From Histomonas meleagridis (lineage: Eukaryota; Parabasalia; Tritrichomonadida; Dientamoebidae): a stretch of DNA of 64,000 nucleotides. Shown here one piece after another: positions 1 to 64,000 of this stretch (positions are counted from its first letter, which is position 1; the number at the start of each line of letters is the position of its first letter). Both the position numbers and the translations under genes were made by a program. The stretch lies in assembly GCA_020186115.1 (NCBI GenBank), contig WSYJ01000149.1, positions 496,001 to 560,000 of the forward strand, in the 5' to 3' direction. The notes beneath the pieces were generated by a model that was given only the letters and a program-made list of their open reading frames with translations, did no database searches and was not told the origin of the DNA.

Positions 1-1718
1 AATAAAATATTATCTCTAATTAATCGAATTGAAGTAGAAGTAATTTGTACAAAAGAATCCATAAAATCGCCTGCAATAATTGTCGGCTCATTTGTAACAA
101 ATATTTTTAATGTTTCTTCATCTAATTCGTTGAAATTATTCATATTTAGTTGGCGCACTGCTGTAGATGTTTGTTGTGATAATAAAACATAATCAAAATA
201 ATTCGATGTAAAAATGGAAATTACATCAGTCATATTAAATGAAGCTAAAATATTTGGAGTTAATGATGTCCTTAAATATTGTAAACAACTACTTTTCTTA
301 AACCCACAACCTAATGCCATCGAAATAGCTTCATTATTAATTCCTTGTGTAATCGATGTATCATCAAAGTTAATAAATGGAGTAGAACATGTAACTGTAC
401 CAATTTGATATATAACTCCAACAATTGTTATATCCATTTTTGTAATAATATGTCGTGAAACTGGTTCTGGTAATTCTTTATATAACATTTGGAATAATGT
501 CTTTTGTGATTCTGTTAATTGGAATTCATTAAAATAACTATTCGATATATCTTCTGTTTGATAATTTAACGATAACATATATGTGTCTTGAATTGTAGAA
601 GCTGCAAATATTAAGTTGTCCTTATAATGTAAAAATAAACTCGGATGGAATTCAAAATCTTCATGAACATATAATGACATCCCTGTAATATCAATACCAT
701 TATCATGTAATGTTAATATGGCGGGGACATGTTGATCGACTGTGATTAAAATATGATTAGAATCTAAGACACAATATGCCGATGAATATATTTCATGTGG
801 CGTCTCACAATGATCAGAGATTTCATATGGACATTCATCATCAATGACTGCTAATGAGTTTAAACCATATGCAAACCCTGACGTATGCGTCATATAAAGA
901 ATGGCATTCTTGGTTAATACTATAAACCCGCCATGAGGTACAAAGACTGGAATAATACATATGAAGTTATGTGGTATTGGTCGAGAGTTCCATGATGATT
1001 TCTTAAGATCTGATTGTTCACCACGACGACGTATAAGTAATGGGGAAATTAAGGAGACTGTGATCGTCGACTTTTGAATGGGTAATCGAACGGAAAATGT
1101 AGGAATTGGCTCATGAACTATTGCTAATGTGGGTCGATTATAACCTTCTAAAAAACGTATGTCAATGGTTCGGAAAAAAGGTGGATCATAGTCATGTAAT
1201 AAGTTATGATGAATTGCTCCTGTGATTATATTCCAACCTGAATGTTGACCTGTCTCTAAAATAGGTCGTTCGCTTTTGGAAAAATCATTTGGATCAAATA
1301 AAGTAAGAAATAATAATTGATCACCACCTAAAAGTAAAGCTATGCAAGAATCATTTGGATCAATGATCATTTTGGGTGGATAACGAAGACAAGTGGATGT
1401 ATCACAAACATCAAAACGATGAAATTCCGTTTCTTGAAGATCTATATCGCCAACTGCTTGAAGTGCAACTACTTTTGAATAATCACATCCTAAAATTAAA
1501 ATATCATAATCGCCCATCCTGTGTCGAACAACGGAAAAAATATTGGCCCAAAAGTTCTTTTCCCAGATTAAATGAAATCCTTCTTCATCAAAAGTATATA
1601 TTTGAAGTTTACTACCACTAGCAGCTGCAATACATTCGTTTTGAGAAAAAGGTAATATGCATTTGGTTGCTGTGGTAAATGCTGGTGGATCACAAATAGT
1701 TCGATAAGCTGTGTCCAT
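1..1718 (-). CDS. CPSF1: CPSF160, large subunit of the cleavage and polyadenylation specificity factor (5' part; gene runs off the left edge)
   Basis: The minus strand is open from an ATG at 1716-1718 to base 1, giving about 572 residues. The start MDTAYRTICDPPAF aligns in position with the N-terminus of animal CPSF160 (a Met-x-x-x-Tyr start followed by a Pro-Pro). Further in, a segment reading IDIRFLEGYNRPTLAIVHEP matches the conserved first beta-propeller block of this family. The family member is the scaffold of the pre-mRNA 3'-processing complex in the nucleus, built from beta-propellers. The ATG chosen is the first after an in-frame TGA. A Myb-type AACGATC lies 48 nt upstream (1766-1772). 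The C-terminal propeller and the 3' end lie outside the window. A paralogue such as DDB1 or SF3b130 is less likely because the N-terminus fits CPSF160 best. Confidence 0.85.
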   Translation of the reverse strand, partial: MDTAYRTICDPPAFTTATKCILPFSQNECIAAASGSKLQIYTFDEEGFHLIWEKNFWANIFSVVRHRMGDYDILILGCDYSKVVALQAVGDIDLQETEFHRFDVCDTSTCLRYPPKMIIDPNDSCIALLLGGDQLLFLTLFDPNDFSKSERPILETGQHSGWNIITGAIHHNLLHDYDPPFFRTIDIRFLEGYNRPTLAIVHEPIPTFSVRLPIQKSTITVSLISPLLIRRRGEQSDLKKSSWNSRPIPHNFICIIPVFVPHGGFIVLTKNAILYMTHTSGFAYGLNSLAVIDDECPYEISDHCETPHEIYSSAYCVLDSNHILITVDQHVPAILTLHDNGIDITGMSLYVHEDFEFHPSLFLHYKDNLIFAASTIQDTYMLSLNYQTEDISNSYFNEFQLTESQKTLFQMLYKELPEPVSRHIITKMDITIVGVIYQIGTVTCSTPFINFDDTSITQGINNEAISMALGCGFKKSSCLQYLRTSLTPNILASFNMTDVISIFTSNYFDYVLLSQQTSTAVRQLNMNNFNELDEETLKIFVTNEPTIIAGDFMDSFVQITSTSIRLIRDNIL

Positions 1719-2080
1719 CCAATGCGATTTGCCCTTTTGAGAAGGGTAAAATATGGGGTGGTCTGAACGATCAATAATAATTCAAAATTATGATGTATGT
1801 ATATTCGGTATCTAATTTTAGAATTTCATTATCACACATATTACTTTATCTTTTCCTTTAGTGGTCGAACAGGTTTCCAAAAAATTACTTAAAAAAAAAT
1901 TTTTTATCAGATGTAATGAAAATATTTAAAATATCATCTTTAATTTGCTTAAAATTTAAAAATGATTTTAGCATGAGTAATCATATTTGTTATATTTAAT
2001 GAATTTCTTTCATTTCTTCAGAAGATACGCAAAAAAACATTTTTGTATTCATGATTTTGACTTTTTGACAGATATTTGAA
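1719..2080. other. Intergenic region between divergent genes CPSF160 and acid phosphatase
   Basis: About 360 bases without a credible ORF. It contains an AACGATC site at 1766-1772, a short inverted repeat (CCCTT and AAGGG arms around 1733-1747) and a long A run near 1890. It must hold both promoters. No RNA gene is visible. Confidence 0.5.
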
Positions 2081-3274
2081 ATGTCACTTTTGTGTCGAAT
2101 ACATCTTTCAATGCTAGTTCTTTTTCTTGCTGCAATAAATTCATTAAAATATCAGTGCGTAGCACCTTTATTGACGCCGGCTCCAATACCAGACATGAAG
2201 TTAGTTTACGCAACAGTTGTAATTCGTCATGGCGCAAGAGCACCACAAAATGCTTATCTTCCATTAGCACAAAGAGGACACTGGGTTTGTGATGGTGAAG
2301 ACGCATACGCGCCAAGGTTAATTGGATCAAAGGATTCTGAATATAGAAGATATAAGCAAATATTTGATCCAAGATTAGTTGAATTTTTACCAAATTGCAG
2401 AGCTGGTGATCTTTTACTTCAAGGAATGGAACAACATCATCAACTTGGTGAAATGTATCACAAATATTTCTTTGAAACCACAAAATTATTTGATTCAAAT
2501 GATGCAAATAATAACAATTATGTCTTTGCTCGTTCTACCGATTTCGACAGAACTCTTAGAAGTGCCGAGTCTTTCTTAGGAGGAGCATTTCCACCATTAA
2601 AACCATTTGAAAAAATCACAATAAACCGTGGAAGTGAATATTTAGAACTTCTACGTCCCAGCAGTGACTTTTGCCAAGATATCAAAGACATTTATACCAA
2701 ACTTGATGCAGATCCCGATTATCTTAATTATACCAATACCATGTGGAACAAAATCAAACACATTGCTGATGAATTTGGTGTTACATATAGCTCCTCTAAT
2801 CTTAATCTTGTTGCTAATTGGGTTGTTACTCTTGAGTGTAATGGACAACAACTTCCATCCTTTGTCAAGACAGAAGACCTTGAACTATGTCAAAGGATCA
2901 CAGCTGACCTTATGTACATTGCATTCAAGAAGAACACAACTGTTTTCGTGTCTTATGCCATGCGTGAGCTCCTCAGAGTCGCAAAGGAAGCCGTAAACGG
3001 TGGAAACCAATTCAAATTTTCACTTTTGTCATCTCACGACTCAACCGTTGGCACTTTTTTGACATATTTAGGATATCAAGCTACTGAGACTATTCCCCCT
3101 TATGCTTCTCACTTATTAATGGAAATATGGAAAAGTGGTGAACAAAGGTATGTGCGTTGGTCTTTCAATGGTGAGGTGTTGAAGATATTCGGTGGTACAA
3201 ATGAATACATGAAATGGGAAGATTTCGTAGAAAAAACAAATGAAGTGTACCAATATTGTAAAGAACTTCCATAA
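2081..3274 (+). CDS. Secreted histidine acid phosphatase (branch 2)
   Basis: A 397-residue protein. An N-terminal hydrophobic stretch (about residues 8-25, LSMLVLFLAAINS) looks like a signal peptide, so the enzyme is probably secreted or lysosomal. The catalytic motif RHGARAP is near residue 48 and carries the nucleophilic His. The C-terminal SSHDSTVG near residue 319 carries the His-Asp proton-donor pair. Both signatures of branch-2 histidine acid phosphatases (phosphomonoester hydrolysis at low pH) are therefore intact. Several Cys residues fit an exported fold. A second, degenerate family member lies at 38708-39898. The stop codon reads TAAAC, compatible with a trichomonad TAAA poly(A) signal overlapping the stop. 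Exact substrate unknown. Confidence 0.9.
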   Translation: MSLLCRIHLSMLVLFLAAINSLKYQCVAPLLTPAPIPDMKLVYATVVIRHGARAPQNAYLPLAQRGHWVCDGEDAYAPRLIGSKDSEYRRYKQIFDPRLVEFLPNCRAGDLLLQGMEQHHQLGEMYHKYFFETTKLFDSNDANNNNYVFARSTDFDRTLRSAESFLGGAFPPLKPFEKITINRGSEYLELLRPSSDFCQDIKDIYTKLDADPDYLNYTNTMWNKIKHIADEFGVTYSSSNLNLVANWVVTLECNGQQLPSFVKTEDLELCQRITADLMYIAFKKNTTVFVSYAMRELLRVAKEAVNGGNQFKFSLLSSHDSTVGTFLTYLGYQATETIPPYASHLLMEIWKSGEQRYVRWSFNGEVLKIFGGTNEYMKWEDFVEKTNEVYQYCKELP

Positions 3275-3570
3275 ACATTTTATTTATGTCTAATTATGAT
3301 TTCATTATTTTTTTTTATTCGTGATTTTATTAAGTCCAGAGAAAAAATCTTTATCTTAAATGGTTGTGCAAGTGTTTTGTTTGTTTGCTCTGTACAATGA
3401 TGAAGGAAACAATGAAAAAATTGTAAATAAGCACTTTGATAACTTTTTTCAAATCATTAACACAGCTCTAATTTTTGAAACTGTGTGTAATAAGCGTTGA
3501 TGAATTGCTGCTGTGATTATTTCTTAAATAATAATTTACATCAAAAAAAATTACTTATTCAATTCTTTAT

Positions 3571-4539
3571 TCATTTCCTTCTAAACCTTCTGTATACAGC
3601 TATTCCAATTCCAATTACCAAAACACTACCAGCCACGATTGCCAATGTCTTACATAATCTCGAATTACCTTCCTCCTTCTTTGCACACAACGTATCGTTC
3701 TTCCCTAGCTCAGGCACCAGTGAAATGGCAAATTCGCGCATCTCTTCAGCTTTTTCAATGTCTTTTTTAACGTACTCTCCTTTTTCATAGAATTGAGCGA
3801 GGTCATAGCAAACGAAGGGATTCTCGCGCATTTCTTCGTGAACTTTCTCAAGAATCTTCAAAGACTTTTGGGGATCTTTGTGTTCATATACAACAGTTGA
3901 ATATGGACTATAAATTTCGGCTATGGCAATTCCGGCTTCATTGTTCCCTTGTGAATATGAGATTTCAAAGTACTTGATGGAGCTTTGGACATCAGTTTGA
4001 AGAAGATAAAGTCCAATAAGCAATGATGTGTCTTCATCATGATATATATCAAATATCTTTTTAAGTAATTGATAACCTTCTTCTTGTGAGCTCTCGTCGT
4101 AGATAAGCTTGCGGCACTTCCAACAAATGGCTTTTGTGTAATTGAAGGAAAGAGCAATGTCTAAATAACGATTTGAAAGTGAGTCATTATCGTAATATAA
4201 CATTGAGGCTAAGAAAGCAGAACGAGGATCAATGATATTAGCTTTGGTTGGGCCATTGATGACAATTTTTGGCTCATTTATGGAAATTCCCTTAAGTTGA
4301 ATAACATAGTTCCCATCTCTAATAAATGTTTGTATTGATTCTGCAGGTTTAGCGAGTTGACCAGCGAAAAAAGGTATGTGATTTTCAAGTTTGCAAATAA
4401 TTTCAGAATTTGAATTGTCATTTTCGATTGAAATCTTATCAGGTGAAACACCTTCAACAATAGGGAAACAAACATCTATAATGTTTTCATGTACTTGTAG
4501 AGTGTAATCGTACATTTTTCGTAGTTCAGGACGAATCAT
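3571..4539 (-). CDS. Tail-anchored Sel1/TPR-like repeat protein
   Basis: 322 residues. The N-terminal 100 residues are predicted beta-rich and resemble a CS/p23-type fold (inference). Residues about 110-270 are helical repeats of Sel1/TPR style (for example CYDLAQFYEKGEYVKKDIEKA). The C-terminus has one hydrophobic segment (LAIVAGSVLVIGIGIAVY) followed by a basic tail, YRRFRRK. A single C-terminal membrane span with a short basic tail marks a tail-anchored protein. In trichomonads such basic tails are typical of hydrogenosomal outer-membrane proteins, so a receptor or chaperone-adaptor role there is possible but unproven. The gene is divergent from the next gene with only 74 bases between the ATGs, which suggests a shared promoter. 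Confidence 0.7.
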   Translation of the reverse strand: MIRPELRKMYDYTLQVHENIIDVCFPIVEGVSPDKISIENDNSNSEIICKLENHIPFFAGQLAKPAESIQTFIRDGNYVIQLKGISINEPKIVINGPTKANIIDPRSAFLASMLYYDNDSLSNRYLDIALSFNYTKAICWKCRKLIYDESSQEEGYQLLKKIFDIYHDEDTSLLIGLYLLQTDVQSSIKYFEISYSQGNNEAGIAIAEIYSPYSTVVYEHKDPQKSLKILEKVHEEMRENPFVCYDLAQFYEKGEYVKKDIEKAEEMREFAISLVPELGKNDTLCAKKEEGNSRLCKTLAIVAGSVLVIGIGIAVYRRFRRK

Positions 4540-4613
4540 TGGAACAGATGAAAATAAAATAAATCATTCAAATTATTGAATACTCAATTATTCTCTAAAC
4601 GTCTCCTCGCAAA

Positions 4614-5864
4614 ATGGAGGAAGAAATTAATGAAAATTCTCAACCCAGCTGTTTTGAAACATTACAGATTAAATTTGAAGGAAAATTTTCTTATTTAAAT
4701 ATTGCTGATAAGTCTTTCTCAGATGTATATATTTCATTTATATTATTTGCACTATTACTCATAATTCTATTCTCAATTTCATGGTATTGTGATTTAAATG
4801 CGTACACACTTTCAAGCTATGAAACAAATAGGCCAGAATCAGCAAGAAGTTTAAGAATTTTCAATATTGATGCATATGCAAATAATGAAATAAACGAAAA
4901 ATCAAGTGTTAAAATACAACTAATTGTTACAGAACAAACGAGTTTTATAACATCAAAGTTATATTTCTCATGCAATTCAACGTTCTTTTATCGTTCAAAT
5001 TATGTTCTCTTTCTTGACTCACCAAAACCTTTTCCCATCACCAACACCACATCTTTTTCGATTTTTGACTCGGTTCCAATCAAATCTGATACATTTTCAG
5101 TTTCATGTCGATTATCAGGTGATCTTACTCTTTGTAACACTGCTTCCTTTGCTGTTACTTTTGGAAGCGAACGGTTTGATTACTACACTACTTTTTGTTT
5201 TATATTTTTCACAGTTGCTATGTTTCTAATTCAATTATTTTATTTTGTTGTTATTTTTGCTTTCGGCATTCAGCCACATTTTCTTCAATACTGTGTTATT
5301 TTCCTTGTGATTTCAGGTGGTAGTCGCCTTTCATTAACCGAAAAAATGGCCGGATATATTCCATCAAATGGTTTTAAGACATTCATAAATATCTCACATT
5401 CGGTCTCCATTTCCATTATTAGGATGGTCTGGTTCTTTATTCTTAGTTATTATTCACCTGTCATTATCAAAAATCCAATTTTTCGATTAATATTTTTTTT
5501 GTTAATTTCTATTTGTTATATTGCAACAAATCTTTCTTATCAAGAATCAAAAACAGATGGCTCTAAATTAGCTAAATCATTCATGGACATCATTATCTTT
5601 TGGCTCACCGCATTTAAATGGATAAATTTCTTAATTATGCCAAAACAAAAAACATCAAAATTCTTTAAGTCACTTTTTCTATCGGTTGTCGTTCTATCGT
5701 GGCTATCGTTCTGGGTATCGGAAACAATGGACTCAAGTGGAAATTATTCAGATAGATCAGCAGTAAAATATTTCTGTTCAGATATAGTAGATGAAATAAT
5801 GGTTTTCGTGTTCGCATTTTATGGCCTAAAGTCTGATAATGAGAATGATGTTGTAAGCAAATGA
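4614..5864 (+). CDS. Multi-span membrane protein with Wntless/TMEM181-like topology
   Basis: 416 residues, no confident family. One transmembrane segment lies at about 38-60. It is followed by a polar, N-glycosylation-site-rich region to about residue 190, and then about seven further hydrophobic segments (for example LIQLFYFVVIFAFGI, IRMVWFFILSYYSPV, FRLIFFLLISICYIA). One span plus a lumenal beta-domain plus a seven-span bundle is the arrangement of Wntless, TMEM181 and the wider GOST family of cargo or trafficking receptors. The match is to topology, not to a motif I can name. The ATG is 74 bases from the divergent ATG of the tail-anchored protein. Confidence 0.6.
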   Translation: MEEEINENSQPSCFETLQIKFEGKFSYLNIADKSFSDVYISFILFALLLIILFSISWYCDLNAYTLSSYETNRPESARSLRIFNIDAYANNEINEKSSVKIQLIVTEQTSFITSKLYFSCNSTFFYRSNYVLFLDSPKPFPITNTTSFSIFDSVPIKSDTFSVSCRLSGDLTLCNTASFAVTFGSERFDYYTTFCFIFFTVAMFLIQLFYFVVIFAFGIQPHFLQYCVIFLVISGGSRLSLTEKMAGYIPSNGFKTFINISHSVSISIIRMVWFFILSYYSPVIIKNPIFRLIFFLLISICYIATNLSYQESKTDGSKLAKSFMDIIIFWLTAFKWINFLIMPKQKTSKFFKSLFLSVVVLSWLSFWVSETMDSSGNYSDRSAVKYFCSDIVDEIMVFVFAFYGLKSDNENDVVSK

Positions 5865-6062
5865 TTTTTATAAAGAATTAGATAAATGTTTGGATATAAG
5901 GATTTTATTTATCTAATTAAATATCATAAAAAACTGTAAATAAAAATAATTTTAAAAAAAAAAATGTCTACTTGTTCTCTTTCTTATTTAAGAATTAAAT
6001 GACTTTTTACTTGAAATGAAATATTTCTTTAAATATAAATTTTTTCATGAAATGAAGATATA
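5865..6062. other. Intergenic, AT-rich 3' flank
   Basis: Short convergent gap between the membrane protein and the Sel1 gene. It contains A and T runs only; no feature seen. Confidence 0.4.
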
Positions 6063-7545
6063 TTAATATATTTCACATAAATTTTGATCGAGTGGTTGCT
6101 GATCTTCTTCTTCTGTATTATCATTTTCTTCATCATCTATTGCACCATTTTCAAAAAATTCTTTAACTTTTTCTTCCATTTCAGAATTTGGATTAATTAT
6201 CTTAAAATATTCTAAAACGGAATCCTTTGCATCATTATCTCCACCATTTATTGCCTTTCTTATATATCGAAATCCTTTCTTTTCATCCTTTTCACCAGCT
6301 ACACCAGACAAATACATTAGTCCTAAATTTCGATATGTCAATGGATCGCCTGCTTTTTCTGCCATTTTAAAACAATGTAATGCCATTTGAGGATTTGGAT
6401 TTGTTCCTCTTCCACTTAAATACATTATACCCAAATTACTATATGCGCCAACATCACCTCTTCTAGCTCCTTCACCCAAATATTTGAAAGCAAGCATCAT
6501 TTTGTGGAACTCCTTCTCCTTTCATATAAAGACAACCTAAATTATATATTGCACTTGCACTTCCTCTATTTGCTGCTTCACGAAAATACATTACTGCTTT
6601 GTTATCATCAACAGAACCTCCTAATCCCTTATGTAATAAAATACCTAAATTTGTCATTGCAGGAACACATCCACTTTCTGCTGCAATGGAATAATTCATT
6701 CTCGCTTTAAGGTAATTTTGTTCACAACCTAATCCATCACTATACATACGTCCCAAATGAAAACGTGCATTGATAACACCTTTTTCAGCACAAGTTTGGA
6801 AACATTCGAATGCACGCTTATAATCAATAGATGTACCTTTCCCTTGCATTAGAAACTCACCTGCTTTCATCAGAGCTTGTATTTGACCTTTTTGACCTGC
6901 TTCCCAAAAACATTCAAATGCTTTAGCATCATCTTGAGGACAACCATCACCAGATTCATAAAAGTTACCAAGATTAAACAAAGCACCAATGTGTCCTGCT
7001 TTAGCAGCTTTCTCAAACCATTCAAATGATTTAGTAGTGTCCTTCTTAACAACGCCCCATTGTTCCCCTGCAAGATAGAAATTACCAATTTGAACCATAG
7101 CAGGAGCATTTCCATCCTTAGAAGCAATCATAAAATGATCAAATGCTTTATGTCCATTGACTTCACAGCCATAGCCACGATTATAGCAAACACCAAGTTG
7201 AAAATGAGCTTGAGGACTTCCAAGATCAGCTGCTTTTTGCCAATAGTTAAATGCTTCATTAATATCTTTTGGTAAATCATTTATACCTTGGAAATAAAGA
7301 GATGCTAAGTATAAATTGGCTTCAATAGAACCTGCTTTACTTGCCTCACGGATTATGCTAAGACCTTTTTTAATATCTTTTTCAACACCTTTTCCATTAA
7401 ATGTACATGCTCCTATTTGGAAAAGAGCATCTGCATACCCTTGTTCATATGATTTTTGGAAAAATATAATGGCATTAGGATAATCTTCCTTTTTCATAAG
7501 TTCCATTGCAGTTTGATATTGATCATACCCTGGTTTTTGTTCCAT
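6063..7545 (-). pseudogene. Sel1-repeat protein split by a frameshift
   Basis: A 357-residue frame (7545 down to 6472) contains about nine Sel1-like repeats (pattern A..LG..Y..G.GV..D...A...F..AA..G). It ends abruptly in the middle of a repeat after GEGVPQNDACFQIFG. A second frame, 6500 to 6063, continues the same repeat family at once (AFKYLGEGARRGDVGAYSNLG) and ends with an acidic tail. Aligning the repeat register at the junction (about 6485-6500) suggests a 2-base loss or 1-base gain. Either the gene is newly broken or the assembly has a small indel. The intact product would be about 500 residues, a scaffold of helical repeats. A TCACATAA initiator lies just upstream (7551-7558). Confidence 0.8.
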
Positions 7546-7550
7546 GAAAA

Positions 7551-7558
7551 TTATGTGA
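7551..7558 (-). promoter_or_regulatory. Initiator (Inr) of the Sel1 gene
   Basis: On the minus strand the bases read TCACATAA, which fits the trichomonad Inr TCAYWW. They would give an 11-nt 5' leader before the ATG at 7545, typical for this group. Confidence 0.5.
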
Positions 7559-7739
7559 TGTGGTAAAACACAGATTCCTAAAATTGAATAAAAATTTTGT
7601 ATTAATCAAACAATTCTTGCCCTAACCGACAATAATAAGTGTTGGCATAAATAAGGCAAGAATTACTCTGCTGAAGCAAGGATCATTTTATTTAAAATTT
7701 GGTTAAATAATTTCAACTAACTATTTATTATGATGATTT

Positions 7740-8402
7740 TCAAAAATCATTACTTTCGATATTTCTTGTAAACACATCTTTCACTGGAGCTTTTCCATCA
7801 TGCCAAACCATCCATATTCTTGTATTAAATACTTGAAAAAGAACACGTACCAACTCTCTAAAGTCCACATATCTAGCAGCAGTATAATAAAACGTGAGCT
7901 TTCTCCCATCAAATTGATATTCTGCCCCTGTTATTTTCATTGGAAGGTTCATTTCTCTCACTTTAATTTGACATATTTCGACTGCTTTTTCTTCATGCTC
8001 TGTTTTTAATTCAACTTGATCAATCTCACATTGCCATGCTTTTCTTTTTATTTTCTTTGCTGTTTTTAAATCTTTATTTGTTGGATTTTCAATATAACTT
8101 ATTACTATTCCAATATCAATTCCTTTCGTAGCAGCAATTATCACATAATCACCTATAGAAATCTTTAAACTTTCATTTGTTGAACAAATTTCACTTCGAT
8201 TCTTATGACATTTAATTAAGAAATAGCTCAGCTTAGTTTGAGGAAATAATAGTGCGTTATTTCTTGGAATTATTGAGTTATCATCAAATAATAAATTAAT
8301 GTTATCAAAATTTTCAGACCATTCATCTTGTAAAGATGATGGAAGAAGACATTTATATGATTCATCATCTATTTCAATTAAATAATCCCATTGATCTTTC
8401 AT
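7740..8402 (-). CDS. PSP1 C-terminal domain protein
   Basis: 220 residues. The middle and C-terminal parts carry the PSP1 signature: a GDYVIIAATKGIDIGIV strand near residue 90, a conserved LPMKITGAEYQFDGRKLTFYYTA segment, and VDFRELVRVLF followed by TRIWM. Bacterial RicT/YaaT and yeast Psp1 share this domain. In eukaryotes its role is poorly known (suppression of DNA polymerase alpha mutants in yeast). The protein contains little besides this domain. No initiator box is obvious. Confidence 0.85.
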   Translation of the reverse strand: MKDQWDYLIEIDDESYKCLLPSSLQDEWSENFDNINLLFDDNSIIPRNNALLFPQTKLSYFLIKCHKNRSEICSTNESLKISIGDYVIIAATKGIDIGIVISYIENPTNKDLKTAKKIKRKAWQCEIDQVELKTEHEEKAVEICQIKVREMNLPMKITGAEYQFDGRKLTFYYTAARYVDFRELVRVLFQVFNTRIWMVWHDGKAPVKDVFTRNIESNDF

Positions 8403-8885
8403 AAAAGTAAAAATATAAAATAATAAATATTTTTTAAGTAAATATAGTCTTAAATTTCAAAGTTATAGCATTTGCCATAGCGGTGTTTGAAAACTTTATT
8501 ATTTGACTGAGTCAACAACAGTTAAATCAGATAGCATTTTATATCGTTTAATTTTTGTGCCGATTTAAAATCAATAGTTTCAATTTTCGATATTATTTTT
8601 TGTAGTTCAAAAATGTACATCAATAAGTTAAACTACTTAAAAATAAAAATTCTAAAAAAACGATTGGTTATGAAATTTGCTTTTGACAATAAATTACTTG
8701 AGTTATTATTCAAATTGTTGTGATAAAAGTTATTCATTTTATTAATTATTAATTTATAATTATAAATTTTACATATAGTAACTAAAATATTATAATATTT
8801 TTTAAATTAAAGGGAGAAAAAGAAATTTAAGTGAATTACATAATATTAATGGATATAGAATTTAAATAATTTAAAATATTTTTAT
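8403..8885. other. Intergenic region
   Basis: About 480 very AT-rich bases between the PSP1 gene start and the 3' end of ankyrin gene A. I see no ORF, RNA gene or repeat here. Confidence 0.4.
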
Positions 8886-11069
8886 TTAGTAAAAAATGCA
8901 TGTTCTATTCAACCTCGCATGTTCACGAAGTAATTCAACGATTTCTTTTGCTTCATATTGTGAAGCTATTGTAAGAGCCGTTTGAAGAGAAACGAAAATA
9001 CATCAAAAATTATCTAGAAACTAAAAAACAATTTAATAAATTTTATACAAACATTAAAAACATTTTTTATATTAATATTTATGTCTTCTTGCTGAAGAAG
9101 CAATTTTACTATATCAACAGTACAATTTCTACATGCAATCATTAATGCTGTTTGATAACTTTTAATTTAACTCCAAAAATTTTACCTAAACCAAAAAACA
9201 CATAAATAAACATAAAATTAAACAAATAAAAATTCATTGCATTAATATCAATTCCGCCATTTTTAATAATGAATTTTACTGTTTCAATATCACCACTTAA
9301 ACAAGCGAACATAAGTGCATTATAAAGCTAAAAGAATAAATTCCTAATAATACTATGAAACGTAAAATTTACAAAAAGAAATTTTAATTGATTTAAGTTA
9401 AAATCAGTCTCAGTAATATCGAATCCACCTCTTTCATAAAGTAATTTTACAATTTCAAGGCTACCATTTTCACATGCAGTTAAATAAGCTGTTTTAAGTA
9501 ATTTAATTAAATTTCATTATTTAAAAACAAACTCGAAAACATTAAAACAAACAAAAAATTAACCAAAAAAATGCCTTTTAATGTAATATCAATTCCTTCT
9601 TGTTCGAGAAGTATTTTAACAATTTCTGTATTTCCTCTTTCTGATGCCAAAATTAAAGCATTTCTAAATAATTTGTATAAATTCCAAATTTATTAATAAA
9701 ACACCTCCTTCAAACAAGTTGGAAAAAACTTCTTTCATATTAATATCAATTCCTTTTTGTTCAAGAAGTAATTTAACAATTTCCTGATAATTTTTAGAAC
9801 ATGCATACATAAGTGCAGTTTGGAAAAATTTAATTAAATTCCAAATGTTAAAACTAAACAAAAAATCATTTAATCAAACAGGAAACAAAACAAATAAAAA
9901 TCTTTGAAATTTACATCAATATCAGTTATATCAAGGAAACATTGTACAAGTTCAAAATTTCCAGAGATCACAGAATTAACCAAAATTCTATTTGGAATTT
10001 CATTATCAGCCAAAAATTGTTTTGTCACATATAAATTTCCAATTATTGCTGATTCTAACATAACATTTTCATCGACATTCATATCATCGTTTAATAAAAA
10101 TGATAAAATTTTAAAGTTACCACATTCTATACATTTTATTCCAAGTTTTGTTTTATCAACATTTTCAATTATTTTCCTTTCATAAAAATAATGAAATAAT
10201 TCATTTCGATGAAACTCAATTGCTGCTTCATATGCACCAACAAAAGATGAATTATTTTCCTCACATATTTTAATGATTTCTATGTTTCCTCCTGCAACTG
10301 CAAATTTCCCAGTATTATTTAATGTTGCGCCTTTAGTTATTAAATATTTAAAACATTTAATCGATCCAAAAAAAGCACAATAATCAACAAGTGAAACATT
10401 AAGTTTGTTAATAAAAGAACATCGTTCATATAATGATGGACTAATTGTTTGATTAAAATCATTTTTAACTTCTTGTTGAAGTTTATCAATATCATCATGT
10501 CGTAAAATAATAGAAATTGAAAGAGGATTTATCCCTTCATGAAGATATCGCTTATGAAGCTCCCAATCATTTCGTTGAAGTTCATGAATGTTTGAAAAGA
10601 AATATCCACTAAATATCGTTTTTTCTTTTAAGTTATTAATTTCTGTTTGCGACTTGTGATGTGAAAAGTATTCTGTTTCTTTGTTTTTTATTACTTTTGG
10701 ATTAATTAATTCTTGTTCAACCATATGTTCAAGTATATAATATGATTCATGAGTTTCAAGATTAAGAAGAAACCTACAAAAACATTCAATTATTCCTTGA
10801 AAATTCTTTGAATTTTCTTCTTTTTTATCAATTTCTTTTATGTAATTAAGATAAATATTAACATCTTTCATCTGAGAAACAAAATATGAATAAACTAATT
10901 GTGAAATAATGTTATTAAATGAATATGGAAAATTTTGATCATAAAAATTAAAGGATGATTCAACTATTGATTCAATGTTATCTTCTTTTAAATTTGAGAT
11001 TATATCATCTAGCTCTTGTAAATCTTGAAATAAAAACGTTTTATCGTTTTCATTTTCTTTAGTTGACAT
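8886..11069 (-). CDS. Ankyrin gene A: DUF3447 N-terminal region plus six spacer-separated ankyrin modules
   Basis: The N-terminal part is one continuous frame from the ATG at 11069 to about 9900. It contains the trichomonad DUF3447/ankyrin block (LYERCSFINKLNVSLVDYCAFFGS, KFAVAGGNIEIIKICE). An in-frame ATG 45 bases upstream exists, but MSTKENEN at 11069 fits the paralogues better. Downstream, six ankyrin modules follow at about 9825-9730, 9660-9570, 9495-9405, 9330-9240, 9155-9065 and 8981-8886. Each is open, in the form TALxxAC...EIVKLLL. The last ends in TAA at 8886-8888. Spacers separate them; the last one (8982-9061) is exactly 80 nt. The full protein would exist only if spacers are removed. 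Without that, the product ends a few codons past residue 390. Such proteins usually mediate protein binding. Confidence 0.6.
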
Positions 11070-11129
11070 TTTACAAGTGTGTAATGCTTTGTTAAACCGG
11101 AATTTGTCTGTCACTTTTTTGTAAGGCCA
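11070..11129. promoter_or_regulatory. 60-bp divergent promoter of ankyrin genes A and B
   Basis: The two ATGs (11069 minus, 11130 plus) are only 60 bases apart. The interval contains TAAACCGG and no ORF. Both genes are paralogues arranged head to head, so transcription is probably driven from one shared region. Confidence 0.55.
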
Positions 11130-14100
11130 ATGGAAAAATGCGAAAACTTATCAAATCAAGGCAATAGATTCGAAAAATTACAATTTTTACAGAAAATAAT
11201 ACTTGATTTAAGTGAAGAGAACACTAATCAATCATTTCTTTCAATAATTAATATGTTTAATGAAAATTATGCATATTCTTTTAACTTACTTATTAGCCAA
11301 ATAATATATTCATCATTTATCTTACAGAATAATAATTTTAATAAATATTTTAATTTTATGAAAGAAATTGAAATATTCGAAGAAAAACATAAAATAAAAT
11401 CCAAAATATTTTCTGTATTTACACATTTTCTTCTCGGGAAATTATCACAAGAATCACATTATCTCCTTGAAGTTATGATTGAACGTAATGTATTAAAGCC
11501 CAAAGTGCTTGAAAGTCAAAACGAAAAATATTTTTTTCATTACATTTTATATAAAAATTTTAAAGAAGCAAACAACAAAATTTTATTACGTAAAGATTTC
11601 AAAGAAAGTCGCGAAGAACTTTCACAAGATAATTGGAAACTATATAAAAAATTAATTAAAGAAGGAGTTAATCCGAATGAAATTGCGAAAATAATTCGAA
11701 ATGATGAAATCGAAAAACTTCAAGAAATATCATCACAAACAAAATTTGATTTTAATCAAACAATTAAACCATCACTTTATGAAAGATATTCATTTATTAA
11801 CAAAAGAGGTGTTACATTAATTGATTATGCAGCATTTTTTGGATCAGTTAAATGTTTTAAATATTTGCTTATGAATGGGACAAATTTAATTAATACAGGA
11901 AAATATGCTGTTGCAGGTGGAAATGAAGAAATCATTCATTTATGTGAACAAAGTCATACATTGTTTGAAAGACCATATGAAACAGCAATTGAATTTCATC
12001 GGAATGATATCTTGAAATATATTTATGAAAATAAATTTGTTGATATTGAGAATTTAGAAGAATTAGGTATTGAATGCATTTTGCATCATAATTATGAAAT
12101 TTTTTCCTTTTTGCAAAAAGAAGGAATGGAAATCAACGATTCCATTATTAATATCGCAGCTAAAATAGGTAATATATTTCTTGTTAAATATTTTCTTGAA
12201 GAATATCAAATTCCAAAAAATATTTTGATTTTTTCGGTAAAATCGGGAAATATTGAACTGATCCAATACATTTTAAATCAAAATGGAATTGATATCAATG
12301 CTAAAGATATTTATTTGTTTTATTTGATATTTGTTTTAATAATCTGGTGATTCAAAACATTATTTGGAAATTGTTTTAATTATTTAATACAGCACTTATA
12401 ATTGCATCTCAATATCATCAAAATGATATATTTAATTTATTTTTTGAACAAGAAGAAATTGATAATAATCCTAAAGATTTTTATTTGTTGTGTTTTATAT
12501 TTGTTATATTAATTTTCTATTTCAAAATAATATTTGGAAATTATACAAATTATTTAATACTCCTTTTAATTGTGCAGCTGATTGTGTCCATATGGAAATA
12601 ATTAAATTACTTCTTAAACAAGAAGGAATCGATATTAATGCTAAAAACGTTTGTTTATTTATATTAAAATTGATTTTCATAACTTAAAGTTTCATTGTAA
12701 TAATTGGAAATCATTCAAATTATTTAGTACAGCACTTATTTGTGCATCTTATACAAGCAATTCAGAAATAGTTAAATTGCTTCTTGAACAAAAAGATATT
12801 GATGTCAATTCAAAAGATATATATTTATATTATTTAATATAAGTTTCTATAATTTGAAGTTCCAAAATAATGTTTGGAATTCATTTATGTTGTTTCAAAC
12901 AGCACTTATTTGGGTATCTTCTAAAGGAAACATAGAAATAGTTAAAATACTTCTTAAACATGAAGGAATTGATGTCAATGCAAAAGATATTTTTTAATTT
13001 AGTTTAATATTTGTTTTAACCATTTAATATTTCAAAATTATATTTGAAGACTATTTGAACTATTTCAAACAGCACTTATTAAGGCATCTAAAAAAGGTCA
13101 CATCGAAATAGTTAAAATCCTTCTTGAACAAGAAAGAATTGATATTAATATCAAAAATATTTGTTAATTTTTCCCATTGTTTAATACAATATTTTAATGT
13201 TTTGAAATAAAATATGGAAATTATTTGTAATATTTAATACAATTTGTTTTCATGCAATTCAAAATGGAAATACAGAAATCGTTAAATTACTTCTCCAACA
13301 TAAAGGAAATGATGTTAATATCAAAAATATATATTGATATTTATCAAAATTAGATTCTTTTATTTAATGTTTCAAAATAATATTTGGGAATTATTTAAAT
13401 TATTTGATACAGCACTCATTTTGGCTTCAGAAAAGGGATATATAGAAATAGTTAAATTACTTCTTGACAAAAAAGGTATTGATTTCAATGCAAGAAATGT
13501 TTATTTAATTATTATAAAATTAATTTCAATAATTTTTTGTTTTAAAATAATGTTTGGAAATTACTCAAATTGTTTAACACAGCTCTTATTTTAGCATCTG
13601 AAAAGGGATACACAGAAATAGTAAAATTACTTCTTGAACAAAACGGAATAGATATCAATGTTAAAGACATATATTTGATTGATTTGATTTTTCATTTAAT
13701 AATTTGATATTTCAAAATAATTTTTGGAGATTATTAAAATTATTTAAAACAAGTTTGATTTTGGCAGCAGAAAATGGTCATACAGAAACTGTTAAATTAC
13801 TTCTTGAACAAGAAGGAATTGATATTAATGCGAAAGATAATTAGTTATCTTATTTAAACTTTATTTAAATAATTTGACATTAAAATATAATATTTGGAAA
13901 TTATATAAAATATTTAGAACAGCACTTATGTTTGCATCTGATAATGGTCATAAAGACATAGTTCAAATGCTTCTTTTACAAGAAAAAATTGAAGTTAATT
14001 CTAAAGAAATTTATTTCTGTCACAAAAATTTTCAGAAAATACTTTGCTATTTCAAACAAATTTATGGAAATTATTCAAATTATTTTATACAGCACTTATG

Positions 14101-15545
14101 TTTGCATCTTCAAGCGGTAAAACAGAAATAGTTGAAATACTACTTAAACAAAAAACAATTGACATCAATGCTATAGATGTTTACATGATTTAATTGATTT
14201 TTCATGTAATAATTTGAAATATAATAATAACATTTGGAAATAATTTAAACTACTTCAAACTGCACTTATAAAAGCATCTGAAAGAAATCATACGATAATA
14301 GTTAAGTTACTTCTTGAAAATAAAATTGATATTAACATTAGAGATGTTAACTTGTTTTATTTAAATTTTATAGAAATAATTTGAAATTACAAAATAATAT
14401 TTGGAATATTTTTTAAATAAATTGGAGCTCACTAATTTATGCATCATATAATGGCTTTACAGAGATAGTTAAATTACTTCTTGCACAAGAAGGAATTGAT
14501 ATTAATGCGAAAAACATTTATTACTTTAATTTAATGTTTAATTTAATAATTTGAAATATTATAATATCATTTGGAATTAATTCATGTTAATTCAAACAGC
14601 ACTTATGAAAGCATCTGAAAAAAATCATACTGAAATAGTTAAGTTACTTCTGGAAAATGAAGGAATTAATATTAATGATAGAGATGTTGTTTTTGTTTAT
14701 TTAAATTTTATTTAAATAATTTGAAATTACAAAATAATATTTGGAATATTTTCCAAAGTTATTGGAATGCATTAATTTATGCTTCATATGATGGTAATAT
14801 AGAAACAGTTAAATTACTTCTTGAACAAAAAGGAATTGATATCAATGCTATAGATTTTTATTTGTTTTGTTTGATTTTTTATTTGGTAATTTAAAATATT
14901 ATAAAAAAATTCGGAATTAATATAAATTAATTCAAACAGCACTAATTTGTGCTTCTTCAAATTGTAAAATCGAAATAGTTAGATTACTTCTTGAACAAAC
15001 AGAAATTGATATCAATTCTAAAGATATTTACTTTATTTCATATGTAATTTATTTTAATTATTTGGAATTTTGAAATAATATTTGGAAATTGTTTAAATAT
15101 TTTTGGACTGCACTTATGATTGCATCTGAAGAAGGTTATACAGAAATAGTTAAATTATTAATCCAACAAAAAGGAATCGATATTAATGCCGTTGATTATG
15201 TTTACGTATTCTGTTTAATTTTTATTTAAATACTTTGGAATTAAAAAATAATATTTGGAAATTGTTTAAGCAATTTTGGACTGCATTAATTTGCGCATCT
15301 TATAATGGGCATGTTAATATCGTTAAATTGCTTGTTGAACAAAAAGGAATTGATATTAATATATTAGATATTAATTTATTATATTTAAAATTTGTTTTAA
15401 TAATATAATATTTCACAATAATGCATGAAAATTGTTGATAATTTTTGAAACAGCACTTATGATTGCTTCTGAAACAGGACACAACGAAATAGTAAAAATA
15501 CTAATTGAACATGGAGGAATTGAAATAGCTGATAAAAATAACTAA
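11130..15545 (+). CDS. Ankyrin gene B: DUF3447 N-terminal region plus 19 spacer-separated ankyrin modules
   Basis: Bases 11130-12308 are one open frame: about 390 residues with the DUF3447 block (SLYERYSFINKRGVTLIDYA, KYAVAGGNEEIIHLCE) and a first ankyrin ending NAKD. Nineteen further modules follow, starting at about 12389, 12559, 12729, 12899, 13069, 13239, 13409, 13579, 13749, 13919, 14089, 14259, 14426, 14596, 14766, 14936, 15107, 15280 and 15450. I translated each: about 30 codons of the form TALIxASxxGHTEIVKLLLEQEGIDINAKD, with no stop and no frame-breaking indel; module 12 lacks one codon. The last ends in TAA at 15543-15545. The intervening spacers are 80 nt in 17 of 19 cases. The predicted spliced product has about 1,000 residues. 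If spacers are not removed, translation stops at 12350. Confidence 0.6.
12309..15449 (+). repeat. Array of about 170-bp units: 90-nt ankyrin module plus 80-nt phase-breaking spacer
   Basis: Each unit has a conserved coding part and a spacer measured from the Asp codon of NAKD to the Thr codon of the next TALI. Spacer lengths in order: sixteen of 80, then 81, 83 and 80. Spacers start with a loose RTTTAT. They share a 3' half containing CAAAATAATATTTGG, then AAATTATTTAAATTATTT, then one variable codon before ACA. No GT...AG pair or ACTAAC-type branch site recurs. Confidence 0.85.
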
Positions 15546-16136
15546 CTCAATATTACGGATCGTTAATAGATATAATAAAAATTAATATAAATAAATTCTT
15601 TTTGATATATTTTATCAAAACCTAATTCTTATCATTTAAACTTATAAAAAAAAAAAGAAAATCCATTAAACAAAAACTTTTTACTTATATTAATATTAAT
15701 AAATTCCTAAAACATTAACATATTATTAAGATATCTTAAACTGAAGAGATATATTTGTTGTAAAACTTTTTATATATGAATAGAAAAAATCTTAAAGTAA
15801 TCAAAAATTCTATGAAAACCAAATTCATTTGACTTTCAACATGCGCAATTCCAATAATATTTCATTTTATTATCAACCTAACAAAAACAAAAAAATTTTA
15901 TGAAATTTCTAAAGTAAAAATAAACAACTCTTTATAATAAATACAATCAAATTTTGAAAAATTCCTTTTTAATACATAATTAAATGATTTCTTTGTACTA
16001 AAAAAATGATCATTAACTCATATTATCTTTCTTATTATTTTTTGTGATAATTCTATCGTCGACGATCAAAACCATAACAATTTTCAAATATAATTCAAAT
16101 TTCAATTTATTGCAGCTTTACAGGAAATTACATAAA
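15546..16136. other. Intergenic region
   Basis: About 590 AT-rich bases between ankyrin gene B and the kinase gene. A TCGTCGACGAT palindrome-like site lies at about 16057-16067, some 70 nt before the kinase ATG. I see no other feature. Confidence 0.4.
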
Positions 16137-17426
16137 ATGAGCTTCTTCAAGGTTCATCGTTATCTCGTGGGTCAGAAGATTGGATCCGGCTCATTTTCAT
16201 CCATCCGGCTCTGCTTTAAATCAGCCGGTGAACATCCACTGGTTGCAAAAATCACATCCAAAAAAGTCGCTGCCTCTTTAGTAGATGGCAATAGAATAGA
16301 TTTCAACGAGAAAACTCTTTCTCCTCTACTTTGCCATCCAAACATTTTAGCCATTCACGAAGTTATTGAAGGAAAATCACAAACATTCCAAATATCAGAT
16401 CTTTATGAAAAAGGTGACCTTCTCCAGCTCCTTAGGACATCTGGGCTATCAAAGCAAGTCATAATTTCAATAGCAGATCAAATCCTTGCAGCTATCGAAT
16501 ATCTACATGAGAATCATATTTGTCACCGAGACATAAAACTAGAAAATGTACTCCTCACAGATAAAATGGGCGTTAGACTTTCAGACCTTGGCCTTGCATA
16601 TGTCACTTTTGATGATAAAGTAACAGGGAAATGCGGCTCTTATCAATACGTTGCCCCTGAGGTTCTTACCCAACGCTTTTATGATGGCTTTAAAGCCGAT
16701 ATATGGAGTTGCGGGGTTCTTTTCTTCTCAATTTTCTCGAAACGATTTCCATACAAAGAGAATGAGCCTCCAACCAACATCAAATTCGACGCGCTCCCCG
16801 CTGACGTCCGCCCGCTGATATCGGCTATGCTTAACATAGATCCAAAAAAACGTCCGACGGCCAAAGAGTGCCGTAAATTTGATGTTTTCAATTCAATTCC
16901 AGTTCGAACCCCTCCTTATATGTCACCGTTTGATTTTGACGTGCCAATTCAACACCCAAAAATGGATGTTGTCTCAAGAGTTTCACAATTGATTAGCGTT
17001 GCACCGAATGAAGTTAATAATCAATTGTCAAAGCCTGAACCATGTATCGAGAAATTACTTTATTATTTGTTCTTCCAAAAATTACAATCAAGACATCTAT
17101 TCAAGAGATTTAAATCATGTCCAATTAATAACAAAAAAGTATTCGATACTTTCATCGAGAAAAAATATAGAGCTCATAGTTGTGCTTTGATGAAGGCAAT
17201 TAATGGATTTTTGTTACCTTTTAATTGCTGTATATCAACAGCTGCAACTTTAAATAGAACTATTGTATTGAACCAAGTTGATGATGATTCTTCGGCTTCT
17301 TTTGATCTAGTGGATTGTGATGATTTCGAATGTTGTATACTAACGTTGACAGTAAGAAAGGAATGCAGTCTTTTCCCTACGAAATTACTTGCATACTTAG
17401 ATAGCATGTTTGAGTTCGTTGGGTAA
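16137..17426 (+). CDS. CAMK-like serine/threonine protein kinase
   Basis: 429 residues from ATG 16137 (MSFFKVHRYLVGQKIG). The frame is open further upstream, but only a GTG is available there. The catalytic domain occupies about residues 8-270. It has the glycine loop GSGSFSS near 15, the lysine in VAKITSKK, HRDIKLENVLL near 131, DLG instead of DFG near 148, and APEVL near 172. The DLG variant keeps the metal-binding Asp, so activity is likely. The order and sequence resemble the SNF1/AMPK and MARK-type CAMK group that is expanded in trichomonads. The C-terminal 150 residues are unassigned; they could be a KA1-like regulatory domain (inference only). Confidence 0.85.
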   Translation: MSFFKVHRYLVGQKIGSGSFSSIRLCFKSAGEHPLVAKITSKKVAASLVDGNRIDFNEKTLSPLLCHPNILAIHEVIEGKSQTFQISDLYEKGDLLQLLRTSGLSKQVIISIADQILAAIEYLHENHICHRDIKLENVLLTDKMGVRLSDLGLAYVTFDDKVTGKCGSYQYVAPEVLTQRFYDGFKADIWSCGVLFFSIFSKRFPYKENEPPTNIKFDALPADVRPLISAMLNIDPKKRPTAKECRKFDVFNSIPVRTPPYMSPFDFDVPIQHPKMDVVSRVSQLISVAPNEVNNQLSKPEPCIEKLLYYLFFQKLQSRHLFKRFKSCPINNKKVFDTFIEKKYRAHSCALMKAINGFLLPFNCCISTAATLNRTIVLNQVDDDSSASFDLVDCDDFECCILTLTVRKECSLFPTKLLAYLDSMFEFVG

Positions 17427-17798
17427 TATGAATATGAGCCAAAAGACAGAATATAAATGTAAGAATAGAGAACTAGCAATGATTTTTTGATGTTTATGAT
17501 AATTTGTGTTAGAACATCAAAATGTTTGATGTGAACAATACCTTAACGGTCGCTTATATAATTTTGGTTTTTATTTCCTCGAATTGGGATAATTTATATT
17601 TCATATAAATTTAATTTTGTTTCACTGTTAAAAATTATATAATATTTTTTTTTATTTTTGTTTTGCAAAAGCCATATTTTATTTATAAGTCTGGATATAT
17701 TTGCAAAAGTACTAAAGGATGGACGAAGGATTCCTTTACATTCAATTTTGATTATTTTCTTAAAACTTTAGGGTAAGATTATTTTTAAAGAATAGCAA
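17427..17798. other. Convergent intergenic region
   Basis: About 370 bases between the 3' ends of two convergent genes. It contains an AACGGTC at about 17545 with no gene start next to it. No RNA gene or ORF seen. Confidence 0.4.
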
Positions 17799-20700
17799 TC
17801 AATCGGGACCGCAAATTTTCAAAATTTTCATTTTCGAATCGATACATTTAAATAATAACATATAAGGGACATTTTTTTGGGCAATTCTATTTTTAATTAT
17901 ATTTATAAAAGTTTCATTTAATGACTTAATTTCACTTGATTTATTTAAAATTGATATTAATAATGAATCAGAAACATTACAAATAATTTCATTTTGATTA
18001 TATAATAAAATTGATTCATCATAATAAAATAACGAATTTTGTTTTATATTAATTTTAGGTATTTTCATATTTAACTTATTATATATCAAAATGAGATCAG
18101 AATATATAAAAGGCGGAACTAAATGGATTTTAATTTGTGGAAACTCATTAATTTTTATTTGTTTTTCGATTATTAATATTTTTAATATGTTAATAAAAGT
18201 ATTTAATGAATTTGAAGTAATAATTTGATCAAATTCAAAATAATTATTCGAATAATTATAAATATTTTTATGTTCGAAATATTTCGAATCATTTAATATA
18301 TAAAATATTTGCTCATAAAGTAAATTATAATCACTTTCAGGTATAACATTTATAATTGACTTAGAAATAAGTCTTCTAATTCTTGACGACTTATTATCAA
18401 TATGTTTTATTAACAAGTTTAATATTTCAGTTTCTTTTTTAGTCGAATTAAATAATGATAAAACAGTTATCGCAAAGTATATAGTATGATTATTAATAGA
18501 CTTTAATGCATTAATTAATATTTCTTTAGAGTTTGGAAACTTTTGGAAAAATATCATTAAATTTATTGTCTTTTCACTTCGCTTCCAAAGCTTTTGTAAT
18601 AAAGTCGCAAAACATAAGTTTAATGCACTTATGAAGTCCCAACAATGGAATTTTTCGGATGTTTCGAATATTATTTGGAATATTTTTGGTAAAAATGTTT
18701 CTTCATAAGAAGAAGTAATTTTATCTTTGAGAACAAATCGAATAACATTTAATGTGTTTGTAGCTTCGATTTCATTCGAAGTATTTTTTAATAAGTTAAT
18801 TAAAGCGTTTAATATTTTAATTTGATTTTGATTTAAGTTAACTTTATCATTGTTTTTGTTATTATATATTCTAATTAATGATAAAGCTACAAATGGTAAT
18901 GAAGCACTTCTTCGCATATTTTCCATATCGAAATTACTTAAAATTGTTAATAATTGCGTTGTATAATTATTAAGTTTTGTTTGAGAAATTTCGATATTGT
19001 TTATTAACTTAAATAATGATTCAAAGACAAATTGTCCATGATATGAAATTCCGACATCTTTCGTATTAATAAAAACATCGAAAAATTTGTCAACAATTTC
19101 ATTTAGAAATGTTTCAGTGAAAACAATTGTTTTATCCTTTAAAAAGCGCTCAAGAGTATGAATAGTTTCGGAATTATTTTCTTTTAATTCATTAATATAT
19201 TTATTTAATGTTTCCTCATTATTTTTAACGTTAATTTTATTATCATTTTGTTCTTTAAATCCAAAATTACGTAAAATTTCCGCTTTTTTGTTATCTTTTT
19301 TATATATTTCATTATATATTATATTGTATACATTTTTACTAAATTTCGTCGATGGATCAAATAACAATGAATATATTGAATGAAGTAATGTTTCATTATA
19401 AATATTTGGGAAATGTTTCCAAATTATTAAAGTTAAATCAAATCCAAATTTTCGTTGTGTTGTTACTGAATCAGGTGCCATTAAATAAACAAATTCATTT
19501 AAAAATGAGTTTAATACATTATGAACAACTTCTTTATTCGAAAAGGATTTAAATATATTAATAAAATCATTAAATAAATTGAATATAATTTGTATATGTT
19601 TCGATGAATCACAATAAATCATTTTAATGAAATATTTTGTTATTAATTTTAATAACTTTTCAGAAGCTAAAAAATCTGTTTTAAGTAATACTTGAAATGA
19701 TAAAAGTTTTAAGTCATAATTACAATGTCGAATTCCATACTTTAAATCATTATATATATCATAATTCGGCCATTTCGATTTTGGTATTGTTGAAAGTGTT
19801 TCTAATCGTAGCCAAACTTTTATAGAATTCGATTTAATATCATTAAATAATTCAAATGCTTTTGTTATCATTTGTGGCTGTAAGTTATAAAATGGCTGAA
19901 ATATCGAAACAAATGTTTTAAAGTTATAATTATCATCATGTTGAACCGAATATTCAATGATTGACTTAATTAAATTTTCGGATTTTAATTTGTTGTTCTT
20001 ACAAAATGATTTAATACATTTGTTAACTAATGAGCAATCAGATGCATCTTGTGATAGCTCAATTAACTCATTTGTAATCGATGGAAAATCAGTATAAAAT
20101 GTTATAATGTCGGGAAGTACAAAAGATTTGAAATGTGTTTGATATGAAAGTTGTTCAACTGATAAATATAATTGTTTCCCTAATTGATTTAACGTTTTGT
20201 CTTTTTTGGAGCGCTTAATAATGGATAAATATAAATTCTCTAAGGAATTATGTATATTTGCATTTCGTGAATCAAAGTCAAGAATCATAAAAGCAATCGA
20301 ATTGGAAACAAATGATTCAAAGTCTTGAATATAATTGGTCAAACGCATTAATGACACATATCCAAAGATTTTGTCTTCAATAGAAGATTCGGACGATAGA
20401 AAATTGAGAAGTTTATTGTATATTGAATTTGTGATTTCGGATTTTTCTGGAATTCCTGAGACTGTTATTGATAAAAACAAATAAAAACAGTTCCTATTGA
20501 GTTTAGATTTAAGCATCAATAATAATGGAGATTTTGTTTCAGAATATAGATTAAGAATATCATTGATGTTAATAATAGTTAGAATGATTTCTGAAAGGGC
20601 TCTTGTTAAAGAATAAATAGTTTCAAAGTTAGTTTCATTAGAAATAACATCAAGAATATATGAGCCTAAAATTGAATATGAATTTGTTTCAACATGTGGG

Positions 20701-21161
20701 AAATGATTTATGCCTGAACTAATGGGAATTGGCGCTTGTTGTGATCTTAAATATGGTTCAATTAATTTAGAACATGATGGAATATCTTTTCCAGATGATA
20801 TAAAAACAAGAAATTCTTCATTCTTTGATTCAAAAAATACTTCCTTTCCAAATATTAATATGAAATTATTGGCCGATTGGAAATTTGGATTTGATGACTT
20901 CCAAAATGATTTTTCGATTGTTTCAATACAAATATTCTGGAATTCCTTCAATTTATTTATTTTTCGCATTATGTTTTTTACTTTTGTTGACATAGTTTGA
21001 AGAACAAAGAATGAGTTTTCTCCGCAAATGCGATCTGCTAAAATATTCATTGTTAAATTCTCGTTTTCATTAAGAGAGTCTCTGAGGAAATCAACAAACA
21101 TTTGTACATTTTTAGTTGTAATTTCTTCATGTTCTAAAAAAAAAGTTTTCAATTGTTCCAT
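17799..21161 (-). CDS. THADA/Trm732-like HEAT-repeat protein (DUF2428)
   Basis: 1,120 residues of helical repeats. The ATG at 21161 (MEQLKTFFLEHEE) is chosen because the open frame upstream has only a TTG. The diagnostic segment is near residue 747: MRRSASLPFVALSLI, resembling the RRSAGLPF block of DUF2428. It is followed near 800-840 by a pattern typical of THADA and yeast Trm732 (ATNTLNVIRFVLKD, then HCWDFISALNLCFATLL). The family partners with the Trm7/FTSJ1 methyltransferase for 2'-O-methylation of position 32 in the tRNA anticodon loop. The rest of the protein is too diverged for me to align. A generic HEAT-repeat protein is the alternative. Confidence 0.6.
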   Translation of the reverse strand: MEQLKTFFLEHEEITTKNVQMFVDFLRDSLNENENLTMNILADRICGENSFFVLQTMSTKVKNIMRKINKLKEFQNICIETIEKSFWKSSNPNFQSANNFILIFGKEVFFESKNEEFLVFISSGKDIPSCSKLIEPYLRSQQAPIPISSGINHFPHVETNSYSILGSYILDVISNETNFETIYSLTRALSEIILTIININDILNLYSETKSPLLLMLKSKLNRNCFYLFLSITVSGIPEKSEITNSIYNKLLNFLSSESSIEDKIFGYVSLMRLTNYIQDFESFVSNSIAFMILDFDSRNANIHNSLENLYLSIIKRSKKDKTLNQLGKQLYLSVEQLSYQTHFKSFVLPDIITFYTDFPSITNELIELSQDASDCSLVNKCIKSFCKNNKLKSENLIKSIIEYSVQHDDNYNFKTFVSIFQPFYNLQPQMITKAFELFNDIKSNSIKVWLRLETLSTIPKSKWPNYDIYNDLKYGIRHCNYDLKLLSFQVLLKTDFLASEKLLKLITKYFIKMIYCDSSKHIQIIFNLFNDFINIFKSFSNKEVVHNVLNSFLNEFVYLMAPDSVTTQRKFGFDLTLIIWKHFPNIYNETLLHSIYSLLFDPSTKFSKNVYNIIYNEIYKKDNKKAEILRNFGFKEQNDNKINVKNNEETLNKYINELKENNSETIHTLERFLKDKTIVFTETFLNEIVDKFFDVFINTKDVGISYHGQFVFESLFKLINNIEISQTKLNNYTTQLLTILSNFDMENMRRSASLPFVALSLIRIYNNKNNDKVNLNQNQIKILNALINLLKNTSNEIEATNTLNVIRFVLKDKITSSYEETFLPKIFQIIFETSEKFHCWDFISALNLCFATLLQKLWKRSEKTINLMIFFQKFPNSKEILINALKSINNHTIYFAITVLSLFNSTKKETEILNLLIKHIDNKSSRIRRLISKSIINVIPESDYNLLYEQIFYILNDSKYFEHKNIYNYSNNYFEFDQIITSNSLNTFINILKILIIEKQIKINEFPQIKIHLVPPFIYSDLILIYNKLNMKIPKINIKQNSLFYYDESILLYNQNEIICNVSDSLLISILNKSSEIKSLNETFINIIKNRIAQKNVPYMLLFKCIDSKMKILKICGPD

Positions 21162-21412
21162 TGCGACCAACAGAAAAAAGACAATTTAAAAGTTCACAAA
21201 TTATTTTGCCATATTAAAAATTAATTCCCAGTAATTCCTCTAAATGTTTATAAAATTTATAAATTAAATTATATTTTTATATTATACGCGTAATGTAAAA
21301 GTTATGTTTCCCATAATTTTCGGTAATAATCACAATTATTTATTTTTATCAATAATTACAACAATGTCAAAAAATAACCACTCAGTCTAACATGATGGAT
21401 AAAAATTTTTAT

Positions 21413-21429
21413 CATCCCATGATGGGATG
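21413..21429. repeat. Perfect 8-bp inverted repeat
   Basis: CATCCCAT, one G, then ATGGGATG. It lies in the gap between the THADA-like gene and the Pro/His-rich gene. It could be a dimeric protein-binding site; function unknown. Confidence 0.6.
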
Positions 21430-21572
21430 TGGCTTGGTTGTGAGAAGGAGAAATCAATTTAATAAAAAATAAAGAAAGATCATGTGGTTATAGTTGAAAA
21501 GTATTGTATAGGTTGCATGCTACATAACAAAATAATTCAAACAAAAATGAAGAACAAAAAATACTTTAATTG

Positions 21573-21624
21573 AGGTGAAATCAACAATATCGTTGCAAGA
21601 ATTCTTGGTGTTGAAATTTCACCT
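21573..21624. repeat. Strong imperfect hairpin (52 nt)
   Basis: Outer arms AGGTGAAAT (21573-21581) and ATTTCACCT (21616-21624) are perfect complements. Inside them, CAACA pairs with TGTTG after a two-base bulge, and the apical part holds the palindrome AAGAATTCTT. It lies about 170 nt upstream of the Pro/His gene initiator. This could be a structured RNA element or a regulatory palindrome. Confidence 0.65.
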
Positions 21625-21794
21625 AAAAATCATCGATGATTTGAACAATAACCACTTTTTGCTTTCAAATTTTGAATAATTTTGTTTATTGCAAAGAATT
21701 AACAAAGTCATTTATTGAATTATCGGGTAAAACCATCCAAACTCGGTGCTTTCAAATTATTGAATTATTGTTGTTGTTGACAAAATATAACATT

Positions 21795-21801
21795 TCACAA
21801 A
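21795..21801 (+). promoter_or_regulatory. Initiator (Inr) of the Pro/His-rich gene
   Basis: TCACAAA fits the trichomonad Inr TCAYWW. A start at its A would give a 10-nt leader before the ATG at 21807. Confidence 0.6.
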
Positions 21802-21806
21802 CAAAG

Positions 21807-22121
21807 ATGCCTCCACCAGGACCTCCACATCATCACCCAGGACCACCTCATCACCACCCACCAGGACCTCCTCCATTCCATCATCCACCTCCACCACATC
21901 CAGGGTTCCGTCCTCCTCCTCCACCTCCTCCAGTTTATCATCATCCACCACCACCACCTCCTCCACCAGTTTATCATCATCCGCCACCACCTCCTCCACC
22001 AGTTTATCATCACCCACCTCCACCACCACCTGGACCTTTCTTCCATCCACCTCCACCTCCACCACCACCTGGACCTTTCTTCCATCCACCGCCACCTCCA
22101 GGACCACCTCGCCGTTGGTAA
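21807..22121 (+). CDS. Small low-complexity Pro/His-rich protein
   Basis: 104 residues from ATG 21807; the frame is open upstream, but the initiator at 21795 lies inside that extension. The composition is almost only Pro, His and Gly with a few Val-Tyr, Phe, Arg and Trp. Repeats of the form PPPPPPPVYHHPP occur three times, then PPGPFFHPP twice, ending PRRW. There is no Lys, Asp, Glu, Ser or Thr. Polyproline runs could bind profilin, SH3 or WW domains, and clustered His could bind metal; both are inference. Sharp initiator spacing and a clean stop argue for a real gene. Open frames on the opposite strand are by-products of the repeat. Confidence 0.65.
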   Translation: MPPPGPPHHHPGPPHHHPPGPPPFHHPPPPHPGFRPPPPPPPVYHHPPPPPPPPVYHHPPPPPPPVYHHPPPPPPGPFFHPPPPPPPPGPFFHPPPPPGPPRRW

Positions 22122-23209
22122 AGCGTTTAATAGTAAAAAATACAAATGTACTAAATCTTTTAAGAAGGACACAATCAATTGAGTTTCGATACTGAATAAT
22201 ATTACTCCAAAATCAAAGAATAAGGACTATCTGGAGATGTCATACTAAGGTTTGTAATATCTGGATTGCAATTTTTCAATAAATCAGCTGATTTGCATAT
22301 TTTCGATATTTATTTGGATGAATTATAGTTAATAATAAGTGTAGTAGATAGTAAAAATAAGCTTTTAAAATTATATTTAAGTGGGAAAAAATCATGCTTG
22401 AAATATTTTCAATCACATAATATGGCTTTTTAGTAATGAACCGGACTGTTAATATAAAAAATAATTACATATTATAAAAATTTAGAAGTGTTATATTTAT
22501 TTTTAACCAAAATATATGCAACCTAAGAGAAAAAAATATTTTTTAGGTGTAAAGCATTTTTATCGTTCGGATTCAATTTTTCAAATACTCAGACCATTTA
22601 TGAATTCAAATTAATGTTTTCGTTTTAAGATATTTTGGTCTGATTATGCAAGTTTTTACATAATTTCATGAAATAAATCCCAATTTCACCATCATTACGG
22701 CATTTCTCAGAAAGTTAACAATATATCGCAAAATGTTGTGTTCGTTTGGTTAAATTTCAATTTTGAAAAGGAAATAATGTTAAACTATCAAATAAATATT
22801 GATGATAAATATTTTTGTGTAAAAAGATTGCAAAATCGTTCCCTGATGAACTCAAAAGTCGAGAAAATGAATTCAAAACGAACTTTAAACAATTCCTGGA
22901 TGTCGTTTTTGTAATCTTTTTGAAACACTCAATTTCCCAATGACTTTTGTTGTATCTTCTATAGAAATATACATAATAATTACTCATGAAACCACTAAAC
23001 ACAGTGCCATACCATAAGCAAAACATGAAAAAAGCGAATATCAAAATAAATAAATTCGAAAAATTTGTCGCAAATTGTGTTTCAAATTCATTCATTTATT
23101 TACCACATACAACAACTATCCCACGAGGTAACATTTGTACTCAGCTAATGTTCTGTTTTAAAATGTTAATTAAAATTCATAAAAGTTAAATTCAATTCAA
23201 TTGGCTTAT
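22122..23209. other. Long intergenic region with one doubtful small ORF
   Basis: About 1.1 kb of AT-rich sequence. A 112-residue minus-strand frame at 22757-23095 has a hydrophobic stretch (LFILIFAFFMFCLWYGTVF) but no recognisable family or promoter box. I treat it as unproven. Nothing else is visible. Confidence 0.4.
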
Positions 23210-24154
23210 TTATGCAATTGGGACGCAGGCCATTGATGCAACACCGCATTGGTTGTTCTTGTCCTTGATCATGCGGATGTAACCATCTTCACCCCATGAT
23301 GTGCCCCATGAGTTACGAACGATCCAGTAGTTTGTAGCACCATCTGAGCCATAACCAACAGCAGCAACACCGTGATCGAGGGATGTTGATGAGCAGCGTG
23401 TTTCATCATAGATACCACTGCTGTAGAGTTGGAAGCTGTAGTGTGAAGCATCGATAGCAATGCATGTTGGGCCATTGTTTGTAACCTTAGCAGCAAGATC
23501 ATCTTCATCATATGAAGCAACTTCGAGGTAGTCTGAGATTGAACCAACAGCCTTTGAAGCATCGAACTTGCATGAGCCTTGGACAGCCTTGTATGGATAG
23601 TCATCTTCGAGCATGAATTTACCATCTTGGTACCTGATAACATAGTCATAAGCGGATGTCATGAGACCACCATTGCAGCCATAGCATGTTGTAACGCAAT
23701 CAACAAGGTTTTGTTCTGAGAAGGAGAGGAGTTTGCCTGTCTTTAAGAAGTAAGCACCTTCAGCACCAGCGATAGCAGAGAATGCCCAGCATGAACCGCA
23801 GCTAGCTTGGTCCTTGATATCATTAACAGCACCCTTTTGACGCCAGTCGAGGGAACCATCGACCTTGAAGTTGGACTTTTTAGCCTTGCTAGCCTTGATT
23901 TGTGGAACAAATCCAAGGAGTGATTTGTATTCAGATGGTGTGTAAGCAGCAAACTTGTTCATGGCAAGCTTGAATGAGTGGGCTTGGTTGTGTTCTTGGA
24001 CAAGACGTTGGTTAGCCATCCAGACACCGAAACGTGTTTGATATTCATCGCCAGTGAAGAATTGGTTTGTGGAACGCATCCATGAAACGAAGGATTTTTC
24101 TTCGTGTGCTTGGTAGTATGCCGAGAAGGCAAGAGAAACAAGCAAGTGTAACAT
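23210..24154 (-). CDS. Cathepsin L-like cysteine protease (papain family C1A) preproenzyme
   Basis: 314 residues. A short signal peptide (MLHLLVSLAFSAYYQA) is followed by an I29-type propeptide (about 20-90). The mature enzyme starts near DWRQKGAVNDIKDQ. Catalytic residues are present: Gln in DQASCGSCWAFS, Cys near 120, His in LDHGVAAVGYG near 260 and Asn in RNSWGTSWGEDG near 281. Disulfide cysteines (CYGCNGG) are kept. Length equals that of other trichomonad cathepsin L-like enzymes, which are secreted or lysosomal and act in nutrition and host-tissue damage. The initiator is only a few bases before the ATG. Codon choice is noticeably less AT-rich than that of neighbours, as in a highly expressed gene. 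Confidence 0.95.
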   Translation of the reverse strand: MLHLLVSLAFSAYYQAHEEKSFVSWMRSTNQFFTGDEYQTRFGVWMANQRLVQEHNQAHSFKLAMNKFAAYTPSEYKSLLGFVPQIKASKAKKSNFKVDGSLDWRQKGAVNDIKDQASCGSCWAFSAIAGAEGAYFLKTGKLLSFSEQNLVDCVTTCYGCNGGLMTSAYDYVIRYQDGKFMLEDDYPYKAVQGSCKFDASKAVGSISDYLEVASYDEDDLAAKVTNNGPTCIAIDASHYSFQLYSSGIYDETRCSSTSLDHGVAAVGYGSDGATNYWIVRNSWGTSWGEDGYIRMIKDKNNQCGVASMACVPIA

Positions 24155-24161
24155 TTTGTGA
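24155..24161 (-). promoter_or_regulatory. Initiator (Inr) of the cysteine protease gene
   Basis: On the minus strand TCACAAA sits immediately before the ATG. Transcription from its A would leave a 5-nt leader, at the short end of what trichomonads use. Confidence 0.6.
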
Positions 24162-24680
24162 TGTCAACAGTTGTTGTTTTTTCCTCAACCGATGCTCTCA
24201 ATATTTGAATAATTTCAGTTAACTGAAAATGATTCTGAAAATTGAACGCAAACAAATTCGTTCCACGTTGTTTTGACATCGTTTTTAAAACTGGAATTAT
24301 ACACTAATTACTAAATGTATAGAGATATTTTTTGGGTTATCATTTTGTTATTATAATATAGAATATTTTATTTGCTATAAAATATGTTTCTCTTAAATAT
24401 TTATTGGGAAAGTTAAAAAGAAAAAAATATCTGGATCGTTTAAGGTGAACGTTTAAAAATTTAAAGTGGTCGGTTTAAGCCAACAGTGGAAACCGTCGAA
24501 ATTTTCTGTGTTGATTTTGAAGTAAAATATTTACGAAGCATTTCACTGTTTCACAAAACAACCATAGATCGTTTCAAGGACCATTAACCTAAAAAAGTTA
24601 TTGGACAATTAGCGTTAACACCGAAAGTATAATTTCAAAATATGTATGTTTAAATAAATAACAAATCAACGCACTGTAAT
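24162..24680. other. Intergenic region
   Basis: About 520 bases between the protease promoter and the 3' end of the SAP gene. It contains repeated CGTTTAA and AACCGTCGAA-like words (24435-24500). No ORF or RNA gene seen. Confidence 0.4.
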
Positions 24681-25244
24681 TCATATTTCTTCACAGTTTG
24701 GTCCTGGACACCAAAAAATCCTTGGTTTTGTGTTAGTTTTTTTGAATCTATTATTTATATAGTTGTGAAGTTGACATTCTTTTGGAAGCATTTGGAGTTC
24801 TTTTGTGCGGTTTTCGAAGTCGGCTTCTGTAACAAATTCTTGGTTTTGAAATTCGTTTTTTTGACATTCATCAAAAAAAGTTTGAGCGGCTTTCAAAGTC
24901 TTATAAGAGACATAACAAGAATTTAATTCTGGATCAAGTAATAATCCGTTTATTTGTCCATAAGACTCTAATTTTGATCTAAAGAGTAGAATGTCATCTA
25001 TTTGAGGAAGTTGGAATTTAATGCAACACGATGCCATGATTTTTCCATTTGCAGATGTACGGTGTGTAGAAGACGGTGATTGAATTTCGAACCAGAATTG
25101 GTATAATCTATCAACAAGCTCATGTTTTTTTCCTGTAGAATCCAAACCTAACTGTGTTAAAATTTCTTGCAGCTCGCTGACATTGTATTTGCGTAATTGT
25201 TCTCGTGTGAGAGTATCTGTTTCCAAGAGGTAACTCCAACTCAT
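24681..25244 (-). CDS. SAP-domain protein with an RRM-like segment
   Basis: 187 residues. A SAP motif is at about 14-50 (LRKYNVSELQEILTQLGLDSTGKKHELVDRL in outline), the helix-extended-helix fold that binds DNA or chromatin. Residues about 68-130 look like an RNA-recognition-type fold (a beta strand KIMASCCIKF, then a LLLDPELNSCYVSYKTLKAA pattern resembling RNP1-like spacing). SAP plus RRM is the layout of Acinus/SLTM-type splicing cofactors. The resemblance is to layout only. It would act in the nucleus. Confidence 0.65.
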   Translation of the reverse strand: MSWSYLLETDTLTREQLRKYNVSELQEILTQLGLDSTGKKHELVDRLYQFWFEIQSPSSTHRTSANGKIMASCCIKFQLPQIDDILLFRSKLESYGQINGLLLDPELNSCYVSYKTLKAAQTFFDECQKNEFQNQEFVTEADFENRTKELQMLPKECQLHNYINNRFKKTNTKPRIFWCPGPNCEEI

Positions 25245-25535
25245 GGTGTACGTTTATTATTTGGAAGAAAACTTTTATAAGAAAAAAGTTAACATCTCTT
25301 AGACTCCATATTATTTAAAACTACTTGTTAATTGAACTTTCTGTTTCTTTTACTTTGGCACGGTATATGTTATTAAGCAATTTATTTTTCGATGATTCAT
25401 ATGAAACATTTGCATTGTCATGTTTCGTCACATTGTTACACATTGGTTGTGGTGTATTTTTGTTACCATATTTTTATTACTCGAAAGAACTATTTCGCTT
25501 TATGGGGGTGTTTCTTTTCTATTTTTATTTGGTCA

Positions 25536-26183
25536 ATGAACGAAGCTTCGTTGGCTTATGAAGCACTCGAAGCTCAACTTGATAATATAATACCTTACAC
25601 AGCTATTAAATATGACGAACAGACATATTGGGAAGAAAAGTATTTAGCAAACAATGATGAAGAGTTTGAATGGTATCTCGATTGGGAGCAATTCAAAGAT
25701 AGTATTGCAAAATTCCTTCGTAAAGGAGGAGCAGCACTTGATGTTGGTTGTGGTAATTCATCTTTAGCAGCAGATTTGCAAAAAGATTTTTTTCAGAAAG
25801 TTTATGGAATAGATATTTCACAAAATGTAATTAAACAAATGAAGGAAACTTACCAAGGCAACAACAACTTAGTGTGGATAGTTGGAAATATTTTAAAAAC
25901 CAATTTCCCTTCAAATTCATTTGATGCAATCTTTGAAAAAGGAACAATTGATTCATTACTCTGTTCCAAATTCAACACAAAAAAAGCTAAACATGCAATT
26001 GCAGAAATTTCACGAATCTTAAAGCCTTCAGGTGTTTTCTTTTCTATTTCACATGGAGAGCCACAATTTCGAGAAGCTCTTTTCAAGACACAAGAAAATC
26101 TAATAACCTTAGTTCAAACAGAAAAAGTGCTTAAGCCATCTGGAAGTGGCTACTACTATATATACATTTTACGGAAATTATAG
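25536..26183 (+). CDS. Class I SAM methyltransferase, eEF1A lysine methyltransferase (EEF1AKMT4/METTL13)-like
   Basis: 215 residues from ATG 25536 (MNEASLAYEALEAQ). An upstream in-frame ATG at 25392 would add 48 hydrophobic residues with no family counterpart, so I prefer the shorter form. Motifs in order: QTYWEEKYLANN near 28, SAM-binding motif I DVGCGNSSLA near 69, and the family-specific FEKGTIDSLL near 134, then KHAIAEISRILKPSG. The EKGT(L/I)D signature is characteristic of the METTL13 and EEF1AKMT4 branch, which methylates lysines of elongation factor 1A. It is shorter than METTL13, which has two such domains. Confidence 0.8.
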   Translation: MNEASLAYEALEAQLDNIIPYTAIKYDEQTYWEEKYLANNDEEFEWYLDWEQFKDSIAKFLRKGGAALDVGCGNSSLAADLQKDFFQKVYGIDISQNVIKQMKETYQGNNNLVWIVGNILKTNFPSNSFDAIFEKGTIDSLLCSKFNTKKAKHAIAEISRILKPSGVFFSISHGEPQFREALFKTQENLITLVQTEKVLKPSGSGYYYIYILRKL

Positions 26184-26349
26184 ATATTTTTACATTTTTT
26201 CTTTATTTATAATTAAATCTTTCTTTAATGGGTTTTTAATATTTTTTCTGAAAATCAATACAATAATTAAAATTTAAATCTTTAATGCAAATAGACAGAT
26301 GGGGATGAATGTATTGACTTTCTATAAAACATTTCATTAAAAAACCAGA

Positions 26350-26431
26350 GGTACTATGGCCGAGTGGTCTAAGGCGATGGATTCAAGTCCCATTACCGAG
26401 AGGTGCGTGGGTTCGAACCCCACTGGTACCA
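26350..26431 (+). tRNA. tRNA-Leu (anticodon CAA)
   Basis: The acceptor arms GGTACTA and TGGTACC pair (one G-U), followed by discriminator A. The D arm is GCC...GGC. The anticodon loop TTCAAGT gives CAA, which reads UUG. A long variable arm (ACC GAGA GGT) is present, as expected for a class II tRNA. The T arm is GTGGG TTCGAAC CCCAC. Internal promoter boxes TGGCCGAGTGG (A box) and GGTTCGAACCC (B box) are intact. There is an A-C mismatch at position 31-39, next to the loop. No intron. Confidence 0.95.
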
Positions 26432-26437
26432 TTTTTT
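26432..26437 (+). terminator. RNA polymerase III terminator
   Basis: Six T residues directly follow the tRNA discriminator base; a second T run follows within ten bases. Confidence 0.8.
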
Positions 26438-26746
26438 GATTTTTTTAGTGTTAAAGGATTTTTTTTAACAAGTATGTTGTTTAACTCTAGGAAGTTACTA
26501 AGATTCGATTCAACTTGCATTTTCTTTTGTAAGAAGTTGTAACAATTAAAATTGATTTTATTTTTGATATAAATTCGATGAATTTAAATCGCAATTTTTT
26601 AATAAAAACAAAGGTTGCCTTGTAACATATGGAGTTCATTCAACAAATAAAACAATTTTTATTGTTCATTTTGTAAGCAGTATCCCCATATGGTCCAACA
26701 GTGAGAATTGACAGGACTCTGTTTGAATTCCAAGACCAGAGCTCAA

Positions 26747-27919
26747 ATGACAGACGTTATTCAGCCATCAAACGAACAGCCAGCAACTCCTGACACATCC
26801 AAATGGCCATTGCTTCTTAAAAACTATTCCAATCTTCAATGTAAAACCAATTTTTTCACACCAATTGGAAGTGGCCATTCACCATTAAAACGACCAATTC
26901 GTGAACATCTTAAATATGGTGTTCTCAATCTTGACAAGCCATCCAATCCATCATCCCATGAAATTGTTTCCTGGGTCAAACAAATATTACAAGTTGAAAA
27001 GACCGGACATTCAGGCACACTAGATCCCAAAGTCACAGGTGTTCTTATTATCTGTTTAGAGCGTGCCACACGTATTGCCAAAGCCCAACAAAATGCCGGT
27101 AAAGAGTATGTTGCTGTTCTCAAGTTATTTGATCATGTCACTTTACCTGATCTTGAGAATGCTGTTAAATTCCTTACAGGCCGTGTATATCAATGTCCAC
27201 CATTAATATCAGCTGTCAAGAAAGAACTTCGTGTTCGAAATATATACAAAGATGAAGTTATAGAATTTGACCAAGAGAATAATTTAGCCATTCTCAAAGT
27301 ATCGTGTGAAGCAGGCACATACATTCGAGTTTTATGTGAACATTTAGGGTTGATCTTAGGAGTTGGTGGTGAAATGGCAGAGCTACGACGTACGCGCACA
27401 GGGCACATCACAGAGAACACCGGCATGAACACAATGTACGATGTCTTAGATGCCAAATGGCTCTTAGACACCAAAGGCGACGAATCGTATCTTCGCCGAG
27501 TCGTCAAGCCATTAGAATGGATGTTAACTCAATACAAACGAATTGTAATGAAGGACTCATCAGTCGACGCAGTGTGTCACGGCGCTAAAGTTATGATTCC
27601 TGGTATACTTCGATTTGAGAACGGAATCGAAGTTGACGAAGTTGTTGTGATCATAACGACGAAAGGAGAAGCAATCGCATTGGGGATTGCGTTAATGACG
27701 ACAGAGCAAATGTACAATAGTGACCATGGGTTCGCTGCAAAGATTAAGCGAGTCATCATGGACAGAGGCACATATCCGAAGTGTTGGGGCAAGGGCCCAG
27801 TCGCACAGGAGAAGAAGAGGATGATAAAGGCAGGACTGCTCAACGAGAAGGGGAAGCCAAACGAGAAAACACCCGCAAATTGGGTAAGGAATTACCTCGA
27901 AGGGAAACTGAATCAATGA
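26747..27919 (+). CDS. CBF5: Dyskerin/Cbf5, pseudouridine synthase of H/ACA RNPs
   Basis: 390 residues from ATG 26747 (MTDVIQPSN); the frame upstream has only a TTG. The N-terminal DKCLD region ([22 protein letters not shown]) is followed by the catalytic TruB motif [22 protein letters not shown], with the catalytic Asp near residue 93. Next come [14 protein letters not shown] and the C-terminal PUA domain ([20 protein letters not shown], then [11 protein letters not shown]). All are standard for the enzyme that isomerises uridines in rRNA and snRNA guided by H/ACA RNAs in the nucleolus. Length is close to the archaeal and yeast core enzyme; a long Lys-rich tail is missing. Confidence 0.95.
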
Positions 27920-28259
27920 TTTTAATAAAGAAATTATTCAAAGTGAAAATTCGTTTAAGTAAATTTTAAATTTAAATTTTGTTGAAGTTCTGTTTTGATA
28001 AATGAATAGAATACAAAATAAAAATTATATCCATATCGAACATGTGTTCAGTGTTATGCAATTGCATCAAAAATTTCTTGAAAATTTATATTTTGCTGAA
28101 GTTCTGATTTTGATATATTAGTGCCCATATTTAACAGGTTAGCAGTGATATTATGCAGCTAATTAAAAACACAACATATCTCATGATAAAAATATTATTC
28201 AAATTATAAATTTAAGTTTCACCGATTTTTTTTTACTTAAATAAGCAAATGTTTTTATG
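27920..28259. other. Convergent intergenic region with a direct repeat
   Basis: About 340 bases. A roughly 30-nt imperfect direct repeat (containing TGAAGTTCTG and TTTTGATA) occurs at about 27970-28000 and 28085-28117. Nothing else seen. Confidence 0.5.
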
Positions 28260-30575
28260 TTAAATATGATTAATGAATTTTTCTTTTTTGAAATCATCAG
28301 CAAATGGATCTTCATCAATATTATTCGTTGATGTTCCCATTGCAAATGTATTTTCTTTTTCATTTTGATTTTCTTCGAAACTTTTTGCTTCTTGTTCATT
28401 ACTTATTTGTTTCTTATTATGAATTCGCATCAAAACTATGATAAGTATTGCAATTATTACAATTACGACAACTGCAACGCAAACACTTATAATTATAATT
28501 GTGTTTCTATTATCATCATTAATATTTTCATTTTGATATATAATTGTAAAGAAATTACTATAATATATGTAATAAGTCGAATATACAACAACAGTATATT
28601 CGTAATAAATAAATTCACTCAAAACATAAGTTAATGCCGAATTAAAAATAGAAACAGAAAATGAATTCGAATACGTCGAATTATAAATTTTTATTGTTTG
28701 CGTAATAGATAATGATTGTGTTAATGTTATTGTATTCGTTAATGTTATACCATTCGAATATGAAAAAGTAAATGAATTCGAAACAACAAATGAAATTTCA
28801 TATGACTTTGTTAGTGTATTCGTCTTAGTGAATGTATTCGACTTAGTGAACGTATTCGACTGAGTAAATGTGTTTGAGTATGTGTTCGATCGTGTGAACG
28901 ATTGCGTCGGTGGGAGACATTCATCAATGACTTTTCCTTTACTGACTTTTATACCGCAGAATGTTTGGCCGTTATATGAATCGATTGTCATGACACTTCT
29001 GATTAAATTGTTGTTATCAAATACATTCGATGTATTCGTTGGGACTGTTTCGCCATAATAAAAAATACATGTGAGATTGCAGCATGATGCAAATGCTTTG
29101 CTTCCAACTGACGTTATATTGCATGGAATTTCAATGTTCCTTAATGAAATACAATTACAGAATGCATTAATATCAATTACACTGACATTTGTTGGGAATG
29201 TATATGTTTCGTTTGTTTTCCCGCATGGATAACATATAATTTTAGTGACGTTTTTGTTATATAAAATCCCATCTTCGTTATAATTGCAATAATTTGCGTT
29301 TTCGCTGGAAACTTTAATCATTTGAAGGTTGGTACAAAATTCAAATGAAGAAATTCCAATTCCTGTTACTTTATTGGGAATTGTAATATTTACTAATGAT
29401 GTGCAATATGAAAATGCATAAGTTCCAATTCTTTCCACATTTTCTCCAATAAAAACTATTCTCAAATTAGAACATGATGAAAATACATAATTTCCAATTT
29501 CTGTTACTTTGTTTGGAATTGTAATATTTACTAATGATGTGCAATATGAAAATACAGAAGTTCCAATTGTTGTTACATTTTCTCCAATAAAAACTATTAT
29601 CAAATTAGAACATGAATAAAATGCATAAATTCTAATGTCTGTTACTTTGTTTGGAATTGTAATATTTACTAATGATGTGCAATATGAAAATACAGAAATT
29701 CCAATTGTTGTTACATTTTCTCCAATAAAAACTATTCTCAAATTAGAACATGATGAAAATGCAGAATTTCCAATTAAAGTGATTGATTCATTCATTTTGA
29801 TACTTTCCAAATTATTCCACTCATAAAAACAATTATCTCCAATTCCAGTGATGGAACCTCCAATAATAACATGAATTGTTTCATTTTTATATAACATTCT
29901 ATTATCATAATCTGTTGAATTTGAAATAGTAAGTGTTTTAGTTGAATTATCAAAAGTTGAGAAACATTTTGTGAAAAATGTAAAAAGAAAAATCAAACAA
30001 AAATTTTCATTTCGATGTATTTTATGGAATTTATATAGTAAAAAAGATGTAATTGAACAAAAATTATATAAAAGCAAAAAGATAAAAGATAAAATCAAAT
30101 AAATGACATTGATTTTAAAGATACAAAAATTGTTTTCTTTTAAAATAATATTAAAAATAAAATCAAATATTTGAGATTTGAAAATTTTATGATTTGATAA
30201 ATGAGAATGAAAAGGTAATGAATGGGCATATGCTTGGTTGAAATAAAAAGAACAATTTGTTAAAAAAATTAAAGGGAAATATAATTTGTTATGAAAATTT
30301 AAAGATTGATGATAATCATAAATCAAACTGTTGAATTTTTTGGAGGAAGTATGATTAAATGACAAAAGCATGTTCCTAAGAGGCGATAGGATCTGCCCTT
30401 TTTTGATTTGGTGTAGTTGATATTGAAAATTTAAATGATAATTACAAATAATATTGAAAATAGTTTTACTTAGAGTGATAACATAGAAGAAGGTATGGGA
30501 AAGCGATGTCCTTGTAGCAAGATATGATGTTTTATTCGTGTGTTTCAAAATGTTCGTTCTGGTTTGAAATGACAT
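28260..30575 (-). CDS. BspA-like leucine-rich-repeat surface protein, copy 1
   Basis: 771 residues. An N-terminal region of about 195 residues contains several hydrophobic stretches; the last (FCLIFLFTFFTKCF) lies right before the ectodomain and could act as a signal anchor. Then come TpLRR/BspA-type repeats of about 23 residues (IGNSAFSSCSNLRIVFIGENV, SLVNITIPNKVTEIG), then a Ser/Thr/Asn stalk of repeated TFTKSN units. One transmembrane helix follows (IIIISVCVAVVVIVIIAILIIV), and a cytoplasmic tail. The tail holds EDPFADDF, which combines DPF and FxDxF-type endocytic adaptor motifs. BspA proteins act at the cell surface, probably in adhesion. A near-identical ectodomain is encoded at 32435-34783. 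Confidence 0.85.
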   Translation of the reverse strand: MSFQTRTNILKHTNKTSYLATRTSLSHTFFYVITLSKTIFNIICNYHLNFQYQLHQIKKGQILSPLRNMLLSFNHTSSKKFNSLIYDYHQSLNFHNKLYFPLIFLTNCSFYFNQAYAHSLPFHSHLSNHKIFKSQIFDFIFNIILKENNFCIFKINVIYLILSFIFLLLYNFCSITSFLLYKFHKIHRNENFCLIFLFTFFTKCFSTFDNSTKTLTISNSTDYDNRMLYKNETIHVIIGGSITGIGDNCFYEWNNLESIKMNESITLIGNSAFSSCSNLRIVFIGENVTTIGISVFSYCTSLVNITIPNKVTDIRIYAFYSCSNLIIVFIGENVTTIGTSVFSYCTSLVNITIPNKVTEIGNYVFSSCSNLRIVFIGENVERIGTYAFSYCTSLVNITIPNKVTGIGISSFEFCTNLQMIKVSSENANYCNYNEDGILYNKNVTKIICYPCGKTNETYTFPTNVSVIDINAFCNCISLRNIEIPCNITSVGSKAFASCCNLTCIFYYGETVPTNTSNVFDNNNLIRSVMTIDSYNGQTFCGIKVSKGKVIDECLPPTQSFTRSNTYSNTFTQSNTFTKSNTFTKTNTLTKSYEISFVVSNSFTFSYSNGITLTNTITLTQSLSITQTIKIYNSTYSNSFSVSIFNSALTYVLSEFIYYEYTVVVYSTYYIYYSNFFTIIYQNENINDDNRNTIIIISVCVAVVVIVIIAILIIVLMRIHNKKQISNEQEAKSFEENQNEKENTFAMGTSTNNIDEDPFADDFKKEKFINHI

Positions 30576-31094
30576 AAAGAGTTGCGGTCGTCAGTTTCAG
30601 GTTTCTTGGTTACAGTAACTGAAATTGACAATTTGCAGGTTCCAAATATGTAAATTTTTTTTATATATCGAAATATAATAATGAATAAAAAATTTTGCCT
30701 TTGCTTGCTGCTTTGCTATTCAGAACGTGCATTGGTTTAGAAGATATTTTTGTTTTAATTGCGGAATATTTGAATACAAAACAACGACTGAACCCATCCT
30801 AAAAAACTAAGGAATTGATAGAATTCGTTTAGTTTACATAAGTAAACATTTTAATACTCACTTTTTGATAAATATGTCACTTTTATACAATAAAACGGTT
30901 ATGATCCACTTTGCGCACGACCGTTTAGCAAAGATTGAATTTCTGCCATTGGTTGCATCGACTTATATTTTTTTTGATGTCTACGGGAAATTTAGCAGAC
31001 CCAACATCAAGTGCAAAAGACAAAATGCATCTATTACAGAAATACAATTCGAATTTGAGTTTAACTTCACGATTTTGAACATAGTTTACAATTC
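30576..31094. other. Intergenic region between BspA copy 1 and the kinase relic
   Basis: About 520 bases. A GACCGTT lies at 30918-30924. An 87-codon plus-strand frame (30865-31128) has no family signature and overlaps the glycine-loop region of the relic in another frame, so I do not call it a gene. Confidence 0.4.
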
Positions 31095-31562
31095 AAAGCG
31101 AAATTGGAAAAGGAATGAATGGAACTGATTCCCCAGATATTAGCAATTCTTCTGGGAAAAGTTATGGATAAAACCCATTAAAAATATTTCTTTTGATAAT
31201 GTTTTTAATGAAATCTAGATATTATCACAAATTTCGCACCCCAATGTTATCAAATGTTTTGACATATGATTTGAGCACAATCCACAAAAGGACAACATAT
31301 CATTATATATTCAATTGGAGTTATGATCAAACTTCCTAAATTTGATATTTATAGCCTTGGAATCATTTTCCCCGAAGTTTTTGGTTCATTTAATACTCAA
31401 ATGTCGAAAATAAAAACTATAAAACAACTTCAGGACAACGGCGAAGCGAACATAAATGCTGCCGAAAAACCAAAATCACTTATCAGCAAAATGACTGATA
31501 AGGAATCAAGCAAAAGACCAAACTCTGACAAAGTTATCAGTGCACTTGAGTCTTTGCTTTAA
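31095..31562 (+). pseudogene. Decayed eIF2-alpha-kinase-like protein kinase
   Basis: A single kinase-like reading can be followed only across stops and frame changes. A glycine loop EIGKGMNG is at about 31100. An IKPIKNISFDNVFNEI segment, equivalent to the Lys region, is near 31172. Then ILSQISHPNVIKCFDI and FEHNPQKDNISLYIQLEL follow, interrupted by TAG (about 31217), TGA (about 31268) and TGA where Cys is expected (about 31324). The frame jumps directly to KFDIYSLGIIFPEVF with the whole catalytic loop and DFG missing, and ends in KRPNSDKVISALESLL. The HPN...LYIQ pattern resembles PERK/GCN2-type eIF2-alpha kinases. No functional kinase is possible. Confidence 0.7.
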
Positions 31563-31892
31563 AATAAATAAATTAATATGAAAAACCAATTAATTAATGT
31601 ATTGGTAAAAAATGACTATTAGGAAAATATTCCTAAAGATATAAAAACCAATTTTTATATTGGATATGTTTTTTTAATACAAACTTTTTTTTTTAAATTA
31701 TTTTTTATTTCGAAATGAAATTGTGTAAATGTGTTAGAAATTCTTTTGATTTTCTGGCCGAAGAATCGATAAAGAGAGCGGATATATGATAAACTTCTTA
31801 ACATAATATTCATTTCTCAGATTTTTGGATCTTAAAACATTAATTTGCAATTCATGAAGTTAAAGATTGTACTTAATTAAACAATTTCGATC

Positions 31893-32304
31893 ATGTACAG
31901 ATTTAGTACAATTATTATTGTAGAAAATGTCAAAAGCATTAACGATGATACATTTGATATCTGTGGACAGCTTAGATGTATTTATTATCATGGTAAATCA
32001 GAACCAAACATTTCATCACCAGCTTTTACATGTATTGAATCAATAAATGTTATGTCATTATACTATTATAACGATATAACATTTGGTCCTTTTAATGTTA
32101 CAAAAGAAACAACTGTTGAAGGATATATTACTTGGTCAACACAAACTTTCACACAATCAAATTTATTTTCTAATTCAAATATTTTTTTCAGATCAAATGC
32201 ATTCACACACGAATACATTTACTCTGTCCAACATATTCATAAAATCAAATACATTTACAACATCATTGCAAGTATGTCAATATTTTTCAATAACATACGC
32301 ATAA
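31893..32304 (+). pseudogene. BspA-like remnant with frameshift
   Basis: The plus-strand frame from 31893 reads like the C-terminal end of a BspA ectodomain (LRCIYYHGKSEPN, FGPFNVTKETTVEGY), then the TFTQSN stalk. Near 32205-32215 the stalk continues in another frame (TNTFTLSNIFIKSNTFTTS), which stops at 32304. No membrane segment or tail follows. It is opposite in orientation to the two intact BspA copies that flank it. Confidence 0.8.
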
Positions 32305-32434
32305 TAAAGAAGTTAAATGTTAATTATAAACATACAAATTATATAAAAACGAAAATTATTTCATGAATTCATTTATTAATGTTTAACATTTATCAAAGTA
32401 CTTTCTATTTAAAGAAATTATTCACATATCATTT

Positions 32435-34783
32435 TTATAGCCATTGGTCCTGGTCTTCCAACACGAGTTCATTATATTCCTGATTTACTTCATCTGATCT
32501 CATATCGCTTCCAGTTGAATTTTTAGTTTCGAATTTTATCGCTGTTGATTCGCTGTTACTTTTCTTTGATTTCTTCACAAGGAATATGATAATTCCCATA
32601 ATCAGCAAAACTGCAATTATTGTGCCGCAGATAATACCTATCAAAGCCTTTTGAGAAATACCATTTCCAACAGGATTTATGACGTCGATAATTGTGAAGA
32701 AATTCGAATAAAAACTATATAACGTCGAATAACGAGTCACAATATATTCATAATAAATTAAATCTGTTCTGACATATGTACTACTAACTCCAATTAAAGT
32801 CAAAACATATGAATAAGAATATGTACCAGAAATTGTAACAGTTTCAGTGATGGAATATGAATTCGTAAACGAAAGTGTCAGCGTTACATTCGAAGGTAAT
32901 AATGTATTCGACTGAGTAAATGTATTCGTCTTAGTGAATGTATTCGACTTAGTGAACGTATTCGACTGAGTAAATGTGTTTGAGTATGTGTTCGATCGTG
33001 TGAACGATTGCGTCGGTGGGAGACATTCATCAATGACTTTTCCTTTACTGACTTTTATACCGCAGAATGTTTGGCCGTTATATGAATCGATTGTCAGGAC
33101 ACTTCTGATTAAATTGTTGTCATCAGGTACATTCGATGTATTCGTTGGGACTGTAAAAAAAAAAAAAAAAATACATGTGAGATTGCAGCATGATGCAAAT
33201 GCTTTGCTTCCAACTGACGTTATATTGCATGGAATTTCAATGTTCCTTAATGAAATACAATTACAGTATGCATTAATATCAATAACACTGGCATTTGTTG
33301 GGAATGTATATGTTTCGTTTGTTTTCCCGCATGGATAACATATAATTTTAGTGACGTTTTTGTTATATAAAATCCCATCTTCGTTATAATTGCAATAATT
33401 TGCATTTTCGCTGGAAACTTTAATCATTTGAAGGTTGGTACAAAATTCAAATGAAGAAATTCCAATTCCTGTTACTTTATTGGGAATTGTAATATTTACT
33501 AATGATGTGCAATATGAAAATGCATAAGTTCCAATTCTTTCCACATTTTCTCCAATAAAAACTATTCTCAAATTAGAACATGATGAAAATACATAATTTC
33601 CAATTTCTGTTACTTTATTGGGAATTGTAATATTTATTAATGATGTGCAATATGAAAATGCAGAAGTTCCAATTCTTTCCACATTTTCTCCAATAAAAAC
33701 TATTATCAAATTAGAACATGATGAAAATACATAATCTCCAATTGTTATTACTTTGTTTGGAATTGTAATATTTATTAATGATGTGCAATATGAAAATAAA
33801 TAAGTTCCAATTCTTTCCACATTTTCTCCAATAAAAACTATTCTCAAATTAGAACATGATGAAAATACATAATTTCCAATTTCTGTTACTTTGTTTGGAA
33901 TTGTAATATTTACTAATGATGTGCAATATGAAAATACAGAAATTCCAATTGTTGTTACATTTTCTCCAATTAAAACTATTCTCAAATTAGAACATGATGA
34001 AAATGCAGAATTTCCAATTAAAGTGATTGATTCATTCATTTTGATACTTTCCAAATTATTCCACTCATAAAAACAATTATCTCCAATTCCAGTGATGGAA
34101 CCTCCAATAATAACATGAATTGTTTCATTTTTATATAACATTCTATTATCATAATCTGTTGAATTTGAAATAGTAAGTGTTTTAGTTGAGTTATCAAAAG
34201 TTGAGAAACCATTTGCGAACAGTAAAACAAAAAACACTAAAAACAAATTAATGTTTTTATGTCGCAAAAAAGTTTTCGATAAGTGAAATTTAATCAAAAA
34301 CACAATAAATGAAACTATATAAATGTTATCATTTCTAAAAAATGAAAAATTGCTTTCATTTAATGAAAAAAATTTAATGAATTTATGAATTTTTGCCCAA
34401 AAAATGAAAATTTCTTTTTTTGTTTGCGTTGATAATAATATGTTTTTTGATCGCATAAGATCAATAAGGTATGTTTGGTAACATGTTTTTTTTGATTTTA
34501 CCAAAATGTTAGCAGGTTGTTGATCATCAAATGTGTTGAAATTTTTGTTGTTAAAAAGATGATTAAATGGTGATAAAGAACTTGTATTAGTAGACGCAAA
34601 ATTACATTGGTTTTCAATTTGATTTTGTTGCTGGAATTGTAAATGTTTATTAAAAACAAAGGTGAAAACTATTTTACTTATAAAAATGAGAAGAATAAAG
34701 TCTTGGGTTTTTGAAGCTCTTAAAACAAAATGATGAGGTTTGATAAAGTACTTCAAAATTGTTGTTCTGTTTGGGTGTGACAT
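32435..34783 (-). CDS. BspA-like leucine-rich-repeat surface protein, copy 2
   Basis: 782 residues with the same layout as copy 1. The N-terminal region is alignable but clearly diverged (MSHPNRTTILK versus MSFQTRTNILK). The last hydrophobic stretch, NLFLVFFVLLFANGFS, lies before the ectodomain. The repeats are nearly identical to copy 1, but with one more IGENV pair (four against three). The stalk is Ser/Thr/Asn-rich, one helix follows (ALIGIICGTIIAVLLIMGII), and the tail is unrelated to that of copy 1. It contains YNEL, a YxxPhi endocytic motif. A run of 17 A at 33155-33171 encodes five consecutive Phe where copy 1 has FYYGE. Confidence 0.85.
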   Translation of the reverse strand: MSHPNRTTILKYFIKPHHFVLRASKTQDFILLIFISKIVFTFVFNKHLQFQQQNQIENQCNFASTNTSSLSPFNHLFNNKNFNTFDDQQPANILVKSKKTCYQTYLIDLMRSKNILLSTQTKKEIFIFWAKIHKFIKFFSLNESNFSFFRNDNIYIVSFIVFLIKFHLSKTFLRHKNINLFLVFFVLLFANGFSTFDNSTKTLTISNSTDYDNRMLYKNETIHVIIGGSITGIGDNCFYEWNNLESIKMNESITLIGNSAFSSCSNLRIVLIGENVTTIGISVFSYCTSLVNITIPNKVTEIGNYVFSSCSNLRIVFIGENVERIGTYLFSYCTSLINITIPNKVITIGDYVFSSCSNLIIVFIGENVERIGTSAFSYCTSLINITIPNKVTEIGNYVFSSCSNLRIVFIGENVERIGTYAFSYCTSLVNITIPNKVTGIGISSFEFCTNLQMIKVSSENANYCNYNEDGILYNKNVTKIICYPCGKTNETYTFPTNASVIDINAYCNCISLRNIEIPCNITSVGSKAFASCCNLTCIFFFFFTVPTNTSNVPDDNNLIRSVLTIDSYNGQTFCGIKVSKGKVIDECLPPTQSFTRSNTYSNTFTQSNTFTKSNTFTKTNTFTQSNTLLPSNVTLTLSFTNSYSITETVTISGTYSYSYVLTLIGVSSTYVRTDLIYYEYIVTRYSTLYSFYSNFFTIIDVINPVGNGISQKALIGIICGTIIAVLLIMGIIIFLVKKSKKSNSESTAIKFETKNSTGSDMRSDEVNQEYNELVLEDQDQWL

Positions 34784-35778
34784 GGAAGATCGTAGTCTAT
34801 CGTTTCTGATCGTTTAGTCAATGCACAGTTCATAACAGCTCCAAAATTATGATTTTTTGTATGATGTCGATATATGATAAAAAATAAAAAAATGAGATTT
34901 TTCGAGTTCTACCTATTTCGTGAGATCTATTTTGTTTTGGAAGATATTCTTGTTTTAGTTTGGTGATAATTGAATAGAAAATTATGGAAACATAAAAAAG
35001 GTTTGTGAATTGACTAACTTTGTTCGAATTTTACTGCAACAAAGGTATAAAGCGGTTTTGACATTTTGACCTTTAGCTAACTAATAAAATAAAATATTAT
35101 ATTCTAGTTTTCTTTCCGGAAGACTCAAGTATTTTTGGAAATTATCCTGATGATTTTGAGATATTTTAATTTTAAAATTTTTTTGATTCAATTATTTTTA
35201 AGATTACATTTTTTCTCTATATCATCAAAAATATTTTGTTTGATTTTGCTACAACGGGTAGTTATCATTCATCAGAACGAGACATCTTGAGTCATTAAAA
35301 TGATTTTTAGGTAAGATTTTTCGATTAGAAAAAAAAAGCGAACGTTAATTCTCTCCAATATCTAACACACTTAGTCAAAAACATATGAAAATCATAAAAC
35401 ATCAAAGAATATTAATAAGCAAAAAACAATTATGTAGTCAATTTTTGCTTTAAGAATATCGGATGCAAAATTTATTAAATATCTTCTATAATTCATACAA
35501 TTCCTGAATTTTTTTAAAGAATTATATTATCGAATAGAAGGATTAAATTATTCATTTGTATTTTTTACAAAAAATTCAAAATGTTAATCTTCTACAATTT
35601 TGATAGAAATGAATTTATAAATTATTTTATCCATAACTCCATAATAATGAACATTTTCCAATATATTTTTGTTTAACATTCTACCGTACGGAAAAAAGGT
35701 TTTACATCGACGCCAAAAACGAACGAATTTATTAAACAATTTCTTTTATTTCTTTATAAAATTCCAAACCACAAATTA
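34784..35778. other. Intergenic region
   Basis: About 1 kb, very AT-rich. Next to the BspA ATG there is a GATCGTT at about 34808-34814 (complement AACGATC), about 25 nt upstream of the start. No credible ORF, RNA or repeat elsewhere. Confidence 0.4.
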
Positions 35779-38319
35779 TCATTTCCACGATCTAATTCTT
35801 TTGTCATATTTTCCACAAATTCCCAAAATCATCGAAACCGACGAGCAGAATATTCCCAAGTATTTCATCTCAGCGTTCGAGAGCAAAGTTTCCAAGAACG
35901 AGCTCTTCAAGAAGAAGTGTTCTATGAACTTTGCGATTCCATAAATATGTTTTACTCTCGCAGACACCAAAACCCACAGTATGAAGTTATTAATTTGGAT
36001 ATTTTCACAATATAATTCCAACTCAGTCAAAATGTCAATCGATTCCACTACGTAATAAAGAATGACAGCTATACCAGAGTTGGGCTGAATGTGTCCGAGT
36101 AAGTCACTTGCTCTTTGCAAGTACTTTTCTCTTAATACGAATTGTTCTTTACAATTCGAAAGTATTTCATTAATAATTTCGTCGTGATTGTTTTCGATTA
36201 TTGTTGAGATGATCACTGACTTCTTCCAAACGCTTTGATCACTTAATACGAATCTACGAAATGATACGTGATCAGTCATCAAAAAAAACAATATTCGATA
36301 TATTAATGAACATTGTTGTGGTAATAGTTTATAAGGCTCTAATACATTCGATGCGATTTCTTTTAAGTCCAAAAATGATTGCTTAAGGATTTCAGTGTTT
36401 GATAAGAAGTTAATACTTTTCGACATTACGATTTTGAAGCAATAGTTTAAGTCATTACGTATTAAATATCGTGCAACATTCGATAACATATAACCTTGTA
36501 CATTCTCACGCATTTTCTTCACAGCGGATAATGATGATGTAATACGTTGATAATGTATTCGTAATGCCGACGTTTTATCAGCGGAATTCATTGCATATGA
36601 ATTACGTTGATTAATGATTTCATATATCTTAGGAAATAATGATGAGATTGATTTAGTGTTATTAATCGCATAATAAAATAATGCATCCGATTGTGTTAAT
36701 AATTTCTCGGAGACAAAATACGGAGCAACAATTCGCATCTTCTCAAAGAACTCTTTCGCATTCTTCGGCTTAAATGATGATATACTTACTGCAAATGATG
36801 GGAAATTAGCAATGATGTCACAGAAGTAATTCTCGAATGGAAAGTTAAGTAAATTCGTTGTGCTAACTTCTTCATCAAATGAGAAAAGTGATTTAGTTCG
36901 GACTGATTTAGCTGCAATTGTTACTTCTTTTTGTCGTAACAATACAATTTTAAAATGTTCATTAATATATTCGTTCTTCTCTGGAATGTTATTTAAGAGA
37001 TCTAAAATCTTTTCGAAGTTTTTGTTGTTGACTTTGTTCTTAGGGATTGAAAGCGCTGCTAAATGTAATACACAAAGATCTCGAGCAGTAATTACTAACT
37101 CTTTTGGAAAGTTCGGATTCGTATATAAAAGTTCACATTCTGATATTAATTGATCATGACGTTTCTTAGTGTTTGTTAACGCGTCTAAAAATATGTCGAA
37201 ATTAATCTTTTCATACGCAGGTATTAATGATAATACATGCGTAAGTGGGTTTTGAAAGATGTCTAAACAATTTCGATATGATGAAATCGAATATTTCCCA
37301 TACTTAGATCGAAAGACTGCTGTTATATCTCGCGTTGGTGACCATTCTACATTGCCTGGATGCCATGGTAACAATCCTAATAATTGTGGATTGTCAAGGG
37401 CACGACAGACAAATGATTCAAAAAATAATAACATGCATTTTTCATTGCCATTCTCAAATTGTCGGATAAACCGAAAAAGTTGGGGTACCCCAGGAGGAAG
37501 CAAATCCATACAGCGAATAAGCGAGTCAAAACATAAAAGTGCATTGTCGCAAATAACCGTCCAATATTCCATGGCAGCATAAGTGTTGCTTTCAGAATTG
37601 GTCGAAAATTGATTACGAAGATTTCGTAGGCGTGATAACGAATGAAGAATAGTAACAACATGACTAAGAGCACATTGAAGATATGAAAATGATGCTCCAT
37701 TAAACAAATATGAAGTAACAAAAGATGAAAGTGGTTCAAGCATGGAAAGAATTTTGGAAGGTGAAAACCGTGGAGGATTAAGAACATTTTCTTTGACATT
37801 AAATTGGATTTGTGACTTTCGTTCAAATTGTAATATGGCTAATTGTCTAAGTGTAAGAAATAAAAGATGATCTTCTTCTTTACACCAGCCTTGTTGGAAA
37901 ATACTAAGAAATAAGGACGAAATGCGAGTGATTTTTTGTGGATATTTTTGAGAATAAGAATAAAGACATTCCGCAAGTATATCAAGATGTGACCGAAGAA
38001 ATGAAATAAATGTAATATAGTGATTTAAAACATTTGAGTCAAAAAAAGATGGACAATACTCTAGAGCAGAAAATGAAAGTTTTTCATGAAGCTCTTGGGA
38101 TCTTAATATCCCTTTTTCATAGCCTGTTTTATCGCAAAGAAAGCGATATCGGATTAAACTCAGAAGTCTTAATTCACTAATTAAATCATTCGAATAAGAA
38201 AGTGTTTCTTCTGTTAACTGATCATGTTTAGCTTGTTGAGAATTTAAAAGTTGTTCAACTGTATAAAGGTTTGCTTGTATTTCAGCTAACTGCTTTAATT
38301 CTTCTACTTCTTCGGACAT
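35779..38319 (-). CDS. Large cytosolic protein, possibly RasGAP/GAPVD1-like
   Basis: 846 residues from ATG 38319 (MSEEVEELKQLAEIQ). An ATG at 38427 would add 36 mostly hydrophobic residues; I prefer the shorter start because the added part looks like translated leader. The first 60 residues are helical and could form a coiled coil. Residues about 90-170 (FISFLRSHLDILAECLYSY, then EEDHLLFLTLRQLAILQFE) resemble the entry of the RasGAP domain in GAPVD1-type proteins. No arginine-finger motif is obvious. The remaining 500 residues are helical and unrecognised. Family assignment is tentative. Confidence 0.5.
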   Translation of the reverse strand: MSEEVEELKQLAEIQANLYTVEQLLNSQQAKHDQLTEETLSYSNDLISELRLLSLIRYRFLCDKTGYEKGILRSQELHEKLSFSALEYCPSFFDSNVLNHYITFISFLRSHLDILAECLYSYSQKYPQKITRISSLFLSIFQQGWCKEEDHLLFLTLRQLAILQFERKSQIQFNVKENVLNPPRFSPSKILSMLEPLSSFVTSYLFNGASFSYLQCALSHVVTILHSLSRLRNLRNQFSTNSESNTYAAMEYWTVICDNALLCFDSLIRCMDLLPPGVPQLFRFIRQFENGNEKCMLLFFESFVCRALDNPQLLGLLPWHPGNVEWSPTRDITAVFRSKYGKYSISSYRNCLDIFQNPLTHVLSLIPAYEKINFDIFLDALTNTKKRHDQLISECELLYTNPNFPKELVITARDLCVLHLAALSIPKNKVNNKNFEKILDLLNNIPEKNEYINEHFKIVLLRQKEVTIAAKSVRTKSLFSFDEEVSTTNLLNFPFENYFCDIIANFPSFAVSISSFKPKNAKEFFEKMRIVAPYFVSEKLLTQSDALFYYAINNTKSISSLFPKIYEIINQRNSYAMNSADKTSALRIHYQRITSSLSAVKKMRENVQGYMLSNVARYLIRNDLNYCFKIVMSKSINFLSNTEILKQSFLDLKEIASNVLEPYKLLPQQCSLIYRILFFLMTDHVSFRRFVLSDQSVWKKSVIISTIIENNHDEIINEILSNCKEQFVLREKYLQRASDLLGHIQPNSGIAVILYYVVESIDILTELELYCENIQINNFILWVLVSARVKHIYGIAKFIEHFFLKSSFLETLLSNAEMKYLGIFCSSVSMILGICGKYDKRIRSWK

Positions 38320-38707
38320 TACTTGAAAAATTGAATGAAACCGCCATAAAATGTGCGAACAACACGCAAGAAAGAGCATTACAGTAAAAATATTAAGGCA
38401 CAAATCCAATTCCTCATAATATCTCATTCTAAAAACAATGTTAAAATGTGGTTATAAAAGTGAATAAGTAAATACAATACAATAGTCAAAAAATATTTTC
38501 TTCAATAGAAAAACAAAGTGACCACAATACGTTTCGTGTGGATTTAGATACAAAATTGGAATGATTGTTAACGAAAAAGATATTTTATGTTCTTTACTAA
38601 GAAGCTTAAGAAACGATAAAACCGTTTGAATGCAAAACCGCTCATTCACAATCAAAAAGTAATCCAATTTACATCAAAATATTTTTTTACAAACAAAATA
38701 TCTTAAC
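38320..38707. other. Intergenic region
   Basis: About 390 bases including a GCGGTTTCATTC stretch just upstream of the preferred start at 38319. A 71-codon minus frame here has no family signature. Confidence 0.4.
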
Positions 38708-39898
38708 TCAAGAGAAGGCGTAATGGAGTAACTTAATTCCAGGATCCCCTTTATCTTTTTCTAAGAACGGGTACCGAATTCCGCATTCTTCTTCTTTAGG
38801 CCTCATTTGAAGTACCATTTTTTCGAATTCTTTAAATTCCATTGTTTTTAATACTTCACCATTTAATAAAATTCTTACTAAATGAGAATTTGGATTTTCG
38901 TTTTTTTCTAAGACTTCAAACGCAACAAATTTCCCAAATTCAGGAAATGTTACTGTCTCATTTAGAGAAGCTAAAAGCGAAACTATTGTTAATGTATGGC
39001 CACATATGAGCGTAAATTGCGATTTCTTTGCACCTGAAAGATAATCGCGCATGTCCAAATATATGTCAGATAATAATAATCCGGACGAAAAGGATCTACC
39101 CTTTGTAAGGTTCATAACACCCATATAGAAATCTACTAAAAGATTTGCAGATTCGGCCATAAATTCATTGGTGAATTTCCCTGGAAGATGTTGATTAGCA
39201 CAATGACGAGTGATGAGAAGCTCCCCAATTCTTGACCAATGTGGAACGACTGTGATATTGCTAATGTTTTTGATATGATTGAGGTGATTATTGAAAATCT
39301 TCATTTTTTTGGAAAAGGTGGAATTAGGTGTTTGAACATCGCGATATAATGAACCAAGCTTGGGACATAAATAACTATTTGGCACGAGTGATTCAAGCTC
39401 TTCGTTTGCAACGAAAACATCAACTGGATCTTCTCCTGGTAATAGCTTTTGAGCAACGGTTTGAATAGATGCAAGACATCTGTTGGTGTAAGTGGATCGA
39501 AATGAAAAAGATCGCCTAGAATCAAGAGTTGATAATAAAGATTTGTAATTTGATTGTAAATAATCACCTAAATTATTCATTTGCTCAATCCCTTGGTTAA
39601 GTAATTCACCTGCACGACAAGTTCCGCGGAGAAAACTCTGATGTGGAATAGTTTTAATAATAAATTGATTTTTAAACTTATGTTCATCGTTTAACGAATT
39701 TCCTCCTGGGTAAAGCCATTCTTCTCCGGTGCAATTCCAAGGTATGTCATGTCCTGGAATTTTGTCAATAGGTGCACGCATCCCATGTTTAAAAATAATT
39801 GAAACATGTCTTACATTATACCCTGGCGGTGTTTCTGCTTGTTTATATAATGGTGTGCAATAGCTCTTTGAATAAATTAATAATGTTAAAAAAAGCAT
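38708..39898 (-). CDS. Histidine-acid-phosphatase-like protein with altered catalytic residues
   Basis: 396 residues from ATG 39898 (MLFLTLLIYSKSYC, a likely signal peptide); the upstream in-frame codon is only TTG. The overall sequence follows branch-2 acid phosphatases, but the key motifs are changed. The RHGxRxP block reads KHGMRAP near residue 33, so the first Arg is Lys. The C-terminal His-Asp pair reads GHTLT near residue 299, so the proton-donor Asp is Thr. The catalytic His itself is kept. Without the Asp, acid phosphatase activity should be weak or lost, so it may be a binding protein. Compare the intact enzyme at 2081-3274. A CCTTT box lies 8 nt and a GACCGTT 41 nt upstream. Confidence 0.8.
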   Translation of the reverse strand: MLFLTLLIYSKSYCTPLYKQAETPPGYNVRHVSIIFKHGMRAPIDKIPGHDIPWNCTGEEWLYPGGNSLNDEHKFKNQFIIKTIPHQSFLRGTCRAGELLNQGIEQMNNLGDYLQSNYKSLLSTLDSRRSFSFRSTYTNRCLASIQTVAQKLLPGEDPVDVFVANEELESLVPNSYLCPKLGSLYRDVQTPNSTFSKKMKIFNNHLNHIKNISNITVVPHWSRIGELLITRHCANQHLPGKFTNEFMAESANLLVDFYMGVMNLTKGRSFSSGLLLSDIYLDMRDYLSGAKKSQFTLICGHTLTIVSLLASLNETVTFPEFGKFVAFEVLEKNENPNSHLVRILLNGEVLKTMEFKEFEKMVLQMRPKEEECGIRYPFLEKDKGDPGIKLLHYAFS

Positions 39899-39905
39899 TT
39901 TAAGC

Positions 39906-39945
39906 AAAGGTTTTCTTAAATGGCGCTTTGTTTCTGAAGACCGTT
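39906..39945 (-). promoter_or_regulatory. CCTTT box and AACGGTC site upstream of the phosphatase-like gene
   Basis: On the minus strand CCTTT (39906-39910) lies 8 nt before the ATG and AACGGTC (39939-39945) 41 nt before it. The same pair occurs upstream of NAC-beta. Confidence 0.5.
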
Positions 39946-40944
39946 ACCACCCTTTTGAAAAGTGAAGATAACTAAAAGTGGTATTTGTAAACTTCAGAAT
40001 TATTTAGCTTGTTAAATACATTAAGTAAATAAATTGTTACCTCATGAATGATTTGGAAACCTTTTGTTCAAGTGCATGTAAGTGCAAAAGAGTGCCAAAT
40101 TAACTTTTTGAGAAAGTTTTGCTATAGAATTAAAAAAAGGTTTAATAGCGAAACACAAAATTATATAAAAGGATCTTTGGTGTTTACTTGGTTCCTAAAT
40201 TAACCTTTTCGGAATATTTTCAACTTTTTCTCGAGATTGTGCATAAATAAATTTATGAAAGGACCTTAAATAAAACCAAAACTCATTACATGTTATAATG
40301 TGGCGATATCCTTCTTTTTGGAATTTTAAAAGTGAAAACCCTTTTCTTTTTCATATCACTTGTCGGCATGCGGGGGAACCACCGTCTATAATATTTTTTG
40401 TACCCTAAATGTTCAATTAAATGAGTTTTGATAGTAAATAGATGATGGCCAAAGAGGTGTGCTAATCTTTGAATTGAAATATATGGATCAATATCAAGTC
40501 AGTATAAAATTTTTTCAGATATATCTTCTTATAACGGTCTCCCAGGGGACTCTATAATCTGAAGGTCTTTTCTCCTCTACGAATTTCAGAAATTCAAAAA
40601 TATACCTGTGTTTTAGAGAGCGAAGAAAACAATGCTAAAAGAATTTCATAAAAAGACACAAAATTAACCAATCAAATTTCGACTTTTTGAATACTATTAC
40701 CGATCGAATGATGGGCATAGTATGGCACAGAACCATATCCATCAAGCTCACACGATTTTTTCCTTGGAAACAATTATGAAGAATTTAAAATATAACAAAT
40801 TAGGCAAAAGTCTCAAATATTTTTTAAAATTCCTTTCTATTAATAATCATTTTATTCTTTGTTTATTTTAACAAACCAATTAATTGTTCCAAATCTGATT
40901 TTCATGGGAAAGAAATAAAAAGCTTTACATAATGGATAAATGTT
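39946..40944. other. Intergenic region
   Basis: About 1 kb between the phosphatase-like gene and the 3' end of ankyrin gene C. One AACGGTC (about 40525) and a more GC-rich patch (about 40365-40395, GGCATGCGGGGGAACC) stand out. Short minus-strand open stretches near 40700-40790 have no family signature. I cannot name anything here. Confidence 0.4.
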
Positions 40945-43080
40945 TTACTTTTCTAAGAGTAATTTAACTATTTCTGTATGACCTCTTGAAGATGCATGCA
41001 TAAGTGCTGTATTAAATAATTTAAATGATTTTTAAATATTATTTTGAAATATAAATTCTAAATAAAACAAATAAATATCTTTAGCATTAATATCAATTCC
41101 TTCTTGTTCAAGAAGTAATTTAACTATTTCTGTATGACCTTCTGAAGATGCCAAAATAAGTGCTGTTCTAAATAATTTAAATAATTTCCAAATATTATTT
41201 TGAAATATAAAATTATTAAAATAAATTTCATTTTTAGCATTAATATCAATTCCTTCTTGTTCAAAAAGTAATTGAACGATTTCTGTATGACCTTTATAAG
41301 ATGCCCACATAAGTGCTGTATCAAATAATTTCAATAATTTTCAAATATTATTTTGAAATATAAAATTATTAAAATAAATTTTAAATAAAACAAATAAATT
41401 TTATCTTTAGCATTAATATCAATTCCTTCTTGTTCAAGAAGTAATTTAACTATTTCTGTATAACCTTCATCAGATGCATAAATAAGTGCTGTATTAAATT
41501 ATTTAAATAATTTCCAAATATTATTTTGAAATATAAATTTTAAATAAAACAAATAAATATCTTTAGCATTAATATCAATATTCTCTTTTTCAAGAAGTAA
41601 TTTAACTATTTCTGTATGACCATATTTAGATGCCCACATAAGTGCTGTATTAAATAATTTAAATAATTTCCAAATATTATTTTGAAATATAAAATTATTA
41701 AAATAAATATTAAATAAAACAAATAAATATCTTTAGCATTAATATCAATTCCTTCTTGTTCAAGAAGTAATTTAACTATTTCTGTATGACCATTATAAGA
41801 TGCCCACATAAGTGCTGTCCAAAATAATTTAAATGATTTCCAAATATTATTTTGAAATATTAAATTATTAAAATAAATTTCATATAAAACAAATAAATAT
41901 CTTTAGCATTAATATCAATTCCTTCTTGTTCAAGAAGTAATTTAACGATTTCTGTACGACCATTTTCAGATGCTAAAATAAGTGATGTTTTAAATAATTT
42001 AAATAATTACCAAATATCATTTTGAAATATAAAATTATTAAAATAAATATTAAATAAAACAAATAAATATCTTTAGCATTAATATCAATTCCTTCTTGTT
42101 CAAGAAGTAATTTAACTATTTCTGTATTACCGTAATAAGATGCCCAAATAAGTGCTGTATAAAATAATTTAAATAATTTCCAAATATTATCTTGAAATAG
42201 AAAATTATTAAAATAAATATTAAATAAAACAAGCAAATATCTTTAGCATTAATATCAATTCCTTCTTGTTCAATAAGTAATTTAACTATTTCAATATAAC
42301 TTTTTTTAGATGCTAATATTAATACTGTTAGAAATAATTTAAATAATTTCCAATTATTATTTTGAAATATAAAATTATTAAAATAAATATTAAATAAAAC
42401 AAATAAATATCTTTAGCATTAATATCAATTCCTTCTTGTTCAAGAAGTAATTTGACTACTTTTGTCTGATATTTTGAAGATGCATGAAAAAGCGCTGTTC
42501 TAAAAAAATGGAAGAATTTTTAAATTTTATTATCAAACAACAATAAAATAAATTAAATTTTAAATATAACATATAAAAATCCTTTGAATTGATATCAATT
42601 TCCCCTTGTTTAAAAAGTAATTGAATTATATCAATATAACCATAACGCGATGCTTTCATTAGTGCATTTTCAAATAATTTTAATAATTCCCAAAACAAAT
42701 TTAACAATATTAAATTTAACAGGGAAGCATTAATCATAACAAATAACTATCATTAATTGTAACATCTTTTCCCTCTTTCTCAATAAGTAATTCAACTATT
42801 TCTGTATATCGTTTTTCAGATGCCAATATAAGTGCTGTTTTAAATATTTGAAAAAATTTCCAAAAATTATTTCCAAATTTCCTTTTAACAAATCAAATAT
42901 TATTTCTGTCATTAATATTAATTCCCTTTTGTTCAAGAAGTAATTTAACTGTTCTTGTATTACCATTTTGAGTTGCATACATAAGTGCTGTTGAAAATGA
43001 TTTAAATATTTTCCTAATATTATTATGAAACATAAAATTATTAAAACGAAAATAAAACAAAATAAATTTAAGTCTTTAGC
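40945..43080 (-). repeat. Ankyrin module/spacer array of gene C
   Basis: About 150-170-bp units on the minus strand. Five or more consecutive distal units are almost identical, including spacers, which points to recent unit amplification. The short 66-nt spacers lack a 14-nt block (TTTTAATAATTTTA) found in the 80-nt ones. Confidence 0.8.
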
Positions 43081-44310
43081 ATTAATATTACTTCTTTTCT
43101 GTTTAAGAATATACTGAACAAGTTCAAAATTTTTTGATTCCGAAGATTTACATAAAAGATCCACTGTAATGATATTTCTTGGTAGAAAATGTTTAACAAG
43201 ATACAAGTTACCAGTTCTTGCTGACTCTTTGAAGATAGAATCATTAAATCCTTTACTGGAAATGTCTTCTAAAAATGATAGAAGTTCATAGTTTCCATAT
43301 TTAATGCAAAGAAATTTTAAATCATTTTCTTTTTGTTGAGCGTATTCTTCTATTTTATTTTCATAAAGATATTTAAAGATATCATTTTGATGAAATATAA
43401 TTGCTGTTTCATATGCATTTTGAAAAGAGATATGATTTTGTTCACATAAATGAATAATTTCTAAATTTCCACCTGCAATTGCATATTTACCTGTGTTATC
43501 TATTTTAGAATCATTCATAAGTAAATATTTAAAGCATTTAACAGCAGAAAAAAATGCTGCATAATCAATTAATGTAACATTTTCTTGATTAATAAATGAA
43601 CACCTTTCATAAAGTGATGGTTTAATTCTTTGGTTAAAATAAAAATCATTTTGTGATGATATTTCTTGAAGTTTTTCTATTTCATCATTTCGAATTATTT
43701 TCGCAATTTCATTTGGATTTTGTCCTTCTTGAATTAATTGTTTATGAATTTCCCAATCATTCTTTGAAAGTTCTTTATAGTTTTTCATAAGAAAAATATA
43801 TATTGGATCATTTTTGGAATAAATATGTGGATACTTTTTTGATCTATGATGGATGAAATAATTTGTTTTTATATTTTTGATAATATTTGTTTCAATTATT
43901 TTTTGTTCAATCATTTTCTCAATTAAATAATATGATTCTTGTGATTTAATTCCACATATATAATCAATAAAAATTGTAATAACTTTTAGATAACTTTGTT
44001 CTATTTCTTCTTTTGTTTGAATTTTTTCTAAATATTTGATATATAAATCACTTAAATATGAATTCTTATGTGAATAAAATGATAAATATATCAAATTACT
44101 TATAGTAACATTAAATGAATATGGAAATTTCTTATCAAATAATTTTATTGTTTGTTCAATAGCTAAATCAAAATTTTCATCAGTTAAATTAAATATGATT
44201 TTTTGAAGTGAAGTAAGTAATGTTAAATATACACCAGAATCTTTTGAGTTCTTTTTTGATTTTTTAGAGAAATTTGCATTAACATCGTGAAAAACTTGAT
44301 TATCATTCAT
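40945..44310 (-). CDS. Ankyrin gene C: DUF3447 N-terminal region plus about 13 spacer-separated ankyrin modules
   Basis: ATG 44310 (MNDNQVFHDVNANFSKK) starts a continuous frame to about 43080 with the DUF3447 block (SLYERCSFINQENVTLIDYAAFFS). A longer frame from 44388 would overlap the uL15 gene and is rejected. About 13 modules follow, the first near 42990 and the last ending LLLEK and TAA at 40945. The seven most distal are nearly identical to the TALMWASYNGHTEIVKLLLE consensus. Spacers are mostly 80 nt, with 83, 66, 63 and 66 at the distal end. Two of the in-phase spacers (66 nt) contain stops, so read-through would not produce the protein either. Orthologues are unknown; the protein is probably an interaction scaffold. 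Confidence 0.6.
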
Positions 44311-44360
44311 AAAATTAATTTTATTATAATGGCTTCGGAGGTTATCGGCGGTTTGGCCGT

Positions 44361-44365
44361 CCTTT
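44361..44365 (+). promoter_or_regulatory. CCTTT box of the uL15 gene
   Basis: CCTTT lies 7 nt before the ATG, within CCGTCCTTTTTCGGG. The uL1 gene has the closely similar CCGTCCTTTCTG. This resembles the T. vaginalis M5 start-site motif. Confidence 0.6.
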
Positions 44366-44371
44366 TTCGGG

Positions 44372-44821
44372 ATGCCAACTCGTTTCAAGAAGTCAAGGAA
44401 GCTTCGTGGCCAAGAATCAATGGGTTACGGTCGTGTTGGAAAGCACAGGAAGTCACCAGGAGGTTGCGGTAATGCTGGTGGTCAACATCATCAAAGAACT
44501 TGGTTCGATCGTTATCACCCAGGATACTTCGGTAAGGTTGGTATGCGCCGTCTTCATGTATTCAAGTGCCGCGAATGGGAACCAATCATCAATATTGACA
44601 AACTTTGGACATTAGTTCCTGAAGAAGTTCGCAACCAAGCTGCTTCTAAAAAACAAGGCGATGCAGTTCCAGTCATTGATTGCGTTGCCAATGGATATTT
44701 CAAAGTTGTTGGTCGTGGTGAACTCCCACAAATTCCATTAATTGTTCGTGCCAAAGATTTCTCACAATCTGCTGAAAGAAAGATCAAAGCTGCAGGAGGT
44801 GCATGTGAAAAGGTTCAATAA
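44372..44821 (+). CDS. RPL27A: Large-subunit ribosomal protein uL15 (L27a)
   Basis: 149 residues, the full family length. [14 protein letters not shown] at the start, [18 protein letters not shown], then [25 protein letters not shown] and APVID-type [19 protein letters not shown] are family hallmarks. It is a core component of the 60S subunit near the exit tunnel and E site. Codon choice is C-ending and biased, as in other highly expressed genes here. The gene is divergent from ankyrin gene C with 61 bases between the ATGs. The stop is followed by AAC, giving TAAAC. Confidence 0.97.
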
Positions 44822-44885
44822 ACATTTCAGTTTTGGCTAAAACATAATTTGAAAAGAATTTATGAATTTATTATTTACAAACAAA

Positions 44886-45365
44886 TTAACAAAACTGTGA
44901 ACCTCTGATTGGTGAACTTATGTTAGCAATTGCTCTGTCGCATTCTTCAATAGGTTCATATGGATGCATTCTGTAAAAATCTTCACATGAATGAACAGTG
45001 AAATTAATATGTACAATAGAAGATGCTGGCGTAAATAAAACTCCTGTTGGCAATATCCTAACGGACCTTGCATTTGTAATTGAAAAATTTGCAAAAATAG
45101 ATTGTTGAATGTTATCAACATATGCCCATTTTAAATTATAAGTCCAATCAATAATTCCATAACATCTTCCAACTTTACATGTTTCTAATGTTATTGAACA
45201 TGAAGAACCAAACATCAAAGGAAATAAAACCTGATCTTGATATGTTTGAGAGAATGAACATCCATCAGCCACAACATTACATTCGTTACCTGTTTTCCTT
45301 CTTTCCTCATATGAATCTTTTGAGAAATCAAAAGCCAAAAGAGTCAAAATCGCCAAAGAAAACAT
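44886..45365 (-). CDS. Small secreted Cys-containing protein of unknown function
   Basis: 159 residues. A signal peptide is likely (MFSLAILTLLAFDFS). The mature part has about nine Cys (for example NECNVVADGCSF, SCSITLETCKVGRCYG, SCEDF, ECD) and several N-x-S/T sites (NFSIT, NFTVH), which fits an exported, disulfide-bonded protein. No family recognised. It is convergent with uL15 (64 bases between ends). An AACGGTC lies 21 nt upstream of the ATG. Confidence 0.7.
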   Translation of the reverse strand: MFSLAILTLLAFDFSKDSYEERRKTGNECNVVADGCSFSQTYQDQVLFPLMFGSSCSITLETCKVGRCYGIIDWTYNLKWAYVDNIQQSIFANFSITNARSVRILPTGVLFTPASSIVHINFTVHSCEDFYRMHPYEPIEECDRAIANISSPIRGSQFC

Positions 45366-45385
45366 TTGAAAATACGTTAATCATC

Positions 45386-45392
45386 GACCGTT
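45386..45392 (-). promoter_or_regulatory. AACGGTC site upstream of the small secreted protein gene
   Basis: Minus-strand AACGGTC 21 nt before the ATG at 45365. It matches the Myb-type consensus seen at several other starts in this window. Confidence 0.5.
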
Positions 45393-45528
45393 TATCATTT
45401 TCATCAAATTCGGCTTTCTATTTCTTTTAGATTATAAGGTTTCCCAACGATAGAACCGAATGAATGAAAAATCATCGGATTTATATTCAAAAACTGAAGT
45501 GTTTGGGAGAGAACTTTCTGCAACCACT

Positions 45529-45644
45529 TTATAAAAATTTAACAACTTCTACACGATCATTCTTTATTGCTTGAGTAAAAGCAGTTTCAAATATTCGTTA
45601 ACAGCTTCTAAACTACCGAAAGCGCACGCGCACATAAAAGGCGT
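45529..45644 (-). pseudogene. Ankyrin relic
   Basis: Minus strand: TPFMCACAFGSLEAVN is followed, after only a few bases and a change of frame, by RIFETAFTQAIKNDRVEVVKFL and a TAA. These are two truncated ankyrin modules fused by a deletion, without the usual 80-nt spacer. There is no N-terminal part. Confidence 0.65.
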
Positions 45645-45768
45645 AATAAATAAATAAAATAAATTCCGATAAAATAAAATTAATAACAAAAATTGCAAAC
45701 AAATGATAATAATCAATGAACAATTGAATTAAAGAGATTTTGAAATCGATATTTAAAAATATGGAAAT

Positions 45769-48700
45769 TTATTCAGTGGAATTTAAAGTCCGCAAAAGAA
45801 TCCTTTGATAATATGATCGAGCTAATCCTTTTACGGCTGATTGCTCCAATTGGCTCTGCAAGAACTTCGGAAGGGATGAGTTAATGATGACTTCCTTTCC
45901 AATCTTCATACTAGAAATTGCGTCCAAAATTAGCAAGATCTGAGATGCCTGATCAGTTTTCAAATATTCATCAACGCAACCAATTAACTTTTCGATGCCT
46001 TGTTCGTCAACGTAACTTTCGATTTCATTTACTCCAAACGTTCTTTCTAATGCAATGAAAGTTCTTTTCACGTTCATTTCATCATCACTCTTAATCATAT
46101 TCACCAGACCCTCCAAGTTCTTTGCGCATTCTATTGCAGCATAAGGATTTATAGTAATATTAGCAATTAGAATCAAAGCATATTGTGTCATTTCGGGGTC
46201 ACCCAAAAAACCGAAAACCGTAGAAACACATTCTGACAACGGTTTTGACATCGGTTCAACGACCGATACAAACGCCAAAACCATCAGAGCGGTTTTAGCG
46301 TATTCTTTAGTTTTCAATAACCGTACGATAGAAGGTATTGCTTCTTGAATGAACAACACACCGTTTAAAGTTGAAGAGATTACACCACATAAATTCAAAG
46401 CTTGTGTGGTCAATTCACCTTCGTTCAAATTTTCTAAGATGAACTTTTTCAGTTCAAATGTTTTGAACTTTTCAATGTCATATTTCTGAAGGATTAACGT
46501 GTAAATTGAAGCAACGATACCTTTCATTGAATCATATTCAGAAGCAAAGAATTTGTTCAATTTTGGATAAACTTTTTCAAATGTTGAATAGCAGCCACTT
46601 TTTATCAGTAAGCCAGCAATTGTTTTTAATGATAACATAACAACATTTGAATCATCGCTCTCCAAACATTTTTCTAAAGCTTCACACGCTTCGTTTGAAT
46701 TAATGAATTTATTAATAGCACTAGGAGATTTAAATATCATTTTTGCTAATATATAAATTAATTTTCGTTGATTTTGATCATTGAATTTATTAATTAAATT
46801 TGGGAACATATCAACGAAAGTAATTATACTCTTTTGAATAAGTATTGTCGTCGTAACGATTTTAGTATATAACTCAAGTGAACATGAAACAATATAATCG
46901 TCATCACATAATAACAATGCGCATATTTTAGATGTGAAATCATAAGCTTCCATCATTCGACAAGCCTTAGGTATTTCGATTAAATACTTCAACAACTCGA
47001 GTGATAACTTAAGTAATTCGATTGGCGATTCTGGTACAACGTTCACTAAAACATTTTGTACTATTTGACATATTGCTGAATCATTTTCATAATATTTACC
47101 TTGTAATAATTTGATTATATAAATGGAACAATTAATTCGATTCGATAAATCTGATGTAATTAAAAATGGAGCAAGTTTAATGAAATGTTCTTTGTTAAGT
47201 TTAGTTAATGGTAACATTAATAAATTAGAAATCGCTAATGGCATTGATGAAACTCCATACTTTAAGAATAAGTTTAAATATGAATTAGTTCCATTATTCT
47301 CGATAAATATCGTGGACAAACTATTATTCTTTAAAATGGTATTAATAATTAGTGAGAAATCAAATGCAAGTTGTAATGTATTACATTTGTTCATTGAATC
47401 AATAAACATTTTAATGCATTTTTCATTAGAAAATAATTCTAGCCATTTCTCATCATCTATAATCGTCTTCAAATTAGAGATATTATTAGTTAAATCATCT
47501 AAAATTCGATATAATGTTATTGATGATGGTGCACCTGGATTAAAGACTGTTTCTTTCCGCTTAATAAATTGATTCAAATATGCTTCAACTTCACTATGAT
47601 TCGTGCCTGGAAAATCTAATTGCCCACTTTCAAATGCTTTAACAATAATGTCAAAGTCAGGGCGGTTTTCTGGATTTTTGTCCCAGCACTTTTCAATAAA
47701 CTGCGCAATTCGCCTGGGGCAGGTCGTCGGAATTAATGGTCGCGAGCCTTGCATCACTGCAACAACAACTTGATAATCCCGGAGACCTCTGTAAGGGATT
47801 TCATGCGAAAGTAATTCCCAGAATAGAATTCCATATGAATATACATCGGCTTTCTTACCATAAGGTTTGGAATCAAGGACTTCAGGCGCCATCCATTGTG
47901 CTGTACCTGTACCACCTGTCATTACTTCAGAATCATTACTAATCATTCGACTCAAACCAAAATCACAAATTTTTGGATAATCATCAGCATCCAATAAGAT
48001 ATTAGGTGACTTAATATCACGATGAACTAATCCTTTTTTGTGGATAAAGGAAAGCCCACATGCAACACCTAATGCTATAATAGTATGTTTGGTCGGTGAA
48101 AGTGGATTTGAATCAGAGTGAAGCCGTTTAAAGAGTGAGTTCCCCGACATGTATTCGGTGATGATGTAATATGGAGGCTCAAGAGTTATGCCAATAAATG
48201 GTAAAATGGCAAAGTGGTTAAGTGTGGACGCAATTTTAATCTCACGTTGAAGCATTTCAAATGTGTGCTTGTCGAATTGTGATGCATTCATCTTCTTGAT
48301 GGCAACAAAACGTTTCTCTTTGATGTGATAACCAAGATACACATCTGCAAAACCACCAGAGCCAATGCGTTTTCGTAACTCAAAAGCGGAATGATCATAT
48401 GCAAATTCACTGAATTGTGAAAAACCTTGTGCTACCTCCTCAGCAGTAAGAACACGTGAATCTTTGGTGTCGTCAAGTACACTGATGCGTTGGTTAATTT
48501 CTTCTAGTTTGTCTTGAAGTTTTTGTGATTCTTCTTGAGAAATTGATTGATCATTTGAAATGATTGTTTCAACTTTATCGCGTAAATCATAACAATCTAC
48601 TTGGTCATCTACATTTTCTTGTTCTTTTGAAAGTCGAAAGACATTTGATTCAATAATTTTTGAATCTTCAATAGCTTTGTTAAAATCGTTCTTGAACTCG

Positions 48701-49023
48701 TTGAGCTTATCATTAATGTATAGTAATGGATGTTCAAGTAATATTCTAATGTAATTTTCTTCAAATAAATTGGTAAATAGTTCATGAAGATCAGATATTA
48801 ACTGGGATGCTTGACGAAGAGCTATGCTTTCAGTAGGAGAAGCAATTTTATTGCCGCATTTCATGACTGCTAACTTTTTGACGAATGCATGTAATTCTGA
48901 ACAAACGCAAGCAAGTTTAGTTCTATGTATAACGACAGACTTGTAGAGCTTAAGTATTTGCAAGATATCAGCTCTTAAACTTTGGATCCATTGGAATAAA
49001 GGTACTCCGATTTCTGATGACAT
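45769..49023 (-). CDS. TKL-family protein kinase with helical N-terminus and armadillo-like C-terminus
   Basis: 1,084 residues. Residues 1-200 are helical with a coiled-coil part (KLQDKLEEINQRISVL) and resemble the four-helix MLKL-type N-terminal domain (inference). The kinase domain spans about 214-465: IGSGGFADVYLG near 216, VAIKKM, HRDIKSPNILLD near 329, DFGLSRM near 356, GTAQWMAPEVL and NRPDFD. All catalytic residues are intact, and the WMAPEV block is typical of TKL kinases. Residues about 500-1,084 are helical repeats of armadillo type. TKL kinases with such C-termini are expanded in trichomonads. An AACGATC (49027-49033) lies right at the start codon. Confidence 0.9.
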   Translation of the reverse strand: MSSEIGVPLFQWIQSLRADILQILKLYKSVVIHRTKLACVCSELHAFVKKLAVMKCGNKIASPTESIALRQASQLISDLHELFTNLFEENYIRILLEHPLLYINDKLNEFKNDFNKAIEDSKIIESNVFRLSKEQENVDDQVDCYDLRDKVETIISNDQSISQEESQKLQDKLEEINQRISVLDDTKDSRVLTAEEVAQGFSQFSEFAYDHSAFELRKRIGSGGFADVYLGYHIKEKRFVAIKKMNASQFDKHTFEMLQREIKIASTLNHFAILPFIGITLEPPYYIITEYMSGNSLFKRLHSDSNPLSPTKHTIIALGVACGLSFIHKKGLVHRDIKSPNILLDADDYPKICDFGLSRMISNDSEVMTGGTGTAQWMAPEVLDSKPYGKKADVYSYGILFWELLSHEIPYRGLRDYQVVVAVMQGSRPLIPTTCPRRIAQFIEKCWDKNPENRPDFDIIVKAFESGQLDFPGTNHSEVEAYLNQFIKRKETVFNPGAPSSITLYRILDDLTNNISNLKTIIDDEKWLELFSNEKCIKMFIDSMNKCNTLQLAFDFSLIINTILKNNSLSTIFIENNGTNSYLNLFLKYGVSSMPLAISNLLMLPLTKLNKEHFIKLAPFLITSDLSNRINCSIYIIKLLQGKYYENDSAICQIVQNVLVNVVPESPIELLKLSLELLKYLIEIPKACRMMEAYDFTSKICALLLCDDDYIVSCSLELYTKIVTTTILIQKSIITFVDMFPNLINKFNDQNQRKLIYILAKMIFKSPSAINKFINSNEACEALEKCLESDDSNVVMLSLKTIAGLLIKSGCYSTFEKVYPKLNKFFASEYDSMKGIVASIYTLILQKYDIEKFKTFELKKFILENLNEGELTTQALNLCGVISSTLNGVLFIQEAIPSIVRLLKTKEYAKTALMVLAFVSVVEPMSKPLSECVSTVFGFLGDPEMTQYALILIANITINPYAAIECAKNLEGLVNMIKSDDEMNVKRTFIALERTFGVNEIESYVDEQGIEKLIGCVDEYLKTDQASQILLILDAISSMKIGKEVIINSSLPKFLQSQLEQSAVKGLARSYYQRILLRTLNSTE

Positions 49024-49168
49024 CTAAACGATCATTTTTCACACAAATTCTGTGGGTGTACCAAATTTGAAAACCATAAAAAATTTCAATATTTTAACGG
49101 TTAATAATGTCAAATGTTTCGATTGGTGTATTGTTTGTTTAAAGTCTGTTTTTGATGTAAATAAATGT

Positions 49169-49582
49169 TTACTCAGAATCAGGCTTTGGCTCTTCTTCTG
49201 TTTTAGAGAAATCAACATCTTCTGGAACATCTCCAAGATCATTATTTTCTTCTTCTGCTTTCTTATTAAGTCCAGAAAGATTCATTCCTGAAATGAGATC
49301 AGTTAATACTTCAACAATTGGTTTCTTTTCAACCTTTCCCATTATAGCATATGTATTTGCATGCATGTTGAATGCAAGTTCTGGTTTTTGGAAGGAAAGT
49401 GCTTCTTCGCTGCCTTGAAGAATTATTGATGCTGAATCTAATTCTCCAAATTCACGGCATCCAAGACGTTGTGCTGCTAACCAAACTTTAAGTCCATTTT
49501 GGTTTCCATTCTTTTGTGTTTTCTTTGTCTTACGACGCCATGAGCCGCGTCCTCCGGTCTTCATACCAACTCCTGGTGACAT
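49169..49582 (-). CDS. Nascent polypeptide-associated complex subunit beta (NAC-beta/BTF3)
   Basis: 137 residues. The RRKTKKTQKN ribosome-binding motif follows an N-terminal GGRGSW. The NAC domain covers about 40-100 (SASIILQGSEEALSFQKPELAFN, NTYAIMGKVEKKPIVEVL). The tail is acidic. NAC binds nascent chains at the ribosome exit and prevents mis-targeting. Length fits BTF3-type beta subunits. Upstream on the minus strand lie a CCTTT box (49592-49596) and two Myb-type sites (49605-49611 and 49625-49631), the best promoter signature in the window. Confidence 0.9.
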   Translation of the reverse strand: MSPGVGMKTGGRGSWRRKTKKTQKNGNQNGLKVWLAAQRLGCREFGELDSASIILQGSEEALSFQKPELAFNMHANTYAIMGKVEKKPIVEVLTDLISGMNLSGLNKKAEEENNDLGDVPEDVDFSKTEEEPKPDSE

Positions 49583-49591
49583 TGCTTGATC

Positions 49592-49631
49592 AAAGGCCCA
49601 ACAAAACCGTTATAACTTCTTGTTAACGGTC
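49592..49631 (-). promoter_or_regulatory. Promoter of the NAC-beta gene: CCTTT box plus two opposed AACGGT sites
   Basis: Minus strand, going upstream from the ATG at 49582: CCTTT at 10-14 nt, AACGGTT at 23-29 nt, and GACCGTT (opposite orientation) at 43-49 nt. Confidence 0.6.
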
Positions 49632-50049
49632 GTGTAAAAAATCAAAAATGGATAAAAATCCAAATAAATTAATTTTGCAAAATTAATGATTTATCGATTT
49701 TTTTTTTTTTTTTTTTAAGATTTATGGATTGTACAAGTTTTAAGAGATCTAAACGATCTAGATCAGATGCAACAGATACACAGTGTTAGTTGAAGGTTCA
49801 ACAATTGTCATTTGAAAGCTAAGCAAAAGAAATTAGAAAACAAATAAAATAACACAAATTATGTAATTAGTTATCATTCACGCGTTGAAGAAGTTGATTA
49901 AATGAATAAAATGTAATAAAATAAATAACCTATATATATTATGAAATCCCATAAAATAGTATTGTTTGTTAAATAAAATTTGATTTGAACGTTCTTAAAA
50001 TCAACAAACATTTTGAAATTATCTCTCACAATAGAAAACACAAATTAAA
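49632..50049. other. Intergenic region with a T tract
   Basis: About 420 bases. A run of 21 T lies at 49698-49718. No ORF or RNA gene seen. Confidence 0.4.
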
Positions 50050-50277
50050 AAGTTTAAATGGTTATACAGAAATAGTTAAATTGCTTCTTGAACAAGAAGG
50101 AATTGATATTAATGCTAAAGATATTTTTATATTCAAAATTTATTTTAACAATTTGATGTTTCAAAATAATAAACGAAATTATTTTTGACAGTACTTATGT
50201 ATGCATCTGAAAATGGGTATACAGAAATCGTTCAACTACTTCATGAACAAGAATGAATTGAAATTAATACCAAAGAT
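50050..50277 (+). pseudogene. Ankyrin relic with internal stop
   Basis: A partial module (NGYTEIVKLLLEQEGIDINAKD) is followed by a 65-nt spacer of the same type as in genes A-D. A second module (TVLMYASENGYTEIVQLLHEQE) follows, in which a TGA replaces the usual Gly codon, then IEINTKD. No N-terminal part is present. The relic shows how these arrays look once selection is lost. Confidence 0.8.
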
Positions 50278-50684
50278 ATTTATTTGTTTTATTTGAAATT
50301 TATTTTATTATTTTGATATATCAAAGTGATATTAGGGAATATTTAAACCACTCAAATTTCCCATATTCTTTAACAATAAGATATCATAACATCCCTCTAC
50401 AAAACATGAACATTAATATCATATTTTTTGTTGATTCCTTCAATTTTTTCGTAAAGATATTCACATGATTTTTTAGATAGATTTATTTATATTTTACATT
50501 CATAAAAAAAAATTTTATTAAACTTACTTTATAATTTGTTCTTTATATAACAAAATAAAGACATTTTCATTTTATTCATTTGTGGTGTTTTCTGTCATGA
50601 TTGAGTTTTTCATAAACCAAAAGTGACGTTACCGATATACTTTAAACGGTCGAAAATACCCATTCTATCGGCTTTTATCGGCAT
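50278..50684. other. Intergenic region
   Basis: About 400 bases. An AACGGTC at 50645-50651 lies 34 nt before the ATG of the next gene. Two TATCGGC words follow at about 50668 and 50678. Confidence 0.45.
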
Positions 50685-51554
50685 ATGATAAAATCATGTT
50701 CTTTTGGGCGTTTCTTAGCAAAATCACAAAAAGTTCCTCTTGTAGGGTTGATTAACATGCCCAAAGATTTGATTCTTGTTCGGCATGGATATGCAGAAGG
50801 AAACAAAGCCTATGCTGAAGAAAAAAAAGGAAATTACCAATTTTTCTCACCAAAATTCCTTGAAACACATGAATCACAATGGCGCCTTACATCTAAAGGT
50901 AGAGAACAAAGTAGAGCGGCAGGTGAATGGATAAAAAAAAATGTATCATATTTTTTTGGACAATATCTTTGCAGTGAATACATTCGAGCGCTTGAAACAG
51001 CAGCTCTTCTCAATCTCCCTCATGCCAATTGGACTCGTAATGTTTTTCTTCATGAGCGAAATTTTGGTAAACTCTCAAGACTCTCATATGCCGTACGTCA
51101 AAAGCGATTTGAAGCGCAACTCAAGTGGCGTGAGCGCGATGCTTTTTATTGGAAACCTCCTTCTGGTGAATCACTTGCTGATGTTGCTCTTCGAGTTGAT
51201 TATATTCTTGACCAACTTTCTGAGTTTCCAATTCAACCAAGTTCGGCGATTATAGTTACACATTTCCATGTGATGCAAGTCCTGCGAACCCGCATAGAGA
51301 TGATCCCCCAATCAGAGTTCAGAAAAAAGCTGGTAAACAATGACGAGTCAGAAAAACTCAAAAACGCCGCAATAATTCACTACACGCGTATTGACCCAGT
51401 CACCAAGGAAGTGGAGCCCGTTTACAAATGGATGAAGATTGTTATTCCATGGATCAAAAAATACTCAAATCCTGATTGGAAGGAGATCATATACCCAACA
51501 TTCACAAACGAAGGGCTCAAAAGAGAAATTGAGGAATCGTCCAGAAATATCTAA
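50685..51554 (+). CDS. Histidine phosphatase (phosphoglycerate mutase-like, branch 1)
   Basis: 289 residues from 50685; the alternative ATG at 50757 (MPKDLILVRHG) would give 265 and fits family length equally well. The signature RHG is in LILVRHGYAEGN. LTSKGREQSRAAGEWI and SEYIRALETAALL follow. The second catalytic His is in IIVTHFHVMQVL. These define branch 1 of the histidine phosphatase superfamily, including phosphoglycerate mutases and other phosphatases. It does not show the glycolytic mutase consensus strictly, so a phosphatase of unknown substrate is more likely. No signal peptide is obvious. Confidence 0.85.
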   Translation: MIKSCSFGRFLAKSQKVPLVGLINMPKDLILVRHGYAEGNKAYAEEKKGNYQFFSPKFLETHESQWRLTSKGREQSRAAGEWIKKNVSYFFGQYLCSEYIRALETAALLNLPHANWTRNVFLHERNFGKLSRLSYAVRQKRFEAQLKWRERDAFYWKPPSGESLADVALRVDYILDQLSEFPIQPSSAIIVTHFHVMQVLRTRIEMIPQSEFRKKLVNNDESEKLKNAAIIHYTRIDPVTKEVEPVYKWMKIVIPWIKKYSNPDWKEIIYPTFTNEGLKREIEESSRNI

Positions 51555-51747
51555 TCATATTATTTTTGTTCGCTATCAATCCTAAAAAATTGTGACATAC
51601 TTTTTGCGACTAATCTTAGACGATTATAACATTTCCGTTATGTGTTATGAGAAAAATGTGTTTTTAAACAAGTTCTTGGCAAAAATATTTGTGAGTTTTT
51701 AAATTGACACAATTTATTTTTCATCGGTTAAAGCGGTTATGGTCCGT

Positions 51748-51752
51748 CCTTT
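51748..51752 (+). promoter_or_regulatory. CCTTT box of the uL1 gene
   Basis: CCTTT lies 8 nt before the ATG at 51760, in the context CCGTCCTTTCTGCAAA, nearly the same as at uL15. A GCGGTTATGG lies about 15 nt further upstream. Confidence 0.6.
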
Positions 51753-51759
51753 CTGCAAA

Positions 51760-52413
51760 ATGTCTCGCATTCATCAGGAGAACCTTAGGTCTGCTATTGC
51801 TGAAATCCTTGACTACTCTAACAACAAGAAGAAGAGGAAGTTCACCGAAACTATCGAACTTCAAATCCGTCTTAAGGGTTATAACATCGCAAAGGATAAG
51901 CGTTTCATTGGTAGCATCAAGCTTCCAAATGTTATCCGTCCAGGCCTTCGCATTGGTATCATGGGTGATAAGATTCACTGCGAACAAGCTGCTGCTATCA
52001 ATGTTCCATACTATGACCTCCAAACCCTTACAAACTTCAACAAGGACAAGAAGACAATCAAGTACTGGGCAAAGAAGCATCATCTTTTCCTTGCTTCTGA
52101 TACCATCATCAAGAACCTTAACAAGACATTAGGTCCAGCATTCAACAAGACAGGTAAATTCCCAGCACCAATCCGTTCATCTGACAAAGTTGCTGATGCT
52201 GTTGATGAAGCCCGCAAGACAGTCAAGTTCAGGCTCAAGAAGTCAATTGCATTTGGCGTTGCCGTTGCCAACGTTGCAATGAAGCCCGAACAAGTATACC
52301 AAAATGTTATGCTTGCCACAAACTACGTTGTTTCTCTCCTTAAGAAACAATGGCAATCAATTGGTGCCATCACTCTCCATTCAACAATGGGCAAACCACA
52401 CCGCGTTTACTAA
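51760..52413 (+). CDS. RPL10A: Large-subunit ribosomal protein uL1 (L10a)
   Basis: 217 residues from ATG 51760 (MSRIHQENLRSAIAEIL). An in-frame ATG at 51739 overlaps the CCTTT box and is not preferred. Family features: ELQIRLKGYNIAKDKRFIGSIKLP, then LGPAFNKTGKFPAP and the C-terminal QWQSIGAITLHSTMGKPHRVY. Full length. It forms the mobile L1 stalk of the 60S subunit, which guides deacylated tRNA out of the E site. Strong C-ending codon bias marks high expression. Confidence 0.97.
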   Translation: MSRIHQENLRSAIAEILDYSNNKKKRKFTETIELQIRLKGYNIAKDKRFIGSIKLPNVIRPGLRIGIMGDKIHCEQAAAINVPYYDLQTLTNFNKDKKTIKYWAKKHHLFLASDTIIKNLNKTLGPAFNKTGKFPAPIRSSDKVADAVDEARKTVKFRLKKSIAFGVAVANVAMKPEQVYQNVMLATNYVVSLLKKQWQSIGAITLHSTMGKPHRVY

Positions 52414-52655
52414 ACACGCACCAAAACAACATCAAAAAATAACATACTTCACTCGTGAAGGAGATGTCTTTTTATTGCGGATTTGTTTGTTCAATCATAT
52501 TTTTTGAAATGAGATTTTAAGTTTTGCTTATGTGTAATGAGAAATAATACAATTTAGTTTAAAAAAGTTTTAAAAACACAAAAAATACATTTTATCATCG
52601 CGAATAAATTCTGAATTTGATGCGACGGTTATTTGGAGAACGTTTATCTCATGCG

Positions 52656-53981
52656 CTATGATTTTAGGATCTGTGAAACAGCTTCGACGCACACATCAAA
52701 CTCTTTAAGTAATTCATCTGGTTGATCATCTGTGAGTTCTCCATTTATTTGATCTATAACTCCTTGTGGTTGATCTATTACTTTTAAAAATTCAATTGTC
52801 CATGTCTCACTTGACATGCAATTGATTATTTTGTTGATTGTCTTTAATGCAATCCAAAGGATTTCTGTTTCACCGCATTCAATCACTTGTTTCATTAATT
52901 CCGCAAATTCGTTTGATGGTATTCTCAACAATGCAAAAACACAGCCTTGAGCTACCTCACACAGAAACTTGAAAAACATCAGTTGAACCTGGAAGATTTG
53001 TGTTGATAAAATGTTTTGTATTCCAATTTGTCCAAATGTTTGGAAAATAACATACACAGAATTTTCTCTTGTTAGAATGCATATGCTTAGCACACAAATA
53101 CAATGCTCAAAGACTTGAATTTTATCAACAAATCTTAAGCTAAAAATCCGTGAGATTGCAACTGCAAAGTCTCCAACAGGGATTCCATACGTGGTGTTCT
53201 TTAAATATCTTTCAAGAAAGGAAAGACACATCTCAATTGTTTTCCAATTGACTGAGCACATCATTAGTCTGTAAACGTTCTCCATCACCATAAACCGTTC
53301 GATGAAAACGTTTAAATTTGTGAACCAATTCAATGCATTGAAATACCCAAAAAGTGAATTTCTGTCAGTTTTTTCATTCCCTGTGTTGATGTTGCTGCCA
53401 AGAAATTCCAATATGTCGTTTCCATAAACAGGATTTTCAAATTTCATGAATTGTGATAATGTCCAACTCTTGAGTTTCTGAATTCTTGAATCATTTTGAA
53501 CATCAATTCTTAAAATGTCTGGAATTAAATCTAAACCAACTTGAAAATAAATAGGATCACGTGATACTAAATTTCCAACGAGAACAAGAATATTTTCGGT
53601 TGATTCAATTTCAATCTCTTTTTTTAAATATGGTGAAATTAAGCGAATTACATCTACAGGAAATGGAAACTCTGATTTTGCACTCATTTTAAGAAAAATC
53701 ATTAAGGCTGTTGGAAAACATTCTTCAATATTTATCATTTCTGTAAGAACTCTTATGTGGTTTTCATTAAATTTACTCATTATATATCTGGGACACATTT
53801 GCATGTATTTTGCAAGTAAGTTTACACATTGAATTCTTATATTTAAATCATCATGCAATAAACATTGTACCGCTTGTGTGATATTATCAATATCAATCGG
53901 TACTACAATTGATAAATCTGCGAATGGATCATATTCTTCTTCTTCTTCTGTTTGAATGACCCATTTCCTTCGTTCACTCAT
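52656..53981 (-). CDS. Armadillo/HEAT-like repeat protein
   Basis: 441 residues from ATG 53981 (MSERRKWVIQTEEEEEYDPF); an upstream in-frame ATG at 54005 adds eight residues. The N-terminus has an acidic run. The rest is predicted helical in repeats of about 40 residues (for example AVQCLLHDDLNIRIQCVNLLAKY, VLVGNLVSRDP). The acidic/basic start followed by armadillo-like repeats is reminiscent of importin-alpha, but the NLS-groove Trp-Asn pairs are not evident. I cannot assign a family. Confidence 0.65.
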   Translation of the reverse strand: MSERRKWVIQTEEEEEYDPFADLSIVVPIDIDNITQAVQCLLHDDLNIRIQCVNLLAKYMQMCPRYIMSKFNENHIRVLTEMINIEECFPTALMIFLKMSAKSEFPFPVDVIRLISPYLKKEIEIESTENILVLVGNLVSRDPIYFQVGLDLIPDILRIDVQNDSRIQKLKSWTLSQFMKFENPVYGNDILEFLGSNINTGNEKTDRNSLFGYFNALNWFTNLNVFIERFMVMENVYRLMMCSVNWKTIEMCLSFLERYLKNTTYGIPVGDFAVAISRIFSLRFVDKIQVFEHCICVLSICILTRENSVYVIFQTFGQIGIQNILSTQIFQVQLMFFKFLCEVAQGCVFALLRIPSNEFAELMKQVIECGETEILWIALKTINKIINCMSSETWTIEFLKVIDQPQGVIDQINGELTDDQPDELLKEFDVCVEAVSQILKS

Positions 53982-54392
53982 TATGACGATAAATAAACCA
54001 AACAAATTTGAAAGTACATTTTTGAGAGAGTTTGTTCGATGCGATTTTTTAGATTATCTTTAAAGAATATATAAGAAGGTTAGATTTCCATATATTTAAG
54101 AAATTTTTTTGTTTATGAGCATATTACAAAAGATATATAACATTTTTGTATCAAAATATTGTAAAATTTTTCCATCAACAAATCAATTATCATAATTTTC
54201 CATATCTTTATCTCTCTTTTATTTTTATTCATTGATCTTTTTCATATCAAAATTTTCCCTATAGAAAAACACTGTATAGGTTAACTAAAAATGTTGAAGG
54301 CTCTTTATTATTCAACAAAAAAGTGAATAATTTAACCAAAAAATGTCTCAATCAATTTAATATAAAATGATTTATTATTCTTATATTACTTT
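53982..54392. other. Intergenic region
   Basis: About 410 AT-rich bases between the armadillo gene start and the IFT80 gene end. No feature seen. Confidence 0.4.
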
Positions 54393-56663
54393 TTACTCAT
54401 TTTCCTCACTCTTTACCTTTTTCAGCACATCCTTAATGCTTTCCATATCGACTTGTCCAATCTTAATAAAGTTTTGGTCAGTTTCCTCCATATCCATATC
54501 TTTCAAGAACTTTGTTCTATAAGCGGCAACAACTTCGACGTACTTATTATGTGTCTTCGCTATGTCTAATGCGTGTTCCCATCTTCCGAGTTCGATGTTT
54601 AACTTTATTGCTCGGAATATGCATCTTCCCTGCAAAAGAATTCCCTCTGCTTCGTTCACGCGGCCTTGCAACACGGCAATCATCGCGTTACGTGCTGCGG
54701 GGCTTTGCATCTTTTTAACTTTCTCGAGAAACATAACTTTGTCAATGAGCGACAATACTGCATATGATTCTTGAGCAGCGTCAATTTCGCCAGATTGTAT
54801 GGCACATGCAGCGCAGACAGCCCAAAGGCTTTGGTCGTTTGCAGATCGACAGATTTGAAGAACTAATTTCCAATTCTTATGAATGTCAATGGCTTCATGA
54901 ACCATGATAAGATATGGTGAAATGGGAGCTACACATAGCGAGCCATCTTTGGAGGTAACAAATGCATGCGTTCCATCAAATGAAGTGATTTCAGATACAT
55001 CAAATAATAATCGGAGCTCGGTTTTGAGCATGGGCATTAGTTCGGGCGTAAAGAATATGGCATTCGGGCAACACCAAACTGTAAGAGTTTTATCACTACG
55101 TGCTAAGATAACATCATGTGATGTATGCCATTGAAATTCATCAATAAAATTGGCTAGTTTTTGGGATTCTATGGTCATAGAACGTGAGTTTGCAGAAACA
55201 AAACGACAAATTGTTAAATCTCCATTTGAATTTAATAGACCAATTCTTGCTTTGTTTTGTGTAGTAGCTTGATTAGTACGAATGTTTTTAATTTCAGAAG
55301 GGTGGTTTAATGGTTCAGCTGTAATCATTTGACCAGTTGATGCCGAAAATGCAAAAACATGTTTTCGATCATCAGGTGAGACAACAGCCAAAACGCATGG
55401 TGACAATGAAACCAAGTCAAGTGATAATAAATCCCATTTAATACGAGAATCATTTATCCTTGAAATAGGTCTTCCATCGTAACCGATAACTTGAGCGCCA
55501 GCAACGGTTATGTAAACAAAAATCGTTTGCGATTGCAAAAGTGCTCTAGCGGTTTCTTTTGTATCGACGATAGACGGAGTGCTCCATTGACTTGATTTAT
55601 AAATGTGAATTTTGTTTTGTAAAACAACAATTAAATGATCAAATGCTAAATAAAAGTCTACAACCGAAGTCGAAAATTGAAGGTTTTCTGTGATGCCATT
55701 CTTAAGATCATAAACAATAAGTTTTTTGGGAGATTCCATGAAAACTTCACAATCTCGATAAAATGCTTTTTTCCCTATAATTGATATTAACGAAAGTGTT
55801 CCATTTCCGCCAACTATAGCACGTGGTTGATCATCCATTACGCAAATAGCAGCTCCAGAAGCAAGCGGAAGGGTATTAATTATCCGAAGCTGAAGATCTG
55901 TAAGATATAAATGATGAGCTGTACCAATAAGAATAAGCTTTATAGATGAAAGAAAGCGTACTGTGGTAACAGCATAATCGAATTGTGCGGATTCAACTAT
56001 CATTCGTCCATCAGGATCAAAGATTCTAGCAATGCGATCTTCACTTCCTGTGATGATCTCATTTGTGGCTTTGTTCCAATCACTGCATGTAATTAGTCTC
56101 CGATGACCTCTAAATTGTGTTTGATCTTGTTTAAATGATGCTGATCGAACAGTTATCATTCCACCATGTGTAAACATTAAATATTTTCCTGTACAATCCC
56201 AATTCATAGATGTGACGGCTGCCCCACAACTTGCTAATGTGGATCTTAATATTCCATTTCGACTCCATATTTTGATTATTCCATCTTCACCAGCAGAAGC
56301 AATTGAAGCACCATCAGGATTTACGCAAAGACAGGTAATCCCACCATTATGTGCTTGAACTGTTTTTTCAATTCTCCAATTTGAAGAACATAAATGAAAG
56401 TTTCCATCAGAGCAGCCAATAAAAAAAGTATTTGGAGCTCCTTGATCATGTGTACAATCTAAACATGTTATATGTGATTTCTTTAATGTAAAAATATCAT
56501 CAGATGTTTGTGGAAGATCATCAGAATTCATTAAATATTTCCTAATTGCTCCTCCATCTACTGCTGAATAGAAATACTTATCGTCATGACAAAGAGCAGC
56601 TACCATTCCATTAAGTCCTGTTAATGAACTTGCATCTGTTTTTGACAGAACTTGGATCTTCAT
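54393..56663 (-). CDS. IFT80: Intraflagellar transport protein IFT80
   Basis: 756 residues, close to the 777 of the human protein. Two WD40 propellers are followed by a helical TPR-like end. Matches to the family include GCSDGNFHLCSSNWRIEKTVQAHNGG, the block GEDGIIKIWSRNGILRSTLA, NKIHIYKSSQWSTP, SASTGQMI, CCPNAIFFTPELMP and DGSLCVAPISPYLIMVHEAI. IFT80 is a peripheral IFT-B complex subunit needed to build flagella, in line with the several flagella of trichomonads. The gene is divergent from the SEL1L-like gene with 90 bases between the ATGs. Confidence 0.93.
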   Translation of the reverse strand: MKIQVLSKTDASSLTGLNGMVAALCHDDKYFYSAVDGGAIRKYLMNSDDLPQTSDDIFTLKKSHITCLDCTHDQGAPNTFFIGCSDGNFHLCSSNWRIEKTVQAHNGGITCLCVNPDGASIASAGEDGIIKIWSRNGILRSTLASCGAAVTSMNWDCTGKYLMFTHGGMITVRSASFKQDQTQFRGHRRLITCSDWNKATNEIITGSEDRIARIFDPDGRMIVESAQFDYAVTTVRFLSSIKLILIGTAHHLYLTDLQLRIINTLPLASGAAICVMDDQPRAIVGGNGTLSLISIIGKKAFYRDCEVFMESPKKLIVYDLKNGITENLQFSTSVVDFYLAFDHLIVVLQNKIHIYKSSQWSTPSIVDTKETARALLQSQTIFVYITVAGAQVIGYDGRPISRINDSRIKWDLLSLDLVSLSPCVLAVVSPDDRKHVFAFSASTGQMITAEPLNHPSEIKNIRTNQATTQNKARIGLLNSNGDLTICRFVSANSRSMTIESQKLANFIDEFQWHTSHDVILARSDKTLTVWCCPNAIFFTPELMPMLKTELRLLFDVSEITSFDGTHAFVTSKDGSLCVAPISPYLIMVHEAIDIHKNWKLVLQICRSANDQSLWAVCAACAIQSGEIDAAQESYAVLSLIDKVMFLEKVKKMQSPAARNAMIAVLQGRVNEAEGILLQGRCIFRAIKLNIELGRWEHALDIAKTHNKYVEVVAAYRTKFLKDMDMEETDQNFIKIGQVDMESIKDVLKKVKSEENE

Positions 56664-56753
56664 TTTTTTTCTTTGAAATATAGAAAACGTATTTTTTAAC
56701 GTTCGTCAATGTTAATGACCGTTAATCTCCAAGTTAATTGGCCGAATAACAGA
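56664..56753. promoter_or_regulatory. Divergent promoter of IFT80 and the SEL1L-like gene
   Basis: Contains AACGTTCG (about 56699-56706) and GACCGTT (56718-56724). The second site lies 30 nt before ATG 56754 and would fall inside the coding region if the upstream ATG at 56709 were used, which supports the later start. Confidence 0.55.
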
Positions 56754-58466
56754 ATGTATTTAGCTTTTTTGGTTGCTATATGGCAATCAAATGCACCTTG
56801 GAAAACAGGTTTACGAATGAATGACCCAAACTATTTACCAGTACCTCCAATTTTTGGTCTAGTTCATTCATCATCCAAAATAAATTCACAGATAATATTT
56901 GGCGATTTTTTAAGTATCATACAAAATAATTCATCATTTATGGGATATAAAATCCTTAATGATTTAAATCTTAAAACTAATGTATCATATTCATTTTATC
57001 AATTACGAACAGCTTGTAGAAACAAAACAGGACAAGCATGCCTTATTCTAGGTAGAATTTATGAGTTTGGTGCTTATGGAACCGAAGAAAACCATAAAAA
57101 AGCATTTTCATATTATCAAAAAGCTCTAGATTACGGTGATAAAAACGCTCTTATTCCACTTTCTTTTTATCACAGATATTATGACGTTGACATACCTGTT
57201 TCTATTGTTGAAACTGATTCAACAGCTGAATCAGTTGAGTCATTATTATCTTCTTCATTCCAATATGAAAAAGGTTTTTTGCGACCTTTATCATGTCCCA
57301 CAGCATCTCAACTTCTTGTTGACATCTCTAGTCTTTGTACACAAATGAAAGCATTTCCCACATCTACACCCCTAAATCAAAGCGAAGTTGATCGCTTAAT
57401 TAATTCCACTGATCCCAAAGACCTATACAAACTTGGACTTCATGAGATGTCTGTCTTTTATCCATCTCGTAGTGAATATCGCTCAGCCAAAAGCAAATTT
57501 AAGAAAGCATTACAACAAGGTCATTTACAATCAGCGTCAGCCATTGCACGAATTCAACTTATTCGTAAGCCGCAAAACACCAGCAAAATATTATCATTTC
57601 TTCGCTCAGCCATAAAAATTAAAGATCCTGAAGCTTTATTATTAGCCTCAGATTTATACATGACCATAGGAAGAAACGATCCAATGCAATTACAAAAGGC
57701 ATATAAATATGTAAAAGACGCAGCACGTACAGATTATCCTCCAGCAATCCATAAACTTGGCCAAATCACTTACTATGGTTTACTCGGAGTGCCCCGTAGT
57801 AATACAGAAGGATATAAACTATTCAAAAAGGCGGCTACTAAAGGTTTCGCTCCTTCGATGTTTGATGCTGCACAACAGTTACTCGGCGGCGATGGGGTAA
57901 CTGTTGATTGCCAAGCAGCTCTTTCTATGTTACGAAGAATTATTGACGTTGGACCATGGTCATTATTCTTTGATAAATATGTTGAAAGAGGATCTAAACA
58001 TGCATTTCTTAAAATGCTTGATATGAAGCTAACACCAATTAAATGGGTTAAAATTGAACCACAAAATGAAGCCATTAGGAATTTGTTGGAGATATCAAAT
58101 ATGGAATATTCGGCAACTGAAAATGCCGAAACAGATGAAACTATAGAGAAAATGAGATTGGTCAGAGAAGGTGATGCTAAATCATTACTATGGCTAATCA
58201 TGAAATCACCACTCGAAGAATCATTGGAATGGATTCAAGCGGTGGAAGTAATGCCACCGAAAATTGCAATATTAGCGAAACCTTTGAAATGGTTTATCAT
58301 CGCAAAGAATTCTCTCAGAATGGTAAAGAATCAGACATCTGAGAAAGAACAAGAATTGCTGAAAGTGTTGTTGAGCCCATACTTAAAGAGATTGTTCATT
58401 GTCTTGGCCACTGTTTGTTTGGTCATTTTGGTGGCAGTGAGGTTTAATATCGCTTTTTCTGATTAA
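56754..58466 (+). CDS. SEL1L/Hrd3-like ER membrane protein with Sel1 repeats
   Basis: 570 residues from ATG 56754, which begins with a signal peptide (MYLAFLVAIWQSNA); the ATG at 56709 would put 15 polar residues in front. Sel1-type repeats occur throughout (ACLILGRIYEFGAYGTEENHKKAFSYYQKAL, AIHKLGQITYYGLLGVPRSNTEGYKLFKKAA). N-glycosylation sites lie in the N-terminal half. A single transmembrane helix near the end (LFIVLATVCLVILVAV) leaves a tail of about seven residues. This topology, with lumenal repeats and a C-terminal span, is that of SEL1L/Hrd3, the partner of the Hrd1 ubiquitin ligase in ER-associated degradation. Assignment rests on topology and repeats, not on a unique motif. Confidence 0.7.
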   Translation: MYLAFLVAIWQSNAPWKTGLRMNDPNYLPVPPIFGLVHSSSKINSQIIFGDFLSIIQNNSSFMGYKILNDLNLKTNVSYSFYQLRTACRNKTGQACLILGRIYEFGAYGTEENHKKAFSYYQKALDYGDKNALIPLSFYHRYYDVDIPVSIVETDSTAESVESLLSSSFQYEKGFLRPLSCPTASQLLVDISSLCTQMKAFPTSTPLNQSEVDRLINSTDPKDLYKLGLHEMSVFYPSRSEYRSAKSKFKKALQQGHLQSASAIARIQLIRKPQNTSKILSFLRSAIKIKDPEALLLASDLYMTIGRNDPMQLQKAYKYVKDAARTDYPPAIHKLGQITYYGLLGVPRSNTEGYKLFKKAATKGFAPSMFDAAQQLLGGDGVTVDCQAALSMLRRIIDVGPWSLFFDKYVERGSKHAFLKMLDMKLTPIKWVKIEPQNEAIRNLLEISNMEYSATENAETDETIEKMRLVREGDAKSLLWLIMKSPLEESLEWIQAVEVMPPKIAILAKPLKWFIIAKNSLRMVKNQTSEKEQELLKVLLSPYLKRLFIVLATVCLVILVAVRFNIAFSD

Positions 58467-58844
58467 AATGTGTCATTTTGGATTTAATATATTTTTAATA
58501 AAAATCGAATTTTTAATTTGATGCATCGCAATAATACTTCTCGTTTACTGTCCAAAATCAAATAGAAAATGCGTTTCCATATGTTTAAAGTTGTTTGGTA
58601 ATGATGAAACTTTGAAAATAAAGAAATAATTAAAATATTATTTTCATCTTCTCAGAATGCTTTTTATTCAGAGTAATAGTATCATTAAGTGTAATAGTAT
58701 AATAAAACTATATTAATTGAAAGAGTGTATGCATATAAAATTTATTCACAAAGTGGAATTTGAAATTTAAATAACATTATATTTTTAATAATATTAGAAG
58801 ACAAAATATGATTTGCATAATTTTGATTAATATCTAAAACTTTA
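58467..58844. other. Convergent intergenic region
   Basis: About 380 bases between the SEL1L-like gene and the 3' end of ankyrin gene D. AT-rich; nothing recognised. Confidence 0.4.
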
Positions 58845-61712
58845 CTAACCAACTTGAAAATTTTTAAGTAATTCTACAATTTCGAGGTGCTTATTTTTAG
58901 ATGCATACATAAGAGCAGTACAAAATTTCATGAATAAATTTTATATATTATATTGAAATATTATTTTATTGAAATAAATTTTAAATAAAACATACAAACA
59001 TCTTTTAAGCCAACACGAATTTTTGCTTGTTTAAGAAGTAATTTAACAATTTCTAGATGACCATTTTCTGCTGCAAACATAAGTGCTGTTTTAAATATTT
59101 ACAATAATTTCCAAATATTGCTATGAAATATGAATTTTTGTAAATGAATTTTTAATAACACTAAAAAACATCTCCTAAATTAATAAAATTTTTTTCTTGT
59201 TCAAGAAGTAATTTAACAACTTCGATGTGACCATAGTGAGATGCCATTATAAGTGCTTTACTAAATAATTATAATAAATGTCAATTAATATATAGAAATT
59301 TCAAATAGTTAAAATAAATCCAACATAAAATAAATAAATGTTATAATTATTGACACTATTTTTTTGTTTTTCAAGAATTAATTTAACAATTTCTGCATAA
59401 CCAAACTCTGATGCATATATTAATGCTGTACCAAAGAATTCAAACATATTCCTATTATTACTTTAAAACATTTTATCACTTAAACAAACATCTAATAAAA
59501 ATCAATAATATTTTCATTATTTATATCAATTCCTTCTTGTTCTAATAGTAATTTAACAATTTCTGCATAACCAAACTCTGATGCATAAATTAATGCTGTA
59601 CCAAAGATTTCAAACATATTCCAATTATTACTTTAAAACATCTTATCACTTAAACAAACATCTAATAAAAATCAATAATATTTTTATTATTTATATCAAT
59701 TCCTTCTTGTTCTAATAGTAATTTAACAATTTCTGTGTAACCTTTTTTAGATGCTTTAATAAGTGCCGTATCAAAAAATTTAAATAATTTCCAAATATTA
59801 TGCTTTAACCCAAAAAGATTAAAACTATTATAAAATAGAACAAATTAATACCTTGGATATTGATATCAATTCCCTTTTGTTCAAGAAGTAATTGAACAAC
59901 TTCAAAACGATTATTGCTTGCTGCACATTTAAGTGGTGTATTAAATCATTTTGACAAACTTGGAGTAATATTTGAGAATTTCAAATCATAAAATCAAACA
60001 TTAAACTAAACAAATTAATATCACTATCATTAACATCAACTCCTTTTCGTTCAAGAAGTAATTTCACTATTTCAACATGGCCATTACTCGATGCTCTCAT
60101 AATTGCTGTTTTATATAAATTAAATCATTTCCAAAAAATATTTTAAAAAATAAAATTATCTAAACAAATATCATATATAACAAATAAATATCTTTAGCAT
60201 TAACATCAATATCTTTTTGTTCAAGAAGTAATTTGACTGTTTCGATATGACCATTTTGAGATGCATAATAAAGTGCTGTTCTAAATAATTTAAACCATTT
60301 CCAAATATTATTTTAAAAAATTAAATTATCTAAACAAATAGCAAATATAACAAATAAATATCTTTAGCATTAACATCAATATCTTTTTGTTCAAGAAGTA
60401 ATTTAACAATTTCGCTATAACCTCTTTTAGATGCTATTATCAGTGCCGTTTTAAATATATTATATAAATTTGAAACATTATTTTTAGATTTTAAATTATC
60501 AAAACAAAAATCATTTTGAATATTAATCTCAATATCTTTTTGCTCAAGAACATATTTAACAAGCTCAATATTTCCTGATAAAACTGAATAAGTCAATATA
60601 AATCTTGGCAAATTAATTCCCAAATGAAGTTCCTTAAATATATATATAAAACCATGTGATGCAAATTCTAAAATAAGTTTATCATTAATTTTTAGGGAAT
60701 TCTTTATCAAAAAAGATAACACTTCATAGTTATTATATAAAACACATTTTGTTCCTAATTCTTCTAAATCTATTTTCTGTATCTTTTTTTCAAAAAGATA
60801 AAAAAAGATTTCTTTTTGATGAAATTCAATTGCTGTTTCATATGCATCTTCAAATGATGAATGATTTTGTTCGCATAAATGAATAATTTCTTCATTTCCA
60901 CCTGCAACTGCATATTTTCCAGTATTGTTTACATTTGCACCATTCATAAGTAAATATTTAAAACATTTAACAGATCCAAAAAATGCTGCATAATCAATTA
61001 ATGAAACATTTCTTTGATTAATGAATGAACATCTTTCATAAAGTGATGGTTTAATTGTTTGATTAAAATTAAAATTATTTTGAGATGATATTTCTTGAAG
61101 TTTTTCTATTTCATCATTTCGAATTATTTTCGCAATTTCATTCGGATTTTGTCCTTCTTCAATTAATTTCATATGTAATTCCCAATCATTCTTTGAAAGT
61201 TCATCATAATTATTAAAAAATTCCTCCCAAAATGGATCTACGTATTCCAATTTTGACATTTTATAGTGTAACATGCGGTGTGCATATAATAAAGATTTCC
61301 TAATTTGAACAGTTTTTGAATCGATTAAATTATATTTTATCATTTCTTCAAGAAGAAAATTCGATTCTCGGATTTTTGACCTTAGAAGAATTGTTGTGAA
61401 TACATAAATTATTTGTGATTTACGATTCTTATTTTCTTCATCTATTTTAATTTCCTTAATTATATGAATACATGTCATGATATCAATTTTGCGTGATTGG
61501 AAAGAAGAAAAAATTAAATAGCAAAGCATTTCCGTAAAAGAATATGTACCATCATCTAATTTTATGATCAAATCAAGTGATTTTTTGATATTCTCCTCTT
61601 TGAAATAAAATAATATATGATATAATTTAAGGGCATATGATAAAAATTGATTTTTGTGTTGTTGAGTTTCTTCAAAACTAAAAGTATTTAATCTTTTATC
61701 TTGATTTAGCAT
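58845..61712 (-). CDS. Ankyrin gene D: DUF3447 N-terminal region plus ten spacer-separated ankyrin modules
   Basis: ATG 61712 (MLNQDKRLNTFSFEETQQH) starts a continuous frame with the DUF3447 block (SLYERCSFINQRNVSLIDYA, KYAVAGGNEEIIHLCEQ). An upstream ATG at 61832 would extend into the divergent promoter. The first spacer (about 60 nt) happens to be in frame and open, so the frame runs to 60330 through one more module (TALIIASKRGYSEIVKLLLEQ). Nine more modules follow to a TAG at 58845-58847 (KNFQVG at the end). Two spacers I measured (60280-60359 and 59940-60019) are exactly 80 nt. Two units near 59387-59735 are nearly identical. Role unknown; probably a protein-interaction scaffold. Confidence 0.6.
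59387..59735 (-). repeat. Two nearly identical tandem 170-bp module/spacer units
   Basis: The block containing CCAAACTCTGATGCAT at 59401 recurs at 59571, exactly 170 bases later, with only a few differences in both module and spacer. This is a recent duplication with the same period as gene B. Confidence 0.8.
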
Positions 61713-61857
61713 GAAAAAAATGTTACTGAAACCGCTGACGATAAAGCGTCGGTTATATATCGGCACAGAATCTTTTGACAAGTCAAACAACTTTTGCCGT
61801 GTCAAAATATATTCGCTGAATATTTTATGCAACTGCCAACGAAATCATTTTTGTTTA
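61713..61857. promoter_or_regulatory. Divergent promoter of ankyrin gene D and the UBA-like gene
   Basis: Contains an imperfect palindrome, AACCGctGACG (61730-61740) and CGTCGGTT (61747-61754), and an initiator TCATTT at 61845-61850 that would give an 11-nt leader for the plus-strand gene. Confidence 0.5.
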
Positions 61858-62229
61858 ATGAGTACAGCTGATCAAGTAATTAAACAAGACAACAACACAA
61901 TTGGGCAATATAAACTGATAAGTAATGCTAAAGGTGATCCCATTGAAAGAAAAATCAGTAAATTAAAGTTTATAATTAAAGATGCGTCAGATGAAGATTG
62001 TAGGAAAGCTCTCCAAAGCGCATATGGTAACCTTAACAATGCAGCTCTTCTTCTATTAGAAAAAAATGTAAATCATTCTAAGGATGAAGACAAAGAAAAG
62101 ATCAAAATCAGTGATAAAATTTTAAAGAAATTTAATGGAGTGTTGAGTTTATTTGTAATATCCCAAGTCTTATTTATGTGTAACAATGATGAAGATGAAG
62201 CCATGTCCATACTTTGTACTATGATTTGA
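61858..62229 (+). CDS. Small UBA/CUE-like protein
   Basis: 123 residues from ATG 61858 (MSTADQVIKQDNN); the frame is open upstream but without an initiator before it. Residues about 38-72 (KFIIKDASDEDCRKALQSAYGNLNNAALLLLE in outline) match the three-helix UBA/CUE pattern. A second similar segment closes the protein (NDEDEAMSILCTM). Such domains bind ubiquitin. No other domain is present, so it could be an adaptor in ubiquitin-dependent sorting or degradation. Confidence 0.6.
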   Translation: MSTADQVIKQDNNTIGQYKLISNAKGDPIERKISKLKFIIKDASDEDCRKALQSAYGNLNNAALLLLEKNVNHSKDEDKEKIKISDKILKKFNGVLSLFVISQVLFMCNNDEDEAMSILCTMI

Positions 62230-62663
62230 TGATTATTAAATATGTGTATATTCATTTTTATAATTTTCCAATTTGAAAAAATTAATACCAAAGTATAACT
62301 GATTTGTAATAATATGGAAAATTTTGAATAAAAGTATCAATAGATTTTACGTTTGGAATATGATTCTACCATTTTTAATTATATAACTACCTATAATGCA
62401 TTATCTTATTTATAGGTGTTAACTTATATTCAAATATAAACTTACCTTTTCCGAATTTTAAAAATACTACACATAGATTCATCAAATTTTTATTTCTTTT
62501 CATTGTTGAATTTATTAAATGCATCAATTTACATTAGAATCAATTCCTTTTGGGAATTTCTGAACAAGAAATGCTCACATCCGAAAAGTGCCATGAATTT
62601 TTATAAGGAAATTAAAATTGACAATAATTTTTCACACACTTGTTTATTTAAAAATTACAATTC
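62230..62663. other. Convergent intergenic region
   Basis: About 430 AT-rich bases between convergent gene ends. A short open frame across 62503-62751 has no family signature and overlaps the next gene. Confidence 0.4.
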
Positions 62664-64000
62664 TTACAAATCAATTAACGAATCTGTTTCATCTGGTGGA
62701 AATCCAGTCAAGTTTTCGAGTGAAAAGTTTTTTCTTAATTCTTCCCATTGACTTGGCTGTTTATTATAAGGCACCAAAATCGTCATTTCCCACGAAGCTG
62801 TTTGCTTTGCTATATGTGACTTTTGATAATTTCCATCTTGAATCAAAATAGAATCTGAGTTATAAACGTTTTCATTTTTTAATCGATTATTTTTTAATTT
62901 TTCTTGTAAGTTTTTCCAAGCCGCACTAATTTTACTTGGATCAACTCCAAATTTTTGAGCATTATGATATAATTTTGATAAATCTTTTTTCGATTTTGTA
63001 ACGTATTCGAGGTGGTTAATTTCAGAGAGGCGGTTACAGCATTCAATGAATTTCAGAGGATTCTGAAAGTTATTTTTTGAGAAGTTTACAGACTTAATCA
63101 AATTGTTCTTTGCGCAAACTTCGACAAAACTTTCCAAACCTTTATCGCCGATGTTATTCTTACTGATCGATATTGATTCTAAGGTCGTTGAAGTAGCGAA
63201 AGACCCAAAGAATTCTTGAATTTTATTTTGGTAGTTTCTAATTTTTGTTCCACACATTGAAAGTTTTTTTAATTTACAGTTTTGAAGGAATGTAACGATT
63301 TTGCTCATTATCGGATCATTTAAGTTGTTTTCGATTTCGCATCCATCGATACCTAATGACTCCAAATTCGGAAGATTAGAAATGAATTCGATAAAAACGG
63401 AATTTATTGTGTTGTTTTTCCAATAAAATTCCTTGATTGAATAACTCGATTTTTTAGGCTTTAAATATTTGATGTCATTAAATGTCGTGCCGACAATTGA
63501 TGATACATTTAATGATATTTTCGTGACAAATTTTTGTGAATCTAAAATATTATATAAACTATTTATATCCCATTGTACATGTGAAAGTTTTAACTCCGCT
63601 AATGTTATTGGTAAATTACATCGGCCATTAAAATTGGTGCATTTATTATATGATAAATCTAATGATATCAATGGTATTGATTTAGAATTTAATATATCAA
63701 ATATCATTGTAATATCTGTCCCAATATCAATTAATGATAAGTTTGGTAATTTTATGGAAAAAATAAAGTTAAAAAGATCTAAAAACGTTTCATTATTCTT
63801 AAGTGAATTTGTATGTGAAATTATTAATGAGTCCATGTCTTTAAATTCATTAGAATGATTTGAAAATTCTTTAAATGTGCCATCCGCAAACTTACATCGG
63901 ACAAATGATATTTGTGATACAAGTGATTTACCCATAAATTCAATAAACGGTTTTATGAATGTGTCGGTAAAAGTGACGTTTTTGAACGATAGAAAGTTAA
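62664..64000 (-). CDS. Leucine-rich-repeat protein (C-terminal part; gene continues beyond the right edge)
   Basis: The frame is open from the right edge to a stop at 62664, about 445 residues. An internal Met near 63935 is not taken as the start because the frame upstream of it (LSFKNVTFTDTFIKPFIEF) already shows the repeat. Repeats are of the long ribonuclease-inhibitor type (LESLGIDGCEI, LKKLSMCGTKI, LESISISKNNIGDKGLESFVEVCAKNNLIKSVNFSKNNF), like the CARMIL-type LRR proteins common in trichomonads. The end is low in repeats and carries KQPSQWEELRKNF and an acidic tail. Function unknown; likely cytosolic and possibly actin-related. Confidence 0.75.
   Translation of the reverse strand, partial: NFLSFKNVTFTDTFIKPFIEFMGKSLVSQISFVRCKFADGTFKEFSNHSNEFKDMDSLIISHTNSLKNNETFLDLFNFIFSIKLPNLSLIDIGTDITMIFDILNSKSIPLISLDLSYNKCTNFNGRCNLPITLAELKLSHVQWDINSLYNILDSQKFVTKISLNVSSIVGTTFNDIKYLKPKKSSYSIKEFYWKNNTINSVFIEFISNLPNLESLGIDGCEIENNLNDPIMSKIVTFLQNCKLKKLSMCGTKIRNYQNKIQEFFGSFATSTTLESISISKNNIGDKGLESFVEVCAKNNLIKSVNFSKNNFQNPLKFIECCNRLSEINHLEYVTKSKKDLSKLYHNAQKFGVDPSKISAAWKNLQEKLKNNRLKNENVYNSDSILIQDGNYQKSHIAKQTASWEMTILVPYNKQPSQWEELRKNFSLENLTGFPPDETDSLIDL

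Follow-up and report, generated by a model that had tools for sequence, protein, structure and literature searches.

The coding repeats of fungal NOD-like receptors follow one another directly, and contiguous ankyrin repeats are linked through a D-xxGx-T joint. The fungal repeats are near-identical, with few hypervariable codons and diversifying selection at the interaction surface (PMC12222747), and the ankyrin modules described here are alike in this, except that each is set apart from the next by a spacer. Short intervening sequences occur in the parabasalid Trichomonas vaginalis, but those introns have GT-AG borders and a 3' end into which the branch site is fused, neither of which is found in the Histomonas spacers, and number tens (63 active introns) rather than thousands (PMC12316389). 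Euglenid and diplonemid introns share non-GT-AG borders and occur alongside a normal spliceosome, although they base-pair their ends, as the spacers do not, and the spacers differ again in forming a single, almost uniform family that always interrupts the protein at the same place; how the euglenid non-canonical introns are removed is unknown (PMC4770533, PMC12621601). The introner elements of Amoebophrya, also a parasitic protist, are likewise introns that recur and have non-canonical ends, but they carry inverted and direct repeats (PMC7789003), whereas the spacer ends have no excess of pairing.

The window, the whole 64-kb stretch of DNA analysed, comes from Histomonas meleagridis, a parasite of poultry. 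Gene B in this window has 20 modules (12225–15539) and 19 gaps, 17 of 80 nt and one each of 81 and 83 nt (Table 1), a spacing beyond chance. The first-pass annotation had given the same lengths, and its reading of an in-frame TGA in the 81-nt gap, of a stop closing the last module (TAA at 15543–15545) and of stop-free modules is borne out, none of those in gene B being among the stop-bearing modules listed. The N-terminal ORF extends through the first 13 codons of spacer 1, with its stop at 12348–12350. Its product matches Pfam Ank_2 (E 5.5e-13, 49.7 bits, cut-off 27.3) and DUF3447 (E 8.6e-10), and a two-module ORF of gene C scores 67.3 bits against Ank (cut-off 21.1). Both the module and the N-terminal domain are thus above the Pfam cut-off, as in ankyrin/DUF3447 proteins, but here nearly every joint is interrupted. 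No NOD-type domain was found by Pfam in the two N-terminal proteins scanned. Among solved structures, designed ankyrins give the best matches. The predicted structure of the N-terminal domain is poor (pLDDT 54, from 4 sequences). Three further genes in the window share the architecture; the spacers of gene C are 80, 63, 66 and 83 nt long, and the module chain of gene D begins at the last N-terminal repeat.

Table 1 Features of the ankyrin genes in the window
Feature	Position	Strand	Remarks
Gene A	8919..11069	-	N-terminal domain 9900-11069; 6 modules 8919-9819
Gene B N-terminal domain	11130..12308	+	393 aa, ATG to first NAKD
Last repeat of N-terminal ORF	12225..12308	+	ankyrin
Spacer 1	12309..12388	+	80 nt; final codon 12386-12388 coding
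Module 1	12389..12478	+	
Spacer 2	12479..12558	+	80 nt
Module 2	12559..12648	+	
Spacer 3	12649..12728	+	80 nt
Module 3	12729..12818	+	
Spacer 4	12819..12898	+	80 nt
Module 4	12899..12988	+	
Spacer 5	12989..13068	+	80 nt
Module 5	13069..13158	+	
Spacer 6	13159..13238	+	80 nt
Module 6	13239..13328	+	
Spacer 7	13329..13408	+	80 nt
Module 7	13409..13498	+	
Spacer 8	13499..13578	+	80 nt
Module 8	13579..13668	+	
Spacer 9	13669..13748	+	80 nt
Module 9	13749..13838	+	
Spacer 10	13839..13918	+	80 nt
Module 10	13919..14008	+	
Spacer 11	14009..14088	+	80 nt
Module 11	14089..14178	+	
Spacer 12	14179..14258	+	80 nt
Module 12	14259..14345	+	87 nt (shorter by one codon)
Spacer 13	14346..14425	+	80 nt
Module 13	14426..14515	+	
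Spacer 14	14516..14595	+	80 nt
Module 14	14596..14685	+	
Spacer 15	14686..14765	+	80 nt
Module 15	14766..14855	+	
Spacer 16	14856..14935	+	80 nt
Module 16	14936..15025	+	
Spacer 17	15026..15106	+	81 nt, in-frame TGA
Module 17	15107..15196	+	
Spacer 18	15197..15279	+	83 nt
Module 18	15280..15369	+	
Spacer 19	15370..15449	+	80 nt
Last module	15450..15545	+	no 3' spacer; then Asn and stop TAA
Gene C	40948..44388	-	N-terminal domain 43072-44388; 13 modules 40948-42991
Orphan fragment	50051..50277	+	two modules, 65-nt spacer; stop in second module
Gene D	58866..61832	-	N-terminal domain 60513-61832; 11 modules in chain

What had been treated as a peculiarity of one gene is a family of thousands: a pattern for the 3' end of the spacer (≤3 mismatches) has 4,764 matches in the genome and its reversed control none. 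There are at least 105 N-terminal matches, gene B among them, of which 95 have no stop and 10 do. In all 20 of the stretches fetched as nearest N-terminal relatives (L009–L028) an array begins within 202 nt of the end of the N-terminal match, and 31 of 38 arrays come to a stop no more than 45 codons after the last module begins, in three cases (L010, L011, L023) within a partial spacer. The 3' spacer motif lies beyond the last module in 2 of the 38; the spacers are mostly placed between modules, as were all eight of the best spacer matches examined. No relatives were found in the genome_contigs and viral_contigs collections. The loci are a non-random sample, L009–L028 having been taken as described and L052–L061 from strong module matches, several of them for 63-nt spacing.

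The 376 distinct spacers collected from 42 loci, the window and 41 others, include 260 of 80 nt and 60 of 63 nt. Lengths across the family (80, 63, 66, 60, 71, 83 and ±1 nt) show that spacer length is not strictly kept, contrary to the earlier claim, and indels of ±1, −9, −14, −17 and −20 lie between intact modules, some of the ±1 gaps being misplaced HMM boundaries. Among 405 junctions, one 308-nt gap (L047) and one overlap (L053, a frameshifted module) are candidates for a broken module overlooked in detection; four gaps are shorter than 50 nt (12, 32, 33 and 46). Junctions with exact flanks and 60–90 nt between the Lys and Thr codons number 1,587, against none with 3–30 nt. At the level of the family the ends do show a consensus, which had been denied for the terminal dinucleotides: taking the spacer as positions 1–77 of 80, 246 of 260 start with AT or GT (228 AT, 18 GT) and 240 end in TT. 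Spacers depart from their consensus at 10.2 of 80 positions on average and modules at 13.7 of 90. The mean diversity of the spacer, 0.233 compared with 0.295 at third positions of the modules, makes it as a whole little more conserved than silent sites, so that any signals it holds are weak. Spacer identity is 0.781 within arrays and 0.802 between them.

The modules evolve as translated protein, together with the codon at spacer positions 78–80, and the remaining spacer does not; stops, indels and site-wise dN/dS agree on this division, which had been proposed for gene B with the whole spacer taken as non-coding. Stops occur in 2 of 363 internal modules, and for the 354 modules of 90 nt the 2 observed compare with 152 in a neutral simulation (minimum 135 in 200 runs), about 75-fold below expectation, although detection relied on stop-free segments (≥12 aa and ≥15 bits), so that modules with an internal break may have escaped notice. 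In the spacers, stops are near the approximate expectation from column independence in both flanking frames, for example 38 against 48.7 at codon 57–59. The outstanding exception is codon 78–80, with none against 25.5, and a smaller one is codon 18–20 in the 3' frame, with none against 8.4.

The substitutions in the modules are the opposite of neutral, dN/dS being patterned by site. For close pairs it is 2.38 at codons x78, 5, 8, 9, 11 and 12 (2.73 at x78 alone) and 0.69 elsewhere, the hypervariable codons having been selected from the same data and the pairs being non-independent, for which no P value is claimed. Across the bins of pair distance it goes at these codons from 2.38 through 2.04 to 1.19 for distant pairs, and silent differences are also higher there (0.251 vs 0.119). 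Over whole modules dN/dS is 0.86–0.96 for close and 0.54–0.78 for distant pairs; first and third positions are equally variable (0.292, 0.295). Variation is highest at the ankyrin contact codons, the last codon of the spacer among them, and 272 of 302 six-residue combinations are distinct. Module cores are not more alike within a gene or array (0.816) than between them (0.830), unlike internally conserved repeats of the fungal NOD-like receptor type.

The absence of stops at codon 78–80 places the 3' boundary immediately before that codon, within about nucleotides 72–78 of 80, and the codon preceding TALI is coding. The 5' boundary would lie 0–5 nt past the NAKD Asp codon and, in the short class, a codon further downstream. 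Joining at these positions would give a D-x-T or D-z-x-T joint and repeats of 31–32 residues, 2–3 fewer than with the xxGx linker. Such joints lack the usual xxG of ankyrin/DUF3447 proteins; the sole clean spacer-free junction seen, in L047, has a 4-residue linker of the xxGx type, N-R-G-K. Other excisions were considered and rejected. An imperfect direct pair of 8-mers seen by eye, ATTTATTT and AATTATTT, has an offset of 69 nt and excision between the two leaves the wrong frame; no other direct repeat of the kind found in introner elements was seen, and the pairing expected of inverted ones does not exceed that of shuffled ends. For a TA-bounded excision, A follows the 3' T in only 49%, and a GT...ACAG site also gives the wrong frame, its AG frequently missing when a synonymous codon or one for Ser/Pro is used.

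The borders of the spacers are non-canonical. Ordinary Histomonas introns elsewhere have GTATGTTT...CTAACACAYAG, with GTATGT at most 160 nt upstream in 9 of the 15 loci fetched around CTAACACAYAG. The first-pass annotation had found trichomonad splice signals missing, and this holds for the family: CTAAC, the fused branch site and 3' end, is in none of the 376 spacers, GTATGT anywhere in only 6, and AG is absent from the inferred 3' end. Two early GTATGT patterns, whose gaps were too short for Histomonas introns, gave no matches and one match (10 for its control), respectively. No conserved fold was found in the spacers, pairing being that of independence with an MFE z of about −0.2, and mutual information revealed no helix. 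The ends do not pair beyond chance either (duplex −3.90 kcal/mol, −3.80 after shuffling; 1.76 expected end pairs, 1.98 after shuffling), and a euglenid-like intron was therefore rejected.

Taken on the pattern of stops, indels and substitutions, the spacers probably leave the RNA as a non-canonical, unstructured class of intron. No known machinery fits their removal. Within this reading, use of cryptic, relaxed sites by the ordinary spliceosome, with ATTTATTT as a degenerate 5' site and a 3' end out of the ordinary, is a minor possibility. Histomonas has U2 and U6 genes whose usual pairing regions can be read by eye (a U1 search had no match, nor had its controls), and the spacer consensus in its first eight letters agrees with GTATGTTT at all but three positions, but the lack of the signals counted above argues against it, as do the strict signals kept by introns elsewhere. 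It is also unlikely that the arrays are a DNA library, silent cassettes recombined into a spacer-free expressed gene while the arrays themselves yield only an N-terminal protein of ~400 aa. The hypervariable surface codons would suit this, as would units no more alike within an array than across arrays, as in a shared shuffled pool, and the many stop-free N-terminal matches. A spacer-free expressed copy was not found, however, exact junctions at 3–30 nt being nil; the arrays start close to their N-terminal matches, and most have a C-terminal stop of their own, superfluous in a silent library.

That the ribosome translates or skips each 80-nt spacer, by programmed frameshift, stop readthrough or bypass, is improbable. 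The consensus 3' frame is open across the spacer, a single shift gives a stop-free path in 200 of 260 80-nt spacers, and in the 63-nt class 35 of 60 have no in-frame stop. Yet stops in the spacers are almost as common as column independence predicts while modules exclude them, and downstream modules stay intact despite length changes of ±1, −14, −17 and −20; with stops near neutral and indels free, translation through frameshift or readthrough was rejected, and 19 consecutive shifts would presumably give almost no product. A translational bypass element has a hairpin in the skipped stretch and matching take-off and landing codons. In the spacers, comparison by eye shows no match between the take-off region GAT ATT TAT and TTT, the landing codon ahead of codon 78. 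Of the two explanations first offered, an unrecognised intron class or a bypass, the former is favoured and the latter, given neither conserved fold nor end pairing, is disfavoured. Least probable are pseudogene arrays in decay, with modules that seem intact only because they were amplified recently: the few broken copies, the stop-bearing modules and N-terminal matches noted above, would agree with decay, but divergence is substantial in spacers and modules alike while stops are strongly depleted, and dN/dS is patterned by site.

If the spacers are removed from RNA, gene B and its relatives would encode ankyrin-repeat proteins in which a DUF3447/ankyrin domain at the N-terminus precedes a solenoid of 30-residue modules. 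Between modules the transcript would contain an intervening sequence of about 71–77 nt (51–60 nt in the short class), starting 0–5 nt past the Asp codon of NAKD and stopping before the codon that precedes TALI. Removal would precede translation and use neither the ordinary intron signals nor a conserved fold, which would make this a second intron class; the machinery might be a relaxed spliceosome or something else. Interchangeable spacers could help the reshuffling of modules, giving a hypervariable binding repertoire. More tentatively, from sequence evidence, the ~4,800 near-uniform, AT-rich, unstructured sequences may be a new intron class, lacking GT-AG and branch signals, removed by some machinery distinct from the strict spliceosome and serving as interchangeable joints in a hypervariable repertoire of ankyrins for recognition.

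If the spacers do leave the RNA, Histomonas would have roughly 5,000 introns of unknown kind; its genome paper gives 573 predicted introns (PMC8529796). Introns with no terminal dinucleotides, branch site or structure would open a new removal mechanism to direct test in one organism. In that case the ankyrin family may be missing or truncated in the gene models and proteomics databases published for Histomonas. With its variation at contact codons, this large ankyrin repertoire resembles a recognition system in a protist.

Gene B carries 19 further modules after the last repeat of its N-terminal ORF, and genes A, C and D elsewhere in the window share its plan. The gap counts and coordinates in the first-pass annotation were right (19 gaps: 80 nt in 17 cases, 81 nt and 83 nt in one case each), and the gene B modules are intact as it described, none being among those recorded as stop-bearing. 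The window has a GC content of 29.1% and is part of contig C84 of the genome searched (43.28 Mb, 121 contigs); the published assembly of virulent Histomonas meleagridis has 43.4 Mb in 187 contigs at 28.66% GC (Table 1, PMC8529796). Genome-wide there are at least 105 N-terminal matches, gene B included, a lower bound because only these were scored among 3,460 first-look candidates; 95 of the 105 are stop-free, and in 20 of 20 fetched stretches an array begins within 202 nt of the end of the match. A 32-position pattern for the spacer 3′ end, with as many as 3 mismatches allowed, gave 4,764 genome matches against none for the reversed control, and the eight best spacer matches all lie between NAK[D/N/T] and x-T-[A/S/T]-[L/F]. 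The window and 41 fetched loci yielded 405 junctions, 376 of them distinct, with spacers of 80 nt (260), 63 nt (60), 83 nt (10) and 66 nt (7), 11 given as 81 nt, and other lengths rare. Excluded were stretches L001–L008, which overlap later fetches, the contiguous ankyrin genes L037–L042 and L044–L046, matches below 15 bits and single modules.

Positions of features in the window and of side observations elsewhere in the genome
Feature	Position	Strand	Remarks
Gene B N-terminal ORF	11130-12350	+	406 aa; Ank + DUF3447 in Pfam
Sel1-like repeat gene (named by eye)	6063-7545	-	Split as two overlapping ORFs at 6472-6500; frameshift or assembly error
Two BspA-like leucine-rich repeat ORFs, similar (named by eye)	28260-30575 and 32435-34783	-	138-bp tandem repeats
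Orphan two-module ankyrin fragment	50051-50277		Spacer + stop; flanked by ribosomal protein gene and phosphoglycerate-mutase-like gene (named by eye)
Two near-identical ankyrin arrays	L009: 33-1540 (+) and 443-1948 of its reverse strand		Inverted relative to each other, within 7 kb
CTAACACATAG copies	C9:2518-24247; C53:618886-620502; C55:913585-915242; C84:1707642-1717685		Mostly ~825 bp apart; apparently satellite

The modules look translated, judging from their pattern of substitution. Only 2 of 363 distinct internal modules bear a stop; when the observed number of changes was placed randomly in the 354 modules of 90 nt, using the spacer's own mutation spectrum, 152 acquired one (minimum 135, 200 runs) against the 2 observed. 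Variation is focused on module codons 5, 8, 9, 11 and 12 (residue diversity 0.88, 0.87, 0.63, 0.66 and 0.57) and on the codon directly before the module (0.87–0.88); codon 4, mainly Ile or Met, has 0.59. The modules are non-neutral by site, in line with their supposed upkeep as protein: for pairs with spacer divergence below 0.1, dN/dS is 2.38 at the six variable codons and 0.69 elsewhere (7,779 pairs, 302 units), changing to 2.04 and 0.71 at divergence 0.1–0.2 and to 1.19 and 0.59 above 0.2, part of the contrast being our own selection since the variable codons were picked from module diversity data. Silent differences are also raised at these codons, and whole-module dN/dS is 0.86–0.96 for close and 0.54–0.78 for distant pairs. 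The six-residue combination is distinct in 272 of the 302 units. The closest solved structures are designed ankyrins, in which the positions matching module codons 8 and 9 and the codon that precedes the module are randomised contact positions.

The spacer, by contrast, is neither coding nor folded. Some spacers between intact modules are shortened by 9, 14, 17 or 20 nt or carry single-base indels. Pairing in the consensus fold equals that of independent columns with no excess, the folding energy has a z-score near −0.2, and the two ends show no more pairing than shuffled ones do. Constraint is modest, mean diversity being 0.233 compared with 0.295 for third codon positions; the best-kept letters in the diverse set are T2–T3, T22–T23, T37, T42, T55–G58 and T76–T77. 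In the 80-nt class (260 spacers), stop codons in both flanking frames are about as frequent as expected from independent columns, the outstanding exception being codon 78–80, which has none against 25.5 expected and is hypervariable (dN/dS 2.73), placing the 3′ coding boundary just upstream of it. Codon 72–74 has 7 stops (10.4 expected) and codon 75–77 is TTT in almost every spacer. At the 5′ end, the Asp codon of NAKD is coding and codon 4–6 has 6 stops (8.4 expected); the 63-nt class has one additional codon, variable and in most cases Asn, Lys, Glu or Asp, between this Asp and the ATTTATTT motif common to both classes. These limits would leave a removable part of about 71–77 nt in the main class, with the joint placed approximately.

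On this evidence it is rather likely that the spacers form a non-canonical class of introns and are removed from RNA. Included in that estimate is an improbable special case, removal by a relaxed ordinary spliceosome. CTAACACAYAG has 87 genome matches, some of them in satellite, compared with 25 for its reversed control, and GTATGT lies up to 160 nt upstream at 9 of the 15 loci examined (raw count). U2 has two places above the cut-off and U6 one at 43.7 bits, just below its cut-off of 44. Among the 376 spacers CTAAC is found in none and GTATGT in 6, confirming that the trichomonad splice signal is missing; strict spliceosomal signals are thus present in the genome and absent from the spacers. 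Apparent canonical introns, GTATGT...CTAACACA(C/T)AG, are seen at the LLTG|KLPFDD position of two SNF1-like kinases (L072 and L074, named by eye), where joining the exons would give LLTGKLPFDD and LLAGYLPFDD (by eye), and at L063, L064, L065, L068, L071, L075 and L077; the kinase introns go unmentioned in the portion of the Histomonas genome paper available to us.

A library of DNA cassettes would also account for the variation, but we consider it improbable: a search for copies that have these flanks but lack the spacer gave none, and the arrays begin and end as genes do. When the flanks are held fixed, the NAKD Lys and TALI Thr codons are 60–90 nt apart at 1,587 junctions (by an eye count, 79 of the 100 listed imply an 80-nt spacer) and 3–30 nt apart at none; in the wider family we saw one clean junction lacking a spacer, in stretch L047, with the four-residue linker Asn-Arg-Gly-Lys. 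In 38 arrays the sequence extends 350 nt or more past the last recognised module; 31 of them have a stop within 45 codons of the start of that module, three of these (L010, L011 and L023) within a partial spacer; L019 and L035 also run into one (these five identified by eye), and the 3′ spacer motif follows the last module in 2 of the 38. The array ends of L011 and L013, at different loci, have an unusual C-terminus in common (ITDKANDQMEFFPFW).

Nonconventional introns of euglenids (PMC4770533) and diplonemids (PMC12621601) have paired ends, whereas spacer ends do not pair above shuffled, and Amoebophrya introners carry inverted and direct repeats (PMC7789003). The protein side of the arrays is like that of fungal receptors that combine near-identical repeats with hypervariable codons (PMC12222747). 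Introns have been treated in T. vaginalis (PMC12316389) and reported in 5.66% of T. musculus genes (PMC11978803), the main text of the latter, where accessible, making no mention of ankyrins; in the accessible text of PMC10063853 the sole ankyrin mention is a KANK1-like protein. We found no published account of these arrays in the open-access literature, as far as its accessible text goes.

Spacer identity is 0.781 within an array and 0.802 between arrays; units from the same array resemble each other no more closely than units from different arrays do, and the modules thus behave as a shared pool. Joints falling within the exchangeable spacer would allow modules to be shuffled with the reading frame unharmed.
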